DNA from: Nitrospina sp. LS_NOB
GTDB lineage: Bacteria; Nitrospinota; Nitrospinia; Nitrospinales; VA-1
NCBI GenBank assembly: GCA_001542995.1
Contig: LFLA01000021.1
Location: 248,001 to 312,000 of the forward strand
DNA: 64,000 nucleotides
Reading direction: 5' to 3'
Positions 1-64,000 of this stretch are shown piece by piece (the first letter of the stretch is position 1; each line of letters begins with the position of its first letter). Below the pieces are notes generated by a model that was not told the DNA's origin, searched no databases, and saw nothing but the letters and a program-made list of their open reading frames with translations. The translations under genes and the position numbers were made by a program.

Positions 1-2
1 AA

Positions 3-848
3 CCTGTTTTTGGCCAGGAGGTGAAAGTGCAGTCCTCCTCCCCAACTGGCGGAGGATGCATCAACCAGACCTCCGTTCTGCAATTGAACAATGGTGAGCG
101 GGTTTTCCTGAAATATAATTCCCACCCTGCTCCGGATTTCTTCGCCGCCGAATCCAAAGGCCTTAAACTTCTCGCCCAAGCAGAGAACGGACCACGAATC
201 CCAAAGCCACTGGCTTTACAGAATTCCCAAAGACCCTCCTTTCTCATCCTGGAATATATTGAGGAGTCTTCTCCCGGGTCCGATTTCCCAGTCCGCTTCG
301 CCCGGTCTCTGGCCGAACTTCATCGTGTCACTCATGACAACTTCGGTCTGGACCATGACAATTATATTGGCAGTACCCCGCAGAAAAATACCCATGAAAC
401 CAATGGCACCCATTTCTTCCGCAACCACAGGTTGCGATATCAGCAGGAACTTGCCAGAAAGTCCGGAAAGCTCCCCAGTGCTACCGATAAAAATCTCAGC
501 AAGCTATGCGATCGGCTTGAAAACTACTTCGATATTTCAGGGGAAAAACCAGCCTTGCTGCATGGAGACCTGTGGTCAGGAAATTATTTTCCTGACCGGG
601 ACCACATCCCCTGTATTTTTGATCCGGCAGTTTATTTTGGTTTGCGTGAGGCCGATCTGGCCATGACCGAACTTTTTGGCAGACTGCCGCAAAGGTTTTA
701 TGATGCTTATCACGAAGCTTTTCCGCTGAACTCGGGATATGAAGAGAGAAAGAACCTGTACAACCTGTACCACCTTTTGAACCACCTGAACCTTTTTGGC
801 GGTTCCTACCTTGGGTCTGTGGAACAGGTGCTGAAACGCTACAACTAG
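3..848 (+). CDS. fructosamine kinase family protein (5' end outside window)
   Basis: Member of the fructosamine/ketosamine-3-kinase family, which phosphorylates sugar amines formed by protein glycation so that they break down. The reading frame is open to the window edge, and the first visible residues already lie in the family's N-terminal strand, just before the nucleotide-loop motif GGGCINQ, so about 10-15 residues are probably missing upstream. A GTG at 21 is a possible but less likely start. The catalytic loop HGDLWSGN (residues 181-188 counted from the GTG) and the following FDP motif near 200 are intact. The stop codon touches a palindromic repeat. Confidence 0.85.
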   Translation, partial: PVFGQEVKVQSSSPTGGGCINQTSVLQLNNGERVFLKYNSHPAPDFFAAESKGLKLLAQAENGPRIPKPLALQNSQRPSFLILEYIEESSPGSDFPVRFARSLAELHRVTHDNFGLDHDNYIGSTPQKNTHETNGTHFFRNHRLRYQQELARKSGKLPSATDKNLSKLCDRLENYFDISGEKPALLHGDLWSGNYFPDRDHIPCIFDPAVYFGLREADLAMTELFGRLPQRFYDAYHEAFPLNSGYEERKNLYNLYHLLNHLNLFGGSYLGSVEQVLKRYN

Positions 849-993
849 GCGCCACTCGGCGTGGCGCCCGACTCACAATAACATGAATGGGCAGCAACAA
901 GTTATCTCGGCCTAAGATGCCATTACACACTGGTACCAAGCTTTTGGCGGTCGCGCTAGCGTCACCGCCCTATTGCCGCCAGCCGCTGGCTGG
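848..993. repeat. palindromic repeat module after the fructosamine kinase gene
   Basis: The 8-base arms GGCGCCAC and GTGGCGCC surround a TCGGC loop at 848-868; the first G is the last base of the TAG stop. About 20 bases on, 890-912 resembles the second repeat module seen elsewhere (GTTATCTCGGCC). A further GC-rich dyad (GCCAGC/GCTGGC) lies at about 978-991, just before the next gene's end. The hairpin might also stop transcription, but no T-run follows. Confidence 0.6.
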
Positions 994-1761
994 CTAGAAG
1001 CCGCCGCCAATTTTAGCTATGAAGGTATTCAGTTCTCTTTCGATGGGACCATCCCAGTTTTTAATTTCTGTGGCCAGTGTGGCAAGGACGGCTTTGCCTT
1101 CACTTATTTCCATTGCGCTGGCAATGCTGACCAGGATTCTTGAACCATAACGGTCAACCAGGCCATGTTCTTCCGCAGCACGAAAAGCCATATCCGGCCC
1201 TAGAATCATCGCCCAGGCCTGGATGACAGAGACTTGGGTCGACTCCCTGAACCGGAGGGAATCCAAACCTTCCATATAGGTTTCCGCGTCCATCTCGCCC
1301 AACTCGAATTTCTCAATCAACTGCTTCAGATTTTCTTCTTTCGATTCCACCTTTTGGAATATATATTCGAAAAACTTGGCTTCCGATTTTTTCAATTCCG
1401 CCATGTTCCAGGGACAAGTAAAATCTACGTCCTGATCCCTGGACTTATTGGCCCGCCGGGCTTCCCTCTCGATCTTGTAGAGGCATTTGGGGCATCGCTT
1501 ACCTGCGTCATGATTGAACTCGCCTCCGCAGGAACAGGGAGCCAGAACACTTTGAAAAGCCAGGGCCAGGGCCTCCCCTTTTAACCCCAACACATCTCGG
1601 AAGGCAACCCGCACCGGGTTAGTGCCAGCCACCGATATACATCGAACGCATGAGGAGCAATGAATCAGATAGGTGTTGTCCCCTTCCTCAGGTTCAATGA
1701 CAGGCTCAAAAATCTCCGGGCAGAGAGTACACTGCACTTCTTTCTGAAATGTATCAACCAT
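994..1761 (-). CDS. zinc-ribbon protein of unknown function
   Basis: 255 residues, not assigned to a named family. The N-terminal 120 residues hold cysteine pairs typical of zinc ribbons: CTLC, CSSC followed by a further Cys, CSC and CPKC. The middle is charged and probably helical, with an EAKFFEYIFQKVESKEENLKQ stretch broken by glutamates; the C-terminal third looks like a mixed alpha domain. There is no signal peptide, so it is probably cytoplasmic. It lies downstream of the oxidoreductase operon but is separated from it by a strong terminator, so it is expressed on its own. A nucleic-acid or protein-binding role is only a guess. Confidence 0.7.
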   Translation of the reverse strand: MVDTFQKEVQCTLCPEIFEPVIEPEEGDNTYLIHCSSCVRCISVAGTNPVRVAFRDVLGLKGEALALAFQSVLAPCSCGGEFNHDAGKRCPKCLYKIEREARRANKSRDQDVDFTCPWNMAELKKSEAKFFEYIFQKVESKEENLKQLIEKFELGEMDAETYMEGLDSLRFRESTQVSVIQAWAMILGPDMAFRAAEEHGLVDRYGSRILVSIASAMEISEGKAVLATLATEIKNWDGPIERELNTFIAKIGGGF

Positions 1762-1856
1762 CCGTTTGTTCCTCAGATTGCATTAAAATTAATAGCTTGA
1801 TTGTTTAGATGAGGGAAATTAGCCCCGGTTCTAAAAATATCACGTCTCAAACAGGC

Positions 1857-1888
1857 AAAAAAAAACCCATGACCCGGGGGCCATGGGT
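1857..1888 (-). terminator. intrinsic terminator of the 2-oxoacid oxidoreductase operon
   Basis: On the minus strand a stem of ACCCATG/CATGGGT, extended inward by GC pairs, is followed by nine T residues (A-run at 1857-1865 on the plus strand). It lies about 20 bases beyond the end of the ferredoxin-like subunit gene. Confidence 0.85.
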
Positions 1889-1907
1889 CCAATACAGTTT
1901 CAGGGTT

Positions 1908-2189
1908 TTAGCCGGAGTAGGCTTGGCCTAAAGCAGCCGATTCAGCTTCTTGACCACCCATAATAACCTTACCCGTTATCACGTCCACAGGAAACATGGT
2001 GATCGCATTATGGGTGCTACAAACCACCTTACAAAGGTCACAACCCTTACAACGAGGTTCAATCACTATAGCCTTTGTCGTGGCCTCATCCAGCATAATG
2101 GTATCTGCTTCTGGACAGTACATGATGCACAGTCGGCAACCCTTTTCAGCGATACATTTATCATTATCTACCCAAGCAATGTTATACAC
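1908..2189 (-). CDS. porD: 2-oxoacid:ferredoxin oxidoreductase, ferredoxin-like subunit
   Basis: 93-residue protein with two [4Fe-4S] sites that would pass electrons between the TPP-bound intermediate and ferredoxin. The second site is a classical CKGCDLCKVVC. The first is spaced C-x5-C-x2-C-x3-CP (from residue 12), slightly longer than usual. The start is a GTG with GAGGAG eight to nine bases upstream. It is the last gene of a five-gene operon, followed at once by a terminator. In the family this is the delta subunit of pyruvate or 2-oxoglutarate:ferredoxin oxidoreductase; the sequence alone does not say which substrate is used. Confidence 0.8.
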   Translation of the reverse strand: MYNIAWVDNDKCIAEKGCRLCIMYCPEADTIMLDEATTKAIVIEPRCKGCDLCKVVCSTHNAITMFPVDVITGKVIMGGQEAESAALGQAYSG

Positions 2190-2252
2190 TTCAAAACTCT
2201 CCTCAATTAAAAAAGGTTAAAACCAAATACCGACTGATTTCACTAAAAACGA

Positions 2253-2936
2253 TTAAACTTCTACCAGCTGCAAGTCCTGCGTCTTGGCCCATTCTTCGCT
2301 TAACCTATAGGACTCAATGATGGTGTCCATATTGGCCTTTAGAAGCTGTTCTTTTTTGGCATATTTTTTCTTAATGGCTTCGTCAAGTGTTGCGGTACCC
2401 CCGGAAGCCACGTACTTTTTACCAAAACGCTCCTGCAAAGCACCATCTAAAGCATCAATAGTTACAATTTTGGTAATGCCTGCGCAGGCCCCGATCATTG
2501 CCATGTTGGTGGAAAGCTCGGTTTTCCCGATTTCCAGAGCCAACTTGGTCGCATCATGATTGAGCACCTTCACATTGAGGTCTTCCAGCCTTTTATGATC
2601 TTCATCGGATAGGAGATCGGCCGGGGTATTAATAATGACCAAGCCATTTTCCCTGATTCCAGAATAAAAAGGAGCCGTATAACTTTTCTGCATGGTAATA
2701 ACCTGGGCGTGAAACACCATGATGATATCTGGGAATACCAGCTCGCCCCGGTCATAGATACGCTCAGTTCCTATTCTGCAATAACTTTCGGCGGGTGCCA
2801 TGCGTTTTTCAGCGCCAAAAAAGGGATTCGAAATAGAAAATTTTCCATCTCGATTGGCAGCCATGGCCAATAGATGCGCGGCTGTAACTGCCCCCTGCCC
2901 TCCCAAACCGGAAATCCGGATATTCATCCTTGCCAT
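2253..2936 (-). CDS. porG: 2-oxoacid:ferredoxin oxidoreductase gamma subunit
   Basis: 227 residues with the typical N-terminal motif RISGLGGQGAVTAAHLLA of the gamma domain, which takes part in CoA binding and contacts between subunits. Its length suits a separate gamma subunit rather than a fused one. It lies 20 bases downstream of the beta gene and 63 bases upstream of the ferredoxin-like gene, all in one direction. With alpha, beta, ferredoxin-like and CODH-like subunits it forms the five-subunit type described for reductive TCA bacteria such as Hydrogenobacter; that comparison rests on known families. Confidence 0.85.
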   Translation of the reverse strand: MARMNIRISGLGGQGAVTAAHLLAMAANRDGKFSISNPFFGAEKRMAPAESYCRIGTERIYDRGELVFPDIIMVFHAQVITMQKSYTAPFYSGIRENGLVIINTPADLLSDEDHKRLEDLNVKVLNHDATKLALEIGKTELSTNMAMIGACAGITKIVTIDALDGALQERFGKKYVASGGTATLDEAIKKKYAKKEQLLKANMDTIIESYRLSEEWAKTQDLQLVEV

Positions 2937-2956
2937 TGTATTAAAACTCCTATTTC

Positions 2957-3865
2957 TTAAGCGTTGACCGGCTTTTTAGCTGCTTTAGCCGCTTTTTTTC
3001 TTTCCTTGGTTTCTTCTTTAATAACATCCAGAAGCTTCTGGGCTTCATCGGTTATGTACTCTTTCTGAACAAACCGACCACCAATGGTTTCGGAATCTTT
3101 CATTTCATCCAAACCTTCCATGCTCTGCTTGCCAATCTCAAGAATACAAGGAGTATAAAGCTGAACAAACGTGGGGCCTATTTCCCGCGCCACATAAATA
3201 GCATTTTTAATGACCTGCTCCACCCGGTTGGGTTTGCTGACTGTCAAGACAGCTACATAAGCACAACCTGCTTCCCGGGCAATTTCCGCCAAACGCACCT
3301 TTTCAAAGTTCTTGCCTTTCGGAGCCATCTTGGCGACAAAGCCTTTCTGCATCAGGCCGCTTTCCTGACCGCCCGTGTTGGCATAAAGTTCATTATCAAA
3401 ACAAATGGTGGTGAACTTTTCCAGACGGAACCAGGACTGCATGGTCATGTCCAAGCCGATATCAACGGTTGCCCCGTCTCCGGCCAGAACCACGACATCC
3501 TTTTCTCGATCCGGAAATCGGCTAGCCAAAGTCCGTTTCAAACCGGAGGCAATGGCATTCTGATTGCCAAACAAAGAATGGATGTTATGCACCGCAACAT
3601 GTGGGAACACCAAGCTGGTACAACCGGTGGAACCGACAAATACCGTATCTTCTGGAGCCGGCAAACTGGCCAGAATATAACGGAAAGCGATGGACTCCGG
3701 ACAACCCGCACACAAAGAATGTTGCTCGATCAATTCTTTGGAGGAACCGATGTCCTTCCAACCGCGATCCTGATTGCCGAAAGTGGCTGTTGCAACCAGT
3801 TCCTGATACTCTGGCGGCATGATATCTGCCAGATCTTCACTTATTTGGATTTTTTCCTTGCTCAT
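2957..3865 (-). CDS. porB: 2-oxoacid:ferredoxin oxidoreductase beta subunit (TPP-binding)
   Basis: 302 residues. This subunit binds thiamine diphosphate and Mg, and a [4Fe-4S] cluster. The LCAGCPESI motif near residue 52 supplies N-terminal cluster cysteines. VVLAGDGATVDIGLDMTMQS is the GDG-type TPP/Mg motif, and the following FDNELYANTGGQESG completes the site. The C-terminus is lysine/alanine-rich (KERKKAAKAAKKP). With the alpha subunit it would catalyse reversible oxidative decarboxylation of a 2-oxoacid, run as reductive carboxylation of acetyl-CoA or succinyl-CoA in an rTCA organism. Confidence 0.9.
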   Translation of the reverse strand: MSKEKIQISEDLADIMPPEYQELVATATFGNQDRGWKDIGSSKELIEQHSLCAGCPESIAFRYILASLPAPEDTVFVGSTGCTSLVFPHVAVHNIHSLFGNQNAIASGLKRTLASRFPDREKDVVVLAGDGATVDIGLDMTMQSWFRLEKFTTICFDNELYANTGGQESGLMQKGFVAKMAPKGKNFEKVRLAEIAREAGCAYVAVLTVSKPNRVEQVIKNAIYVAREIGPTFVQLYTPCILEIGKQSMEGLDEMKDSETIGGRFVQKEYITDEAQKLLDVIKEETKERKKAAKAAKKPVNA

Positions 3866-3935
3866 AAATTCCCCTTAAATTAATTTCCCGATTTGGGAAA
3901 GGTAACTTTATAAAATTAGCTCGGGCAAACTACCG

Positions 3936-5174
3936 TTACATCCTGAGTTTCTCGGTTTCCATGCCCAAATGAATTTTGATCTGTTCCACAATAACCTCGC
4001 AAGGCAAGGTCATGCCACCGCAAACATGCGGCCCCTCATAAACTCTTTCGTTATCCGGGATGATGGACTTGATTTCACGAGCCAGCCAACCGGTCACATT
4101 AAATTCTGGAACAAAAATATGTTTCGCGTTTTTGGTAACCCGCTTGATCTCTTCAGTGGGGAACGGACGAATGGTTTTGATTTTAACCAGTCCCACCTTA
4201 ACACCGTCTTCTTCAAGAAGGCGGATGGCTTCCCGGCTCTGCGATACTGCAGTTCCAGAGGCCACAATCAGAATCTCCCGGTCCGTGTTCTGTTCGTCAA
4301 TCAAACCATCCAGAAGAGGAATGGTGTGCTTGCGGGAACGCTCAACCGCTGACCTGATTTCCTGTTGCCATGAAGCATGGGTGGCATAACTGATGTAATT
4401 GGATTTCATGACAAACGGATCGCGCATCATGCGGAACGGAGAGGTTTCCATATCCATAACCGGTTGCGGATTTCTGTACGGATCATAAGGAGTCAGTGTC
4501 AGGTCCAACGGAGGAAGCTCTACCGTATCCTTGGTGTGGGTCACGAAAAAACCGTCACAGCATACCGCAATCGGGACATGCACATCCGGTTGTTCAGCAA
4601 CGATAAAACCTTTCAATATAAAATCAAAAAGGTCTTGCGCCGTTTCAGCATGCCAGACCAGCATTCCCGTCTCAAGCAGGTAATACATTTCCAACGTATC
4701 AGGCTGAATGCTCAGAGGAGAATTCACTCCCCGGCAAGTCACACAAACCTGAATCGGCAATCGTGCCCCGGCCCACATGGGAAAATTTTCCATGGCCCGC
4801 AGAGTACCCGGACCCGCAGTGGTAGTAAAAACCCGGTGTCCACCAAAGGCAGCACCTGCACATTGCCCCATAACTGCAAACTCACTCTCACCACGAAAGT
4901 ATTCGTCCAGGTAACCTTCCGCATAAATTTCGCCGATCAAAGCCGCCGCTTCACTCTGAGGAGTGATGGGATAAGCCACGGAAGTTCCCACACTGGCTCG
5001 TTTGATGGCTTCGCGAATGACTTCACTACCGGTCAGGAAACTGGCTGTTTGCTCAGCCTTATAAAAGATGTCATTAACATCCGTATAAGTCTGATTCATT
5101 CTGTTTTTCTGACCGAGTTTTTCATGGGTCGAAGCTATGATCCTTTTATTCTTAAGGTCCACTGTTTTATTCAT
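3936..5174 (-). CDS. porA: 2-oxoacid:ferredoxin oxidoreductase alpha subunit
   Basis: 412 residues. It begins with an unconserved extension of about 45 residues, then the pyrimidine-binding TPP half domain (EVIREAIKRASVGTSVAYPITPQSE split over residues 50-75), the GESEFAVMGQCAGAAFGG segment, and a transketolase C-terminal-like domain II (ILIVASGTAVSQSREAIRLL). The start ATG has GGGAG eight bases upstream. The gene follows the CODH-like subunit gene, with the beta gene downstream. The absence of fused gamma and ferredoxin domains separates it from the large single-chain pyruvate enzyme of anaerobes. Confidence 0.9.
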   Translation of the reverse strand: MNKTVDLKNKRIIASTHEKLGQKNRMNQTYTDVNDIFYKAEQTASFLTGSEVIREAIKRASVGTSVAYPITPQSEAAALIGEIYAEGYLDEYFRGESEFAVMGQCAGAAFGGHRVFTTTAGPGTLRAMENFPMWAGARLPIQVCVTCRGVNSPLSIQPDTLEMYYLLETGMLVWHAETAQDLFDFILKGFIVAEQPDVHVPIAVCCDGFFVTHTKDTVELPPLDLTLTPYDPYRNPQPVMDMETSPFRMMRDPFVMKSNYISYATHASWQQEIRSAVERSRKHTIPLLDGLIDEQNTDREILIVASGTAVSQSREAIRLLEEDGVKVGLVKIKTIRPFPTEEIKRVTKNAKHIFVPEFNVTGWLAREIKSIIPDNERVYEGPHVCGGMTLPCEVIVEQIKIHLGMETEKLRM

Positions 5175-5251
5175 AAAATTTACTCCCGTATAAAGAGTGC
5201 TTTAAGATGATTAAAAAATTACTATCTACAGGTTTTCAACCTGGTTATATA

Positions 5252-5893
5252 TTAAGCCGGTTGTTCGATGATGCCGGTCCGGCCCATTTTAAATTGCTGA
5301 AACGGAATGGCCTGAGATTCCACACCCTCCGATTTCAATTTTTTAATAGCTTCCCTAAGTTTGGTAATCATTGCCAGATCCGCATCACGAAAAGAGAGAC
5401 ACGCGTCTTCATGCCCGGCCATGGCACACATTGCTATTGTATAACAATTCGTCCCCCCGCGGATAATCTTTAGAGACAAATTAGCCATATGGCAATGAAC
5501 CCCAATAAAAATACAGACATCGATCTTGTTATGCCAGATGGTCAAATTCGGATGGTTGGGGTTGATCTCAAACTCCGCTTCAATCTTGGGATATTTGGGC
5601 CGATAGTCCGCCATGGGGATCAACCGCATCGGAACCTCATTAGCCAACTCCCGAAGGGCTGTAGCTTTCTCCGCCACATGATCGTTCCATTTCCACAGCA
5701 CCAAAGGTCCCGGAAAAATAGTTGGGACTTTGGCCCCTAAAATCTTTCTGGCGGCAACTTCATAAGCCTCATCCACGGGCACAATCTCACCTTCTATATG
5801 CGCTTCCCCAGGATCAGGCAAGACGTTTCCCATTGATGCTGCAGCGGGAGGTAAAAATGCCTCCGGCCCAGGTAAGACCTTATATTGGCTCAT
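5252..5893 (-). CDS. CO dehydrogenase/acetyl-CoA synthase subunit-like protein, fifth subunit of the oxidoreductase
   Basis: 213 residues, resembling the small CODH/ACS subunit of archaea (often annotated as carbon monoxide dehydrogenase beta subunit family). Recognisable parts are PTIFPGPLVLW, the HNKIDVCIFIGVHCH segment, and a core with alternating strands and helices. No CODH catalytic gene is present nearby. It is the first gene of the operon, with AAGGATT six bases before the ATG and a promoter about 46 bases upstream. In known five-subunit pyruvate and 2-oxoglutarate oxidoreductases of Aquificales and nitrite oxidisers a protein of this type accompanies A, B, G and ferredoxin subunits; its role may be structural or protective, which is inference. 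Confidence 0.7.
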   Translation of the reverse strand: MSQYKVLPGPEAFLPPAAASMGNVLPDPGEAHIEGEIVPVDEAYEVAARKILGAKVPTIFPGPLVLWKWNDHVAEKATALRELANEVPMRLIPMADYRPKYPKIEAEFEINPNHPNLTIWHNKIDVCIFIGVHCHMANLSLKIIRGGTNCYTIAMCAMAGHEDACLSFRDADLAMITKLREAIKKLKSEGVESQAIPFQQFKMGRTGIIEQPA

Positions 5894-5938
5894 TCTGATA
5901 ATCCTTAGTGTAAGTTAAATTTGAAGAAAAAGAACCTA

Positions 5939-5967
5939 ATAATAAACCAGGCCAAAAAAGTTGTCAA
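5939..5967 (-). promoter_or_regulatory. sigma70-type promoter of the oxidoreductase operon
   Basis: On the minus strand, a perfect -35 TTGACA (5962-5967) is followed after exactly 17 bases by TATTAT (5939-5944). Transcription would start near 5932, leaving a leader of about 40 bases before the first ATG of the operon. Confidence 0.7.
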
Positions 5968-6298
5968 ACCTTAATAACTGAAATAGCTTAGGTCATTCTT
6001 AAATTCGTGTTTACCCAGTATATCCCGGCTCCTGCCTGCACCTAATATAATCCCAAAATCCAGCCGAGCCCGCAGGCTCCTCGGAGCAAGGATTAAAGTC
6101 CTTAAACCTTTATTTAGTAGGAGGTTTGAAAGAAAAAAGGTCCTAAATCCCTACAAACATTTGACAATTCCTGCAACTCCGCTTACATCGACAAGGGCTC
6201 AAAAAAATCCCATTCCTGGCTTATCGACAATTTGACGGGTCCTATAAGCTGGCGTTACCGTTTTATTCGCCCTTCGCCTCCACTCCGAGTGGCGCCGG
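5968..6298. other. non-coding stretch upstream of the oxidoreductase operon
   Basis: No credible gene seen. The stretch carries short GC-rich inverted segments near 6065-6085 (GAGCC and GGCTC around GCAG). At its right edge, 6280-6296, lies a copy of the palindromic repeat (CCACTCCGAGTGGCGCC), two bases from the stop of the ferritin-like gene. A long 5' regulatory region or a small RNA cannot be excluded. Confidence 0.4.
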
Positions 6299-6808
6299 TT
6301 AGAGTTTCGTTTTCAAATCCTGCAACATGGAGAGGTGTTTTTTCTCCTCGACCAGCAAATGTGAAAAGATGACCCTCACATCCAGCTTCTTCTCTTTCTC
6401 CAACAAACTCTGAAGCATTTCAATTGATCTTCTTTCCGATTCAATGCCCAAGTCGAGAGCCTGCTTGTCGCTATCAATATTTTGCGTGGAAGAAACACTC
6501 AAAGCAGGAAAAATTTTTCCCTCCAGTTCTTCACTAATAAAACGCGACAAATGCTCTTTGGGCCTGCTCCGACTCGCTATGGCTGGTTGCAAGTAGCGGG
6601 ACTTTTCCTGCAGGGTCTGGATATGTTCTCTCTCCTCATCGGCCAAACGGGAAAACATCTCCCGGACCTTGGGATTCTGAACTTTCTTGCCCGCCGACTC
6701 ATAAAAAAACAGGCCTTCCTTTTCAATGAATAGACTGATCTCAATCGCATCCATACATTGAAACGAAGCCCTGCCCGTATCTGCACTCTCTGTTTTTCTT
6801 TTTTCCAT
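6299..6808 (-). CDS. ferritin-like/rubrerythrin-type diiron protein
   Basis: 169 residues with the pattern of a four-helix ferritin-like fold: an EKEGLFFYESAG helix near residue 30, EEREHIQTL near 58, an ExE-type helix around residues 120-126 (GIESERRSIEML), and EEKKHLSML near the end. These glutamates and histidines match the two ExxH-type pairs that bind a diiron centre. There is no C-terminal rubredoxin domain, so it is rubrerythrin-like only in its helical part. Likely tasks are peroxide or iron handling. The start ATG follows a weak Shine-Dalgarno. Its stop codon sits two bases from a palindromic repeat. Confidence 0.75.
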   Translation of the reverse strand: MEKRKTESADTGRASFQCMDAIEISLFIEKEGLFFYESAGKKVQNPKVREMFSRLADEEREHIQTLQEKSRYLQPAIASRSRPKEHLSRFISEELEGKIFPALSVSSTQNIDSDKQALDLGIESERRSIEMLQSLLEKEKKLDVRVIFSHLLVEEKKHLSMLQDLKTKL

Positions 6809-7056
6809 TTACATCCCTGAAATCTTAAGGGCACTTTAAAGGTTTACGTTTGCGCCGCCCTGGGTCACAAAAAACAATTTATCACAGCTTTTCGTCCACT
6901 TCTTTTGAAGAATCGATAAAAAATCGCAGGAATCAAATTTCTTCAATAAAAAGAATGTGTTATAGTTGAGGCAGAAAATCTGGAACGCGTGACCATGTCT
7001 AAAAACAGGACTCCAATCCCGGTCAACACCATCCATTTTTATTCAAGATCAGAATC

Positions 7057-7488
7057 ATGAAAAAAGTCGAAATATTTACCGACGGGGGATGCAAGGGCAA
7101 TCCGGGTCCCGGCGGTTACGGATGCATCATTCAACAAAATGGTGACATTCAGGAAATCAAGGGGGGACACCCACAAACCACCAACAACATCATGGAAATG
7201 ACCGCCGCCATCGTCGCCCTGAAACAGCTCCAGGAACCCTGCGAGATTAAATTAACGACCGATTCGCAATATGTCGTAAAGGGAATAACAGAATGGATGA
7301 AAGGCTGGATCCGCAACGGCTGGAAAACGGCATCGCGCCAACCCGTGAAAAACCGGGAACTCTGGCAGGAACTGGATAAGGTGAGCCAGCCCCATACCAT
7401 CCAATGGATTTGGGTAAAAGGCCACAGTGGCCATCCGCAAAACGAACGCTGTGACCAACTGGCTAATGAAGCCATTGCAGAACTTTAG
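7057..7488 (+). CDS. rnhA: ribonuclease HI
   Basis: 143 residues, the usual length. It removes RNA from RNA-DNA hybrids in the cytoplasm. The four catalytic acids are visible: D9 in [15 protein letters not shown]47 in NNIMEMTA, D69 in TTDSQYV and D133 in NERCDQLAN. The mobile-loop histidine is H123 (KGHSG). The basic handle segment between residues 80 and 100 ([19 protein letters not shown]) marks it as the E. coli-type enzyme. It appears to be a single-gene unit ahead of mltA. Confidence 0.95.
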
Positions 7489-7554
7489 AATACCCACTAA
7501 AGACACGGGTAAAAGAACCGATCATAAACTATAGATTTTTAATCGGACGATAGA

Positions 7555-8910
7555 ATGATGATCCCGCAACGGTCTCTTTTCAAAAAAAATTCAACTCTTC
7601 TCTACATCTTTATTCTGAGCCTTTTCTTTTTAGTCGCATCCTGCTCCACCAAAGGACCGGACTCCCGCACAGGCTCTTACCCCGACCATACCGAAAAACT
7701 TGGAAGTCTTAAGGACTATGATTTCGACTACCGGAGAGACAGACTCCGGAAATTAGATAAGGAAAGCGAAAAAAGTCTGGAACAGGAGTTGAAATCGCTC
7801 AGCGGTCCGGCAACTCTTGACGATTTGGTAGGGTTCGCCGACGATTTGGGCCGCGCCTCACTGGAAAAAGCCATCACCAACCAACTCCAGGCCATGTTTG
7901 AACAAGAGACTTCTACTCCAGTCAGGCTGGGGTCGTTCACCTTGACGCGCGGGCGTCTTGTGGAAACCCTGGAAGCTTTTCTAGATATTCTAAAGCGCGA
8001 TCTGCCTTTTGAGGAATTCAACAGAAAGATTTCAGAAGAATTCGTTCTCTACCGGGTTGGCAAGGGGAAAAATAAAAAAATGCTGTTCACCGGTTATTAC
8101 CGGCCCGTCATGCAGGCCAGCCCGGTTCGAACCCCCCTCTACCGCTACCCGATCTACCGGATGCCCGAGCATGGCCTGCCACAGGTGAAGTATAAAAACG
8201 GAATTCAACTGGTCGGCACCCATACCGGGATTAAAAAAATCCGCGAATCTTATTTGAAAAAAAAGGCGTGGCAGCGTTTCACCCGCGAGGAAATTGACCG
8301 CAAAGGTGTCTTAAGAGGACAGGGACTGGAAGTCGCTTGGCTCAAGGACGATCTTGATCGGTTCTTCCTGCATATTCAAGGTTCCGGCATGTTGGAGTTT
8401 CCCGATGGAAGTCGGCAGGGTGTGGGCTATCAAGGCTCCAACCAATATTCTTACACCGGCATCGGGAAACTGATGATTCAAGATGGGGTCATCGATATCT
8501 CGCAAGGTTCCATGCAAGGCATCAAAAAATATTTCGCCGATCATCCGCAGGATATCGCCAAGTACCTCTATCAGAATAAACGCTATATCTTTTTCACCCT
8601 CAGCGATGATGGACCGCGTGGGTCAGGTGGAGGAGAGCTCGTGGGCGGACGTTCCATCGCCACCGACAAATCCATTTACCCGGCTGGAGGACTGGCCTTC
8701 ATAAAAGTCCGGCAACCCGTGCTCGACAAGAACAACAAGATCGTCCGCTGGAAACCTATTTCAAGATTTGTGGTGGATCAGGATACCGGAAGCGCTATTC
8801 GTGGACCGGGACGGGGGGATCTGTTTTTTGGAACCGGGCAAGAAGCTGGAGCTAAAGCGGGTCACTACCATGAACGGGGAATCGTCTATTACCTGATCAA
8901 AAAAAGCTGA
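7555..8910 (+). CDS. mltA: membrane-bound lytic murein transglycosylase A
   Basis: 451 residues. It cleaves peptidoglycan glycan strands to 1,6-anhydro products. The N-terminus is a lipoprotein signal with lipobox LVASC near residue 30, so it is probably anchored to the outer membrane. The central MltA domain begins around LFTGYYRPVMQAS and includes GSGMLEFPDGSRQGVGYQG. The C-terminal 3D domain has the catalytic-type aspartate in VVDQDTGSAIRGPGRGDLF. The region between residues 30 and 130 is charged and specific to this lineage. Its stop directly abuts the stop of the convergent phosphoribosyltransferase gene. Confidence 0.92.
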   Translation: MMIPQRSLFKKNSTLLYIFILSLFFLVASCSTKGPDSRTGSYPDHTEKLGSLKDYDFDYRRDRLRKLDKESEKSLEQELKSLSGPATLDDLVGFADDLGRASLEKAITNQLQAMFEQETSTPVRLGSFTLTRGRLVETLEAFLDILKRDLPFEEFNRKISEEFVLYRVGKGKNKKMLFTGYYRPVMQASPVRTPLYRYPIYRMPEHGLPQVKYKNGIQLVGTHTGIKKIRESYLKKKAWQRFTREEIDRKGVLRGQGLEVAWLKDDLDRFFLHIQGSGMLEFPDGSRQGVGYQGSNQYSYTGIGKLMIQDGVIDISQGSMQGIKKYFADHPQDIAKYLYQNKRYIFFTLSDDGPRGSGGGELVGGRSIATDKSIYPAGGLAFIKVRQPVLDKNNKIVRWKPISRFVVDQDTGSAIRGPGRGDLFFGTGQEAGAKAGHYHERGIVYYLIKKS

Positions 8911-9453
8911 TCAATCTTCACTGTACAACGCCACCAGACGCTTATCGATAAAATCCATCCTCTCATCTGAAACCATTAACTGCTCTTTTTCCGGATCACC
9001 CTGTACCGCGGAATAGTCCAGGTTTGCGGGATTCCGTTTGACCATGCAGGCAAAGGTAATGGTCTCGGGCTTTTCTTCCACCTCCAGATAATCCACTGCA
9101 CGGATGAAGGAATGCCCGGTGGTGACAATGTCATCGACAATCAACCAATGCGTCTCTGGAGGATACGTTGAAGCGGCGACCTGGACGTAGTCCAACCGCT
9201 TTTTCGGCATGATATAAAATGGCAGGTTCATCAGCTTGGAGAGTTGGTGACCGATGCGAATGCCCTGGGTTTCACAACCCACTACCACGCTGAACTTTCC
9301 GTGTTGCTTTTGCCAAGCTAAAAGTTTTTTCAGAAGAACCTCGCAATAAGCCTCGTTCATGGCATCCGACAGGTCTCCATACTCATAGGTATAAGTCGAT
9401 TTAACTCCTGAACTGAGAACAAAATCACCTTTTTTTATAATTCTGGAAAACAC
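8911..9453 (-). CDS. phosphoribosyltransferase, orotate PRTase-like
   Basis: 180 residues. The PRPP-binding motif LIVDDIVTTGHS (104-115) and the preceding VVVGCETQGIRIGHQL loop place it in the type I phosphoribosyltransferase family. The N-terminus (GDFVLSSGVKSTYTYEY) resembles orotate phosphoribosyltransferase, where the similar segment ends in a tyrosine or phenylalanine that contacts substrate. It may act in pyrimidine synthesis or be a paralogue with another base as substrate. The start is a GTG with AGGAGG seven bases upstream. No other pyrimidine genes lie nearby. Confidence 0.75.
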   Translation of the reverse strand: MFSRIIKKGDFVLSSGVKSTYTYEYGDLSDAMNEAYCEVLLKKLLAWQKQHGKFSVVVGCETQGIRIGHQLSKLMNLPFYIMPKKRLDYVQVAASTYPPETHWLIVDDIVTTGHSFIRAVDYLEVEEKPETITFACMVKRNPANLDYSAVQGDPEKEQLMVSDERMDFIDKRLVALYSED

Positions 9454-9502
9454 CGCGCACCCTCCTAATAAAAATTACCCTCTGGCTGAATGAACCGTTA
9501 TC

Positions 9503-9521
9503 CATTGGGTCAAGCATCACG
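9503..9521. repeat. repeat module C, overlapping the pcm stop codon
   Basis: CATTGGGTCAAGCATCACG matches the same module at 39468-39486 and 40243-40261 in 16-17 of 19 positions. The pcm stop codon (TGA on the minus strand, 9517-9519) lies inside it. Confidence 0.6.
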
Positions 9522-10185
9522 CTTGCCAACCGTATTTTCCAATCAGCGGGACAAATTTGCAATCGCCTAAATCGCGACGGCTGACACGGTTTCCTGTTTT
9601 GGTCAGCACCACCAGTTTCTGATTATCCGCCTCTCCGATGGGCGCCACCAGCCGACCGCCGTCACCCAACTGCTTGACCAGCGATTCAGGGATTTCCTTG
9701 GCCGAAGCAGTGATCAGGATCGCGTCAAACGGAGCCTGGTCGGGCCAGCCATAAGTTCCATCGAACATCTTAAAAACAATGTTCATATAATTCAGCCCTT
9801 CCAGAATCTTTTGGGCTTTTCTGGAAAGGTTGTTCAAACGTTCGATGGTGAAAACCTGCCGGGCCAGTTCTGCAATAATAGCGGTTTGATAACCAGAACC
9901 GGTACCAATTTCCAGAACCCTTTCTTCGCCTTTCAGGCCAAGCGCTGCTGTCATAGCTCCCACGATATAAGGTTGGGAAAGTGTCTGGCTTTCTCCAATC
10001 GGCAGGGGGGTGTCGCCATAGGCCTGGTGTTGCAAGGACTCCTGAGCGAACAGGTGACGGGGCACCCGGCTCATCACTTCCATCAAGCGCAGATCCTTGA
10101 TCCCCCGCTCGACCAATTGTTCTTCAACCATTTTGCGGCGTTGCCCGGCGTGGGACTGGATCAATTCCGGAGACAAGCGGTTCAT
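9517..10185 (-). CDS. pcm: protein-L-isoaspartate O-methyltransferase
   Basis: 222 residues. It methylates isoaspartyl residues formed in ageing proteins, using S-adenosylmethionine. GESQTLSQPYIV (64-75) is the family-specific substrate motif and VLEIGTGSGYQ (90-100) the SAM-binding motif I; DAILITASAKEIPE is the later motif. Length and order match bacterial Pcm. The last residues and the stop codon are encoded by a dispersed repeat module, so the C-terminus may have been altered when it inserted. The gene downstream on the same strand is the phosphoribosyltransferase, 63 bases away. Confidence 0.93.
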   Translation of the reverse strand: MNRLSPELIQSHAGQRRKMVEEQLVERGIKDLRLMEVMSRVPRHLFAQESLQHQAYGDTPLPIGESQTLSQPYIVGAMTAALGLKGEERVLEIGTGSGYQTAIIAELARQVFTIERLNNLSRKAQKILEGLNYMNIVFKMFDGTYGWPDQAPFDAILITASAKEIPESLVKQLGDGGRLVAPIGEADNQKLVVLTKTGNRVSRRDLGDCKFVPLIGKYGWQA

Positions 10186-10233
10186 AACCTCTCCATTGAG
10201 AACGAAGTTTTATTTGTTAGAAAGCGGGTTTGT

Positions 10234-10548
10234 TCAGGAGAGAAACCGATTGTCCGGGTCCATTTCCTCCCACCTGGCTTTACGAAACGGATTCATTCCA
10301 GAGAGTGAATAAGGCAGGGCATTCATCTTGCTGGGGTTCTGGTAAAAAACCCATTCCCAGTGGTTGGATCGCTTATCGTATTTGAGAAGGTAGATATTGT
10401 CATCATCCGCTTTGACTTTAAAGTAAGTCGAGCCTTCTCCATACCAGCGGTCAATAACCTCCTCCACCTTGTAACGGCTGTCTCTCAGTACGAAGGCCAC
10501 CGGATTTTCTTGTGATTTTGAACCTGTATAACATTCCACCTTAAGCAT
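10234..10548 (-). CDS. conserved-looking small protein, unknown function
   Basis: 104 residues without a signal peptide. The segment VEEVIDRWYGEGSTYFKVKA followed by YLLKYD resembles small proteins in which a WYG-type strand pair is followed by a lysine-rich strand, as in the DUF6504 group; this likeness is weak. The C-terminus is basic and aromatic (MNPFRKARWEEMDPDNRFLS). It lies 48 bases upstream of pcm in the same direction, so the two could be cotranscribed. No function is proposed. Confidence 0.6.
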   Translation of the reverse strand: MLKVECYTGSKSQENPVAFVLRDSRYKVEEVIDRWYGEGSTYFKVKADDDNIYLLKYDKRSNHWEWVFYQNPSKMNALPYSLSGMNPFRKARWEEMDPDNRFLS

Positions 10549-10609
10549 GCGGTCATGTTATGACTTTCAATAATATTTGTAAAGAGTTAAAGTCCACTTG
10601 GCCCGGCGA

Positions 10610-10650
10610 GCCGCCGAAGGCTGGGAACCTATTCCCTCCCACGGGGGTGG
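10610..10650 (+). repeat. dispersed 40-base repeat, copy 1
   Basis: This segment, with core GCTGGGAACCTATTCCCTCC, matches 40271-40310 (ACTGGGAGCCTACTCCCTCC) over about 40 bases with few differences. Both lie in short intergenic spaces and share the inverted GGGA/TCCC centre followed by CCACGG. The role is unknown. Confidence 0.6.
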
Positions 10651-10683
10651 AAAAAAAGTACTACCCGGAGAAAAACCGCCGCT

Positions 10684-11547
10684 ATGAATGAACCGGAACC
10701 GGAAAAAATTCGCCAGCACCTCGAAAATCTGGTGGGAGAAAGAAACCCCTTCACCCGGCCCCAGCACCTTGAAAAAGCAGCGCAATATATATCCGGCCAG
10801 TTTGAAGCGATGGGTCTTAAAGTCAGTCGAGAGACGGTGGAGTTTGAGGGAATCCGGTCGCAAAATATTCTGGCACAGATGCCCGGCGAAACAGACGACC
10901 TTTTCGTTCTGGCGGCGCATTACGACTCAGTTCCCGATTCGCCCGGAGCCGACGACAACGCCAGCGCCGTCACAGCACTTTTAGAAATTGCTCGCGATCT
11001 TTGCCGAGGCCCTTTATTGAAACCCCTCATTTTTGCGGCCTTCACTTTGGAAGAATATGGGTTCATCGGCGCCAAACATTTTATCAACCACGATGCTGAA
11101 CGAAAAAATCGGATTTCTGGAATGATCTCTCTGGAGATGGTGGGATTCAAAAACACACAACCCGGCTCCCAGTCCTATCCTCCTTATATGGACCCCGACC
11201 AGTATCCGGATACCGGCGACTTTATCGCCGTTGTGGGAAATGAACCTTCGGCCGACCTGGCACAAAGTTTAGCCAGAGGGATGGCCCGCTCTGTCCCCTC
11301 TCTTAAAGTGGAGACTCTGGTAGTTCCGGGACAGGGAGAAAATTTCTCAGAAGTGCGGCTGAGCGACCATTCCCCATTTTGGGACGCGGGACTCCCCGCA
11401 GTCATGGTCACCGACACGGCTTTTTTCAGGAACCCGAATTACCACCAACCAAGTGACACACTGGAAACGCTGGATTTGGAATTCATTCGGGATAACGCGC
11501 AGGCAGTGGCCGGATTCCTGAAACAATTCCTCAATCAATCAGGTTGA
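10684..11547 (+). CDS. M28 family zinc aminopeptidase
   Basis: 287 residues with no signal peptide, so apparently cytoplasmic. Visible metal ligands follow the M28 order: H79 and D81 in AAHYDS, the aspartates of GADDNASA (89-94), E123/E124 in TLEEYGF, and a histidine near the end in NYHQPSDT. The family removes N-terminal amino acids from peptides using two zinc ions. The ATG lies right after a dispersed repeat and GAGAAAAACCGCC, a weak ribosome site. It converges on the Arg/Gln-rich exported protein with 21 bases between the stops. Confidence 0.88.
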   Translation: MNEPEPEKIRQHLENLVGERNPFTRPQHLEKAAQYISGQFEAMGLKVSRETVEFEGIRSQNILAQMPGETDDLFVLAAHYDSVPDSPGADDNASAVTALLEIARDLCRGPLLKPLIFAAFTLEEYGFIGAKHFINHDAERKNRISGMISLEMVGFKNTQPGSQSYPPYMDPDQYPDTGDFIAVVGNEPSADLAQSLARGMARSVPSLKVETLVVPGQGENFSEVRLSDHSPFWDAGLPAVMVTDTAFFRNPNYHQPSDTLETLDLEFIRDNAQAVAGFLKQFLNQSG

Positions 11548-11568
11548 GGTGTAGGAAATAGTTTTGCG

Positions 11569-12050
11569 CTATCTTCGATCTCTTTTCCCCTGGCCACCAC
11601 CGCCCCGATTAGAACGACCTTTGCCGCCGCCTCGTTGACCACCACGTTGTTGGCTCATACCCTGCCCGCCTCGCTCACCACCTTGGCGTTGACCAAACTC
11701 GGAACGGCCTCGCCCCTGGGAATTACTTCCTCGATCCTGCCGCCTGTCCTGCCGAACATCTTGTCTCCCTTGCCGTCGGTCCTGCCGGGCATCTTGACGT
11801 CCTTGACGATTTTCCTGACGAGCATCTTGTCTCCCTTGCCGTGTCTGTCCGGCCTTGCATCTTGGCGCCCCTGGCGGTTTTCCTGTCTCGCGTCTCTTCG
11901 TTCCTGACGATTCTCTTGACGTTCTTCACGCCTTTGCTGAAACTCATCGCGTCTTTGTTGAACCCCACCTTCCTCAGTCTGGCTCCACGCGTTGGCAGGA
12001 ATTAGCCCAAAGATCAAAAGAAATCCCAGCCCTGTCACCATCGCTTTCAT
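11569..12050 (-). CDS. exported Arg/Gln-rich repetitive protein, broken by a frameshift
   Basis: The ATG at 12050 has GGAGGA a few bases upstream and opens a signal peptide (VTGLGFLLIFGLIPANAWSQ). The mature part is a tandem RQENRQ/RQDARQ repeat. Frame 1 runs to about 11850, where it loses the pattern. From about 11845 another frame resumes exactly the same RQDARQENRQGRQDARQ pattern, continues into a Gly/Arg/Gln-rich tail and stops at 11569-11571. One missing base near 11840-11855 explains both. Unrepaired, frame 1 would end at 11655. Restored, the protein is about 160 residues, basic and probably disordered, periplasmic. The function is unknown. The lesion could be a sequence error in a repetitive tract. 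Confidence 0.65.
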
Positions 12051-12105
12051 ACACTCCTCCATTTTTATAAAAAGAAGAAACCGCGTCCACTATTTAAAAC
12101 CGGGC

Positions 12106-12135
12106 AAAAAAAAGACCGCGCTTATGGCGCGGTCT
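12106..12135 (-). terminator. intrinsic terminator after the 296-residue unknown gene
   Basis: A perfect nine-base stem, AGACCGCGC/GCGCGGTCT, with a five-base loop is followed on the minus strand by eight T residues. It lies about 66 bases beyond the stop at 12202, and also upstream of the Arg/Gln-rich gene, so it insulates the two. Confidence 0.85.
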
Positions 12136-12201
12136 GGTCGAATCATTTTTCATTCCATGAAGAATACAAAGTAATAGTCCTCCTGAAACCAATCGGGCCG
12201 T

Positions 12202-13092
12202 CTATTTTTGGGAAGATTTGCTGAGTTCATTCATGACCGACTCGGCTTCTTCCTCCACTTCCTCGCGTTTCCTCCACTCCCAGACTTTCAAATGGGAGCC
12301 CATATAATAGGAATGGTCTAAAAGGGATTCTCCATCCATGACTCCCCACCTTCCATCTTCGACCTCGGTCAATGCTTCATAAATAGGATTTTCTACCGAA
12401 GTATAAAAAAGTTCCATGTCCTCGGCACCGGCAGGTTTCCCCAGCAGAACTTTGATGGTTGTATCATCTATTTCATAATCGTCTTTAATGGACTTCAACG
12501 CATCTTCCCGGGAACTGCCCGCCTGCATTCTTTTTTCAATCTCATCCTCAATGGCTTTATTGCGCTTGGCAAATGGATAATGCGTGTAGCCAAGGTCATG
12601 ACCGATATGAAAATCCAGATCGGGAAAATATAAATAAACCCAGTCGTCAAAATCGATCTGAACGCCCTCGGAGGTACCATACTCCTTGGCCTTATCGGGG
12701 GAATCCAAAATCAGCTGATTGTAAATTTTCACAAACCGTTTCATGCTGTCATGAACCAACGCATGATAATAGGCATTCATGCGGTACCAGTTGTTGCTGG
12801 CGTTTTGACCATTGCTCAGTTTCCTGAGCATGAGCATGATCTTTTCCGCATCGCCAAACTGGTGAGAAATGAGGAAGGCCTTCTGAAGATATTTGCCCAG
12901 CTGCTCCTCATTGCCATCTGCCTTCTGAATATTGAGTTGCAGATGGTTTTTGGCGTAATCCAGCGCATGATGAACCAATCGCTCGTGGTTCAGCTTGCGC
13001 TGATACTCCATATACTGCTTCAAATCATCGTCCTCAGACTCTTTCGAGTTTTTGGGCTGGTTCTGGGTGATATCTTTGGCAAAAGCTAACAT
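12202..13092 (-). CDS. unknown cytoplasmic protein, mostly helical
   Basis: 296 residues, no family recognised. The sequence is charged and helix-rich, with acidic stretches near the N-terminus (SKESEDDDLKQYMEY) and C-terminus (KREEVEEEAESVMNE). The first half contains helix pairs around NEEQLGKYLQKAFLISHQFGD and AEKIMLMLRKLSNG that recall TPR-like repeats without a clean consensus. A central motif DWVYLYFPDLDFHIGHDLGY is rich in aromatic and acidic residues with two histidines. The start ATG follows AGAGAGA. It is a monocistronic unit ending in a strong terminator. Confidence 0.65.
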   Translation of the reverse strand: MLAFAKDITQNQPKNSKESEDDDLKQYMEYQRKLNHERLVHHALDYAKNHLQLNIQKADGNEEQLGKYLQKAFLISHQFGDAEKIMLMLRKLSNGQNASNNWYRMNAYYHALVHDSMKRFVKIYNQLILDSPDKAKEYGTSEGVQIDFDDWVYLYFPDLDFHIGHDLGYTHYPFAKRNKAIEDEIEKRMQAGSSREDALKSIKDDYEIDDTTIKVLLGKPAGAEDMELFYTSVENPIYEALTEVEDGRWGVMDGESLLDHSYYMGSHLKVWEWRKREEVEEEAESVMNELSKSSQK

Positions 13093-13390
13093 TTCTCTCT
13101 CTATAAATGGGTTGGGAAAGTCTCATTCTGACGCTTTAGGGGAGTGATTTCAAGATAATTTAAGCCCTTCTCTTTTGAAACCTATTAAGAGGTCAGGCTG
13201 GACCCTATTTATCTCTACAATTTATAGGTAATTTCTGACATAATTCATACATCGTTTAACTGCAGGGAAATCAACTTTTTTAAAATCCCCCTGATATTGT
13301 CGGGCCATGCCCATACGGGTGCCCGGGGCAATCACAGGTTTTATCTCGGCAGAGTTTTGTTTGCTCCAACCGGGTAGCAAGAATTAGCAT
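13093..13390. other. intergenic region between divergent genes
   Basis: About 300 bases separate the divergent unknown gene and the radical SAM gene. No open frame of note is seen. The right part contains GCCCATACGGGTGCCCGGGGC, split over 13308-13328, with short inverted GC segments. A promoter could not be placed with confidence. Confidence 0.3.
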
Positions 13391-14455
13391 ATGAACATTA
13401 TTCTAAATAGCTATTGTAATCTAAAATGTAATTACTGCTTTGCCGATGAGTATATGGAGGAAAATGTCAAAACTCCTGACAAATCCATGGATTATGGCTT
13501 TTTCCTGAACGAGCTTTTACCCCGGGTAAAAAACGCTTCACTCATCAATTTCATGGGCGGGGAACCCACCCTGCATCCTGATTTCAACGATATTCTGTCT
13601 CGGACCCTGGAAGGCATGCAACCCTTTTCCTTTCTGGGAGTTTTCACTAATGGCTTAATGCCGGATAAAGTCCTCGACCTTCTTTTGCATACTGTCGGCC
13701 GGGGAGGAAGTATCGAGCGCCAGATTCAATTCTCTATTCTTCTTAACTGGCAGACCATGGAAAATATCTCGGAAAAAAATCATGCCCGTTGCCGGGAAGT
13801 CGCAAAGGCCATTCTCAGCAAAAACGGATTCGGACTCATGTTCAGCCTCAACCTGTATTCCATCAACCAGGATTTATCCACTCAATGCTGGGAGATTGAT
13901 GAAATCTATCAGGACCTGGGGTTGCCGCCGGGACAAAAATATAAAATTCGTGTCAGCCCAGCTTTCCCTATAGTCGGAGATGATAACCACGTGTCCTTGC
14001 CCATCAGAGATTATCCCAAAATGGGAAGGATGATGATGGACATGGTTAAAGAGTTTCCACAAATGTGTTTTCGTTTTGACTGTTCGTTCCCGCCCTGCCT
14101 TCTCGACGAAATTGAAGAAGAGGAATATCCGCTGGTTGAGCGGTTCTTCTATCATGGCAGTCAATCCGTTCCCAATATCACGGAATGGAAAGACCATGAT
14201 TATTATTTTGGTTGTGCGGATGACAGCCCTATGGACATCGATCCGAAAGGCGATTGCTTCAACTGTTTCCCGTTTCACAACAAGAAACTGGGAAACATCC
14301 AGGACTTCAAACAGATCAACGAACTTTCAATCACCAAGATGCATACCAAGTTTCTCGGCCATGTGTTTGAAGCACAGCCCAACGAACCCTGCAAAAGTTG
14401 CCCTCACTATATGGTGCGTTGTTCCAGCGGATGCTTTGCCTACAATTTCACCTGA
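13391..14455 (+). CDS. radical SAM protein with C-terminal cysteine-rich (SPASM-like) region
   Basis: 354 residues. The N-terminus carries CNLKCNYC (residues 9-16), the CxxxCxxC motif for the SAM-bound [4Fe-4S] cluster, and later the GGEPTLHPDF motif that contacts SAM. The C-terminal 90 residues hold more cysteines (CADDSPMDIDPKGDCFNC, then CKSCPHYMVRCSSGC), as in SPASM or twitch domains that bind auxiliary clusters. Such enzymes often modify peptides or proteins, but no peptide precursor gene is visible next to it. It appears to be monocistronic, with a repeat-rich gap downstream. Confidence 0.82.
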   Translation: MNIILNSYCNLKCNYCFADEYMEENVKTPDKSMDYGFFLNELLPRVKNASLINFMGGEPTLHPDFNDILSRTLEGMQPFSFLGVFTNGLMPDKVLDLLLHTVGRGGSIERQIQFSILLNWQTMENISEKNHARCREVAKAILSKNGFGLMFSLNLYSINQDLSTQCWEIDEIYQDLGLPPGQKYKIRVSPAFPIVGDDNHVSLPIRDYPKMGRMMMDMVKEFPQMCFRFDCSFPPCLLDEIEEEEYPLVERFFYHGSQSVPNITEWKDHDYYFGCADDSPMDIDPKGDCFNCFPFHNKKLGNIQDFKQINELSITKMHTKFLGHVFEAQPNEPCKSCPHYMVRCSSGCFAYNFT

Positions 14456-14473
14456 CCAGCGTACCGCCGGTGG

Positions 14474-14551
14474 TTGTGATAACCCCATCATTAATTTCAT
14501 GAGCCTGTGATATTTCTCCACTGACTTCATGCCCGGAACGGGTAGAAGGGG
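14474..14551 (+). repeat. repeat module D, tandem degenerate copies
   Basis: A truncated copy (14474-14503, TGTGATAACCCCATCATTAA then TTTCATG) is followed by a fuller one (14504-14545, CTGTGATATTTCTCCACTGA then CTTCATGCCCGGAACGGGTA). The end is a small palindrome, CCCG/CGGG. It matches the better-preserved tandem pair at 38055-38137. Confidence 0.6.
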
Positions 14552-14593
14552 TAAATTTGAAATAGACTCATCTTCCTGGCATTAAAAACTACA

Positions 14594-14644
14594 GCGGAGA
14601 TTCTCCGCCTTGTGATTGACAAGACTTGAGCAGTCTGATAGCGT
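14594..14644 (+). promoter_or_regulatory. palindrome and possible promoter upstream of hflKC
   Basis: A perfect 7-base palindrome GCGGAGA-T-TCTCCGC (14594-14608) is followed by TTGACA (14616-14621) and, 17 bases on, TAGCGT (14639-14644). The -35 is perfect; the -10 is weak. The palindrome resembles GCGGAG/CTCCGC dyads found in repeats elsewhere in the window, so it may be a repeat fragment rather than an operator. Confidence 0.35.
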
Positions 14645-14685
14645 AACCCGATTAATAATTGTCTAACTTTTTTGTGATTTAAAAT

Positions 14686-15732
14686 ATGCCCTGGGACGAT
14701 TTACACGAGCCGAAAGGCCCCGAAGACCGATTTAAAGGAAGCGGTGGACAAGGTGGAGGGTCGGGAAAACCGCCTTTCGACATTCCACAAATCAAAATTC
14801 CACAATTCAAACCATCTATGGTATTGGGGGTCATCCTGCTCCTGCTTGTAGTATGGATTGTGCCTGGAACCTTTTATTTTGTCGAACCGGATGAAGAAGG
14901 CGTGGTCACCACATTCGGGAAATTCAGCCGCACCACTTCTCCAGGATTGCACTTCAAGTGGCCCTCTCCTATAGAGCATGCCGCGACCCCGGCAATTCGC
15001 CAAGTACGAAGGGCAGAAATCGGATTCAGAACTTCGCAAGGAAGGCCTCTGCAAAGGGTTCCCGCCGAATCCCTGATGCTGACGGGTGACCAGAATATTA
15101 TCGATATCAATCTCGTTGTTCAGTACCGGATTATGGATTCGGTGAAATTCCTGTTCAATGTGAGACGGCCTCACAAACTGATTCGCGATGCCGCCGAGAC
15201 GGTCATCCGCGGAATCATCGGTAGCAAAAATATCGATGAGGCGTTGACCACCGGCAAAGCGGAAATTCAGCTTCTCGCCAAAGAGCAGATTCAGGTGTTG
15301 CTTGATAGATACGAGTCCGGCCTGCAAGTCGTGACCATTCAGCTTCAAGATGTGCATCCTCCGGAACAGGTCGAAGCTGCGTTCAAGGATGTTGTCAGTG
15401 CCCGGGAAGACAAAGAACGGATGATCAACGAAGCCCAGGGTTACCGTAACGCGGTTATCCCGGAAGCGCGTGGACAGGCCGCGAAAATTGTCCGGGAGGC
15501 AGAAGGGTACCGGGAGAAAGTCATCAAAACAGCCGAGGGTGACGCCAAGCGTTTTCTGCAACAATACGCAGCGTACATAAAAGCCCCCGACATCACCCGC
15601 AAAAGGATTTATCTTGAAACGATGGAAGAGATTCTTCCTAACATCAAAAAATTTATTCTGGATAACAAAAAGGGTAGCGGTGTTCTGCCGATCCTCCCTC
15701 TGGGCGGTAACTTGATGGGAGGCAATAGATAA
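14686..15732 (+). CDS. hflK: FtsH protease modulator HflK
   Basis: 348 residues. The N-terminus is Gly/Pro-rich, then one membrane segment (SMVLGVILLLLVVWIVPGTF, about 45-65), then a periplasmic SPFH/band-7 domain starting at YFVEPDEEGVVTTFGKF. A long helical part follows (KERMINEAQGYRNAVIPEARGQAAKIVREAEGYRE, broken into alanine/glutamate repeats). With HflC it forms the cage around FtsH that moderates membrane-protein degradation. The hflC gene begins two bases after its stop, the standard pairing. Confidence 0.93.
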   Translation: MPWDDLHEPKGPEDRFKGSGGQGGGSGKPPFDIPQIKIPQFKPSMVLGVILLLLVVWIVPGTFYFVEPDEEGVVTTFGKFSRTTSPGLHFKWPSPIEHAATPAIRQVRRAEIGFRTSQGRPLQRVPAESLMLTGDQNIIDINLVVQYRIMDSVKFLFNVRRPHKLIRDAAETVIRGIIGSKNIDEALTTGKAEIQLLAKEQIQVLLDRYESGLQVVTIQLQDVHPPEQVEAAFKDVVSAREDKERMINEAQGYRNAVIPEARGQAAKIVREAEGYREKVIKTAEGDAKRFLQQYAAYIKAPDITRKRIYLETMEEILPNIKKFILDNKKGSGVLPILPLGGNLMGGNR

Positions 15733-15734
15733 TT

Positions 15735-16586
15735 ATGAAACAAAACTATCTGATTATAGGCGGCGTTCTTGCCATCATTTTAATATCGTCCTCCATGTTC
15801 ACAGTTCATATGACCCAGAGTGCGGTAGTGCTGGAACTGCAAAAACCTAAAGAGATCATCACAGAACCCGGGCTTTATTTCAAGATTCCCTTCTTTCAGC
15901 AGGTTCGATACTTTTCCCGGCAATTGCTGGACAACGATTCTAACCCGGCTGAAGTTATCACCAAAGACAAGAAAAATATGTTGATTGATAACTTCACCAT
16001 GTTCCGCATCGTGGACCCTTTGAAATTTCTGGAAACCGTTCGCGGGGAACAGGGCGCACGGGCTCGGTTGGATGACATCATCTACTCCGAGTTGCGGGTT
16101 GAAATCGGTACTCATGGCTTGCACGATATCGTCACGGAAACCCGGGATACGATCATGTCCAAGGTCACCAAAGAAGCCAACATCAAAGCCGCCGAATATG
16201 GCATTCAGGTTGTCGAAGTGCGCATCAAGCGGACCGATCTGCCACCAGAAATCGCCAACTCCATTTTTAACCGCATGCGCACAGAGCGTGAGCGCATCGC
16301 CATGGAATACCGCTCTGAAGGAAAAGAAGAAGCCACCAAAATCCGCGCTGAAACGGATAAGGAAAAAACCATTCTGGTCGCCGAAGCCTACAAACAGGAG
16401 CAGATCGTTCGAGGTGAAGGCGATGCAATCGCAACCAAAGTTTATGCGGCGGCTTACAACAAAGACCCAAAATTTTATTCTTTCATGCGGTCCATGGAAG
16501 CTTATAAGAACTCTTTAAAAACCGACACCACTCTCCTTATGTCTGAAGATTCCGATTTCCTGGGATTCCTGAACAAATCCAAATAA
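15735..16586 (+). CDS. hflC: FtsH protease modulator HflC
   Basis: 283 residues with an N-terminal membrane anchor (LIIGGVLAIILISSSMF) and an SPFH domain containing YFKIPFFQQVRYFSRQLLD and later the RMRTERERIAMEYRSEGKEEA helix found in HflC. Length matches the family. It is cotranscribed with hflK (two-base gap). A loose inverted repeat CCATGA/TCATGG lies just after its stop, without a T-run, and the trkA gene begins 86 bases downstream. Confidence 0.93.
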   Translation: MKQNYLIIGGVLAIILISSSMFTVHMTQSAVVLELQKPKEIITEPGLYFKIPFFQQVRYFSRQLLDNDSNPAEVITKDKKNMLIDNFTMFRIVDPLKFLETVRGEQGARARLDDIIYSELRVEIGTHGLHDIVTETRDTIMSKVTKEANIKAAEYGIQVVEVRIKRTDLPPEIANSIFNRMRTERERIAMEYRSEGKEEATKIRAETDKEKTILVAEAYKQEQIVRGEGDAIATKVYAAAYNKDPKFYSFMRSMEAYKNSLKTDTTLLMSEDSDFLGFLNKSK

Positions 16587-16672
16587 ACCTTTTTCCATGA
16601 CCGGAGTGGCAAAAATCATGGAATATCATTATTATATAGAGTGAGAACCGTTCTCTTTACTTATCAGGTGGC

Positions 16673-18040
16673 ATGAGAATACTCATTGTGGGTGCCGGCA
16701 TAGTCGGATACAACCTCGCTCAGGAGCTTTCCCAGGAAGGCCATGATATTGCTATCGTGGATCAGGACCCGGAAAGAATCCGGCGCATCACTGACACGTT
16801 GGACGTTTTGGCGGTGGAAGGCAATGCCTGTTTCCCCAGTGTGCTCATGAAGGCGGGGATTAAATCCTCCGAAATGCTGATCGCGGTCACCGAAAAAGAT
16901 GAGATCAATTTACTCGCCTGCTTTCTGGCCTCCCGGTTTAATGTCCCTAAGCGCTTTGCCAGACTCCGCAACATGGAGTTCACCGAGAACGAAAGTGTTT
17001 TCACTCCGGAAGAATTATGCATCAACCAGGCCATCAACCCCGGCCAGATCATTGTCGAAACCATTCTGAAAATTCTCGAGACTCCCGGCGTGGTCAGCGT
17101 CGCGGAATTTGCTGACGGCGAAGTTCTTCTGCGCGAGTTTGACGTACCGGAAGACGCCCCCATTGCAGGCAAGACGATTCAAGACATTCGCAGTATCACG
17201 CAAATGGATTCCTTTCTGATCGTCGCCATTGTCCGCGACGGCGAACTGGTCATCCCAAAAGATCAGGATATCCTGCAGGCTGGCGACCGGTTTTACACTC
17301 TGGTCGACAAAGAATTTTTGCCTTTCCTTTTACCCATGCTGAACCGAACCCTCGACCCGGTGGAAAAAATTATCATTTATGGCGCCACATCCACATCCAC
17401 ACAGTTGGCCAAGGCCTTGGAAGAAGACATGCGTGACGTCTGCATCATCGAACCTTCCATGGAAAAAGCGCACCGGGCCGCCGACAAGCTTAAGCGCACC
17501 GTTGTTCAACATGGTAGTGGCACCGACATGGATTTGTTTAACGAGATCAACATGAAGGATGCCGATTTTTTTCTGGCTCTTTCCCACGATGATGAAAACA
17601 ATATTCTTTCTGCTCTGTTAGCAAAAAAGTATGGCGCCAAACGCGCGCTGGTCATCACCCACGATCCGGAATACCTGCCCATTCTGGATTCCATCGGGAT
17701 GGACATCACTATCAACCCGAGACTCATCACAGTCAGCGCCATCCTGAAACATTTGCGGAAGGGCCGGGTCATGTCAGTCTTTAAACTGATTGAAGACGCC
17801 GAGGTGATGGAGATCGGGGTGGAAGAAGACTCTTCCATCGCCAACAAACAAATCGGCAAAATCAATTTCCCTAAAGGTGCGATCATCGGGGCTCTCCTCA
17901 GGCAAGGGGAAATGATACTCCCCAATGACGATGTCACCATCGAAGCGGGTGATTCGGTCATCGTGGTCGCCCTGCCCGGAACCATCGAAAAAATCGAGAA
18001 ACTGTTCGGCCGTAAAAGATCTTTCCTTCCCTTCAGATGA
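16673..18040 (+). CDS. trkA: Trk potassium uptake regulatory protein TrkA
   Basis: 455 residues with two RCK units, each an NAD-binding Rossmann part plus a TrkA-C part. The first begins MRILIVGAGIVGYNLAQELS with the GxGxxG loop; the second begins near residue 230 (KIIIYGATSTSTQLAKAL), whose loop is degenerate, as is common. C-terminal halves such as GDSVIVVALPGTIEKIEKLF are TrkA-C. It is the cytoplasmic gating ring for TrkH, responding to nucleotides. Its stop overlaps the trkH start by four bases (ATGA), so the two are translationally coupled. Confidence 0.94.
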   Translation: MRILIVGAGIVGYNLAQELSQEGHDIAIVDQDPERIRRITDTLDVLAVEGNACFPSVLMKAGIKSSEMLIAVTEKDEINLLACFLASRFNVPKRFARLRNMEFTENESVFTPEELCINQAINPGQIIVETILKILETPGVVSVAEFADGEVLLREFDVPEDAPIAGKTIQDIRSITQMDSFLIVAIVRDGELVIPKDQDILQAGDRFYTLVDKEFLPFLLPMLNRTLDPVEKIIIYGATSTSTQLAKALEEDMRDVCIIEPSMEKAHRAADKLKRTVVQHGSGTDMDLFNEINMKDADFFLALSHDDENNILSALLAKKYGAKRALVITHDPEYLPILDSIGMDITINPRLITVSAILKHLRKGRVMSVFKLIEDAEVMEIGVEEDSSIANKQIGKINFPKGAIIGALLRQGEMILPNDDVTIEAGDSVIVVALPGTIEKIEKLFGRKRSFLPFR

Positions 18041-19509
18041 ATATCCAATCCATCTTCAATGTCGTAGGAGTTCTGCTGGTCCTTCTTTCCGGTTTGACTC
18101 TGGCCCCCATAGGCATCTCGCTGTATTACGGCCACGCTCCTATTGAAGGTTTTATGTCCGAGACCTCGGCGTTTGGCTGGACGTTTGGACTCAGCCTGGC
18201 ATCCGGCCTGATATTGTGGAAACTGTTTCCTTCCGGATTAGCAAAACTCCGGGATCGTGAAGGATTTGCCATTGTCACTCTTTCCTGGCTATCCATGTCC
18301 GCGTTCGGCGCACTGCCATTTTATTTGAGCGGTGCCTGTCCGGAGTTCATTGACGCATTTTTTGAAAGCACCAGTGGTTTCACCACCACTGGTGCTTCTG
18401 TCCTTCAAAATATCGACGTGGTGCCGCACGGCATCCTGTTCTGGAGAAACCTGATGCAGTGGATCGGGGGAATGGGAATCATTCTGCTTTCGCTGGCCAT
18501 CTTTCCCATGCTGGGGATCGGCAGCTTCCATCTGTTCAAGGCAGAAATTCCCGGCGGGTCGACCGTGGAACAAACACAACCACGGCTGGTCGAGACCGCA
18601 AAAATCCTTTGGAAAACATATCTTGCTCTGACCCTCATCGAAATCTTTGCACTGCATGTTGCCGGCTTAGATTGGTTCGACTCGATTTGCCACACTTTTT
18701 CCACGGTGGCGACAGGTGGATTTTCGCCCCATAACGGCAGCATTGGCGCTTTGAATAATGTTTATATCGAGAGCATCATTATTCTTTTCATGTTTCTGGG
18801 AGGAATCAACTTCGCCCTACATTTCCAACTGGTGCGAAGAAATTTTTCCGTCATCTTCAAGAACCCGGAGTTCCAGGCCTATTGCGCATTGATTCTTGTA
18901 GGTATTCTGTTTGTCACCTGGGGCCTCACCCGTGTTTCCCCTACTGGTGATGCGGGCCAGGCATTTCGCAGTGCGGCTTTCACCGTGGTTTCTATTAATA
19001 CCACCACCGGTTTTGTCACGGATGATTTCAATGTATGGCCGGAATATTTGAAACTTTTTCTTGTCGCCATCATGATGGTGGGTGGGTGCTCCGGCTCCAC
19101 CAGCGGGTCGTTCAAAGTCATTCGGTTTATCATCCTGCTGAAAATCATAATGCGGGAACTTAAAAACCTGGTGTATCCGCGCGCCATTTTCCACGTCAAA
19201 GTGGGAGATAAAAGCATTGACGCAGATGATCTTTCCAATGTTGCCGCCCTGACCTTCCTGTTCATGGGCTTTACAGCTTTGGGCGGGGTGCTTCTCTCAG
19301 CAATGGGGGTAGACCTCACCACAGCATTGTCGGCGACTGTGGCTTCCCTTTTCAATATAGGTCCAGGTCTGGGCGATGTCGGCGCCATGGGGAGTTATGC
19401 AGGAATCCCGGCTATGGGAAAGGGCATTCTCATCTTTTTCATGCTGTTAGGAAGGCTTGAAATTTACGGTGTTATGCTGCTTTTCCTGCCCATGACCTGG
19501 CGCAAATAA
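18037..19509 (+). CDS. trkH: Trk potassium transporter membrane subunit TrkH
   Basis: 490 residues, polytopic. It shows four selectivity-filter regions of the SKT family: STSGFTTTGASVL (about 110), FSTVATGGFSPHNGS (about 224), VVSINTTTGFVTDDF (about 320) and SLFNIGPGLGDVG (about 440). The GGCSGSTSGSFKVIRF segment is the gating loop typical of TrkH. It imports K+ across the inner membrane together with TrkA, which suits an organism facing marine salinity. The last gene of the trkAH unit. Confidence 0.94.
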   Translation: MNIQSIFNVVGVLLVLLSGLTLAPIGISLYYGHAPIEGFMSETSAFGWTFGLSLASGLILWKLFPSGLAKLRDREGFAIVTLSWLSMSAFGALPFYLSGACPEFIDAFFESTSGFTTTGASVLQNIDVVPHGILFWRNLMQWIGGMGIILLSLAIFPMLGIGSFHLFKAEIPGGSTVEQTQPRLVETAKILWKTYLALTLIEIFALHVAGLDWFDSICHTFSTVATGGFSPHNGSIGALNNVYIESIIILFMFLGGINFALHFQLVRRNFSVIFKNPEFQAYCALILVGILFVTWGLTRVSPTGDAGQAFRSAAFTVVSINTTTGFVTDDFNVWPEYLKLFLVAIMMVGGCSGSTSGSFKVIRFIILLKIIMRELKNLVYPRAIFHVKVGDKSIDADDLSNVAALTFLFMGFTALGGVLLSAMGVDLTTALSATVASLFNIGPGLGDVGAMGSYAGIPAMGKGILIFFMLLGRLEIYGVMLLFLPMTWRK

Positions 19510-19735
19510 GATTTGATTTTGACCCCACAATAAATTAAAATTTCGGTTTCCCAGCCTGAACTTTGCCCCTGGCAACAATAAAAACTCACAGGAAAAGACC
19601 TGGCTGGCTTGCAAGAAAAAATCAGAGGAGAAACCGGGTCAAAATGAGTTTCGGGATGCTGGTCAGACATTGGTTTGTTGAACTTAATTTTCGGGTGCCC
19701 AGGGTCTCCCCGGCCCATAAAGGAATTTAAATAGC
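19510..19735. other. intergenic region upstream of the oad operon
   Basis: 226 bases with no gene seen. It includes AT-rich DNA at 19520-19545 (ACAATAAATTAAAATTTCGG), where a promoter is plausible but no clear -35/-10 pair stands out. AAGGAATT lies before the oadA ATG at 19736. Confidence 0.3.
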
Positions 19736-21511
19736 ATGGAAACCAATCCACTCAAAATTACCGAACTTGTCTTGCGGGATGCACATCAATCCCTTCTTGC
19801 AACCCGAATGCGAACCGAGGACATGCTCCCCATCGCCGAAAAACTCGACCAGGTGGGTTTTTTCTCCTTGGAAATGTGGGGTGGAGCAACCTTTGACACC
19901 TGCATCCGGTTTCTCAATGAAGATCCCTGGGAGCGTGCCCGGGCTCTCAAGAAAAAAATGCCCAACACTCCCCTTCAAATGCTGCTGAGAGGGCAGAACG
20001 CCGTCGGTTACCGGCATTATGCCGATGATATCGTCGAGCGGTTTGTCAAGCAATCGGTGGATGTTGGAATCAATATATTCAGGATATTCGACGCCCTCAA
20101 TGATTTTCGCAATATTAAAACCGCTATTAAAACCGTAAAAAAATGCGGTGAAACGGTCGAAGGGTGCATCAGCTATACCGTCAGCCCGGTTCATAATGTC
20201 GAGCTCTACCTGGAAATGGGGAAAAAGCTGGAGGAAATGGGTTCCGACATCCTCTGCATTAAAGATATGGCGGGCCTCCTGACTCCCGATGTGACCAAGA
20301 CCCTGATCACCGAACTCAAAAAAATCATCAAGATTCCGATCCATTTGCACACCCATGCAACGACCGGACTGGTAGGCATGAACATGCAATGCGCCATAGA
20401 GGCAGGAGTGGATATGGTGGACACAGCAATCTCATCCTTATCTATGGGGACATCCCATTACGCCACGGAATGTCTGGTGGCAGGCCTGAAAGGCACCCCC
20501 AGAGACACCGGTCTCGATCTTGACCTCCTTGAAGAAATCAATGATCACTTCACTGAAGTGAAGAAAAATTATGCGGAGTTTGAAAGCGATTTTAAGGGTG
20601 TGGATATCAATATCCTCAAATCGCAAATTCCCGGCGGTATGATTTCCAATATGGAAAACCAATTAAAGGAACAAAACGCGCTCGACAAACTCGATGAAGT
20701 GCTCAAAGAGGTTCCCCGTGTACGCAAAGACATGGGCTACCCTCCGCTGGTCACACCGACCAGCCAGATCGTCGGCTCCCAGGCAACCTTGAACGTATTG
20801 ACAGGAGAGCGCTATAAAATCATCACCAAAGAAACCCGGCAATGCGTCCTGGGCAACTACGGAAAACTTCCCGCCGCGATCGATGAAGAACTGATGAGTA
20901 AAGTTTCTGCAGATGGAAAGGTCACCAGCTGCCGTCCCGCTGATTTGCTCGAGCCTGAATGGGATACGGTTTGCAAGGAATTAGGTGATAAATACACCAG
21001 TGAAGAAGACCGGTTGACGTATGCCCTGTTTCCAAAAGTGGCGCTTAAGTTTTTTGAGACTCGAGGAAAACCTCAACCAAAACCCGCAGCCGCTCCAGCC
21101 ACTGCTCCGGCCACTGCTCCGGCCACCGCAGCCGCTCCAACCACTGCAGCATTAACTCCCGCAGGTTCGGCAGTTTATAGGGTTCGGGTTAATGGAAAAG
21201 ATTATACCGTTGAAGTTTCAACCGGAGGGGCGGTTGGCACATCCCCGTCAATAACTGTGGCGGCACCGGTTGCCGCTCCCGCAGCCAGCACTGCAAATGG
21301 TTCTGCGTTGGTGGCGCCCCTTCCAGGGTCCATCTTCTCCATGAAATGTAAAGAAGGCGATGCGGTGAATGAGGGCGATACCGTTCTTGTTATGGAATCC
21401 ATGAAAATGGAATCCGAAATCGCAGCCCATCAATCCGGAACCATTCAATCTATCCTGGTTAAAGAAGGGGATAGTGTGCAAACCGGCGATGAACTGGTCA
21501 TTATAGGATAA
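19736..21511 (+). CDS. oadA: oxaloacetate decarboxylase alpha subunit (biotin carboxyltransferase; pyruvate carboxylase B-like)
   Basis: 591 residues. The carboxyltransferase TIM barrel starts at [19 protein letters not shown], followed by the conserved [11 protein letters not shown] and [12 protein letters not shown] segments; metal ligands include the aspartate of RDAHQS and the HLHTHATTG histidines near 205. An Ala/Pro/Thr linker (450-475) leads to a C-terminal biotinyl domain with the modified lysine in [10 protein letters not shown]. It transfers the carboxyl of oxaloacetate to biotin. Because oadB and oadG follow directly, a Na+-pumping decarboxylase is more likely than pyruvate carboxylase subunit B, although the same chain can be shared. 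Confidence 0.9.
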
Positions 21512-22755
21512 TGGAATTCAGTTTTGGCGCATCCGCTACTAAAATATTAACCACCACCGGCTTTTCCAGTCTGGAAGGTGGCGATATAATCATGCTGGTG
21601 GTCGCTTGCCTTCTGCTCTATCTGGCTATCTGGAAAAAGTTTGAACCGCTTCTACTCCTTCCCATTGGTTTCGGGTGCCTGCTTGCCAACATTCCTATGA
21701 GCATGATGGCAAGCACCGATGCCGGGGGACTCCTCAACTTTTTTTATCAGGGCATCAAACATGAAATCCTTCCTCCGCTGATTTTTCTGGGAGTGGGCGC
21801 GTTGACAGACTTTGGTCCGCTTTTGGCCAATCCCGCCACGCTTCTTCTCGGTGCTGCCGCCCAGGTGGGTGTCTATGTCACCCTCATTGGCGCCGTACTG
21901 CTCGGGTTCAACATGCATGAAGCCAGTGCTATCGGCATCATCGGCGGTGCAGATGGACCCACATCTATTTTTATAGCCAGCAAGCTGGCCCCGCATCTGC
22001 TTGCTCCGATTGCCGTGGCGGCTTATTCCTATATGTCCCTGGTTCCGCTTATCCAACCTCCGATCATGAGACTTTTAACGACGGAGAAGGAGCGGAAAAT
22101 TAAAATGGCACAATTAAAACCGATATCCCAAACGGTGAAGATTCTTTTCCCCGTGGTGGTGACCATCGTCTGTTGTTTGATGTTACCCGGTGTCACCCCG
22201 CTTTTGGGAATGCTGATGCTGGGCAACTTGTTCCGCGAATCCGGGGTCACCGCTCGCTTGCACGAAACTTCGGAAACTCATTTGATCAATATCGTCACCA
22301 TTCTTTTAGCGTTGGCCGTTGGTTCTTCCATGACTGCCGACTCTTTTTTGCGACTCGAAACCCTTAAAATTATTGTACTGGGCTTATTGGCTTTCTGTAT
22401 TGCCACGGCGGGAGGGGTGCTTTTTGGCAAACTCATGTGCAAAATGACCGGAGGCCGGGTGAATCCACTCATTGGTTCGGCAGGGGTCTCGGCGGTTCCT
22501 ATGGCAGCAAGGGTTTCCCAGAAAGTTGGCGCGGAAGCAGACTCTTCAAATTTTTTATTGATGCACGCAATGGGCCCGAATGTCGCGGGTGTTATTGGTA
22601 GCGCCGTGGCCGCAGGTGTGTTCATCTCCCTGTTCGGGGATATCCCGGCAGTCACAGAACCGCATGCCGCCATCGCTGATGTGATTGGCACTGTAGAACC
22701 CGGCATCAAAGCCGCGATTGCCCAAGTGGCCGACGTAGCCGCCGGGGTAAACTAG
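21511..22755 (+). CDS. oadB: sodium-translocating decarboxylase beta subunit
   Basis: 414 residues, polytopic. It decarboxylates carboxybiotin and couples this to Na+ export through the inner membrane. The signature [13 protein letters not shown] around residues 145-157 contains the aspartate that binds Na+; [17 protein letters not shown] and [23 protein letters not shown] are the later conserved segments. Its ATG overlaps the oadA stop by one base. The first 25 residues ([20 protein letters not shown]) match the periplasmic N-terminus of the family. Confidence 0.93.
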
Positions 22756-22769
22756 CAAAAGAGAACTTT

Positions 22770-23039
22770 ATGGAAGCTTCATTTCTAGCAGCCGTCTACG
22801 TTTCGATCCTGGCCATTACGGTGATTTTCATCGTTCTGGTTATTTTGATCTTCACCATTCAGGCGTTGGTGAAACTGATTCCCTATAAAGCCCCGCCTCC
22901 CGCACCCGCTCGCCCTCAAACCGCGTCTTCTGCAAGCGGTGACCAAGACGATCATGTCGCCGCCATCACTGCAACCCTGGCCATGCATATGGGGAAATCC
23001 CCCAGCGAATTTAGAATCGTCAATATTTCTCAACCGTAA
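22770..23039 (+). CDS. oadG: oxaloacetate decarboxylase gamma-type subunit
   Basis: 89 residues. One N-terminal membrane helix (VSILAITVIFIVLVILIFTI), then a Pro/Ala-rich linker (PPPAPARPQTAS) and an acidic segment ending in a short domain (HVAAITATLAMHMGKSPSEF), the layout of OadG/MmdD proteins that tie the alpha subunit to the membrane. It is the third gene of the oad unit, 14 bases after oadB. Gene order A-B-G differs from the enterobacterial G-A-B. Confidence 0.8.
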   Translation: MEASFLAAVYVSILAITVIFIVLVILIFTIQALVKLIPYKAPPPAPARPQTASSASGDQDDHVAAITATLAMHMGKSPSEFRIVNISQP

Positions 23040-23040
23040 A

Positions 23041-23061
23041 CGGAGTACCTCCGCCCACTAG
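23041..23061. repeat. repeat fragment (CGGAG/CTCCG dyad plus partial module A)
   Basis: CGGAGTACCTCCGCCCACTA matches the junction at 46148-46172, where a GCGGAG/CTCCGC dyad runs straight into a CCCACTCGG module. It begins one base after the oadG stop. Confidence 0.45.
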
Positions 23062-23109
23062 TTATATTTTTCATTTGCTTTCTTGCCCGGGAGGGGCAAA
23101 GGCGTGGAG

Positions 23110-26100
23110 CTAATTATTTGCAGGGGCTGGGGATGGCGCCGCATCGAGCAGGTTGTCTGTGATAGGAGTCAGGATGTCCTGTGGAGCCTGGAAAATACCT
23201 TGAAAAATTCCCACGACCCTTTTCCCCAGGGACGTGAAAGGAATCGCGCTAACCTCAGGATCATTAAAATCCCCTTTCACCGTATAATAAGTTTTTAGCA
23301 GACTTTTTTCATCGCCGCCGGTTAAGATTTTCCCCACCAGGGGAATTTTCGTCAGAAATCGGTCGAGCCCAGCTAGAGGGGAAACCCCGATCACCGTATC
23401 CATCTGGTTGTTCACCAGATCAAAACTTCCGACTATGGAGGTTCTCCGGTTGCTGGTTTCGACCACAAAGTTCTCCGTTTTAAGGACCCCGCCTTTAGAA
23501 ACAAACTCCCCGGAAATTTGTTTGAAGGAAGACGACTCATCTTTTTCCAAAGGATGGCTTTGAGGAATCGAACTGAATAATCTGCGAACTCCCCTTTTTA
23601 GCTTCTCCTTGTTTATGCTTCCGGATCGGATATCCAGAAATATTCTACCGGACAGAGATCTGGCAATTTCCTTCCAGTCTTTTCCACTGCCTATGAGCCG
23701 GGCATCCATCGTTTTCACTTTTCCACTTAAACCGTTTTTAAAAACATCACCAAAAAAACCAAACAGGTTGTTTGTTTCCATGTTCTGAGCTTGAACGCCT
23801 GCCTCAATATGCCCAATACCTTGAGGATCGATCAATATCCGTACGCTACTTTTGACAGAGTTATTAGAAGCAAATGTCAGGTTCTTCATTTCTATTTGCT
23901 TGTTTTCAAGCACAATGCTTCCTGCAACCTGATTCAGGTTTAAAAGTTTGTAACCCAGTTGATCCAGACTAAACGTGATCTGTCCTTTGCCTTTGGCGAA
24001 AAACTCAGACTGGTTCAGCCGGTCAATGAGAGACATCTCTTTGTCTTGCGGTTCGGGGAAAATTTCATCTATATCCAGTCTCTTTCCGGCAAGATTCAGA
24101 TCCAGGCTAGGGGAGTCGCCTCTTTGGTAAACGCCGGAAAATCTGAGCCCACTTTGATCTGCCTTGATATTTCCGGAACGAATGTCCAGGCGGTCTTCCT
24201 TGAACTTCAGGCTGGCATCCACCGTCAATGACGATGAAAAGTTTTTTGGCCGGATTTTTAGTTCCTTCAACTCCATCTCACCTTCAAATTTTGCATCCTG
24301 GAGATTATTCAAGTTACCGGAACCGGTAATTTTAAAATCGGTGCTTCCATCCATCTCCGCATCAAAGAATCGAAAAAACTGCTGGAAAGGATATGCCTGA
24401 AAATTATTGGCCGCCAGGCTGATGGTGAATTCAGGGTTATCAAGATCAGGAATTCGAACGGTTCCTGAAACCTGATTACCGCCCAATTCATAAGACCAAC
24501 GGTCGATGGTTAAGCCCCTATTTTTTAAAACACTGCCTTTGGCCTTGAATTTACTCAAGGCGTTGGGCCGTTTTTCCATAAAACCTGGGATTTGATATCC
24601 CACCCGTGCCAAATCGGCCTGATGTTCGAACTTGAAGGCGTCCAGATTTCCATTCAGGCTCAGGGAAACGTGGGCAGGGCCTGAAAATTTCAAGTCCTTG
24701 AAAACGGGGATGTCCTTCAAGTCGGACTGCACAAGTCCCGGGAAATTCAAGCGCAGGGCATACTCCAGCTTCTTGATATTCCTGCGGTCGATTTCTCCTT
24801 CCAACTGAACTGGTGAATCGCCATACCAACCATTCAAGTTTTCCAGTCTTATTCTTCCATCGCCATAGGAAATATTGCCGTTCAGGTTTATCATAGGCTG
24901 CAACCGGTCCGGATATCTCATTGAGAAGTTTTTCAACTCAATTTTCCCCCACTCCTTTTCAGTTTCCGGCTTAGTGGGGTTAACCTGCGACCGGTAATTC
25001 ATAATCAGTTCACCGGAAGTAAAGTCCAAGCCTTCCCTCAAACCCACCAGAGCATCTTCGGAATTATCAGACAGGACATAGAGCAAATCGCTGGACGCGA
25101 TTTTGTAGGTCGCCGACATTTTCTCCAGTGGCTCTCCATTACGAAAACCCATCTCCCCGTTCATCTCTGAAAAAGAGCTTTTGGAAAAATTTCCGGAAAG
25201 GTTGTCATACCTGATGACCGGAATCCAGGAAGCGTCTTTGCGCTTATCCGCCTCTGGAGTGTGGGTGTAAATAATTTCCCCATTGATGTTTTGCAGTCGT
25301 GGCTCAAACCCTTTCTCGTTAAGGGAAACGTTCTGCATGCCTATCTTCCCCGAGATCGCCAACCTGTCGAAATCATCCAGCGGACCCTTCACGTCCAGAA
25401 GGACTTTCGCAGTCCCTTCAAATTCATCGTAAATCGCAATGGAATCGAACAAGGGGTGCCCCTTAAAAATCTTCTTGAGGGTTCCATGAAACTGACTCAT
25501 CTCCACTTGGTTTTCGACTTTAAGATCCACTAAAGGCCGTGTCATGAAGTTATTGATGGTTCCACGAACATTGGTGATAGGCTGATTTTCATATCTGGCT
25601 TTTGCAATATGCAAAGTGGCGTTTCCCTTGCTCACACTGAAAGTTCCCGTCACATTCTGTAACGCCGGCAAGGGGGACTGCCAGTCCACATGCTTCATTT
25701 CAAGTTCTGAAGAAATCAAACCCCGGTTTTTTTCTTGCGCCAGTTCCCGAAGCTGATCCGGGCTTCCTTCGAATTTAAGTGACTTTATTTTTATCGAACC
25801 GTTTTTAAACCGGGATTGCACTAACGTGTGGAACTCCTCCGGAAAAAACTTTAACGGCAAGTAATCAACACTTTTATTAACCTGAAAAAAATCGGAAACC
25901 AGATCAATGGAGATTGAAGGATCTTTGGAAAGAAAATTTGTGAGGGACGCCTTGGCTGTGAATTTAAAGGGCTCTGATTCCGATTTCAACTCTTCAATAT
26001 AAAGGGAGTCCTTTTCGAGGGAAATCTTGTATTCCAAGCCACCACGGTGAGGCACACTGGCATCTCTCAATGTTGCCTGCTTTTTATTTGAGTCGGAAGA

Positions 26101-26957
26101 ATATTTCAGCGTGCCTTCCGTTTTCAGGGAACCACCGAGATTCCCAGAAAAGCTGGAGTCCAAAGATAATAAGCTGTCTTCAGGGGCTTTAGCCAGCACC
26201 TTTTTCAAGTAGGGTTGAAAGTTTGAAACATTCAGCTCATCGACCCGGACCTTGCCATTAATGGAAATGCCGGTAAAACCCTGGCCTTCAGAAAAATTGT
26301 CGAACGCTCCGGAAACCTGGAAAGCGGTAGGTGAACTCCCGCTCAAGATTTCCCCCTTCAAATTGAATTTAAAAGTGGAGTCGAGAAGATTTTTTCGCAC
26401 GGAAAAATGAATATGCTCCAAGTCCAGTGGCAAAGGGCTTTCAGGAGGACGGTTTAAATAGTCCTGAAAATGTATGGACCCATCTTCCACCATGAGCTGG
26501 TTCATGAGACTGACTTTTAAAACTTTGAACAATCCGCTTTCAGCGGGCTGGGTGATCCACTTCTTCACATCGCCTAAACTGAACCGCCCCTCTGCATCCC
26601 GAACCACACGGAGGGATGCCCCCTGAACAATGATTTTCTTGACCTCAACCTGTTAACCAGTAACGGCAATAACCGGACCACCACCCACACGCTGCGTGCC
26701 GTCAGTTCCGGTTCCTCGGCAAACCGAGACTTGACCGAGACATCTTTCAGGCGAACACTGAGGCCGCGAAAAATATCCATCCCCGCATCGCCGATTTTCA
26801 CTTCCCGCTGAGTCAATTCCTCCAGCTTCTCTATAGCAAACGTCTTGATCTCTTCAAAATTACGCAACTGGTAATAGGCCAGAGAACAGACAGAGACCAC
26901 CCCGAGCACTAAGGTAAACAGGGAATAAAAAATGATCCTTTTGCGATAAAGCGGCAT
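23110..26957 (-). CDS. AsmA-family large membrane-anchored protein, interrupted by one frameshift
   Basis: The N-terminal piece (ATG at 26957) has a cytoplasmic tip, one membrane helix (IIFYSLFTLVLGVVSVCSLA) and the start of the AsmA domain (EELTQREVKIGDAGMDIFRG). It loses the family pattern after LLPLLVNR at about 26655. The pattern continues in another frame (EVKKIIVQGASLRVVRDAEG) and runs to 23110. A one-base indel at about 26648-26662 would rejoin a protein of about 1,280 residues. The long part is beta-rich, with repeated NLNG-type strands, and ends in an AsmA-C-like domain. Such proteins (AsmA, YhdP, TamB group) span the periplasm and are implicated in lipid transport to the outer membrane. 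If the frameshift is real, only the C-terminal part could be made, without its anchor. Confidence 0.75.
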
Positions 26958-27185
26958 ATGAGGTTTACGGATTGCAGAAAAAGGTTAAAATAGCCTTCGC
27001 GGTTTTTTCGCGGGAAAGAAAAAAAATTCGAGGAAAAGAGCAAAACCGGTTCGTAACCGCTCAGCAATCACCGATGGATTCTAGCTGGCTAAATCCATTT
27101 TTTTCATAATGTTATAGTTCATTTGGGGCTTTTCGTCCAGCAAAAAGCCCGGCACCCTTTTAGACCTTATTTCATTTCACCGCTG

Positions 27186-27953
27186 ATGAAACCTACAGAA
27201 CAATCTTTAATTGTTGGAATCAATCCCGTACGGGAAGCGCTTTTAGCCTCTAAGCGGCGTTGTTACAGGCTCATTGTGGAGCAGGGCAAAACCCCTGCAA
27301 GGATCCAGGCTGTGATCGAACTGGCCAAGGAAAAACGAATTCCCATTGAGCCCTTACCCAAGACTGCCTTCAATAATAAATTCAAAAACCAGGTGCATCA
27401 GGGGATCGCGGGATACTTTTCCATCATCGCAACTCTGGAACTGGAAAGCCTGATCGAATCCGCGTTTGAAAAAACTTCCCTGCCGACGCTCGTCATTCTG
27501 GATGGAATTCAGGACCCGCAAAACCTGGGAGCGATCATCCGATCAGCGGAAACTCTGGGAATTCAGGGGATGATTCTACCTAAACACGGAACATCGGCCC
27601 TGAACGAAACAGTGGCTAAATGTTCCTCGGGAGCCATCGAACATTTGCCCATCGCCTGGGTCACCAATTTGGCTCGCTGTATTGAACAACTCAAAGAAGC
27701 CGGATTCTGGGTCGTAGGTGTTATGCCTGATGGAGAGATGCCATGCTACCAATACGAGTTCAATACCCCGGTGGCTTTAGTCATTGGAGGAGAGGAAAAA
27801 GGCATTCGACCTTTGCTGAAAAAATCCTGCGATGTCACGCTCGCGATCCCCATGAAAGGACAATTGGAATCCTTGAACGCAGCGTCAGCCAGCGCGGTGG
27901 TCTTCTACGAAAATTTGCGTCAGAAAAAAATGCGGGATGATGCCAAAGGGTGA
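27186..27953 (+). CDS. rlmB: 23S rRNA (guanosine-2'-O-)-methyltransferase RlmB-like
   Basis: 255 residues from the ATG at 27186; an in-frame TTG at 27123 would add 21 residues that look non-homologous. The N-terminal substrate-binding part starts LIVGINPVREALLASKRR. The SpoU knotted methyltransferase domain has motif 1 LDGIQDPQNLGAIIRSAE, motif 2 VALVIGGEEKGIRPLLKKSCD and motif 3 IPMKGQLESLNAASASAV. It methylates the ribose of a 23S rRNA guanosine (G2251 in E. coli); exact target specificity cannot be read from the sequence. Confidence 0.9.
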   Translation: MKPTEQSLIVGINPVREALLASKRRCYRLIVEQGKTPARIQAVIELAKEKRIPIEPLPKTAFNNKFKNQVHQGIAGYFSIIATLELESLIESAFEKTSLPTLVILDGIQDPQNLGAIIRSAETLGIQGMILPKHGTSALNETVAKCSSGAIEHLPIAWVTNLARCIEQLKEAGFWVVGVMPDGEMPCYQYEFNTPVALVIGGEEKGIRPLLKKSCDVTLAIPMKGQLESLNAASASAVVFYENLRQKKMRDDAKG

Positions 27954-27987
27954 AACACGTCCTTCATGATTTGAAGGCGGATGAAGC

Positions 27988-28191
27988 TTAAAGCCGGTTG
28001 TAGGATCGCATGCGACGCATGGCGGCTTTTCTTTTCTTCTTGGCTTCTTTTTGCTTGCGCTTTTTCTTTACGGAAGGCTTCTCATAAAACCTGCGGCGCT
28101 TAAGCTCTTTCAGCAGGCCTTCCTTGGTCATTTGACGTTTCAAGACTTTTAAGGCTTTTTCAACCTGATTTTGGTAAACTGTTACTTTCAA
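27988..28191 (-). CDS. rpsU: 30S ribosomal protein bS21
   Basis: 67 residues, the usual size, extremely basic. The start MKVTVYQNQVEKALKVLKRQ and RRFYEKPSVKKKRKQKEAKKKRK (shown in two halves here: RRFYEKPS and KKKRKQKEAKKKRK) are diagnostic for bS21. It joins the platform of the small subunit next to the anti-Shine-Dalgarno region. It converges with rlmB, 34 bases between stops. Confidence 0.95.
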   Translation of the reverse strand: MKVTVYQNQVEKALKVLKRQMTKEGLLKELKRRRFYEKPSVKKKRKQKEAKKKRKAAMRRMRSYNRL

Positions 28192-28358
28192 AAACCTCTA
28201 CCTCCTACCCTGAGTTTTTAACCAGGTTGAACACCATTCTTGATGACACAAAACAATGATTCGAACCCCCAATGCTTCTGCGCCCTGCGAAGAAGCCATC
28301 TTAATGTGAAGTTTGGAATTATCGACAATAATTCACATAAAGTCAAGACCCTAAAATA

Positions 28359-29573
28359 ATGAGCCTATATCCGCTCACCCAAAGCACCCGTATCGTCCTG
28401 GTAACTTTGTTTTTATTCTGGTTATTGCTTTTATCCCGCGAGGGTTATTCCGAAGAATTTGCGGTGCCACATGCTGGGTCTCCTTACAAGAATCTGGCAG
28501 ATCTGGACGCGGGCCAAATCCTCCATCTTCCGACCGGATTGGTGATCAGCCGGGAACAGATGACGGACTCCATTTCAGCCTCCCGGGTCATCTACATCGG
28601 CGAAACCCACGATAATATCGAAGCCCATAAAGTTCAGTTGCAAATCATTCAACTTCTGGCAGAAAAATATCCGGTGGCAATCGGACTGGAAATGTTCCGT
28701 CGCTCGGCCCAGGGGAAACTCGATCTCTTTAATCAAGGTCAGCTTTCTGACCGGGAATTTAAAAACCTCTTCCACGCCAATTGGGGCAGCGGGTTTGGCC
28801 TCTACCAACCGATATTCGAATTTGCCAAATCCAAAAACCTGCCGTTGATAGGACTCAAACCCACCCGCGAGGTGGAAAACCATTTTCGCTCGGGTGACAC
28901 GGCCCCAGGCGACACGCTGTATCCGGAAATAGACGACACCGACCCTTATCACCGGGCTTTCTCAATGTCCGCATTCGGTGGACACGAAGCGAAAGCTCTG
29001 GAAAAACCTTATCGCATGTTATTGCTGTGGGAAGAAACCATGGCCCAGACCGTGGCAGAATTTTTACGCCATCCCGCTAACAAGGATAAAAAGCTGGTGG
29101 TGCTGACGGGTGGATTTCATGTTCAATATGGATTCGGCATTCCAAAACGTGCTTACCGAAGAATGCCACATCAGTATTCCATCGTTTTGCCCAGCATCAC
29201 CCATATTCCCGAATCATTGAAAGACCGGGAAATGAAGGTGGAAAAAGTCTCTATCCCGCTTTACGCCTCAGACTATGCATGGAAAGTGGAATACCGCGTG
29301 CCCGGTCAGAATAAGGTAAAACTGGGGGTGCGCCTCGCTCAAGAAAAGGGCGGTGAGGTGCGCATTAAGTTCGTGGGCGAAAACTCCAACGCCCAAACCG
29401 CTGGCATGAAACCTGGGGACCAGTTGCTCAGCATGGACGACAAAACTCTAACGGGGGTCGACGATGTATTGGAACTCCTGCAAAGCAAAAACTTCGATGA
29501 CCGCTCCACCTTCCAAATTCGCCGCGATGATAAAACCCTAACAGTTGAAGTGGTGTTCAAACAGAGAAAATAA
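28359..29573 (+). CDS. ChaN family protein with C-terminal PDZ domain
   Basis: 404 residues. An N-terminal signal or membrane segment (IVLVTLFLFWLLLLS) is followed by a ChaN domain: VIYIGETHDNIEAHKVQLQ, VAIGLEMFRRSAQGKLD and LVVLTGGFHVQYGFGIP. This haem-binding or Tiki-like hydrolase fold carries conserved Glu/His at those sites. From about residue 315 a PDZ domain follows (KLGVRLAQEKGG, then GMKPGDQLLSMDDKTL). The fusion suggests an envelope protein that binds haem or a peptide and docks partners by PDZ. No lipobox is evident in the signal. Confidence 0.85.
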   Translation: MSLYPLTQSTRIVLVTLFLFWLLLLSREGYSEEFAVPHAGSPYKNLADLDAGQILHLPTGLVISREQMTDSISASRVIYIGETHDNIEAHKVQLQIIQLLAEKYPVAIGLEMFRRSAQGKLDLFNQGQLSDREFKNLFHANWGSGFGLYQPIFEFAKSKNLPLIGLKPTREVENHFRSGDTAPGDTLYPEIDDTDPYHRAFSMSAFGGHEAKALEKPYRMLLLWEETMAQTVAEFLRHPANKDKKLVVLTGGFHVQYGFGIPKRAYRRMPHQYSIVLPSITHIPESLKDREMKVEKVSIPLYASDYAWKVEYRVPGQNKVKLGVRLAQEKGGEVRIKFVGENSNAQTAGMKPGDQLLSMDDKTLTGVDDVLELLQSKNFDDRSTFQIRRDDKTLTVEVVFKQRK

Positions 29574-29744
29574 TAAACCCACCCCGCACATCTACAAAGT
29601 GATTTGCAAAAACAAAATTCAGCCCGTCCCGCATCATTGATACCGCACTTTAGCATCATCTTAGGACGTGAACATGGGCACCTTATGTGATAAAAAGACT
29701 TTGGCTCAGTTTGCATTTACCCAAACTACGAGGCAGGCTTATCT

Positions 29745-31598
29745 ATGACAGACATTCTTCTCCTGGCCGAACCTTTCTTCATCGTTATTTCCACCATAAC
29801 ATTGAGTTTTATTTCCGGATGGGGAGTTGCTTGCCGCTTAAACCTTGAGCCTCTGGAGCGACTGGCCGTCTCAGTTCTGGCCGGGTTTACGCTGATTTAT
29901 TTTTTCGAGTTTGGGGCATACCTGCTTTCTCTTCCTTCGCGGATACCTTTCCTCTTACTTATTCTCACTTCTTTACTCACCACTCTGACATTTTATTTTC
30001 AGTCCAAACCTAAAATAGTTCCCTCGATACGTTTACCCTGGGCTGGGATCATTGCCTGGCTGGTTATCTCCTTATGGGGAATGGCAATACAGTTTCAAGT
30101 TGTAGTCTATGGTACTCAAATGGGATGGGCCGGGGATTGGTTGGAACATTACGAACGAGCCCTGTTTTTTCTTAAACAGTTACCGCCTGAAACATTATTC
30201 CTGAATAACCTGTGGACACTTCCCGCCCGAGGCCCTCTTTTCAACTCCGTGGCAGGTCTGTTGATGGGTGGGCTGGGAGAAAGCTTCTGGGTATACCAGA
30301 TTTTAGCAACAGTGCTGAACAGCTTTTGTGTTTTGCCTATGGCGCTTTTGCTTAAAAAAATATCCAAACTCAATACTGCATGGTCTTTGATAATAAGTGT
30401 GGGGGTGTTTGCCCTGGCCCCCTTTGCTTTGCAACAAATAATTTACACGTGGACAAAAATGTTTTCGGCGGGATTCATCCTTACTGGCATTTACTTCTAC
30501 ATTGTCGGATTGGAAAAAGGAAAAGACTCCTTTTTCGCCGGGTCATTTCTATTTTTTTCGCTGGGTATTCTGGCGCACTATATGACCATCCTTTTTGTAA
30601 TATTTTTTATAATTCACTATATTTTTCTCCAGTTCAAACAACAACGACTATTAAGAGGATTGACACCTCCACTCCTGATTAGTTTTTTTGTTCTATCCAC
30701 ATGGTTTTTTTATTTGTTTGCAACTTTTGGCATTAAAGAAACCTTGTTCGCAAATAATACACTAGGCAACACATATACAAACCTAGTCAATAAAAATTCA
30801 GAGCCTCAGCTAGATCACTATCAAATTGTTTGGGCGAACACGGTGAGCACATTTATCCCCTTCAGCTTTCGTCATGATTGGCTAGGATATGGGCCAGCAC
30901 CTGATCTAATAAAGCGAGGGTGGTCGTACCAAGCAAAAGACCTGACGAGCGAGGAAAGGATGTTAAACGCCCGCATCGCCTGGAAACTTGATCTAATAAA
31001 TGATCAAAGTTCCTTCACAGGCAATATCGGGTATACGGCTGCATTCATGGGGCTTATGGCTTTGTTGTATTTAATGATGTCTAAAGATTATCATTTAAAA
31101 ACCGTCCAACCTGGTTGGAAGTTTTGGAGCGTATTTTTTATTCTAGGAATTTATTTACATTTATGGGCCTACAGACACTACGCAGTTCAAGGAGTGTCCT
31201 ATTCAAGTTTTCAGCCTTATCTTTGCCTGTTGGTTATTTTCATGATCAATGGATTAAGAATATTGCCAAAGAAAATTCAAATTGTTTTAGCAGGCTTATA
31301 TTTTCTTGAATCCGCCTTTAAATCCTGGATATGGATTCAAATGCACCAACGGCCTGTTCTACTGGAAAAAATATTGCCATCGGGTTTTGTGATAAGAGGG
31401 CCTGAGCTGAATCAACAATATGTAATGAATTATTTAGGGAAAATTAGAGAAGGCCCCGTGTTTCTTTCAGACCGGTTCGGCGAATTTTCCGATTTCCTTT
31501 CCTTAATGAGCATAGGAATTATTCTGGTAATTCTTTCCTCGTTTTTGGCCATCTGGGTTTTTAACTTTAAGAGAAAAAATAATAATGTTGTTAGATAG
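29745..31598 (+). CDS. polytopic membrane protein, possibly GT-C-type glycosyltransferase
   Basis: 617 residues with a dozen or so predicted membrane helices. The first loop after helix pairs holds WAGDWLEHYERALFFLKQLP, with acidic residues near the membrane face, which recalls lipid-linked-sugar glycosyltransferases; no definite family motif is seen, so this is a weak inference. From about 30,600 the DNA is visibly richer in A and T than the first half and the neighbours. The C-terminus ends in a basic tail (FNFKRKNNNVVR). It stands alone, convergent with the ABC ATPase remnant. Confidence 0.65.
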   Translation: MTDILLLAEPFFIVISTITLSFISGWGVACRLNLEPLERLAVSVLAGFTLIYFFEFGAYLLSLPSRIPFLLLILTSLLTTLTFYFQSKPKIVPSIRLPWAGIIAWLVISLWGMAIQFQVVVYGTQMGWAGDWLEHYERALFFLKQLPPETLFLNNLWTLPARGPLFNSVAGLLMGGLGESFWVYQILATVLNSFCVLPMALLLKKISKLNTAWSLIISVGVFALAPFALQQIIYTWTKMFSAGFILTGIYFYIVGLEKGKDSFFAGSFLFFSLGILAHYMTILFVIFFIIHYIFLQFKQQRLLRGLTPPLLISFFVLSTWFFYLFATFGIKETLFANNTLGNTYTNLVNKNSEPQLDHYQIVWANTVSTFIPFSFRHDWLGYGPAPDLIKRGWSYQAKDLTSEERMLNARIAWKLDLINDQSSFTGNIGYTAAFMGLMALLYLMMSKDYHLKTVQPGWKFWSVFFILGIYLHLWAYRHYAVQGVSYSSFQPYLCLLVIFMINGLRILPKKIQIVLAGLYFLESAFKSWIWIQMHQRPVLLEKILPSGFVIRGPELNQQYVMNYLGKIREGPVFLSDRFGEFSDFLSLMSIGIILVILSSFLAIWVFNFKRKNNNVVR

Positions 31599-31605
31599 TT
31601 TAGAA

Positions 31606-32346
31606 TCATTGCTCGTCGGGTCCAGCCGCACGCTGGGTCAACTTTAGAAAAACATCTTCCAGGTCGCCGTGCTGGTGTTCGGCCTGGGAGCGCAACTGGT
31701 CCACCGTTCCTATTGCTATCATTTTTCCTTTCTGGATGATGCCCACTCTATGGCACATGGTCTCGGCCACCCCCAAAGAATGAGTGGACATGAAAATCGT
31801 CGTGCCGTTTTCGCATAAATCCTGAAACAATTGTTTCCCCTGGCGCACCCTTGGGGTCGAGCCCGACCAGAGGCTCGTCAACAATGACCACCTTGGGATC
31901 GTGGATCAACGCCCCGGCAATGACAAGCTTCTGCCGCATGCCATGCGAATAGCCTTCGATCAGCTCATCGGTGAAATCTTTCAAATCAAACAGCGTGAAA
32001 AACTTTTCTGCCTTGTCACGCGCCACGTCCTCATCCATAGAATATAGACCGGCAACAAACTCCAGATATTCCCACCCTGTCAGTTTGTGATAGAGGAAGG
32101 GTCGGTCAGGGATGTAGCCGATGATTTTTTTACCTGAATGGCGTCTTGTTTCAGATCTATCCCATCGATATGGATGGTTCCGGAAGAAGGTTTGAGCGGT
32201 CCAACTAAAAGTTTGATGGTGGTGGTTTTGCCGGCGCCATTGGGCCCGATGAAACCGAACAGCTCCCCGGCGGGAATCTCCAGGTTGAGTCCATCGACCG
32301 CCAGGAGCGTGTCGTATTTTTTAACCAGCCCGTTGATGGATATCAC
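31606..32346 (-). pseudogene. ABC transporter ATP-binding protein with two frameshifts
   Basis: Starts at a GTG (32346) overlapping the acylphosphatase stop. Piece 1 has Walker [13 protein letters not shown] and ends in a wrong frame after DAIQVKK, at a run of seven A (32125-32131); adding one A restores [13 protein letters not shown]. Piece 2 has the GYSHGMRQKLVIAGAL signature and Walker B VVIVDEPLVGLDP, and loses frame near 31842-31858. Piece 3 has the H-loop STHSLGVAE and the C-terminus. Joined, it is a full ATPase of about 245 residues of the ABC-2 exporter type. No permease gene lies beside it. Either a decayed gene or two sequence errors. Confidence 0.8.
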
Positions 32347-32618
32347 TAGTGAATAATCTCAAAAGAGTTTAGGCCCTTAGGGTCGACCCACTCAATATCC
32401 AGAGCAGAGACCTCGGCCGAGGGCGTACCCTTTCTACACCAGTTAATAAACTGTTCAAGGGTTTCTTTTTCTCCTTCAGCATGGATTTCTACTGTACCGT
32501 CCGGGCAATTTTTTGCCCAACCGCATAAACCCAGTTGCAAAGCCTGCTCGCGCGTGCCGGCCCTGAACCAAACTCCCTGCACCCGGCCGCGTGCAATAAG
32601 ATGAACACTCATCAACAT
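32346..32618 (-). CDS. acyP: acylphosphatase
   Basis: 90 residues, the family size. It hydrolyses acyl phosphates such as carbamoyl or acetyl phosphate. The catalytic arginine lies in GRVQGVWFR (residues 11-19) and the catalytic asparagine in [12 protein letters not shown]. It overlaps the following ABC ATPase start by one base, and the helical 79-residue gene precedes it by 17 bases, suggesting a small operon. Confidence 0.93.
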
Positions 32619-32635
32619 GGCCCTTTTCTATCCGA

Positions 32636-32875
32636 TCACTTGTTTTTGCGAAACGCGTCATCAAAAAGATGCTGGATTTCCCGGTAGACCTGGAACTTGC
32701 TCCCGTCTCCGATTTTTTCTCCGAACTTGCCGAGGTCGCGCATGATGCGCTGGAACTCCTGGGTCTGTCCCTTGAAGTTTTCAATGAGTGGACGAAAATA
32801 GAGTTGCTCGTCCTCATCCAGCCGATCACAGATAACCCGAAGCCGGGTTTTTAACGGTTCAAAATCTCGTTCCAT
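32636..32875 (-). CDS. small helical protein of unknown function
   Basis: 79 residues, highly charged, predicted all-helical (LKTRLRVICDRLDEDEQLYF, later EFQRIMRDLGKFGEKIG). No motif recognised. It appears to share an operon with acyP, 17 bases downstream. The frame fits the strand of its neighbours and has an ATG start, but no functional hint is available. Confidence 0.55.
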   Translation of the reverse strand: MERDFEPLKTRLRVICDRLDEDEQLYFRPLIENFKGQTQEFQRIMRDLGKFGEKIGDGSKFQVYREIQHLFDDAFRKNK

Positions 32876-32965
32876 GCCTTAATACTAGCCTTCAATGTAT
32901 GGGATTGCAATTGGGTAAAAACTGGAGGACAAAACTTTTTGGAATCTGCACGGAAAACCGGTGAA

Positions 32966-33298
32966 CTATCTTTTATCTTTAAGACGTTCTTTCATAATCT
33001 TCTGCAACCGAACCACAGCGGGGCTGTTGTCCGGCAGGGTGAGAAATTTTTCGCGGGTGAGAACAGCCACCTCACAATCTTCCAGAGCTATCACCGTCGC
33101 GGTACGCTCGCCGGCTGAAATCATCGCCATTTCCCCAAACAGGTCGTTCTCTTTTAGCTGGGCGAGCACTAGTTTGTTGGCCTCGGCATCTTCCCGATAC
33201 ACTTCCACCGTTCCCTTTTTAATCGGGAACGCACTGGTACCGTGAGTGCCCTGGCGAACAATCTTTTTCCCCTTGCGATATTCTTTAGTGACAAACAT
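32966..33298 (-). CDS. cyclic nucleotide-binding domain protein
   Basis: 110 residues consisting only of a cNMP-binding beta-roll: GKKIVRQGTHGTSAFPIKKG (strands 1-3), then LKENDLFGEMAMISAGERTATVIA with the phosphate-binding FGEMA...RTAT signature. There is no DNA-binding helix-turn-helix, so it is not a full CRP regulator; it may sense cAMP or c-di-GMP through a partner. The ATG has a weak ribosome site. The small gene downstream starts 91 bases away. Confidence 0.85.
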   Translation of the reverse strand: MFVTKEYRKGKKIVRQGTHGTSAFPIKKGTVEVYREDAEANKLVLAQLKENDLFGEMAMISAGERTATVIALEDCEVAVLTREKFLTLPDNSPAVVRLQKIMKERLKDKR

Positions 33299-33496
33299 GA
33301 CGTTCTTTCGTCTCGAAGTGAAAGATGATGATATATCGCCTGTACTATAAAAAATTCCGCTTCAATTTTTAATCCCCATCCGCGAGGGGAGTTGATTAAT
33401 CATCGAAAAATCAACCCTTATAAAGGATAAATCATTTTTACAATGCCAGTTTCCATTTACAACACTCTGTTAATTCAGGCTTTCCGGTATCATCGT

Positions 33497-33925
33497 TTAT
33501 TTGCCGGGGTATTTTAAATGCAGGCGTTTCAACTGGCGTTGCACATTTCTTACTCGGACATGGTTCCTTTTTTCAGAATACAAGTCCAGAGCAAGGAGCA
33601 TGTGCTTGGTAGCATTGGGGCCATCTTTTAGTAAATCGTAAGCCAGACTCAGGTTATAATGCGCCGCAATGTATTTGGGATTGAGTTGGATCGCCTCCTG
33701 ATAGGCTTGCACCTCTTCTTCATGCCTCCCCAGAGCGAGGTAGGCCCTGCCCAGTTCAAAATAGGAGACCGCGTCCAGAGGGTTTTCGCGAATGATTTCC
33801 TTGTGCCGCGAAATTTCCGCCTGAGCTCCCTCAAGATAAGTTTTAAAGTCTACTGCCGATACCGCCTGTGACCCGCAAATTCCGCTGAACACAAAAAGTA
33901 TGAAAATTCCTTTTGCTGTAGGCAT
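33497..33925 (-). CDS. exported TPR protein
   Basis: 142 residues from the ATG at 33925, which begins a clean signal peptide (KGIFILFVFSGICGSQAVSA). A longer frame starts at 33979 but its extra 18 residues precede the signal and look non-coding. The mature protein has a helix and then tetratricopeptide repeats: NPLDAVSYFELGRAYLALGR, EEVQAYQEAIQLNPKYIAAH and the following YNLSLAYDLLKDG. A periplasmic protein-protein scaffold is likely; partners are unknown. Confidence 0.8.
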   Translation of the reverse strand: MPTAKGIFILFVFSGICGSQAVSAVDFKTYLEGAQAEISRHKEIIRENPLDAVSYFELGRAYLALGRHEEEVQAYQEAIQLNPKYIAAHYNLSLAYDLLKDGPNATKHMLLALDLYSEKRNHVRVRNVQRQLKRLHLKYPGK

Positions 33926-34012
33926 AAAAATGCTATGACCGACCGAACAAAACAAGCGGTTAAGTGAAAAAGGGTTCATCTCCTCAATTTATCATTTTTT
34001 AGCGAGGCAGGC

Positions 34013-34986
34013 ATGAAATACCGGACATTTGGCAATACCAAAGTTTCAGAAATTGGGCTGGGCACCTGACAACTTGGCGCCGATTGGGGGGATGTGGATG
34101 ATTCCACCGCCGAAAAAGTACTCGCAACTGCGGTGGAAAATGGGGTGACTTTTTTTGATACCGCCGACTGCTATGGCGAGGGCCTTTCAGAAACCCGGCT
34201 CGGCAGGTTTGTTAAAACATTATCTTCAAAAGTGGTGATCGCCACCAAGATTGGTAGGTTCCCTCGGCCCGGCTGGCCGGATAATTTTTCTTTAGAACAG
34301 TTTCGCATACATACCGAAAATTCTTTGAAACGACTGGGAATGGAAACCTTGGATCTGACCCAGGTGCATTGTCCCCCTACCGACCTGCTTAAGAAAGGGG
34401 AGGTGTTTGGTTGGCTGAGAACCTTGAAGCAAGAAGGTAAAATCAAACAATTCGGATTCACAGCGTAGAGTCGATGGAAGAGGCTCAGATCTGCCTACAG
34501 GAAGAGGGGGTGGCTTCCTTACAAATCATTTTCAATATTTTTCGGCAAAAACCCATTGCCTCCATTTTCAAGGAGGCACAGGAAAAACAGGTGGCTCTCA
34601 TTGTCCGCCTGCCGCTCGCATCAGGACTGCTCTCCGGAAAATTGAAAAAAGATTCGAACTTTGCCGATAATGATCATCGCAACTACAACCGTGACGGGCA
34701 GGAGTTTAACGTCGGAGAAACCTTTGCGGGGCTTCCCTTTGAAAAAGGACTCGAACTCGTTGACAGTCTGAAAAAATTCGCGCCGGAAAACCTGTCACAG
34801 TTCGCATTGCGATGGGTTCTCGATTTTGAGGCGGTGCGTGTGGTGATTCCAGGCTCAAAAAATCCTCTACAGGTGGCCAATAATTGCGCAGCAAGTGAAC
34901 TACATCCTTTAACCCCTGCCACGCATGAGGCCTTGAGCAAATTCTATAGCAATGAAGTCGCCCCCCATATCCGCAGCCCAGCCTAA
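34013..34986 (+). pseudogene. aldo/keto reductase pseudogene
   Basis: From ATG 34013 the frame reads KYRTFGNTKVSEIGLGT, then hits TGA at 34067-34069 where the family has Trp, and continues in the same frame with QLGADWG and the usual ATAVENGVTFFDTADCYGEG active-site segment. At about 34465 the frame breaks again after IKQFGFTA; the continuation VESMEEAQICLQ lies in another frame and runs to 34986 with LRWVLDFEAVRVVIPGS. The lesions are a nonsense codon and a one-base deletion. Together they recover a normal reductase of about 323 residues. Two independent lesions suggest true decay. Confidence 0.85.
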
Positions 34987-35075
34987 GGCTGGTTTCAGCA
35001 AGCAATAGCTTGTTACTGCTAGCAATCCAATGCTCGGCTTTACGGGCTATTGCTAGTTGGCCCCACGCCGAGTGG
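34985..35075. repeat. composite repeat entering the 3' end of the ric gene
   Basis: On the minus strand: CCACTCGGCGTGGGGCC, then AACTAGCAATAGCCCGTAAA, GCCGAGCATTGG and further GCAATAGC-type words (34985-35075). The copy at 46067-46120 repeats this order. The ric stop codon TAG comes from CAACTAGC inside it. Confidence 0.65.
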
Positions 35076-35733
35076 CGGGAAACAATAAATTATTTTCTTT
35101 ATGACTATGAAGGTGCGTGTCTTCTTCCAGTTTTTTGAGCTCTGTATACAAAAGTTGAAAGGACTGGCAACCATCGTCCGGCGTAACATAGCCGTTAGCC
35201 AATATTCTCATTTGCTTTAACAACTCCCCTACCCTGTCGTGCTCCTGACGCATGACCCGGACAGGACCCTCTGCGGCCTTCATTTTCAAACCTAAAGAAT
35301 CGCGCTCCAGTTTGCGTATCAGCGGGAACAGCACTCGTTCTTCCTTGAGCAGATGTGGTTCAAGGTCTGCGCGCAAATTTTCAAACACGGCCTGCAGCGG
35401 TTTTAATTCGGGATGACGGGATGAATGCGCCTGACACACTTTTTCCATCAATGCCGTCAAACGCGGTAGCGCCTCCTTCAAATAAATATGGTGCGTGGAC
35501 TCGATATGAGTGGTCAGCTCTGTCGGCGTTAAAGCCGAAATATCCTTTTCATCGCTGGTGGGGGATTCCATCAGACGTTGATAGACCTCGTCAGTTTTAA
35601 GACCCTGTTCCAAACAGGCAGTTTGAAGAGATACATCGCCTCCACAACAGAAATCGATATTCAATTCTTCAAAAACTGCGGCACAACCAGAATCATTCTT
35701 CACAAAACTCTTTACGAGGTCAGTCATCTTCAT
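35053..35733 (-). CDS. ric: iron-sulfur cluster repair di-iron protein (RIC/YtfE/ScdA)
   Basis: 226 residues. The N-terminal ScdA domain has the DFCCGGDVSL motif (about 28-37). The hemerythrin-like part supplies histidines in HIESTHHIYLKEALP, AHSSRHPELKP, EPHLLKEERVLFP, MRQEHDRVGE and THLHSHKENNLLFP for a di-iron site. It repairs Fe-S clusters damaged by nitric oxide or peroxide, useful for a nitrite-using cell rich in Fe-S enzymes. The last seven residues, ATRRGAN, and the stop are encoded by a dispersed repeat, an altered C-terminus. Confidence 0.92.
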   Translation of the reverse strand: MKMTDLVKSFVKNDSGCAAVFEELNIDFCCGGDVSLQTACLEQGLKTDEVYQRLMESPTSDEKDISALTPTELTTHIESTHHIYLKEALPRLTALMEKVCQAHSSRHPELKPLQAVFENLRADLEPHLLKEERVLFPLIRKLERDSLGLKMKAAEGPVRVMRQEHDRVGELLKQMRILANGYVTPDDGCQSFQLLYTELKKLEEDTHLHSHKENNLLFPATRRGAN

Positions 35734-35811
35734 TTTTTAATCCTTTCGGCATAAAAATTTGGTTTTAGGGCAATGAACCTATAAAAAGGATAAACATATC
35801 TATTTATATTT

Positions 35812-35840
35812 AATATAAAACCTGTATAATCCTTTGTCAA
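35812..35840 (-). promoter_or_regulatory. sigma70-type promoter of ric
   Basis: Minus strand: perfect TTGACA (35835-35840), 17-base spacer, TATATT (35812-35817). Transcription would begin about 70 bases upstream of the ric ATG at 35733. The surrounding spacer is very AT-rich. Confidence 0.65.
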
Positions 35841-35935
35841 GGCTGGAAACCCTGAACGGCCAAAAAATTTGAACCCGATTTGCCGGGAATCCATCTTACC
35901 TTAGGAAAGAAAGACTAACCTTTTAAGGAAGAGCC

Positions 35936-36529
35936 ATGCAGGAAACCCAAACTTTTTCCGTTGAGAAAATCGAACTGACTCCCAACCCTCGTTCGGTGAA
36001 ATTTATTCTGGACCAGACAGTGCTCGATTCCGGCTCCAAAACCATTCAAGAGGGCGGCTTTCTTGAAGCTGATGCCTTTGCCCACAATATGTTCGCCCTT
36101 GATATCGTTGATATGGTCTATTTGCGCGAGAATTTTGTTTCTGTCACTCTTACCTCCGCCGACCTTTGGGTGGTTTTTAAGGATAAGATTAAAAATATTA
36201 TTGAAGCGGATTTGGGGAAATATGCGGAAGGGGATAATGAAATTTCTGCATCCATGCTTGATGATTTTGACATGGAAAAATACCCCCAACTTTCCGATGA
36301 AGAAAAAGTCATCATTGTTGAGGCTGTTCTTGACTCATCCATCCGCCCTGCTCTGGCAAACGATGGTGGGGGCCTGGAAGTGATCGAAGTGGAAGGACCC
36401 ATTGTCCGGATTCGTTATCAAGGGGCTTGCGGGGGATGCCCAAGTGCTACAGGTGGCACCCTGCGGGTCATCGAAAACCATCTCCGGGCTCAACTAGACC
36501 CCGCCATCAAGGTCCACACCTACACTTAG
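35936..36529 (+). CDS. Nfu-type iron-sulfur scaffold protein
   Basis: 197 residues: an N-terminal Nfu domain (TPNPRSVKFILDQTVLDSGS) and a C-terminal NifU-like domain with the cluster-binding pair C165 and C168 in GACGGCPSAT. It carries [4Fe-4S] clusters to target proteins. It is divergent from ric across a 200-base AT-rich spacer, a sensible pairing of cluster delivery and repair. The ATG has AAGGAAG six to seven bases upstream. Confidence 0.92.
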   Translation: MQETQTFSVEKIELTPNPRSVKFILDQTVLDSGSKTIQEGGFLEADAFAHNMFALDIVDMVYLRENFVSVTLTSADLWVVFKDKIKNIIEADLGKYAEGDNEISASMLDDFDMEKYPQLSDEEKVIIVEAVLDSSIRPALANDGGGLEVIEVEGPIVRIRYQGACGGCPSATGGTLRVIENHLRAQLDPAIKVHTYT

Positions 36530-36555
36530 AATCCCTCGATCACTGATCACCAAAA

Positions 36556-37620
36556 CTATTTAAAAAATTGCCCGGTCGATGTGTTCAGCAACAGTTCCAG
36601 CGATATATCCTCCTGCTTTAAAAATCCCTGACACGGCAGGCTTCCTTGTGAAACCAGTTCAATGACCGCGCAGACCGACGCGGCGGTGGTCCAGGAAATG
36701 GCTTTCCAGGATCTTGCTTTTATCTCCCTGGGGAAATAACTGCGCACAAATTCATCCCGGGCCAGCTTGCCTTCCTTCCACCCCTCCACCGCAACATGGA
36801 CGTAAACAACATCATCCTTGACCGGCGGCTTGGCGTGAACCAGGATTTCTCCCGCCTCTTTTCTGCGGTCTCTCATATATAGCTCGTTAAAGAAAAACCG
36901 CATCAACTCGCCATGCCCGGGATAGCGAATGGTTTTATAGTTTAAATGGCTCACCTTGCCATCATAGGTTTCGCACAAAGTGCCCAACCCTCCTGAGGTG
37001 GTGAAGGCTTCGAGTTGTACGCCATCAATCACGATGGTTTCCAACCCTTCCATCGCAGGCACGCTGACCCTTTGCCCATCCTGAATGACTTCGCAGTCAT
37101 TGAGGTATTCGTTGACCACCCCTTCGGCAGACCAGTTGAAAGCATAGCCGAGAAGTCCGCGCGGATGCTGTGGCAAAGCCCCGACCCGAAGCTCCATACT
37201 ACGCAGGCGTTCGAATCCTTTTGCAAGATGGGCACCGCAAATTCCGACAAACCCAGGCGCCAGTCCACATTGCGGAGCCATGAGCCCCTTTGCCGATTTT
37301 GACATTTCCCGGATGGCGGTTGTGGTAGGGATATCTTCGGTCAGGTCAAAATAATGCTTCCCCGACTGGTGCACTTTCCTGGCCACGGCCAGATTCAAAT
37401 GAAACGGCAGGCAGGTCAGCACGGCATCGTGTCCTGCTATCGCCTGCTCCAACGCGGGTTCATCTGCAACCGACGCCGAAATCACCTCGAACGGGAAATC
37501 CTCATCCGGGCTGGTATCAAAACCCGTGACCTGAACTCCGTTCGACTGCAATAAGATCGCGGCCAGACTTCCTACGCGCCCAAGACCGATCACTAAAACA
37601 GATTTGATGTTCTTTGCCAT
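36556..37620 (-). CDS. saccharopine dehydrogenase family oxidoreductase
   Basis: 354 residues. Rossmann start VLVIGLGRVGSLAAILL, then a saccharopine-dehydrogenase/lysine-dehydrogenase-like body: FDLTEDIPTTTAIREMSKSA, MAPQCGLAPGFVGICGAHLA, and NWSAEGVVNEYLNDCEVIQDG, which is typical of the subgroup. The substrate could be lysine, saccharopine or a polyamine intermediate; the sequence does not decide. Monocistronic by appearance, convergent with nfu (26 bases between stops). Confidence 0.82.
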   Translation of the reverse strand: MAKNIKSVLVIGLGRVGSLAAILLQSNGVQVTGFDTSPDEDFPFEVISASVADEPALEQAIAGHDAVLTCLPFHLNLAVARKVHQSGKHYFDLTEDIPTTTAIREMSKSAKGLMAPQCGLAPGFVGICGAHLAKGFERLRSMELRVGALPQHPRGLLGYAFNWSAEGVVNEYLNDCEVIQDGQRVSVPAMEGLETIVIDGVQLEAFTTSGGLGTLCETYDGKVSHLNYKTIRYPGHGELMRFFFNELYMRDRRKEAGEILVHAKPPVKDDVVYVHVAVEGWKEGKLARDEFVRSYFPREIKARSWKAISWTTAASVCAVIELVSQGSLPCQGFLKQEDISLELLLNTSTGQFFK

Positions 37621-37689
37621 TCAAAGCCCTTCAATAATTCATCAACCACTCTATAATACAATATAGCCCCAATCAGGAAGAAACAGATC

Positions 37690-38046
37690 ATGAATCATGA
37701 GGATTTACAAGCAAGGCCGGACACCCGTTTTGTGCTGGTGCATTTTACCGGAGAAGATGCGTCCACCTATGACAACATCAAGCAATCACACCTTGCTAAA
37801 GGTGAGCCTGAAATTGGTTTCCATTTCATCGTTACAGCAGAAGGCAAAACTTTGATGGGACGACACGTTTCCAGAATAGGATCGCATCACCCGGAACTGA
37901 ATGACACCAGTATAGGAGTTTGCGTCATAGGAAAGCGCGACGAAATGAGCGACGAGCAATCCATCGCCCTCACCTTGTTACTCGAAAAATTGAAATCTGA
38001 TTATCCGTCTCTGGAAACTGTCAAATACCTCTACAAAAACCACTAA
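37690..38046 (+). CDS. N-acetylmuramoyl-L-alanine amidase-like (PGRP fold) protein
   Basis: 118 residues, shorter than typical. VLVHFTGEDASTYDNI and GFHFIVTAEGKTLMGRHVSR followed by SIGVCVIG match the amidase_2/T7-lysozyme fold. Two histidines of the zinc site (in VHFT and FHFI) are apparent, but the usual downstream His-x7-Cys/Asp pair is not, so it may be inactive or have a different end. No signal peptide is seen. Repeats follow its stop immediately. Confidence 0.7.
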   Translation: MNHEDLQARPDTRFVLVHFTGEDASTYDNIKQSHLAKGEPEIGFHFIVTAEGKTLMGRHVSRIGSHHPELNDTSIGVCVIGKRDEMSDEQSIALTLLLEKLKSDYPSLETVKYLYKNH

Positions 38047-38054
38047 GCGTGGGG

Positions 38055-38137
38055 CTGTGATAACCTCTTCCATAAATTTCATGCCCCGAAGGGGTATGTG
38101 ATATCTCCATCATTAGCTTCATGCCCCGAAGGGGTAC
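38055..38137 (+). repeat. repeat module D, tandem pair
   Basis: Two adjacent copies of about 41 bases: 38055-38096 (CTGTGATAACCTCTTCCATA then AATTTCATGCCCCGAAGGGG) and 38097-38137 (TGTGATATCTCCATCATTAG then CTTCATGCCCCGAAGGGGTA). Each ends in the palindrome CCCC-GAA-GGGG. It lies between the amidase gene and tRNA-Leu. Confidence 0.75.
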
Positions 38138-38217
38138 AAAGTGCAATAGGTTATTTTGGCAGAAAAGAGTTCTCCTGGCCTTGGTGAGTATTGACCGTTA
38201 TCTCTCCCGTCAGGGAA

Positions 38218-38301
38218 TGCCGAGGGCCGGAATCGAACCGGCACGGGGTTTCCCCCGAGGGATTTTAAGTCCCTTGCGTCTACCAATTCCGCCACCCCGG
38301 C
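38218..38301 (-). tRNA. tRNA-Leu (anticodon TAA)
   Basis: On the minus strand the sequence folds as a class II tRNA: acceptor arm GCCGGGG/CCTCGGC, D-arm TGGCGGAATTGGTAGACGC, anticodon stem GGGAC-TTAAAAT-CCC-type with anticodon TAA, an extended variable arm (TCGGGGGAAACCCCGT) and T-arm GCCGGTTCGATTCCGGC. The discriminator base is A and CCA is not encoded. No other tRNA gene lies close by; repeats flank it on both sides. Confidence 0.93.
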
Positions 38302-38489
38302 TTTAGGTGTTCATGCGTCTTAAAAATGCTCCGGCAGAAAAGGGGGCCGCCGGAACTTGGCGAGACGAATGTTAGCAGTTTCCATTAAAAATTCCAACCG
38401 CCAACGACGTTTAAATCTTATAATCATTCTTTATACGATACGGGTAATATCCTGACAGACCGAGAAGAAATTTGTCAGCCAATCCAGGC

Positions 38490-38517
38490 TATTGCTCGCT
38501 GACCCCACGCCGAGTGG
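38490..38517. repeat. repeat module A with flank
   Basis: ATTGCTCGCTGACCCCACGC then CGAGTGGG is almost identical to 48658-48685 (two differences in 28). It lies just ahead of the probable TTG start of the next gene. Confidence 0.65.
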
Positions 38518-38533
38518 GTGGAGGGAGATTTTT

Positions 38534-39379
38534 TTGCGGGACCCTAAACGAATTTTAAAAAAACTACTGGGACCGGAAGCTGAAGTCGAACCCTTCGCGG
38601 GGACGGGTGAACCTCTGGAACAAACGGTGGAAACCTTTCGCGATGTAGTCAGATGCCGGAAAATCCGCGACTACGTACGCGATCAATTCGGTCTCGACCT
38701 GGCCCTTTCCCCAAAGGCTTTCCACGACCTGCTGGATATCCCGCAAATCAATTATATTGAAACTACAAAAAGGGACCTGGAAGTGAAAACGGTTTCTTTA
38801 AAAGAAAACCGTGCCTCTGACGACCCCGTCAGCATCGCTAATTTGAATTCTGTGCTACGTGAACTTTATGCCAACCTTTTCCTGATCAAAGAACGCGCCA
38901 GCAAAGATTTCCCCAACGCAGTTTTGATCAACGAAATGCGGGCAGAACATATTGATCGGGTCCAGCAAATGGTTCAATCCATCTCGGTATTACACGGCAA
39001 CCTGACCGGCTATCTGCTCACCAGTTGGAAAGCAGGCAAAATCGAAAAAGAGTTCCTGTCCCTTTTTCCTAACTCGACCAAGGCACACCCTCTTCGAAGC
39101 ACCTTCCCGCTCATTGAGTATGAACTGGAACTGTACCGCGAAGTTCTTAAAACTCAGAATAAGTGGAAACCTGTAGAACTCGACCTGTTCGCCCTGCTCC
39201 AGAATCCCCAAGGCCTCAACCCACTGCTCGAAAATATTCAGGAAATGGGTAACCGGTTATGGCAGATCATTTATCAAAGTTCCGAGATAAGGCAATGCGT
39301 GGATCTTGCGGGAATTGACTTCGGGGATATCCAACCACTGTTCGACAACGATAAAGTAACCCTGAATCCCTTAGGTTAG
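38534..39379 (+). CDS. unknown cytoplasmic protein, helical
   Basis: 281 residues from TTG 38534, which has GGAGGGAG about ten bases upstream; the frame remains open to an in-frame TTG at 38492 inside a repeat, so that longer start is unlikely. No family recognised and no signal peptide. The sequence is charged and helix-rich (LEVKTVSLKENRASDD, LRELYANLFLIKERASKDF, YELELYREVLKTQNKWKP). A repeat lies 13 bases after its stop. Confidence 0.6.
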   Translation: MRDPKRILKKLLGPEAEVEPFAGTGEPLEQTVETFRDVVRCRKIRDYVRDQFGLDLALSPKAFHDLLDIPQINYIETTKRDLEVKTVSLKENRASDDPVSIANLNSVLRELYANLFLIKERASKDFPNAVLINEMRAEHIDRVQQMVQSISVLHGNLTGYLLTSWKAGKIEKEFLSLFPNSTKAHPLRSTFPLIEYELELYREVLKTQNKWKPVELDLFALLQNPQGLNPLLENIQEMGNRLWQIIYQSSEIRQCVDLAGIDFGDIQPLFDNDKVTLNPLG

Positions 39380-39392
39380 CGGCGAACCGCCG

Positions 39393-39545
39393 CCACTCGG
39401 CGTAGGGCCGACTACAATATCTTTATTGAACGGAAAAGTAGTTACCTCGGCTTGAAGCGCGATTGCGCATTGGGTCCAGCATCACGTGTGGTGTGCCCCT
39501 TCATTTTTCTTCATGCCCCGCGCAGGGGTACTGGCGCCGAGTGAC
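39393..39545. repeat. composite repeat cluster between two convergent genes
   Basis: In order on the plus strand: module A (39393-39409), module B remnant (39431-39452, AGTAGTTACCTCGGCTTGAA), module C (39468-39486, CATTGGGTCCAGCATCACG), then an inverted copy of the 60-base element also at 46467-46526 (39485-39545, with TTCATTTTTCTTCATGCCCC and GGGTACTGGCGCCGAGTG). The final bases touch the stop of the LRR gene. Confidence 0.7.
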
Positions 39546-40093
39546 TAGCCTTTGACTTGGAAACCTTCTACTTTGTCCAGTAGCAGGTGTTTGACAGTAG
39601 ACACTTTTTGCGCTTCTTTAAGGGCGTCTTTTCCCTCATCCCTAAGCCGGTTGAGGCGCAAATCTAGACGCACCAGATTGGTGAAAAGAGGCATGAATTT
39701 CGCTAAAATTAAAGCCCCCTCATCGGAGATTTCATTATCCGTGAGGACCAGGTTCTGCAAACTCAAAAGATTATCGGATACCGCGAGATATTTAATTCCC
39801 TCGTTGCCAAGCCGGTTGTAAAACATATTTAACGAAGTCAGGTTAACCAGCACTTCAGACTGGGCAATATACTTCGCCCCCTTGGGACCACATAAATTCG
39901 TGCCAAATGCCAGGTTGGTTAAAGGCCGCAAAAACTCCATGCGGGCTATGTCCTTAGCGCCATACTCCTTCAAATAAGTGGCAGTAAGATCAAGGGTTTT
40001 ACCATCTTTGCTCAAATTCATCCGAACGATTGATTCGGTCTCAGCCATGACCCTTTCCTGACCCATGGCGGTCTTATTACCACTGTAATCCAT
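39545..40093 (-). CDS. leucine-rich repeat protein (ribonuclease-inhibitor type)
   Basis: 182 residues from ATG 40093, preceded by AAAGGGA; a TTG at 40108 is a poorer start. It shows about four to five LRRs of the RI type: LTNLAFGTNLCGPKGAKYIA, LTSLNMFYNRLGNEGIKYLA, LQNLVLTDNEISDEGALILA and LVRLDLRLNRLRDEGKDALK. There is no signal or membrane segment. LRR proteins bind other proteins; no enzyme domain is attached. The window holds two further LRR genes at 53.7-55.9 kb with the same repeat style. Its stop adjoins a repeat. Confidence 0.85.
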   Translation of the reverse strand: MDYSGNKTAMGQERVMAETESIVRMNLSKDGKTLDLTATYLKEYGAKDIARMEFLRPLTNLAFGTNLCGPKGAKYIAQSEVLVNLTSLNMFYNRLGNEGIKYLAVSDNLLSLQNLVLTDNEISDEGALILAKFMPLFTNLVRLDLRLNRLRDEGKDALKEAQKVSTVKHLLLDKVEGFQVKG

Positions 40094-40242
40094 AATTCCC
40101 TTTCTCAATCAATTGACAACTACTAGCCGTAGAGGCAACTGAAAACCCACCCAACCCGGATTTCCCGGTGTAGGTGTAAGGCCTATGCCAGCTTTTGACG
40201 ATGACCCGATTATACACCGGTTTAGGTCTTACAGGAAGGACT

Positions 40243-40310
40243 CATTGGGCCCAACATCACGCTGACGCGACCACCGAAGACTGGGAGCCTACTCCCTCCC
40301 ACGGATGTGG
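40243..40310 (+). repeat. repeat module C and dispersed 40-base repeat, copy 2
   Basis: CATTGGGCCCAACATCACG (40243-40261) is followed nine bases later by the second copy (40271-40310) of the element at 10610-10650. Both lie upstream of nuoB, so they may fall inside its promoter region. Confidence 0.6.
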
Positions 40311-40372
40311 GTGGATTTTTTGCCGAAAATATTTTAGAATATAGTATAAATTCCAATTAGGGAGTGGATAGC

Positions 40373-40906
40373 ATGGCTGGACTATACAGAACCGAGACCG
40401 AGATGAGTCTGGGTAATAACGTGATCGTAACGCAAATGACCCAGGCCATTAACTGGGCACGAAAATATTCCTTTTTTATCTATCCCTTCATCACCGCATG
40501 TTGCGGAATGGAGTTCATGTCCGTGGCAGGTCCGAAATACGACCTTGACCGATTTGGTGCTGCATTTCCCCGGTTTTCACCGAGGCAGGCCGACCTGCTC
40601 ATGGTCGTCGGAACCATCAGCCACAAACAGGCTCCTATTCTCACCAAGGTCTATAACCAAATGACCGAACCCAAGTGGGTGGTCGCTTATGGAGTGTGCA
40701 CGGTATCAGGCGGGTTCTACGACAACTACTCCACCGTGATGGGAATTGATACCCTCATCCCAGTCGATGTCTATATTCCGGGATGCCCGCCAAGACCCGA
40801 AATGGTGATCGATGCTCTGATGAAATTGCAGGACAAGGTGCAAGCAGAAACCCTGGAAGACCACGTCAAAGGTCCTGCTCTCGTCACCCCCGCCAGCAAA
40901 CTCTAG
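40373..40906 (+). CDS. nuoB: NADH-quinone oxidoreductase subunit B (NuoB), solitary
   Basis: 177 residues from ATG 40373 with TTAGGGAG eight bases upstream; a GTG at 40364 overlaps that site. The four ligands of cluster N2 are present: C43-C44 (TACCGMEF), C109 (YGVCTVSGG) and C138 (IPGCPPRPE). It is the electron exit to quinone in complex I. No other nuo gene lies beside it (a repeat and a restriction-like island follow), unlike most bacteria where nuoA-N are together. It may serve a complex I encoded elsewhere or be an extra copy. Repeat module A starts directly after its TAG stop. Confidence 0.9.
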   Translation: MAGLYRTETEMSLGNNVIVTQMTQAINWARKYSFFIYPFITACCGMEFMSVAGPKYDLDRFGAAFPRFSPRQADLLMVVGTISHKQAPILTKVYNQMTEPKWVVAYGVCTVSGGFYDNYSTVMGIDTLIPVDVYIPGCPPRPEMVIDALMKLQDKVQAETLEDHVKGPALVTPASKL

Positions 40907-40926
40907 CCACTCGGCGTGTGGGGCCA
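40907..40926 (+). repeat. repeat module A directly after the nuoB stop
   Basis: CCACTCGGCGTGTGGGGCC, then AACTACAATAGC. The first base follows the TAG stop of nuoB without a gap. It differs from the common form by a two-base insert. Confidence 0.6.
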
Positions 40927-41031
40927 ACTACAATAGCTTCGTTTTGTAGAGATAGGAGCATTTAAATTTGCCTGGAAATTCATCATTTACCAGATGTTTG
41001 AATCTACTGAACACCAATTCCAATAAAATTT

Positions 41032-41256
41032 TCAAGGAAGGTTTCTATGGACATAATGCTTTACTTCATTTTCCCGGCTTGACGGGGAATCTTCCCGGGT
41101 GGAATCACATTTTTTACATACTTGCTGTTCGATAGGATGAATATAATTATTTTCACATTCGCAATCCCAGTAATCTAAATTCAACACAATATCACCAACA
41201 CATTGCATTTTTTCGTTATATTCATTTAAAGAATCATGGAAATTCTCTGAATTCAT
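41032..41256 (-). CDS. small cysteine-containing protein downstream of the nuclease
   Basis: 74 residues. Cysteines in YWDCECENNYIHPIEQQ and VCKKCDSTRED give a CxC...CxxC pattern that could bind zinc. The base composition is AT-rich like the nuclease gene, from which it is separated by seven bases, so the two are probably cotranscribed and arrived together. The function is unknown. Confidence 0.55.
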   Translation of the reverse strand: MNSENFHDSLNEYNEKMQCVGDIVLNLDYWDCECENNYIHPIEQQVCKKCDSTREDSPSSRENEVKHYVHRNLP

Positions 41257-41263
41257 ATTGACC

Positions 41264-42037
41264 TCACCGCCACTTTAATGAGCTTGTATGATAGTTGATT
41301 TGTTTTGAATTAATGGTTTGCATTGTAAAGTTTATTTTATTCGTGGGATTGAAGACAATGTTCATCCTCGGAACCCCATCCAAATTAGTCACAACCACTA
41401 ATGCGTAATCATTTTCATATTCCTTGGCTGTTTTAAATTCTTTTTGAGTCATTCTGATGCTGCCATAATCAGTCCTCAGGCCTTTTATTTCGGCAAGGAA
41501 AAAGTGTCTTCGGACATCTATTTGAAAATCATACCCATCGCCAAACATTCTTGCGTCTTCCAAAACACCATTTTGAAAAAAATCAATTCCGTTGAAATTA
41601 TTCATAAAAAACAGCTCTGCTTCCCGACCGGTGATTTGCAATTGCTTGAATTTTGTTTTTGCTAGCGGACTGATTTCTTCATCTGTTTTAGCAGGTATGC
41701 TGGATTTTCCCTGAAGATAGGACCTTGCTATTTTTGTAAAATCATCAACATCAAGAAGGCCGAAGAGCGAGTCGATATGAATTTTTCGATGAATATAAGC
41801 ATCTCCTTTTTGCCACCAACCCTTTCTGCCATTATTATCAAAAAACGGATCGAATAGATCCTGCCGGTTTTTGACTGTGCCGATTGTATCGGCAATCCCT
41901 CTCTGTACTATATTTTCATAAAAAGATGTTTTTGTTTTGAAGCCAAAACATTTTACAAAGCGCATGTCGAACTTAGCAAGACCATATCCAATCAAGTTAA
42001 GGATTTCATAATTTTCGTGTTTGCTTTGATTTTTCAT
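41264..42037 (-). CDS. DUF3883-like restriction-type nuclease
   Basis: 257 residues from ATG 42037; a longer open frame to 42136 is a shadow of the methyltransferase remnant. The C-terminal half resembles the DUF3883/Mrr-like PD-(D/E)xK fold: a helix glutamate (GREAELFFMNN, E141), D170 in GDGYDFQ, and E183-x-K185 in LAEIKG, followed by SIRMTQKEFKTAKEY and YALVVVTNL, as in nucleases paired with C5-cytosine methyltransferases. The N-terminal half is lineage-specific. The DNA is AT-rich against its neighbours, a sign of transfer. Its ATG overlaps the stop of the remnant (ATGA), showing both come from one operon. Confidence 0.7.
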   Translation of the reverse strand: MKNQSKHENYEILNLIGYGLAKFDMRFVKCFGFKTKTSFYENIVQRGIADTIGTVKNRQDLFDPFFDNNGRKGWWQKGDAYIHRKIHIDSLFGLLDVDDFTKIARSYLQGKSSIPAKTDEEISPLAKTKFKQLQITGREAELFFMNNFNGIDFFQNGVLEDARMFGDGYDFQIDVRRHFFLAEIKGLRTDYGSIRMTQKEFKTAKEYENDYALVVVTNLDGVPRMNIVFNPTNKINFTMQTINSKQINYHTSSLKWR

Positions 42038-42162
42038 AACACAACCATATTGCTTCTGCTGCACGTTGAAAATGTTTCTCCCTTGAGAACAACTTGAGCT
42101 TTTTTCGCAGCAAGAGCAAGGCCGCCTGGCCCGCAAAACAACTCTCCAAGGTTAAATCGCAT
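42034..42162 (-). pseudogene. remnant of a cytosine-C5 DNA methyltransferase (N-terminus only)
   Basis: The frame from ATG 42162 encodes 42 residues that begin MRFNLGELFCGPGGLALAA. This is motif I of C5-cytosine methyltransferases (ELFCGPGG), located at the correct distance from the start. After AKKAQV the likeness ends: FSTCSRSNMVVL follows and the stop overlaps the nuclease ATG. The catalytic PCQ/ENV and target-recognition parts are gone. The simplest reading is an internal deletion that joined the first 24 or so codons to the end of the gene. The protein cannot be an active enzyme. Confidence 0.7.
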
Positions 42163-42329
42163 GACTTTTAATCCCTGTTACTCCAGCAACTTATGGAAGA
42201 AGAATTTAAAACAACTTAATGTATGGGCACAATAATTTGGCCAAGTCGTGTCCTGCCTGACCTTAACCCAAAATTCCCATGGGTCAAAGCCAAAACGCCA
42301 ACTTTAACTTGAATCTATGTCCGTTTTTT

Positions 42330-43652
42330 TCAAGGCAGCTCACTAAGAATATTTTCCAGCATTCTTAAGGCCCCCGCTTTCTCAACCGGAGTGAGTTTTG
42401 GCGAGTCCGCCATCTTGGCGATTTCGCGGCGTTTCTCTTCAACATACAACTTAAAATCTTCCTCATCCGGCACCACCAGTTTTACTTCTCCATCCTCTCC
42501 GATGAACCGTTGCTTTAAAAACCTAAAATAAATTCCCAGCCGGGTTGCGGAATCCTTCAAGTGCAAATGATAGGTCATGGTCAACAGGGCCTCGCGTTTG
42601 CGGTCGATGCGGTAGCCCAACCGGGTGTTATCGAGTTTACTGAGTTGAATTTCCAAAATTTCAAACGCTTCTTTGAGTGCCAAGGGAGTCAACTCCAACG
42701 GAGGGAGAGGCAGAGTTTTTACCGCCGCGATGTCGAGCAATAACGAAAACGCACGCGTCTGCTCACCCAGATAAGCCGACTTAAAAGGATAGGTCCGGTT
42801 CAGACGCGACACTTCTTTTAACACCGGGTCCAGTTTTTTTATGGCGATTTCTAACTTGCCCAGCGTATCGTCTTCAAAAGGCATTAAAAACCACTGCACC
42901 TCTTTAGGAACGGTCACCTCCTCTTTCACCTCGCGGGCAAAAAACCGGTTGAGGATATCTGGAAATTCAGGAATAAAAAATGCCGTAATCGTGTCGGAAA
43001 AATAAGGAAAATTTAAAATCAGAAATTTGGGATCGGAGCGAATATTCAATCCATACGCTTCCAGTTCATTGGCAATCCCCAAAAACGGCTGGGTCAAATG
43101 CAGGGACTCATGCAGGTGCGTGGCATTTCCGTACACACGGCTGTCTACCAGAATCGCGGCAGGAAAAATTCGGATCGTGTCAAAAGTGGTGTGGGCAAAC
43201 TGACCGGGACGCAACCATTCATCCGACCCGGACTGGATGATAAACTGTTTTAACGATGGCGGGGGAAGATCGGGAAAAATAGAGTTCAGACGATCCAGCG
43301 ATTGCCGCATCCGGTCAATCGACTTGTCCAGCAGCTCGTCCGACTTATGGCACTCCCCGCAGCCATAAGCTTCGAATCCCGGGATAGTAAAAACGGTTGC
43401 TTCGCTTTGCGGCAGGAGCTTTACTTTTTTGGAGGGGCCAATACCTTCTTGAAATTTTTTTGGCAGGTGAAGCTGAATCAAGCGATCCAGTTCGCCCAGG
43501 CCCACCACTGCCCGTGGGGGGGACTTGCTAATTTCGGACAGAAGCTTCTGGTCTGAGTTCGATACTTTTCCTCGAACCTCCACCTGTTCTTCTGCCTTTA
43601 ACGGCGACGTTACGAAAACAACGATAATGGCAATGCAGAATCCTTTTATCAA
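42330..43652 (-). CDS. exported HExxH protein with a CxxCH motif, coupled to the cytochrome gene
   Basis: 440 residues with a signal peptide (FCIAIIVVFVTSPLKA). A CGECH haem-c-type motif lies at 98-102. A zincin-like HESLH motif (181-185) is followed by NELEAYG, whose glutamates (196, 198) could be the third metal ligand. The C-terminal half is helical with no known domain. Its ATG overlaps the stop of the upstream cytochrome gene by four bases, so they are translationally coupled and probably act together in the periplasm. Metallopeptidase activity and covalent haem are inferences from motifs; no family name is offered. Confidence 0.7.
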   Translation of the reverse strand: MIKGFCIAIIVVFVTSPLKAEEQVEVRGKVSNSDQKLLSEISKSPPRAVVGLGELDRLIQLHLPKKFQEGIGPSKKVKLLPQSEATVFTIPGFEAYGCGECHKSDELLDKSIDRMRQSLDRLNSIFPDLPPPSLKQFIIQSGSDEWLRPGQFAHTTFDTIRIFPAAILVDSRVYGNATHLHESLHLTQPFLGIANELEAYGLNIRSDPKFLILNFPYFSDTITAFFIPEFPDILNRFFAREVKEEVTVPKEVQWFLMPFEDDTLGKLEIAIKKLDPVLKEVSRLNRTYPFKSAYLGEQTRAFSLLLDIAAVKTLPLPPLELTPLALKEAFEILEIQLSKLDNTRLGYRIDRKREALLTMTYHLHLKDSATRLGIYFRFLKQRFIGEDGEVKLVVPDEEDFKLYVEEKRREIAKMADSPKLTPVEKAGALRMLENILSELP

Positions 43653-45367
43653 GGTTTCGGCTTCTTAACGTTGAAGCGTTGCCAGACGCTGATCACCTTG
43701 CGTCCGTTCCTGTCTTCCTTAACCCCATCCCAGACCGCGAAGGCTACCAGGGCCGGGTCAATGCGTTGGGCAAAGTCCACATCCCATTTACCGGTTTTTA
43801 GCATATCGCGGAGAAAAACCACGGTCCAGACACCGTCCTTCCATTCGCCAGCACCTTCCACATTCTGGTTTTCAGGAGGTTGCGGCGTGACCGTGCCAAA
43901 CCCTTCGGCGTTCAGCTCTTCAACTGGATTATCTCCTGTCGTATTAACACGAGAGAAAGTCTCAGCAATAATATCGCCAAAAATCAACGCGTCCATATCC
44001 ACTCCGCCGCCAGCATATTCCAGATCATCTTCGGCTTCGAGCGCTTCTTCCAGTCCGGCTTTCCAATGCCAGATATTTACCGGTTTGTTGCGGTTACCCA
44101 TGCCAAAAAACGGTTCATTATGCCCATGAGTGTGAAGCGTCACCGCCCCCAACGCAAATTGCACCGCCACTCCATCGCGGAAGTTATCCGAACGCAGTTC
44201 GGAAAACGCGTCATGAGTCGGGTCGTTCCACTGCAAACGCACTGCCAGCTGTTCGCCGTTATTCACTGAAGACACATTGATAAATTCCACGGCATCACGC
44301 CTCGCCGCTAACGGACGCAATACCAGGTTTGTTGTGGCAACCCCTTCCCACACCGGACTATAAGGATCGGTGCTCAGTTCCACTCCTACAGGAAGTGAAT
44401 AAAGATCCGTTTCAAATTCTGCTTCTTTAAATTCCTTCACCAAATTTGAACCAATATAATGCACCAAAGCCCAACGGTCTTTTTCGGGAACGTGGAGGTA
44501 GGAACCCATAGGCGTTCCATCCAGTCCAGCCGTGATGGTTCTGAATAGGTCTTCCGGCTTGTGCCCACTCTTGAAATAATGGGGGTTGGTGATGTCATGC
44601 ACAAACACTGCATGCTTCCAGGCGTCTATGAGCGATTCGGCCAGCTCACCATCCCCCTTTAAAGACTCACCGTGACAGCGGAAGCATTTTAATTCCTTAA
44701 AAAGTTTTTTGCCTCGGGCCACCAGCTCCGGCGAAGATTCAAGGGGTTTGGCAACCACTATTTTTTCACCCTGCGGTTCGTTTTTGAATCGCGGGGAAAA
44801 GTTTTTAATGTGATTGATCAAAGCCCATGTGTCTTGGGGGCTTAACGCATCTCCCCAGGCGGGCATGGATGTGCCGGGAACACCGCTTATGATGGTGCGG
44901 TATAAATCTTCATCGCGAGGAAGAGTACCCGTCGGGGTGGAGCGGAATTTAAAAATTCCTTCTCTAAAATCTCTCGGCCAGGGATATAAATATTCAACCG
45001 CTATGCCGCCCCCATTGCCATCTTTTCCATGGCAGAACACACACATATGCATATAAATGTTGCGGCCGCGAGCCAGAAGGCTTTTGGAGTCCATATCTTC
45101 AGGCTTGGACAGGTCTGGCTGATCATGAGATCCCCGGGTGCGGAATAAACTGTCACCTTCTCCATGTTGCATGGCACCGTGATCGCCGTGGTCCATAGGT
45201 TCATCAGTCCGGTATTCCCCTCCGGGCGCGGAGTGATCCATCGCTCCATGGTCCATTGCGCCGTCACCGTGATCCATTTTGTGTTCCTGCGCAATCGCCA
45301 ACGAAGCGTACAAACCCGCCAACACCAGTAAGGCTAATCCTGATTGGAAAAATTGTTTCATATTCAT
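43649..45367 (-). CDS. diheme cytochrome c fused to an ethylbenzene-dehydrogenase-type heme-b domain (NxrC-like)
   Basis: 572 residues. Signal peptide (residues 1-26), then a His/Met/Asp-rich stretch with repeated MDHG (31-70). Two cytochrome c domains follow: CVFCH at 109-113 with likely axial M168, and CFRCH at 228-232 with likely M287. From about 300 to the end is an EB_dh/DMSO-reductase gamma-like domain that would bind heme b (DPYSPVWEGVATTNLVLRPL, AVRLQWNDPTHDA, DGVAVQFALG). Domains of this kind occur in gamma subunits of molybdenum enzymes, including proposed nitrite oxidoreductase gamma subunits; the fusion with c-type hemes would link such an enzyme to terminal oxidases. No nxrAB genes lie in this window, so the role is inferred. 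Confidence 0.78.
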   Translation of the reverse strand: MNMKQFFQSGLALLVLAGLYASLAIAQEHKMDHGDGAMDHGAMDHSAPGGEYRTDEPMDHGDHGAMQHGEGDSLFRTRGSHDQPDLSKPEDMDSKSLLARGRNIYMHMCVFCHGKDGNGGGIAVEYLYPWPRDFREGIFKFRSTPTGTLPRDEDLYRTIISGVPGTSMPAWGDALSPQDTWALINHIKNFSPRFKNEPQGEKIVVAKPLESSPELVARGKKLFKELKCFRCHGESLKGDGELAESLIDAWKHAVFVHDITNPHYFKSGHKPEDLFRTITAGLDGTPMGSYLHVPEKDRWALVHYIGSNLVKEFKEAEFETDLYSLPVGVELSTDPYSPVWEGVATTNLVLRPLAARRDAVEFINVSSVNNGEQLAVRLQWNDPTHDAFSELRSDNFRDGVAVQFALGAVTLHTHGHNEPFFGMGNRNKPVNIWHWKAGLEEALEAEDDLEYAGGGVDMDALIFGDIIAETFSRVNTTGDNPVEELNAEGFGTVTPQPPENQNVEGAGEWKDGVWTVVFLRDMLKTGKWDVDFAQRIDPALVAFAVWDGVKEDRNGRKVISVWQRFNVKKPKP

Positions 45368-45462
45368 TGTCTCCTAATCCACTCGCCTCCTGGTAGGGGA
45401 GGCAGAAAGCAAAAATCCTTAAAGCCCAGCAACTACTGCCCACCAGAAAAAGCCATTGCACG

Positions 45463-45482
45463 CTGGCCTCGCGCCTAGTGGT
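45463..45482. repeat. repeat module A supplying the DUF1566 stop codon
   Basis: Minus strand: CCACTAGGCGCGAGGCC, a variant of CCACTCGGCGTGGGGCC. The C-to-A change gives the TAG stop of the DUF1566 gene at 45475-45477. Confidence 0.55.
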
Positions 45483-45951
45483 GGACCATTTTGACGCCTT
45501 GTTCCAGATCTGCCAGATCTTTCAGGTTAAAATAGTTTTCTTTATGGCCCAGGCCAAAATACCAGGCATGGTCCAGTCCACGCTCGTCCCCGGTCCAAAT
45601 ATAATAACTGCCTCCGCTTTCAAACTCAGGGGGAAGCCCAAGGGTTTCCTCATCCTTGCTTTTAATCTTTCCTGAAGATACCCATAAACCGTTCAGTTCT
45701 TTCAGGGTGGGCAGCCGCCAACCATCGTTTCCCGCAAACTTTTCCAAATTTTTTCTGGAGATATACTCCAACGCCTCATACCAGTTGAGTCCCTTTTTCA
45801 ACTCATGAAAAGAATCGTCTTTTTGCCAGACCAGACCGGTATTCGAATCCGTTATGGTGCCATTCTGGTTGTCGACAAAACCCGCAACCGGAGCAACGTT
45901 GAGAAAAAAAACAAGGGAGATTGCTGAAACAACATTTGAAATAGCTGACAT
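45475..45951 (-). CDS. exported DUF1566 domain protein
   Basis: 158 residues from ATG 45951 (AAGGGACG five bases upstream); an upstream ATG at 45987 would add 12 charged residues before the signal (SNVVSAISLVFFLNVAPVAG). The rest is a DUF1566/Lcl-type fold: NGTITDSNTGLVWQKDD, NWYEALEYISR, NDGWRLPTLKELNGLW and YIWTGDER. Such proteins are secreted or surface proteins resembling C-type lectins. The final HH and stop come from a repeat module. Confidence 0.82.
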   Translation of the reverse strand: MSAISNVVSAISLVFFLNVAPVAGFVDNQNGTITDSNTGLVWQKDDSFHELKKGLNWYEALEYISRKNLEKFAGNDGWRLPTLKELNGLWVSSGKIKSKDEETLGLPPEFESGGSYYIWTGDERGLDHAWYFGLGHKENYFNLKDLADLEQGVKMVHH

Positions 45952-45987
45952 GTGTTCGTCCCTTTTTGCGATTGAGCGATTACCCAT

Positions 45988-46312
45988 AGATTATACCGGA
46001 GAAAAAAAACGGAGTGAACCCCTAACCAGCAATTTCTGGGGAGCAAAATGTTTTCAAAGAGTTCCACCACTAACCGTGGAGGTAACTAGCAATAGCCCCT
46101 AAAGCGAAGGAACCATTGGGCGCAGGAAAAATCCCTTGTTTATGCCAGCGGAGGCACTCCGCCCACTCGGCGTGGAGCCAATATGCAAAACTTTTTACTG
46201 TCACCAACAATATTTTCAGATAAATTGGCTAATACTTGCTAACAAAAGCTATTGTGGTTTCTGCCGCTTGGGGTAAAATCTTAAATCCATTTTTAATCTT
46301 CAGGGTATTTCA
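45988..46312. repeat. intergenic region with composite repeats
   Basis: No larger gene here. 46067-46120 holds CCACTAACCGTGG, TAACTAGCAATAGCCCCTAA and CCATTGGGCGCAGG; 46148-46162 is a GCGGAG/CTCCGC dyad running into module A at 46163-46178 (CCACTCGGCGTGGAGCC). The rest, to 46312, is AT-rich and may hold the promoter of the small membrane ORF. Confidence 0.6.
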
Positions 46313-46465
46313 TTGGACACTCTCATTGATAGTATTAAAAACTTTATCATTGCCCTACCGCCCCTATTGCAACTGTTGGTCGGTATATTCGCCACGATCG
46401 GAGTCATCCGACTGTTCATGTTCGTGGTGGACTTTATCGAAAACCGAAGAGAAGGAAAAAGTTAA
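46313..46465 (+). CDS. possible small single-pass membrane protein
   Basis: A 50-residue frame from TTG 46313 reads LDTLIDSIKNFIIALPPLLQ and continues as one hydrophobic helix (LLVGIFATIGVIRLFMFVV), ending in DFIENRREGKS. The hydrophobic core with a positive tail is protein-like, and the frame is better than overlapping ones. The TTG start has only a weak AGGG upstream. The function is unknown. It ends two bases before the repeat at 46467. Confidence 0.42.
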   Translation: MDTLIDSIKNFIIALPPLLQLLVGIFATIGVIRLFMFVVDFIENRREGKS

Positions 46466-46466
46466 G

Positions 46467-46659
46467 CCCACTCGGCGCCAGTACCCCTGAGGGGCATGAA
46501 GAAAAATGAAGGGTCACCACACATGGCGCTGAGGCTGTGATATCTCTTTCAATAAACTCATGCCCCGCAGGGGTACAATGAGTAATAGCGTTATCTGGCA
46601 AACAAAAAGTTTTCTCGACCGAACACGCTGTCACCACCTGCCTCCACGGCTAGTGGCCA
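46467..46659 (+). repeat. composite repeat cluster
   Basis: 46467-46526 is a near copy, in opposite orientation, of 39485-39545 (CACTCGGCGCCAGTACCCCT, GGGGCATGAAGAAAAATGAA). It is followed by module D (46533-46576, with CTCATGCCCCGCAGGGGTAC), module B (46587-46619, AATAGCGTTATCTGGCAAAC then AAAAAGTTTTCTCGACC) and inverted module A (46644-46659). Confidence 0.72.
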
Positions 46660-46673
46660 CGGGAGTAGGACCA

Positions 46674-47426
46674 TCACAATTCAAACTGCATGAGATCATG
46701 GGCCAGAACCAGTTCACCGGCATAGAGGGCGGATACGGTTTCGCGCATGGCATCCAAATCGCAGGGTGGATAAAAATGAGTGAGGCAAAGCGTTTTGCAG
46801 TCGGCTTCTTTCGCCAGCTTTCCTGCCAGCGAAGGAACCAGATGTCCCGCCACTTTATCTTCGTCGGGAAAGGCGCATTCCAAAATCATGAGATCCGCCC
46901 TCCTACCCAGTTCGATCATGCCCTGGCAATAATCGGTATCTCCCGATAACGCCACCGACTTTCCCGCCAGGCTCTCAAACCGGTAGCCCCGGCTCATCTC
47001 GATATGCTGGACTTTTTTGAAGGTGACCTGATGACAGCCAAACTTTTTCGATCCCTCATCAATTTCCGTGATGCTGAGTTGGTATTCAGTGGGGGCAAGC
47101 CAATGTTTGAACGCCGACATGAGCTTGTCGAGGAACTCTTGAAACCCAGGCCCGGCAACGATTTCCAAATCTTTTTTTCTTGGTGAGGGACGGTAACGGG
47201 CCCCGAATAAGAAAGGGATCAAATCACACATATGGTCCGGGTGGTTATGGGTGAAAAAAATCCGGTCAATATCGTGGTAGGTGATTCCCAAGTGTAAAAG
47301 TTGTTTCAGGGTTCCATAGCCAAAATCAACCAAGGTATTGATGCCTCGTTCTTGAATGAGCACACCGGACGAATTGCGCTCCAAAGAGGGCACTGCGGTA
47401 CCGGAACCCAGTATTGTAACCTTCAT
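46674..47426 (-). CDS. MBL-fold hydrolase, ribonuclease Z-like
   Basis: 250 residues from ATG 47426 (AAGGTG five bases upstream); the frame extends upstream into a repeat, which is not coding. MKVTILGSGTAVPSLERNSS, LVDFGYGTLKQLL and the metal-binding THNHPDH near residue 67, plus VALSGDTDYCQGM and a late LCLTHFYPPCD, match the RNase Z/arylsulfatase-like branch. It might mature tRNA 3' ends, since the nearby tRNA-Leu lacks an encoded CCA, but other hydrolytic roles are possible. Confidence 0.83.
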   Translation of the reverse strand: MKVTILGSGTAVPSLERNSSGVLIQERGINTLVDFGYGTLKQLLHLGITYHDIDRIFFTHNHPDHMCDLIPFLFGARYRPSPRKKDLEIVAGPGFQEFLDKLMSAFKHWLAPTEYQLSITEIDEGSKKFGCHQVTFKKVQHIEMSRGYRFESLAGKSVALSGDTDYCQGMIELGRRADLMILECAFPDEDKVAGHLVPSLAGKLAKEADCKTLCLTHFYPPCDLDAMRETVSALYAGELVLAHDLMQFEL

Positions 47427-47437
47427 GAATTCACCTT

Positions 47438-47500
47438 CCACTCGGCGTGGGGCCAATTAGCAATAACGTTATCTGGCAAACTAAAAGTTACCTCGGCCCA
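47438..47500 (+). repeat. repeat modules A and B upstream of the MBL gene
   Basis: CCACTCGGCGTGGGGCC (47438-47454), AATTAGCAATAACG, then TTATCTGGCAAACTAAAAGT and TACCTCGGCC (to 47500). This is the cleanest A-plus-B copy in the window. It begins 12 bases upstream of the MBL ATG. A further partial CCACTCGG lies at about 47533. Confidence 0.7.
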
Positions 47501-47598
47501 AAACGCCTTTGCCAATTGCCCCTGCGGCAAGCAGCCACTCGGCAAGTATGTTATAAGTTAAACACTTTTTTCCACTCTAATGACTCTGGACTTTTAAA

Positions 47599-48549
47599 AT
47601 GATTCTTGTTACCGGTTCGGCCGGATTTATCGGATACCACCTGTCAAAACATCTTCTGGAGCGGGGAGATTCCGTAATCGGGCTGGACAACATCAATGAT
47701 TATTACAATGTCCAATTAAAACAGGACCGGCTGAAACAGATTGAAGATCACCCCAATTTTATCTTCCAGAAACTCGACCTCTGCGACCAGGAAGGTTTGA
47801 ACAACCTTTTCGCCAAAAACAAGATAACCCGAATCTGCCATCTTGCCGCGCAGGTGGGTGTGAGGTATTCCCTCGAAAACCCTTATCAGTATCAGAAATC
47901 CAATCTGGAAGGGTTCTTGAATATTATAGAACTGGCTCGCCAATACAAAGCCGAAAATTTTGTTTACGCTTCTTCTTCCTCCGTGTATGGCGGGAATAAA
48001 AAAATCCCTTTTTCTACGGAAGACCCGACGGACAATCCGCTCTCATTTTATGGAGCCACCAAGAAGGCCAACGAACTGACCGCCAGCGCTTATCATCATA
48101 TTTATGGTCTACCGGTAACAGGCTTGAGGTTCTTCACCGTTTATGGCCCTTGGGGCAGGCCCGACATGGCCCCTTTCATTTTCACTCGCAAAATAATTGA
48201 CGGGGAAACCATCGACGTGTTCGGACACGGAAAAATGAAACGCAATTTCACCTACATTGATGACATCATCCAAGGGGTGATGCTCTGCCTGGACAAACCC
48301 CAACCTTGTGCCCTGTATAACATCGGCAACGACCGCACAGAAGAACTCGAAACATTCATCGGCACCATTGAGACCTTGACCGGGAATAATGCGGTAAAAA
48401 ATTATACGGACAAACATTCCGTGGAAATGACCGAAACCTGGGCCGATATTGAACCGATCAAAAACGATCTGGGCTATCGCCCCTCCACCAATATCAATTC
48501 AGGAATGAAACAGTTTATCGACTGGTACCGGGAATACTTTTCAAAATAG
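47599..48549 (+). CDS. UDP-glucuronate 4-epimerase-like NAD-dependent epimerase
   Basis: 316 residues. NAD loop VTGSAGFIGYHLSKHLLERG, the DNINDYYNVQLKQDRL segment typical of UDP-glucuronate epimerases, the catalytic YGATK (Tyr and Lys), and RFFTVYGPWGRPDMAPF. It interconverts UDP-glucuronate and UDP-galacturonate for polysaccharides. Monocistronic in appearance, with repeats on both sides. Confidence 0.88.
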   Translation: MILVTGSAGFIGYHLSKHLLERGDSVIGLDNINDYYNVQLKQDRLKQIEDHPNFIFQKLDLCDQEGLNNLFAKNKITRICHLAAQVGVRYSLENPYQYQKSNLEGFLNIIELARQYKAENFVYASSSSVYGGNKKIPFSTEDPTDNPLSFYGATKKANELTASAYHHIYGLPVTGLRFFTVYGPWGRPDMAPFIFTRKIIDGETIDVFGHGKMKRNFTYIDDIIQGVMLCLDKPQPCALYNIGNDRTEELETFIGTIETLTGNNAVKNYTDKHSVEMTETWADIEPIKNDLGYRPSTNINSGMKQFIDWYREYFSK

Positions 48550-48657
48550 GCAAGAGCCTTTTCAGCCGAGCAACCCGATTGCTAGCCCCTTAGCAGGGGA
48601 GGCAGCTAGCAATGGCTCCTTCAGCCGAGACACAACTCTTTGCTCGCCAGCAAAAGC

Positions 48658-48685
48658 GATTGCTCGCTGGCCCCACGCCTAGTGG
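48658..48685. repeat. repeat module A with flank, supplying the FIST stop codon
   Basis: ATTGCTCGCTGGCCCCACGC then CTAGTGGG, nearly identical to 38490-38517. The CTA within gives the TAG stop (48679-48681) of the FIST gene on the minus strand. Just upstream, 48560-48640 holds degenerate GCTAGC and AGCAGGGGAGGCAG words of the same type. Confidence 0.65.
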
Positions 48686-49869
48686 GAGCGGGCTTTTCGG
48701 AAGATGCCGAACGAACTGGTGTAGCCATGTACAAACGTAGTTTTTCCCACCGGCCCAATCTCGCCGTTGCAGAAAAATCCTCCCAGAGGAATTTCCCCCA
48801 GTTTGCCACGAAACATATCAGTATCGTGATTGGCTTTGCCGTACAGGTATTGACCGCGCCCCAGACAAGAAAATAACAGGGCTCCTTTGGCGTTTTCGGC
48901 GTTGCCCTGATTCAGATAGCGGGTCAACATCACATCCAGGTCTTCTGCCGACATCTTTTTATCGCGTAGATGAAACTGCACCAATTGTCCGTTTCTTAAC
49001 AGAGCGCCGATAGCCACGGCCCCGCTCTCCCGGTCGATCCCCATTAAATTACGGATGAGGAAATCTCCCTGTTTGGGATTGTCTTTCATAGGGTCCATTT
49101 CTATTCCCAGAAACAGAGAGGTCTGAATCAGTTTTTTGTCAGCGTCTGATAAAGATTCTTGCAGTTCCTGCAGCACTTCCAACGGCGGCTTTCCCCCCAG
49201 TTCCTTCAGTAGATTGTGCTCACACTGGGTGATTTGCAGGGGTTCGCCAATGGGGCGGCACCCCTGCGCGACAATGGTATCGACCTCGATATCACCGCTC
49301 AGCGCAATGCCGATCAGCCCACTATTATAAATTTTGTCCTCAAGATACAGGGCATTTCCCCCTTGGGCCTGGGCGCCGCTGGCGAGGCCGCCGATTTTTT
49401 TACTATTGGGGTAGGCAAAATCTACCCCTGCCAGAAACTCTTCACCGCGGAATGAAAAGGGGTCTGCCAGAAAAACAAAATGGGGATTGTCCTCCACATT
49501 CACCTTCAACCATTCGCGCCAGACGGAAGGCGAGGTGTCCTGATCCGGCAGATCGGTAGTCTCGAACTGGATGGGCTGAATTTTCACGCCAGGCAGTTCG
49601 GCACACGTGATACTGATCGCCGCCTGTTGCTCTGCCTCTTCACCATTGCCGATGATTCCTCCTCCTGAACAACCAAAGAGCAGACCGGGTTTGAAATAGC
49701 GACTGATTAACTCGGGAACCTTGTCATAGAATTCCCTAAACTGGGGAGAAACAAACACAACGGTCAAATCGGCATGGCTTTTGCCAAGTTGCTGGATGGC
49801 AGATTCGGCCGCTTCTTGCACAGCGCTGTCGATATCGGTTTGCCGGGAAAGGGTGGAAACCCACTTCAT
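48679..49869 (-). CDS. FIST N and C domain sensory protein
   Basis: 396 residues. The FIST_N part starts at ADLTVVFVSPQFREFYDKVPE with LLFGCSGGGIIGNGEEAEQQ; FIST_C ends near FFCNGEIGPVGKTTFVHGYTS. FIST domains bind small ligands such as amino acids and are usually linked to signalling proteins; here no output domain is attached and no signalling gene adjoins. It follows hemY-type gene order upstream (stop-to-start distance 38 bases, same strand). Its stop codon is inside a repeat. Confidence 0.9.
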   Translation of the reverse strand: MKWVSTLSRQTDIDSAVQEAAESAIQQLGKSHADLTVVFVSPQFREFYDKVPELISRYFKPGLLFGCSGGGIIGNGEEAEQQAAISITCAELPGVKIQPIQFETTDLPDQDTSPSVWREWLKVNVEDNPHFVFLADPFSFRGEEFLAGVDFAYPNSKKIGGLASGAQAQGGNALYLEDKIYNSGLIGIALSGDIEVDTIVAQGCRPIGEPLQITQCEHNLLKELGGKPPLEVLQELQESLSDADKKLIQTSLFLGIEMDPMKDNPKQGDFLIRNLMGIDRESGAVAIGALLRNGQLVQFHLRDKKMSAEDLDVMLTRYLNQGNAENAKGALLFSCLGRGQYLYGKANHDTDMFRGKLGEIPLGGFFCNGEIGPVGKTTFVHGYTSSFGIFRKARSH

Positions 49870-49907
49870 GAGGAACTCCTTTTTTTAATAGTTACGGACG
49901 TTAGATG

Positions 49908-51332
49908 CTAAGTTTCCGTTTTGGATTTCCCAACCAGAAACTGGATCGCTGACTCGGCTGACTGGGTTCCGTTCTGGATGCAATCGGGTATGCCAATGCC
50001 GCGGTAGGCGCTTCCTGCCAGGAAAAGTCCTTCCTCCAACTCTTGCATGATGGCATCAATACGCTCGGAATGGTTCACCTGATACTGTACGTTGGATTTT
50101 TGGTTGTGAAAAACTTTGCAGAATACCGGCTCTTCCTGGATTCCCATTATTTCTCTAAGGTCCTGCTTGACCAGAGTGGCCATGGTCTTTTCGTCTTTTT
50201 CCGCGATATCTTCCTGCAAGGCTCCTCCCAGATAACAGCGGAGCATGACATAGCCTTCCGGAGTCCGGTGGGGGAACTTCGATGAAGTCCAGGTGCAGGC
50301 AAGAATACTGCGGCCTTCACATTTGGGCACAACAAATCCAAATCCATCCAGGGCGTGGGAAAATCCTTCCTTTTTATACGCAATGGTCACGGTGGCGGTG
50401 GAAACATATTTGATCTGCTTCAAAAGCTCAGCGGCTTTGGGGGTGACCGATTGCAGGAATCGGGCAGTGATATGGCCGGGGGTGGCTAGTATGAGCGCCT
50501 CGGCTTTGTGTTCGCCACCGCCTTCTAAACGTATGGACCAGTCACCTGCTTTCCCGGCAATGGATTCCACTCTTGCCCCGGACTGAAACTGGATATCGGG
50601 AGATTTTTCAATCACCGCTTCGACCATTTCCCCCAAACCGTTTTTCAAAGTCATGAACAAACTGAAGTTACTTTTAGGACGTTTGTCGGCGTTCAGAAGC
50701 ATGGCTTTTTTTCTTGCCAGCATTCCCAGAATGAGGGATCGGTATTTGCGTTCGGTCTCGACAAACATGGGGAAGGTGCTACCAATGCTCATGGTTTCGG
50801 GATCACTGGCATAAATACCGGCTAGCATGGGCTCGGCCATTTTTCTCAAGGCTTCCTCCCCCATCCTCCTACGGACAAATGAAGCCAGACTTTCATCACT
50901 TTCATCGGCTTTTTTCGGGATCAAAAGATCGAACGCCATGCGGATTTTTCCAGACAAGCTGAACAGAGGTGTCAGGGCAAATGGCAAAAACTTGGTGGGA
51001 ATCATCAGGCTCAACCCATCCGGCATGGTAACCAATTTACCTCCGGTATACACATAGGTGTTGGGGGTTTCTGGATTGGTTGAGACCAAATGGTCTCCAA
51101 TGCCCAGTTGTTGGCAAAGTTGAATGGCGGCGGGTTTTTGCGAAATAAATGAGTCTGGACCCCGTTCGATGACGAATCCCTCAGACCTTTCTGTGGCGAT
51201 TTTTCCGCCAAAATGGTCTCCACCCTCAAGCAAGGTGCACTCCAGCTGGGCTCCTTCTGATATCTCCTTCTGGATACGGTAAGCCGCCGCTAACCCGGCG
51301 ATTCCGCCTCCTATAACGATGATTTTTTTCAT
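49908..51332 (-). CDS. hemY: protoporphyrinogen/coproporphyrinogen oxidase HemY
   Basis: 474 residues. FAD-binding GGGIAGLAAAYRIQKEISEG at the start, ERGPDSFISQKPAAIQL (substrate side) and a C-terminal GLFLAGSAYRGIGIPDCIQNG motif, all typical of HemY. It oxidises protoporphyrinogen IX or coproporphyrinogen III in haem synthesis, supplying the many cytochromes of this organism. Length is normal. It is cotranscribed, or at least collinear, with the FIST gene downstream. Confidence 0.9.
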   Translation of the reverse strand: MKKIIVIGGGIAGLAAAYRIQKEISEGAQLECTLLEGGDHFGGKIATERSEGFVIERGPDSFISQKPAAIQLCQQLGIGDHLVSTNPETPNTYVYTGGKLVTMPDGLSLMIPTKFLPFALTPLFSLSGKIRMAFDLLIPKKADESDESLASFVRRRMGEEALRKMAEPMLAGIYASDPETMSIGSTFPMFVETERKYRSLILGMLARKKAMLLNADKRPKSNFSLFMTLKNGLGEMVEAVIEKSPDIQFQSGARVESIAGKAGDWSIRLEGGGEHKAEALILATPGHITARFLQSVTPKAAELLKQIKYVSTATVTIAYKKEGFSHALDGFGFVVPKCEGRSILACTWTSSKFPHRTPEGYVMLRCYLGGALQEDIAEKDEKTMATLVKQDLREIMGIQEEPVFCKVFHNQKSNVQYQVNHSERIDAIMQELEEGLFLAGSAYRGIGIPDCIQNGTQSAESAIQFLVGKSKTET

Positions 51333-51492
51333 GGGCGCATTATGTCAGGTTTCCCCTATTCCCGCAATATGATGCGGATCCGCCATCCGGCGGATAAGTT
51401 TATTGCTATTTGAGGAAAGAATTTGGTATATTTTTGATTTTCCATTAAAATACTATGATACAAGCCCATTAATTTTGTCAGGAGATCCGACA

Positions 51493-51861
51493 ATGTCTAA
51501 TTCTGCCGTGGCGTTGAAAGAAGCCGTCGAGTTTGAGAAAAAAGCCTTGGAAAAATACAAGGAGGCCGCCGCTATGGTGAAGCATCCTGAAACCAAAGAA
51601 TCCCTTGAAAAAATAACTGCCGAAAAAGCACAGACCATTGAGTCCATGCATTGGATCATCATGGCGGAAGCAGGAGAAATTGAAACTGAAAAACCCGCAG
51701 CTGCTGCCGAAGGCGAAGAAGCCAAGAGCGGGGCCAGCAAATGTCCTTTCTCTGGGGCCTTAGCAGATATGGGCATTGATATTACTAAAATGTCTAAAGA
51801 AGAGGCCATGGAAAAAATGGGCGATATGTCAAAAATGTTCCCCGACAGCTCAAGCTCATAA
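51493..51861 (+). CDS. ferritin-like helical protein
   Basis: 122 residues from ATG 51493 (AGGAGATCCGACA upstream); the frame is open further but the extra 30 residues look non-coding. The first helix (ALKEAVEFEKKALEKYKEAA) and second (ESLEKITAEKAQTIESMHWI) follow the rubrerythrin helix pattern. The second half is short, with an Ala/Glu linker and CPFSGALADMGIDITKMSKEEA. With only half of a four-helix bundle it would need to dimerise to bind iron; that is inference. Confidence 0.7.
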   Translation: MSNSAVALKEAVEFEKKALEKYKEAAAMVKHPETKESLEKITAEKAQTIESMHWIIMAEAGEIETEKPAAAAEGEEAKSGASKCPFSGALADMGIDITKMSKEEAMEKMGDMSKMFPDSSSS

Positions 51862-51868
51862 CCCCGCC

Positions 51869-52285
51869 ATGAATCTGGAAACTCCTTTTGTCCTGTTGAT
51901 GGAATGCGGAGGTTGTGGCCTTGAAAACCTGATCTCCGCATTCACACCAGGCACCCCTGCCATCTGCAACCAATGCCGAGAAAACATGATGGATTACGAT
52001 TTGACCCGTACCCATCAGGGCCATAGATGCGACTCATGCCAACGGACTTTGTTGCTAAAAAAAGAGACGGAGTTTGTAAATGGTGAATCGGAGTGCCAAT
52101 GCGAGGGTCGGGATTTCACGGAATTAAACATGAAGGATTTCGTAGATAGTGTGACCCAAGCCGAAAAAAAGGGTTTGGACGATGCCGATGACAACCCCGA
52201 TTTCGACTGGTGCCGCCCCGCACAGGACCATGTGCCTGACGAAAGGTATGACGAAATTTTTGATGACGACCCCGGGTTTACCTGA
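51869..52285 (+). CDS. multi-zinc-ribbon protein of unknown function
   Basis: 138 residues from ATG 51869, eight bases after the previous stop. Four cysteine pairs: ECGGCGLENL, ICNQCRENM, RCDSCQRTLLL and ECQCEGRDF. The C-terminus is very acidic (DDADDNPDFDW and ERYDEIFDDDPGFT). No family recognised. Likely cotranscribed with the ferritin-like gene. Confidence 0.65.
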   Translation: MNLETPFVLLMECGGCGLENLISAFTPGTPAICNQCRENMMDYDLTRTHQGHRCDSCQRTLLLKKETEFVNGESECQCEGRDFTELNMKDFVDSVTQAEKKGLDDADDNPDFDWCRPAQDHVPDERYDEIFDDDPGFT

Positions 52286-52378
52286 ACCCTTGTTTTAAAA
52301 TTTGCATAAATACTTGGAATTATTAATCGTCCCTCCCTTGGGCATACTTTTTCCTTTACACCGAAACTGTAAATTTAA

Positions 52379-52407
52379 TTGTCAAGCCCTCAGACACCCT
52401 TTATACT
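52379..52407 (+). promoter_or_regulatory. sigma70-type promoter of the DHH phosphoesterase gene
   Basis: TTGTCA (52379-52384), 17-base spacer, TATACT (52402-52407); the start would be near 52414, about 35 bases before the ATG at 52449. Confidence 0.6.
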
Positions 52408-52448
52408 ATTTGCTTAAGTTTTAAAAAATAATCTTTGTAAAGGTCTTA

Positions 52449-53663
52449 ATGAAAGAGAAAAAACCCATCGACGGACCAACTTGGGAAACAAACCTGAGCC
52501 AAGCCATTGATTTAATTAATTCCAGCAGCAGTTTTTTGTTCAGCGGAGATATTGATCCCGATTCGGTGGGGTCCATGTTATCCCTTTCCCTTTATTTGAA
52601 CCAGTTGGATAAAAAAGTTTTTATTATCATTCCCGAACCGCTTGGGGATAATCTGGATTTTTTTGAAAAAATCATCCAATACAATTCTATTGGCCTTCTC
52701 AGAAACCCAAAAGAGATTGCAGCTGTTAAGGATGAAATTGAAGCTGTTATTTTTTGTGACACCGCCAACACAAAACTGGTTCCATATTACTCCTACATTG
52801 CTGAAGACATACTTTCGAAAAAACCCAACGTCATAGAAATTGACCATCACTTCGGAGCGGACAGCGAGGAATTAACCGAATATGGCACCAAGCTATTCCG
52901 CAATGCCAATGCCAATACCGAGATCATTGGGGATATTCTGGAAACGCTTTACAATGAAAACCCGGAAAGACCCAACCCCTTCAGCCAACGCAATATCATT
53001 CTAGGATTGATAACAGGAATGCTCGGTGACACCGTCGGCGGCAAGGTAATCCATTACAAGGAAGACTACGACCGCTGGATGGAAAAACTAGGGAAACAGT
53101 TGAAAATTATTACGCGATGGCGGGATTCTGCTGATAATAAAAGGGCAGAGGATTGTAAAGATTCAAAGTTTGGTGACCCCAAACAAATTCTGGATTATTT
53201 AAACAAACTGACAGAAGACCAGGAAAGCTGTTTGAATTTATTGAACTCCCGTATTGAGAGTAAAGGAAATATGGGGTTTTTAAACCTCCTGCCCTCAACT
53301 TATGAAGAAGTACATGGAACTTGTCAGCCGTTTGAATCAGACTGGTTTGTCGATATCATGGGTTTGCTTCTGAACTCGGTACCGGAAAAATCCGGACACG
53401 CCGGAGTGATTATTTTTGAAGGCAAAAATGCCGAGGGAGAAGACTGCGTTTTTATCAAGATCCGAAGGGCTGTGGAGTTTTCTGGCGTGGATTTACGCAC
53501 CGCTGAAGGCAAGATCAAGGAATTGTTTGGCGATCTTTATATGGGCGGAGGGGGTCATTCCGGAGCAGTGTCCTTCCGGATTCACCGGCTTGAGGAAAAA
53601 GAACTCCTGGAAAAACTGGAAAATCTCTTAGTTTTTTTTAACAGCGCCATTGAATCGGGGTGA
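52449..53663 (+). CDS. DHH-family phosphoesterase
   Basis: 404 residues. Metal-binding motifs follow the family order: FSGDIDPDSVGSMLSL (DxD), VIFCDTANTK, the namesake IDHHFG near residue 135, GMLGDTVGG, and the DHHA1-like GGGGHSGAVSFRI at the end. NrnA-like proteins of this type cut nanoRNA, pAp or c-di-AMP products. The middle (residues 205-310) is longer than in NrnA and specific to this lineage, so the substrate is uncertain. Confidence 0.85.
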   Translation: MKEKKPIDGPTWETNLSQAIDLINSSSSFLFSGDIDPDSVGSMLSLSLYLNQLDKKVFIIIPEPLGDNLDFFEKIIQYNSIGLLRNPKEIAAVKDEIEAVIFCDTANTKLVPYYSYIAEDILSKKPNVIEIDHHFGADSEELTEYGTKLFRNANANTEIIGDILETLYNENPERPNPFSQRNIILGLITGMLGDTVGGKVIHYKEDYDRWMEKLGKQLKIITRWRDSADNKRAEDCKDSKFGDPKQILDYLNKLTEDQESCLNLLNSRIESKGNMGFLNLLPSTYEEVHGTCQPFESDWFVDIMGLLLNSVPEKSGHAGVIIFEGKNAEGEDCVFIKIRRAVEFSGVDLRTAEGKIKELFGDLYMGGGGHSGAVSFRIHRLEEKELLEKLENLLVFFNSAIESG

Positions 53664-53743
53664 CAGGAAGCCAGCATATTGTTCCCCGCGAAAACCCTCC
53701 CAACGCTTCATCAATAGGCCCCCATCCCTTAAGGACATTGATA

Positions 53744-55222
53744 TTAAAATCTCAGGGTTTCCAGATCATTGAATTTTGGAAAATCCGCCAGGAAGATAAG
53801 ATCCGCTTCCTTAAGTTTATTGCGGCGAAGATCCAGCTTTTTTAACTGGGGTAACTTGGCAGAGTTTGCTAAAGAATCCAGACTTTCCCGGGTGATGGTG
53901 TTGCCCATGGCTTCCAACTCTTCAAGGTGACTTAAAGTATCGGACTGAACCAGGGCCTGAAATCCGGAATCGCCCATCGGAATCCCGGAGGCTCTTAGTT
54001 TAATCAGGTTTTTGAAGTTCACGGAATCCGCTAAAATACGCAGCCCTTTTTCTCCCAGATTATTGCCACTCACATTAAGCTCTTTCAATCGACTAAGATG
54101 TGGAGATTGCGAGAGAGCAAGGATTCCCAACGATGTGATCCCCGTATATTCCAGATTCAAAGTTTCCAATTGCGAAAGGTTGGGTGATTCTGCCAGCAAG
54201 AGAAGACCTTTGTCCCCCACTGCATTGCTCATCAAGTTCAAAGATGTCAGGTTTTTGAGAAACTGGGAATTGGCAAGGTCCTGAACCCCGTGGTAATCAA
54301 AATGGTTGTTCCTCAGTGAAAGAGAAACAACCCCATCCAGTTTTTCGTATTGCGCCAATGAAGCAAGGTCTTTATTGTCCAATCTCTGCTCATTAAGGTT
54401 GAGTGTATTTTCGATTCTTTTCTTCTCAACCAAAATCCGCGACCGCATGACCCTAAGAGCGGTCTCTCCGGCCCGACCATAATTATTATCCTGCATATAA
54501 AGCTGAACAAGATTATTCAAGTGCTTGGACCCGGCAATATCCAAAGCGCCGGGATCACCAATATGATTGGAATCGAGAACCAGAATTTCCAGCCGGGTTA
54601 ACGTGGGGGAATGCGCAAGAATGCGGGCACCTTGATTGGTGATTTGATTCCAGCCCAGATTCAGATGTACCAGTTTTTCAAAAGCGCCGGCCTGCGCCCA
54701 GTCGGCAAGACTTTCATCCCCAACAAGATTGCGACGAAGGTTGAGAACACGAAGTTTGGAAACCACCGCGCCGTCTGGAAACTGGGTCAATTTTCTCTGT
54801 CCCACCTTATTCATTTCCAAATCAATGAATCCAAGGTTCAACAATGACTGAGACTTCACAAGGCTCAGAGCACCAAAATCGGAAATCTTATTATTGACCA
54901 GCTCAAGTGTTTCAAGGTTGGGAAGATTTTTTGAAAGTGCGAGACTTCGGGCTCCCTCATCGCCAATCTGGTTGGCATTGAGAACGAGATGCTTGAGCTC
55001 GGCCAGCGAACCCATGCCAGCAAGAACAGCCAATCCTTCATCGGTGATTTCATTCCAGCTCAAATCCAGTTTTTGAACGTGAGATAAATCTTTATTCCGG
55101 GACAAAAAAACGATCCCCGCATCTCCCATTCGGTCATAGGAGAGATCCAGAACCGGGTCCTTGCGGATCAATCTATCATTAAGAGTCTGGATAAAATTCA
55201 GGTCTTTTATTTCAGGCCGCAT
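53744..55222 (-). CDS. leucine-rich repeat protein (RI type), long
   Basis: 492 residues from ATG 55222. Made almost wholly of about 24-residue RI-type repeats, such as LKHLVLNANQIGDEGARSLA, LVHLNLGWNQITNQGARILA and LETLNLEYTGITSLGILALS, with a charged break near residue 265 (RILVEKKRIENTLNLNEQRL). It follows the other LRR gene with no gap (TGA, TTG, ATG overlap region), so they form an operon. There are no signal, membrane or enzyme domains. A protein-binding role is likely; the partner is unknown. Confidence 0.88.
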   Translation of the reverse strand: MRPEIKDLNFIQTLNDRLIRKDPVLDLSYDRMGDAGIVFLSRNKDLSHVQKLDLSWNEITDEGLAVLAGMGSLAELKHLVLNANQIGDEGARSLALSKNLPNLETLELVNNKISDFGALSLVKSQSLLNLGFIDLEMNKVGQRKLTQFPDGAVVSKLRVLNLRRNLVGDESLADWAQAGAFEKLVHLNLGWNQITNQGARILAHSPTLTRLEILVLDSNHIGDPGALDIAGSKHLNNLVQLYMQDNNYGRAGETALRVMRSRILVEKKRIENTLNLNEQRLDNKDLASLAQYEKLDGVVSLSLRNNHFDYHGVQDLANSQFLKNLTSLNLMSNAVGDKGLLLLAESPNLSQLETLNLEYTGITSLGILALSQSPHLSRLKELNVSGNNLGEKGLRILADSVNFKNLIKLRASGIPMGDSGFQALVQSDTLSHLEELEAMGNTITRESLDSLANSAKLPQLKKLDLRRNKLKEADLIFLADFPKFNDLETLRF

Positions 55223-55225
55223 CAA

Positions 55226-55891
55226 TCAACCACCAATATGGGGATAGTCCGTTTTCACTGCATTCATTTCCCGTAAACGTTTGGACTCATTCAAAAGTTC
55301 CAGTCCCTGGGGATTGATCAGGTTATAAGACAGGTTTAAAGTCTGGAGGTTTTGCAATCCAGAGAGTTCAGCCAAAGCCTGCATCCCCCTGAGACCAATT
55401 CGGTTGGCATCAAGATGCAATTCCTTTAAATTTTTAAGATGGGTCGAATTTGCCAGGGCTTCCGCTCCAACGTCTCCAATCCGATTAAACGAAAGGTCAA
55501 GCTTTTCGAGCCTGGAAAGACTTTTAGAGTTTGCCAAAGCCACGGCTCCTTCATCCCCAACTTTATTGGTATACAAACTAAGGTACCGCAACCGGGTCAA
55601 TACTTCAGACTCAGCCAAAGCCCTGGCTCCGTCATCGCCGATCAGGTTTTCATACATCCAGAGTTCTTTAAGCGGCTCAAAAAATTCTGACGGGGCCAAT
55701 TCCTCCACACCCAGATCCTTGATTTTATTGGTATGAATATAAAGGATTTCAATATCAGGAAGCGCCACGTTTTCAGCCAGGTCCATGGCGGTCTCGTTAT
55801 CAATGCCTCTGTTGGAAAAATCCAGGGTCTTCTTATCCTTACTCAAGCCGCGCTTGATCCACTTTCTAATATAGGAAATATCTTCTGCCAT
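55226..55891 (-). CDS. leucine-rich repeat protein (RI type), short
   Basis: 221 residues with about six RI-type repeats: LKELWMYENLIGDDGARALA, LRYLSLYTNKVGDEGAVALA, LEKLDLSFNRIGDVGAEALA, LKELHLDANRIGLRGMQALA and LQTLNLSYNLINPQGLELLN. The N-terminal 30 residues (YIRKWIKRGLSKDKKTLDFS) are a basic cap also seen in style in the other LRR proteins. It is the first gene of the LRR pair. An alternative is that both arose from one longer gene by an in-frame stop, but the second has its own cap and start. Confidence 0.88.
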   Translation of the reverse strand: MAEDISYIRKWIKRGLSKDKKTLDFSNRGIDNETAMDLAENVALPDIEILYIHTNKIKDLGVEELAPSEFFEPLKELWMYENLIGDDGARALAESEVLTRLRYLSLYTNKVGDEGAVALANSKSLSRLEKLDLSFNRIGDVGAEALANSTHLKNLKELHLDANRIGLRGMQALAELSGLQNLQTLNLSYNLINPQGLELLNESKRLREMNAVKTDYPHIGG

Positions 55892-56071
55892 GACCGTCCC
55901 GGAACTAGGTAAAAAGCTCCATTCTATAAAGGTGCGGGGAAAAGTAAAGAATTAAATGATAAATCAGTGAAATTCCGTTAAAAAAAGCTTACCCTAACTA
56001 AATTCGACTAATGGTGGCTATAATAGGAAAATTTGAGTGCTTTCAATGCAAATATCAGGGAAATTCAATAG

Positions 56072-56653
56072 ATGAAATCTGAAAATATGCGAAAATTTTC
56101 TATCTCTCTTTGTATTCCGATATTTGCATATTTAATTTGGCCTTATCTGGCCTTACTAAAGTTATATGTGGGCTTGGAATCTGCTGATAAGGAAATAGTA
56201 ATGGAGGAAATTCATTGGCCTCCCTTCAGGAAAGAGATTGAGAAAGATCTTAACCGTTATGTCAAAGAAGTTATAAACAAAAATCTGAAACAGGAAAATA
56301 TACAGTTAAGTTTTAGTTCCAACTCACTGACTCGGCAAATCGCAGAGCAAATAGCTACGCCTGAGGGAATGATCTATTTTTACCACTACCCAGATAAATA
56401 TGTGGACCAAATCAGGAAAATATTTGAGAAAGCTGCCAAGCCAAAACAATTGAGCCCACCCACAAAAGAAAAACCGCTAAAACTTGAAGGCCCAAATTTC
56501 CCCAACCTTTGGGAACGAATCAATTACCTTTTCTTTACAGATATTTCTCATTTCAAAGCAAGCTTCAATATTAAAAACAAACCTTTTACTATTATATGGA
56601 AACGGCGAGGATTTGATTGGAAAGTGGAAACCCTGCATTTGCCATTAATATAA
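56072..56653 (+). CDS. DUF2939-like membrane-anchored protein
   Basis: 193 residues. One N-terminal membrane segment (FSISLCIPIFAYLIWPYLAL), then LLKLYVGLESADKEIVMEEI and HWPPFRKEIEKDLNRYV, the signature of DUF2939 proteins, in which the PxR motif follows a short acidic helix. Function unknown for the family. The gene is AT-rich compared with neighbours. The oppA-like gene begins 32 bases downstream. Confidence 0.72.
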   Translation: MKSENMRKFSISLCIPIFAYLIWPYLALLKLYVGLESADKEIVMEEIHWPPFRKEIEKDLNRYVKEVINKNLKQENIQLSFSSNSLTRQIAEQIATPEGMIYFYHYPDKYVDQIRKIFEKAAKPKQLSPPTKEKPLKLEGPNFPNLWERINYLFFTDISHFKASFNIKNKPFTIIWKRRGFDWKVETLHLPLI

Positions 56654-56684
56654 AATGCGACACAAAACCACCAATGGCTTTTAA

Positions 56685-58295
56685 ATGAAATTGCAAAATA
56701 CCGTATTTTCTTTCTGGTTGCCGGTTATAATCTTTTCATGGGTTCTCACCGGTTGCAGTCCGTCTTCCCCAACGGACGAATCTGTTTTCCGCATGTCTAT
56801 TAAAAATGAGCCTCCTACCCTTGACTGGACCCTTGCGACAGACAGTGTTTCTTTCACGATTCTCACCAATATCATGGAAGGACTCACCCAGTACGATTCG
56901 GAATTGAATGCCCAACCCGCCATTGCCAAAAAATGGGAATATTCGGAGGACGGCCGAACCATCACTTTTTTTCTGCGCGACGATGTTACCTGGAGTGACG
57001 GCAAGCCAGTCACCGCAGAGGACTTTGAGTATTCCTGGAAACGATTGCTGGCGCCGGAGACGGCGGCCCAATATGCTTACTTCCTCTTCGACATCGAAAA
57101 TGCCTCGCAATATAATTCGGGGGAAATTACAGACCCGAATCTGGTCGGGGTCCGGGCACTGGCGCCGGATGTTCTTGAAGTCCGCTTAAAAAAACCCGTG
57201 GTCTATTTTCCCAGCATCACCACGTTCATGGTTACGTTCCCAGTGCGAAAAGATATTGTCCTTAAACATGGAGACTCCTGGACGGAGCCTGAAAATATAG
57301 TCACCAATGGTCCTTACACGCTTAAAGAATGGCAGCATGAATACAAAATGGTGTTGCAAGCCAACCCTCGCCACTACGAAGGCAAACCCGCTGTCGACGC
57401 CATCCGCATTTTTGTGGTGCAGGAACCCACCACTGCCCTGACCCTTTACGAAACCGGGGAGTTGGACTATCTCGAACTGCCGCCAGTTGCGATTCCGCAT
57501 TATAAATCCAGTCCCGAATACCGGAACAAACCTCAACTGCGAGGTTATTATTACGGTTTTAATGTGCAAAAGCCGCCCTTTGATGATGTGCTGATCCGTC
57601 GGGCATTTGCCCATGCCATCGACCGGTCCCGCATTCCCAAATTTCTCAAAGGCGGGGAACTGCCTGCTTCATCATGGATTCCTAAAGGCATGTTCGGTTA
57701 TAACGAAAACATAGGATCAAAGTTTGACCCTGAAAAGGCCAGAGCCCTGTTGGCTGAAGCGGGCTATTCCGACGGCAAAGGGTTTCCAAAAGTGACCGCA
57801 GTCTTCAACACCGGCGATCTCAACCACTTCATCGCGGAATTCATTCAGGCGCAATGGAAAGAACATCTGAATGTGCAAATTGATTTTGAAAGCCAGGAAT
57901 GGAAAGTTTTTCTCAGCCGGTTGGATCTCGACCCACCGCAGATTTTTCGGCTGGGATGGGGAGCGGATTTCCCCGACCCCGACAACTTCATGAACCTGTT
58001 CATTACAACCAGCGGCAATAACCGGCTTAATTGGTCTCACCCCCGTTACGACGAACTAATCGCGCTGGGGTCCGCATTAAAAAAACCGGAAGAACGGCAA
58101 GCAGTCTATGATGAAGCCCAAACCCTGCTCACCGAAAAAGAAGTTCCAATGATTCCGCTTTTTGTTTCGGCCCAGAACCTGCTGGTCAAACCTTATGTGC
58201 AAGGATTAAAGAACAACGCCATGGAACTTTTATATTTGAAACGGATTCGGTTGCAGAAAACAACAATGCCAGATTCTTCACTTCGTTCAGAATGA
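56685..58295 (+). CDS. oppA: peptide ABC transporter substrate-binding lipoprotein (OppA-like)
   Basis: 536 residues. Lipoprotein signal with lipobox LTGC (about 24). The SBP_bac_5 fold is clear: EPPTLDWTLATDSVSF, AKKWEYSEDGRTITFFLRDD, VTWSDGKPVTAEDFEYSWKR, NGPYTLKEWQHEYKMVL and DVLIRRAFAHAIDRSRI. It binds oligopeptides outside the inner membrane for import. No permease or ATPase genes are next to it, so it must work with components encoded elsewhere. Confidence 0.92.
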   Translation: MKLQNTVFSFWLPVIIFSWVLTGCSPSSPTDESVFRMSIKNEPPTLDWTLATDSVSFTILTNIMEGLTQYDSELNAQPAIAKKWEYSEDGRTITFFLRDDVTWSDGKPVTAEDFEYSWKRLLAPETAAQYAYFLFDIENASQYNSGEITDPNLVGVRALAPDVLEVRLKKPVVYFPSITTFMVTFPVRKDIVLKHGDSWTEPENIVTNGPYTLKEWQHEYKMVLQANPRHYEGKPAVDAIRIFVVQEPTTALTLYETGELDYLELPPVAIPHYKSSPEYRNKPQLRGYYYGFNVQKPPFDDVLIRRAFAHAIDRSRIPKFLKGGELPASSWIPKGMFGYNENIGSKFDPEKARALLAEAGYSDGKGFPKVTAVFNTGDLNHFIAEFIQAQWKEHLNVQIDFESQEWKVFLSRLDLDPPQIFRLGWGADFPDPDNFMNLFITTSGNNRLNWSHPRYDELIALGSALKKPEERQAVYDEAQTLLTEKEVPMIPLFVSAQNLLVKPYVQGLKNNAMELLYLKRIRLQKTTMPDSSLRSE

Positions 58296-58333
58296 CAAGA
58301 AAACACTATTTTCCCAATCTTAGGCAGATAGCG

Positions 58334-58444
58334 TGGCATTCTTCCCAAGCTTTCGTGCCCTGAAAGGGTACAATGGTTCGTTGGGCCGAGAAAACATTTG
58401 TCAACAAATAAGGATATTGCAGGTCGCCAGCGGAGGCTCTCCGC
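58334..58444. repeat. degenerate module D and GCGGAG/CTCCGC dyad
   Basis: 58334-58372 resembles module D (GCATTCTTCCCAAGCTTTCG then TGCCCTGAAAGGGTACAA). 58430-58444 is GCGGAGGCTCTCCGC, matching the dyads at 14594 and 46148. Between them lies a short piece of module B type (TCGTTGGGCCGAGAAAACA). Confidence 0.5.
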
Positions 58445-58446
58445 AT

Positions 58447-58482
58447 AAAAAAAGCCTGCCGACAAATGCCGACAGGCTTTTA
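58447..58482. terminator. bidirectional terminator between oppA and the nuoF-like gene
   Basis: AAAGCCTG (58451-58458) pairs with CAGGCTTT (58473-58480), with a partial inner pairing of GCC/GGC. T-runs follow on the minus strand (seven) and on the plus strand (four), so it can end transcription from both convergent genes. Confidence 0.75.
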
Positions 58483-58494
58483 TAAAAATAAATT

Positions 58495-60324
58495 TTATTC
58501 GATAGCCAGGAATGCGCAGGCCTGGTAACAAGCATTGCAATTGATGCACAAGTCCATATCAATGTGCGCGGCGACTTTGCGGGTTCCCCCGGTGATGGCT
58601 CCTGTGGGACACGGTTTGATACACGCGCCGCAGGCCACACAATCCTCTTCCTTGACGTAATAGCGATACAAACCAACACACCGTGCCGCGTCACAGGTTT
58701 GATCGACAATATGCCGTTCATATACTTTTCGAAAATATTTCAATCCGGTAAGAACCGCCTTCGGTGCCGTTTCTCCCAGCCCACATAATGAAGTTTGGCT
58801 GATTTCTTCACACAAGGCCTGAAGCTTGTCCAGATCTTCTATTTTTCCCCGGCCTTCGGCGATATCCACCAATTTGTTTTTAACAAGGGTCAGCCCAATC
58901 CGGCAGGGGGTACATTTGCCGCAGGTTTCGCCTTCGTTAAACCCGATAGAAAAAAGCGCGAGATCAATCACACAAGCCGAATCATCATAAGCCGAAAAAC
59001 TGGCCTGGCCCATCAATACACCCTCTTCTAGAAGGCTTTCATAGTCCATCGGGGTATCGGCTTTTTCAGGCGGCAGAAATCCACCGGTTACGCCACCTAC
59101 ATGAATCACCTTGAGTTCTTTTTTCTTTTGAATACCGCCGCAATAATCATCAATGGCTTCCCGGAGGGTGGTTTTCATGTCCAGTTCCATCAACCCGTTG
59201 TACTTGATGTTTCCGGCAATCGCCCAAACCTTGCAACCCTGGGCATTTTCATTGCCCATCGCCGCATACCAGTCCGCGCCTTTCTTGATAATCTTGGGAA
59301 CCGTGGCCCAGGTTTCAGCATTGTTCAATACGGTCGGCTTGCCCCATAATCCGGAATCGCAGGAATGCGGCGGTTGCGCTTTCGGGAAGGGACGTTTGCC
59401 TTCAACCGCTTCCATCAATGCCGTGGATTCACCACCAATAAACGCGTCGAGCCCTTCATGCACCCGGAAGTTGATACTGAAATCTGACCCCATAATTTTG
59501 TCGCCGAGAAAACCTCGCTCTTTGGCCTGTTTGATAGCCATGTTCAAGCGCTTCACCGCAATGGAATAATCCGAACGGGTGTAGATGATCCCCTCCGTCG
59601 CGCCAATGGCATAAGCCCCGATCAACAGACCTTCAATCACCTGATGCGGGTTGCCTTCCATGACACTTCGATCCATATAGGAAGCGGGGTTGCCCTCGTC
59701 CCCATTGACCATGATGTAGCGGGTCCCCTTTTCGTCGGTCGGGGCCTTGGCCGCCTTCTCCCACTTGTTAGCCGTGACAAACCCGCCGCCGCCTTTGCCG
59801 CGCAATCCGGATTTTTTTATCTCGGCGATCACCTCATCCGGCTTCATGTTAGTCAAAACTTTTTTCAAGGACTCATAACCACCCACCCTGATGTATTCAT
59901 CAATGTTTTCCGGATCAATAGCACCGCCATGCTCCATCACAACACGGGTCTGCATTTTCAAGGTATCGTAATAATTATCTTTGGAAGCGGCCTTTTTAAA
60001 CACTTTGCCGCCGACAATATGGTCGTTCAAAATGCTTTTGACCATCGCCGGTTTGACTTTTTCATAAGTCACACGATCTTCACCGGGAACATAAACGTCT
60101 ACCAGAACATCGCGGCTGCAATAGCCCCGGCACCCGACCTGGCCCATTTCGCATTTTCGCTCACCGAGGGTGGCATCGGCTTCCATTTCAGAAATCTGCT
60201 TCTGAAATTCTTTATAGACCTCTTCGCCTCCCTCAGCGATTCCACTCAGGCTCAAACACACGGTTATTTTTATTTGGCCTTGTTTTTGAGCAACGGCCTG
60301 GCCTTTTTCTGCAACGGCTTCCAT
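58495..60324 (-). CDS. nuoF: NuoF/HoxF-type NADH-binding oxidoreductase subunit with C-terminal ferredoxin domain
   Basis: 609 residues. N-terminal thioredoxin-like [2Fe-2S] domain with C23, C65 and C69 visible and one position uncertain. Flavin/NADH core: GLRGKGGGGF (173-182), NGDEGNPASYMDRSVMEGNP, GGESTALMEAVEGKRPFP, and ETCGKCTPCRIG with the later CGLG for the N3 cluster. C-terminal two [4Fe-4S] ferredoxin domain (CVACGACIKPCP and CINCNACYQACA), absent from classical NuoF and typical of NADH-ferredoxin, hydrogenase or formate dehydrogenase diaphorases. It stands alone. It could link NADH and ferredoxin for the 2-oxoacid oxidoreductase, which is inference. Confidence 0.85.
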   Translation of the reverse strand: MEAVAEKGQAVAQKQGQIKITVCLSLSGIAEGGEEVYKEFQKQISEMEADATLGERKCEMGQVGCRGYCSRDVLVDVYVPGEDRVTYEKVKPAMVKSILNDHIVGGKVFKKAASKDNYYDTLKMQTRVVMEHGGAIDPENIDEYIRVGGYESLKKVLTNMKPDEVIAEIKKSGLRGKGGGGFVTANKWEKAAKAPTDEKGTRYIMVNGDEGNPASYMDRSVMEGNPHQVIEGLLIGAYAIGATEGIIYTRSDYSIAVKRLNMAIKQAKERGFLGDKIMGSDFSINFRVHEGLDAFIGGESTALMEAVEGKRPFPKAQPPHSCDSGLWGKPTVLNNAETWATVPKIIKKGADWYAAMGNENAQGCKVWAIAGNIKYNGLMELDMKTTLREAIDDYCGGIQKKKELKVIHVGGVTGGFLPPEKADTPMDYESLLEEGVLMGQASFSAYDDSACVIDLALFSIGFNEGETCGKCTPCRIGLTLVKNKLVDIAEGRGKIEDLDKLQALCEEISQTSLCGLGETAPKAVLTGLKYFRKVYERHIVDQTCDAARCVGLYRYYVKEEDCVACGACIKPCPTGAITGGTRKVAAHIDMDLCINCNACYQACAFLAIE

Positions 60325-60711
60325 GGACGATCTCCCGTCGTTATTCGAAAATTTATTATTATCTGAAAATTTACTATCCGGCTGGTGAAAATGGCTCCTG
60401 CCAGATTATCCAATGTCTCATAAAACCCAGGAAAATTCCAGCCATTCTAGTGACCCCCACACGGATTGTCAATCCTTGCTTTCCACCTGATTTTGCAAGG
60501 CTTTGGGGAATTTTTTAATGCCCCTGTTTACAATCTGGCAGCCGGTCACACTAAGGGCCTCAAAACATGGCCTCAAACCCGGTTTCAAGCGTTAATCCTC
60601 TAATAATCAAGTTGTAAAACCAGTTGTGAGCTGAAACGACAGCCCCATTTCCAGAGAAAACTCACCTGACAATCCCTGCAAACGAACTCACCCCCCTCTG
60701 GTACCCAAAAT
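60325..60711. other. non-coding stretch between the nuoF-like gene and the propeller gene
   Basis: 387 bases, no gene seen. It holds the promoter listed at 60444-60472. The part from 60520 to 60711 has no obvious structure apart from AT-rich DNA near 60598-60615. Confidence 0.35.
60444..60472 (-). promoter_or_regulatory. sigma70-type promoter of the nuoF-like gene
   Basis: Minus strand: perfect TTGACA (60467-60472), 17-base spacer, TAGAAT (60444-60449). The leader to the ATG at 60324 would be about 110 bases. Confidence 0.65.
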
Positions 60712-61773
60712 TCAAGGCACCAATTTGCCTATTTTATTCTGGTGCCTTCCCCGGAAATACATTCCCATTTCCGTGAACCAGACATTGCCTTCCTTGTCCA
60801 GCACCAGGTTGCTGGGGTGCGCACCCTTGGTCGGCAGAGGAAACAGTTTAATGCCTTTGGAAGTTCCCGGTTCGGCTTCATTTACATCAAGCCTGCCGAT
60901 GCTGTCTTTATGGTTGGCCACAAACCAGACCCACCGCTTGTCGTAATCCACAACGAGATCGTGCGCTCCAGTTCTTTTTCCCGGAACTTGATAATCAATC
61001 ACTTTGGGTGGGAAATCTTCTGAAAAATCCAGCCGCGAAATTTTGTTGGCGAAAAACTGGGTGAACCAGATGGTGCCATCCGAAGCGAGAAACATCCCGT
61101 GCGGAACCGATTTTGCCGGAGGTATCACAATTTCCCCGACTTTGCCCGTTTCAATCTCCAGATACCCAATCTTGTTGGCAAACACCTTGGCCCAGAACTT
61201 GCCCCCCTGCGTGTACCAGACGTATTCATCGTCGACCACCAGATCATGCGGGTGGCCTTCATGGACCGGGAATTCTTTGATCTCTCCCGTTATCGGATTG
61301 AGCCTGCCAATTTTGTTGGCTTCAAACTCGGTGAACCAGATCTTCCCGTCCTCCGACTCAAATAATTGATGCGGTTCACTCTTAGGGGTGGGAATAACGT
61401 ATTCCCTTATTACCCCGGTGGCAGGGTCCAGCCGCCCAATGCGGTTACCCCCCATTTCGCTGAACCAGATGATATCGTCGCGAGAAACTATAAGATATTG
61501 CGGCTTACTGTTGGCATGAGGCAGCTCATACTCAATGACTCCGTCAGAGGTCCCCTCCTTCGCCTTCCCCGGTGTTAGTTTGCCGACCTTGTTGCCGTTG
61601 ATCTCCACAAACCAGAGGTTGCCTTTGGAATCGAAATCCAATCCCGCCGGACTGCTCGCGGCAGTCGGGGTCAAATACTCTATGATAGTTTCTGCCTGCG
61701 CCATGCCGGTGAGCCCCATCACCAGAGCGATAGCCATAAACCTTGAAAGAAAACAACTCTTCAATATGTTCAT
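60712..61773 (-). CDS. exported beta-propeller protein, virginiamycin B lyase-like
   Basis: 353 residues from ATG 61773; an ATG at 61785 would add four residues before the signal (MAIALVMGLTGMAQA). Repeated blades carry the IWFTE/NKIGRLD words: GNLWFVEINGNKVGKLTPG, DIIWFSEMGGNRIGRLDPAT, GKIWFTEFEANKIGRLNPIT and GTIWFTQFFANKISRLDFSE. This is the Vgb/SMP-30-like seven-blade type. Such proteins are common in environmental bacteria and are rarely real antibiotic lyases; the periplasmic role is unknown. Confidence 0.85.
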   Translation of the reverse strand: MNILKSCFLSRFMAIALVMGLTGMAQAETIIEYLTPTAASSPAGLDFDSKGNLWFVEINGNKVGKLTPGKAKEGTSDGVIEYELPHANSKPQYLIVSRDDIIWFSEMGGNRIGRLDPATGVIREYVIPTPKSEPHQLFESEDGKIWFTEFEANKIGRLNPITGEIKEFPVHEGHPHDLVVDDEYVWYTQGGKFWAKVFANKIGYLEIETGKVGEIVIPPAKSVPHGMFLASDGTIWFTQFFANKISRLDFSEDFPPKVIDYQVPGKRTGAHDLVVDYDKRWVWFVANHKDSIGRLDVNEAEPGTSKGIKLFPLPTKGAHPSNLVLDKEGNVWFTEMGMYFRGRHQNKIGKLVP

Positions 61774-61934
61774 ACGGCCCCCCATTTATAAAATTGAGGT
61801 TGATTGCGGTAGATCATAAATATAAACTCTAATCTAATTAGCGCAAGCCCTGCTTCAGGGCGAGCCCTAATTTAGGGCGAGCCTCACTTTGGCGCAAACC
61901 CCACTAACAGCCTCTACCTTAATAAAAGGCGACT

Positions 61935-63455
61935 ATGATAAAAATAAACCAGAAATCCGATAGCCCCCTTAACCATAAAACCGAATGCCTCATTCTGCCC
62001 TGCCCGGAAGAAAAAAAACCGGGCGGAACCTTGAAGGACGTTGACACCGCCCTCAACGGTACCATCACCACGGCATTTGAAAACAAACGCTTCGAGGGAA
62101 AATCCAACCAGACGCTTTTGCTGAGTTGTAACGGCAACCTGAAAGCCGACAACCTACTGCTCGTTGGAATCGGAAAAACCAAAGACCTCACCGCCGAAAA
62201 AATCTGCAAAGCATCGGGGACCGCAGCCAAGCTGGCAGAAAAATCAAACTTCAAATCGGCGTCGGCTTATTTAGGCTGTTTTGAGAAAATCGCCAAAGGT
62301 CCGCGCTATGGCGAGTTTGCCGGAGCCGTGGCTGAAGGGGCAGGACTCGCCCTCTACCATTTCGACGAATACAAAAGCCAGGATGAAAAAGATGCTCCGC
62401 CCAGCCGACTGCAAAAGCTGACCCTGGTTGCGGAATCAAAAACAAAAACCGCCATCTTGACAAAGTCCATCGACCGGGCCGAAAAAATCGTCAGTGCCGT
62501 GCATGCGGCAAGAAATTTAATCTCGCATCCCGGTAACACGGCCACCCCGACTTATCTGGCGGACCACGCAAAAAAAATCGCCCGCAAAAGCAAAATCACC
62601 TGCAAGGTGCTGGGTAAAAGGGAAATGGAAAAACTTGGCATGGGTGCCCTGCTCGGCGTTTCGCGCGGCAGTCATGAACCGCCCGCACTGATCGTGCTGG
62701 AATATTTTGGCACCGCTAAAAAGAAAGCCCCGACCGTCATAGTGGGTAAAGGCGTCACCTTCGACACCGGCGGCATTTCGCTCAAACCGGGAGCCGGCAT
62801 GGACGAGATGAAGATGGATATGTCCGGCGCCGCCACAACGCTTTCGACCCTGCAAGCCATCGCCGACCTGAAACTGCCGGTCAACGTCATCGGCATCGTG
62901 GCCGCAGCAGAAAATATGCCCGGTGGATCAGCCATCAAACCCGGCGATATTTTGAAAAGCATGTCCGGCAAAACTATAGAAGTGCTCAACACCGATGCCG
63001 AAGGCCGACTGGTCCTCGCAGACGCGTTGACCTACGCGCAACGCTATAAACCGAAAGAAGTGATCGACCTCGCCACTTTGACCGGTGCGGTGATCATGGC
63101 ATTGGGACACCAGGCCGCCGCCGTCATCGGCACCAACCCTGCCATGATTAAACGTCTGAAAGAATCTGGCGACGCCACCGGTGAGAGAGTGTGGGAACTG
63201 CCGCTGTGGGAAGAATTTGATAAAGCCACCAAAAGCGATATCGCCGATCTCAAAAATATCGCGTCACCGGGAGTCGGCGCAGGCAGCAGCATGGGTGCCG
63301 CGTTCCTCAAAGCGTTCGCGGGCGACCAACCCTGGACCCATATCGATATCGCCGGCACCGCATGGGGAGAAGCAACCGCCTACACCCCCAAAGGCGCATC
63401 CGGCTACGGCGTGCGCCTGCTCATCCACTATCTGGAACACCGCCGAACTAAATGA
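61935..63455 (+). CDS. pepA: leucyl aminopeptidase
   Basis: 506 residues. Family M17 C-terminal catalytic domain: VGKGVTFDTGGISLKPG, MKMDMSGAAT and the signature NTDAEGRLVLADAL, with metal ligands and the catalytic Lys and Arg in these motifs. The N-terminal domain (residues 1-180) is divergent, as usual. It removes N-terminal residues from peptides in the cytoplasm. Its stop overlaps the next start by four bases. Confidence 0.95.
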   Translation: MIKINQKSDSPLNHKTECLILPCPEEKKPGGTLKDVDTALNGTITTAFENKRFEGKSNQTLLLSCNGNLKADNLLLVGIGKTKDLTAEKICKASGTAAKLAEKSNFKSASAYLGCFEKIAKGPRYGEFAGAVAEGAGLALYHFDEYKSQDEKDAPPSRLQKLTLVAESKTKTAILTKSIDRAEKIVSAVHAARNLISHPGNTATPTYLADHAKKIARKSKITCKVLGKREMEKLGMGALLGVSRGSHEPPALIVLEYFGTAKKKAPTVIVGKGVTFDTGGISLKPGAGMDEMKMDMSGAATTLSTLQAIADLKLPVNVIGIVAAAENMPGGSAIKPGDILKSMSGKTIEVLNTDAEGRLVLADALTYAQRYKPKEVIDLATLTGAVIMALGHQAAAVIGTNPAMIKRLKESGDATGERVWELPLWEEFDKATKSDIADLKNIASPGVGAGSSMGAAFLKAFAGDQPWTHIDIAGTAWGEATAYTPKGASGYGVRLLIHYLEHRRTK

Positions 63456-63928
63456 CCAACGTCATCATTATTTTCATTCACCTGCTGGCAGCAGGGGTCG
63501 CGCTCGGCAGTAGCATCTATTGCCTGAAGGTCTACCTGCCCGTGGTCGAGAAAAACCCGGGTGACCGCGATGAAAATTCGCCGTCCTATAAAATCCTCGA
63601 CCTGCTGGCACCAACCGTGTTCGCCAGCCTGCTCATGCTCATAGGATCAGGGGTCTACTACCTGCTGGAAAACTATTCGGCACAGGTCGGACTCAAACCC
63701 GGCTACTACAACCTGTTCGGAATCAAAATGCTGTTCGTGGCAGGAGCATTTTTCACCAGCATGTATGTCACCTTCTCACTGAGAATCCAGATCTCGGACC
63801 TCGACCTGAATCCGGCTAACAAAGATCTGGTGTCGCCGAACCTCAAAAAGATGATCGGCCTGAGCAAAATGGCCATGTGGATGGTCGCCATAGCCCTGTT
63901 CCTCGGAATATGGCTGGCAAGGTTCTGA
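63452..63928 (+). CDS. four-helix membrane protein, unknown
   Basis: 158 residues with four membrane helices (VIIIFIHLLAAGVALGSSIY, VFASLLMLIGSGVYYLLE, IKMLFVAGAFFTSMYVTFSL and MAMWMVAIALFLGIWLARF). H9 in the first helix recalls quinone- or haem-binding CopD-like and DUF2269-like proteins, but the assignment is weak. It overlaps pepA by four bases (ATGA), so it is coexpressed. Confidence 0.7.
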   Translation: MTNVIIIFIHLLAAGVALGSSIYCLKVYLPVVEKNPGDRDENSPSYKILDLLAPTVFASLLMLIGSGVYYLLENYSAQVGLKPGYYNLFGIKMLFVAGAFFTSMYVTFSLRIQISDLDLNPANKDLVSPNLKKMIGLSKMAMWMVAIALFLGIWLARF

Positions 63929-64000
63929 AAAACCACCTTACTTTAGTATTGATGGGTTTAACGATTTTGAGTAGTATGCAGAACAGAACGGAGACCTGAG

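What the first reader, a model, noticed from the sequence alone, without database searches (positions are those of the whole stretch)
43649..45367. Diheme cytochrome c fused to a heme-b gamma-type domain, a candidate nitrite oxidoreductase electron exit
Two CxxCH domains with plausible Met ligands (M168, M287) precede an EB_dh-like heme-b domain. Separate gamma subunits of molybdenum enzymes carry only heme b; a fusion gives a direct b-to-c electron path in the periplasm. In a Nitrospina-like cell this would fit the nitrite oxidoreductase gamma subunit or a homologous enzyme.
Basis: partly seen in the sequence, partly recalled or inferred. Interest (0 to 1): 0.75.

Follow-up and report, generated by a model that had tools for sequence, protein, structure and literature searches.

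The report
Detached three-heme nitrite-oxidoreductase-type electron-exit subunit
In a marine nitrite-oxidizing bacterium this gene encodes a periplasmic protein with two c-type hemes joined to the heme-b subunit type that drains electrons from nitrite oxidoreductase; close relatives in other bacteria sit beside nitrite-oxidoreductase-like genes, but here it stands alone in its own small gene cluster.

Summary
In detail: 43649..45367(-) encodes a 572-aa Sec-exported protein with two cytochrome c domains and a C-terminal EB_dh gamma domain. Both CxxCH motifs, M168 and M287, and the heme-b ligand pair (M423/K557, matching Kuenenia NXR-C Met155/Lys305) are invariant in 73 aligned fusion sequences. 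The genome has nxrABC, with its own short NxrC, on another contig. The architecture is not new: Lucker et al. 2013 described such proteins in Nitrospina as 'alternative NxrC'.

What I add. (1) The gamma domain falls, with 98/95 support, among fused gammas and Kuenenia NxrC, apart from the cell's own NxrC. (2) In 12 other genomes, beyond the phylum as the search labels them, the fused gene lies beside NxrA-like (mostly 55-61%; two are fragments), usually with NxrB-like (60-67%) and TorD genes. (3) The conserved-cluster 'alt_NxrC1' type has lost the Met/Lys pair; this one has not. (4) Here the gene sits in a conserved Nitrospinales cassette: DUF1566 protein, fusion, and a 440-aa heme-c/HExxH protein with no PDB match. 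(5) Its N-terminal tail is MDHG-rich.

Most likely it is a soluble high-potential b-to-c wire derived from an NXR gamma subunit. That NXR is its electron source is unproven.

The parts
43649..45367 (-). fused diheme cytochrome c / heme-b gamma (EB_dh) protein, 572 aa
45290..45367 (-). Sec signal peptide (about residues 1-26); M3 may be the true start
   Evidence: single hydrophobic stretch 7-25; orthologs mostly align from M3
45080..45286 (-). Met/His-rich MDHG tail (residues 28-96)
   Evidence: 7 motifs vs 1.1 expected by shuffling; 39 of 48 orthologs have 3 or more, 0 of 31 of the C3 paralog type
44807..45076 (-). heme c domain 1 (98-187): CVFCH 109-113 (45029-45043), distal M168 (44864-44866)
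44447..44722 (-). heme c domain 2 (216-307): CFRCH 228-232 (44672-44686), distal M287 (44507-44509)
43697..44353 (-). heme b gamma domain (339-557): M423 (44099-44101) and K557 (43697-43699) = Kuenenia Met155/Lys305
44120..44134 (-). HTHGH (412-416) just before the heme-b Met; H412 and H416 invariant in this type and the C3 paralog type, absent in the NxrC/ClrC/EbdC compared
42330..43652 (-). 440-aa exported monoheme (CGECH 98-102, 43347-43361) and HESLH (181-185, 43098-43112) protein; start overlaps the fusion's end by 4 nt; no Pfam family, no PDB match to its pLDDT 89.7 model
45475..45987 (-). DUF1566/Lcl_C exported protein, 170 aa, upstream in the same direction and syntenic in relatives

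Best explanation
It is a soluble periplasmic three-heme wire: a detached member of the fused gamma subunits that drain NxrAB-type molybdenum enzymes. Electrons enter at the Met/Lys heme b and pass within one chain to two His/Met hemes c, then to soluble c-type carriers or an oxidase. Supported: domains, ligands, export signal, phylogenetic place among NXR-type gammas, adjacency of the fused gene to NxrA-like genes in other genomes. Inferred: that heme b here takes electrons from this cell's NXR (as an alternative gamma or a partner of NxrC), the direction of flow, and the final acceptor.
For: nxrABC is present and NxrA is the only type II DMSO-reductase alpha among the molybdopterin enzymes found. 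Heme-b ligands intact in this protein and in every standalone NxrC/ClrC/EbdC compared. Gamma-domain clade with the fused gammas and Kuenenia NXR-C, 98/95. 12 genomes outside Nitrospinota, plus G021 inside the family, carry the fusion beside an NxrA-like gene; those alphas group with own NxrA to the exclusion of alphas that have standalone gammas (100). With our own protein as query the three best hits beyond the phylum are three of these loci.
Against: The nxr operon has its own NxrC whose gamma domain is not sister to this one (p-AU 0.017). The cassette is not linked to nxrAB in the complete genomes G017 and G037. NXR occurs without it in G022. Its conserved neighbours are not NXR genes. The C24 paralog pairs with MsrP, so the module is not NXR-only. 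The diheme halves of the NxrA-linked fusions and of the Nitrospinales fusions do not join in the tree, though joining is not rejected (p-AU 0.104).
Confidence: 0.5

Rival explanations
1. Redox partner of its own operon: the fusion exchanges electrons with the co-encoded 440-aa monoheme/HExxH protein, an unknown periplasmic enzyme, with the DUF1566 protein as accessory. NXR is not involved directly.
For: The 440-aa gene overlaps the fusion by 4 nt in the window and adjoins it in most relatives; it was found only in Nitrospinales (55 of 77 Nitrospinota genomes); heme and HExxH residues are invariant. The paralog operon fusion-FGE-MsrP has a parallel layout with a catalytic partner.
Against: In G037 the 440-aa gene lies about 0.65 Mb from the fusion. 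No catalytic activity is known or predicted for the 440-aa protein. Co-absence in MAGs is confounded by adjacency.
Confidence: 0.3
2. A free-standing electron-buffering cytochrome, with the heme-b domain kept but without a dedicated enzyme partner, moving electrons among periplasmic carriers and oxidases.
For: The diheme half resembles Kustc0457 and the diheme part of a cbb3 subunit II in rhizobial relatives. The genome encodes four further diheme or triheme gamma-like proteins in different operons.
Against: The conserved cassette and invariant Met/Lys pair argue for a specific input; in many relatives elsewhere the fused gene sits beside an enzyme.
Confidence: 0.15
3. Copper-linked role: the MDHG tail binds copper and the protein serves cuproprotein loading or copper-dependent electron transfer.
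For: Tail present in most orthologs and absent in the paralogs. MDHG-type repeats resemble known periplasmic copper-binding tails (own knowledge).
Against: Two of 48 orthologs lack the motifs; no copper gene in the cassette; the tail has low model confidence.
Confidence: 0.05

Closest known systems
alt_NxrC proteins of Nitrospina gracilis (Lucker 2013, PMC3578206) and alt_NxrC_2 of Nitrospira moscoviensis (PMC6606698)
   Same: [quoted passage not shown] homologs also noted in Nitrohelix and Nitronauta (PMC8026999)
   Different: alt_NxrC1 is membrane-bound and lies in the bd-like-oxidase cluster. The genome's counterpart (L046) has Met in place of the heme-b Lys, and relatives have N/K, N/R, G/R, M/H or H/H. 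This protein is soluble, keeps Met/Lys and lies in a different conserved cassette. Which N. gracilis copy is its ortholog could not be checked (supplement not available).
NXR-C of Kuenenia stuttgartiensis (7b04_C, PMC8387239)
   Same: gamma fold and Met/Lys heme-b ligands; nearest gamma in the trees apart from the fused ones
   Different: no c-type hemes; encoded with nxrAB
EbdC (2ivf_C) and ClrC
   Same: heme-b gamma fold and ligands
   Different: standalone gamma; ClrC has a separate small c-type cytochrome gene next to it
Kustc0457 (6h5l_B), diheme partner of the HAO-like Kustc0458
   Same: diheme half, phmmer 3.5e-45, TMt 0.84
   Different: no gamma domain; different enzyme partner

Membership tests
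Type II DMSO-reductase heme-b gamma subunit (PF09459 / TIGR03477) | EB_dh domain over the curated cut-off | tested here: met
   99.7 bits vs 33.3
Type II DMSO-reductase heme-b gamma subunit (PF09459 / TIGR03477) | Over the TIGR03477 cut-off | tested here: not met
   128.2 vs 169.85 bits; the cell's own operon NxrC also falls short at 133.5, so the model is narrow
Type II DMSO-reductase heme-b gamma subunit (PF09459 / TIGR03477) | Met and Lys heme-b ligands | tested here: met
   M423/K557 aligned to Kuenenia Met155/Lys305
Type II DMSO-reductase heme-b gamma subunit (PF09459 / TIGR03477) | Encoded with alpha and beta subunits | tested here: not met
   nxrAB is on another contig with its own nxrC; met in homologs of 12 other genomes and in G021
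NXR gamma subunit (NxrC) of this cell | Part of the purified NXR complex | not testable with these tools
   needs protein work
NXR gamma subunit (NxrC) of this cell | One clade with the operon NxrC of Nitrospinales | tested here: not met
   p-AU 0.017
alt_NxrC (Lucker 2013) | 1-3 heme c motifs plus DMSO-reductase-like heme-b domain, outside the nxr operon | tested here: met
   definition
alt_NxrC1 type of the conserved bd-like-oxidase cluster | Lies beside bd-like oxidase and the two cytochromes, with transmembrane helices | tested here: not met
   that gene is L046:8689-10419; ours has only a signal peptide and other neighbours

The most novel reading that the evidence does not exclude
A three-gene periplasmic redox system specific to Nitrospinales, in which a heme-c/HExxH metalloprotein with no PDB match in fold search is wired through a former NXR gamma subunit; and, more broadly, a widespread group of NxrAB-like enzymes whose gamma subunit is a three-heme fusion that hands electrons straight to c-type carriers.
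Probability: 0.3. Interest if true: 0.72.

Novelty: new member of a known kind. Interest (0 to 1): 0.52.

Why it matters
How electrons leave periplasmic nitrite oxidoreductase is an open point for the marine bacteria that make much of the ocean's nitrate: the Kuenenia structure ends at heme b, and papers name several candidate NxrC proteins without assigning roles. The data here separate the candidates. This protein keeps the heme-b ligands and belongs to the NXR gamma lineage; the better-known alt_NxrC1 type has lost them. The NxrA-linked fused operons give concrete systems in which a built-in b-to-c exit can be purified and tested.

Tried and rejected
PF01794 search for MsrQ in the own genome: none (side issue). 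Fold search and PDB profile search with the 440-aa protein: no match. The idea that all fusions arose once is neither shown nor rejected (p-AU 0.286 gamma; 0.104 diheme). Close linkage of the cassette to nxrA in G005 (same contig, about 10 kb) was judged chance, since complete genomes show none. Searches of the open library for published fused NXR gammas in other phyla found no description, but that library is incomplete. One search was an unneeded fetch; one search was a report sent in a wrong format.

Full report
Observation. The ORF 43649..45367(-) encodes 572 aa. Pfam finds two cytochrome c domains and a C-terminal EB_dh domain, all far above cut-off. In an alignment of 73 fusion sequences (orthologs and the C3 paralog type) the two CxxCH motifs, M168 and M287, M423 and K557 are invariant. 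M423 and K557 align with Met155 and Lys305, the heme-b ligands in the Kuenenia NXR-C structure. A predicted structure (pLDDT 73.9) matches the Kuenenia diheme protein Kustc0457, NXR-C and EbdC in separate parts; none of the listed PDB matches spans the whole protein. Only a signal peptide is hydrophobic, so the protein should be soluble in the periplasm.

Genome setting. The window lies in a 2.65-Mb genome, 98.8% complete, with seven EB_dh genes. nxrA, nxrB and a 328-aa NxrC form one operon on contig C10. The molybdopterin search found four alpha-type proteins: NxrA, two NuoG-like and one FdhF/YdeP-like, so NxrA is the only type II enzyme found. The cluster conserved between anammox, Nitrospira and Nitrospina (bd-like oxidase, two cytochromes, alt_NxrC1) is at L046, not here.

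Prior description. Lucker et al. 2013 reported in N. gracilis an alternative NxrC with two c-type hemes and three more with 1-3 heme c sites plus the heme-b domain, two of them periplasmic. A Nitrospira homolog is transcribed. A later paper found homologs of all N. gracilis NxrC candidates in two more Nitrospinae and left their role open. So the architecture is known; the function is not.

Separating the candidates. The alt_NxrC1 type forms its own clade (99/96; 100/98) and has degenerate heme-b ligands: M/M in this genome, and N/K, N/R, G/R, M/H or H/H in relatives. The present protein, its C3 and C24 paralogs and every standalone NxrC, ClrC and EbdC compared keep Met/Lys. The gamma domain of this group falls with Kuenenia NXR-C and the NxrA-linked fused gammas (98/95), and a clade with the cell's own NxrC is rejected (p-AU 0.017). 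Branches are long and inner support is uneven.

The NxrA link. A family member, G021, carries nxrA-like, nxrB-like, torD and a fusion in a row. With that fusion as query in 387 genomes, 14 hits labelled outside the class and phylum were fetched by sequence score, without regard to neighbours. Twelve lie beside an NxrA-like gene (55-61% to own NxrA where it is full length; only fragments in L213 and L215). NxrB-like (60-67%) is also seen in ten of the twelve and TorD in eight; the others are cut by contig ends or, in L217, hidden by overlapping ORFs. One further contig ends right after the fusion and one is of the alt_NxrC1 type. The query was itself NxrA-linked, so as a control our own protein was searched in the same genomes: the three best hits beyond the phylum are three of the same linked loci. 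The heme-b Met and Lys are present in all twelve linked fusions, and the NxrA partners read at full length carry the CxPN[D/C]TH motif, mostly with the Asn/Asp pair that matches Kuenenia Asn70/Asp71. Own NxrA groups with these alphas, while alphas that have standalone gammas fall outside (100). G165 (L213) has both kinds side by side.

The cassette here. The gene order DUF1566 protein, fusion, 440-aa protein is kept in most relatives, with exceptions such as G037. Of 55 order-level genomes 48 have this ortholog (counted by hand); the 440-aa protein was found in 55 of 77 Nitrospinota genomes, all of them Nitrospinales. It carries an invariant heme c motif and HExxH followed by NELEAY; its model is confident (pLDDT 89.7) yet has no PDB match below E 0.2. 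The fusion's tail is MDHG-rich in 39 of 48 orthologs and in none of 31 C3-type paralogs. NXR occurs without this ortholog in G022, so it is not essential to nitrite oxidation across the order.

Mechanism. All three hemes have ligand sets typical of high potential, and in Kuenenia electrons leave NXR from the corresponding heme b. A fused chain would carry them directly to c-type carriers. That this happens with this cell's NXR is inference (0.5). The main rival is service to the co-encoded 440-aa protein (0.3). The C24 paralog, which heads a fusion-FGE-MsrP operon in a genome without a detectable MsrQ domain, shows that the module can be paired with other enzymes.

Limits. The trees rest on about 235-275 columns. 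No complex, redox or expression data were available. Ortholog counts come from MAGs, where gene loss and contig breaks cannot be told apart.

Noticed in passing
L042:5863-9218 (G000:C24:51863-55218) and L198-L204: The C24 paralog of the fusion heads a conserved operon fusion - FGE-sulfatase protein - MsrP (NCBIfam PRK05363.1, 389.8 bits over cut-off 207). No Ferric_reduct (MsrQ) domain was found in the genome, so the fused cytochrome may replace MsrQ as MsrP's redox partner.
   Followed up: partly
L046:8689-10419 and L148, L149, L151, L152: The alt_NxrC1 type, proposed in the literature as an NXR gamma, has lost the Met/Lys heme-b pair; two relatives have His/His instead, which could be a bis-His heme.
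   Followed up: partly
L213 (G165): Two Mo-enzyme operons lie side by side: NXR-type (NxrB 67% to own) with a fused gamma, and a divergent one (NxrA 40%, NxrB 47%) with a standalone gamma.
   Followed up: partly
L150:8750-10333: A diheme c domain of the same type is fused to two PDZ-like repeats instead of a gamma domain in a genome (G056) without NxrA.
   Followed up: no
L043:6988-11817: The C3 paralog is followed by an NHL-repeat protein and preceded by a conserved 157-aa protein; a monoheme cytochrome lies nearby.
   Followed up: no
L149:6211-7881: A diheme/gamma-like protein carries a run of about nine CNPCAKNA repeats inserted in the gamma domain.
   Followed up: no
window 40364-40906(+): A nuoB-like gene without other Nuo genes among the ORFs listed around it is syntenic next to the cassette in many relatives.
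   Followed up: no
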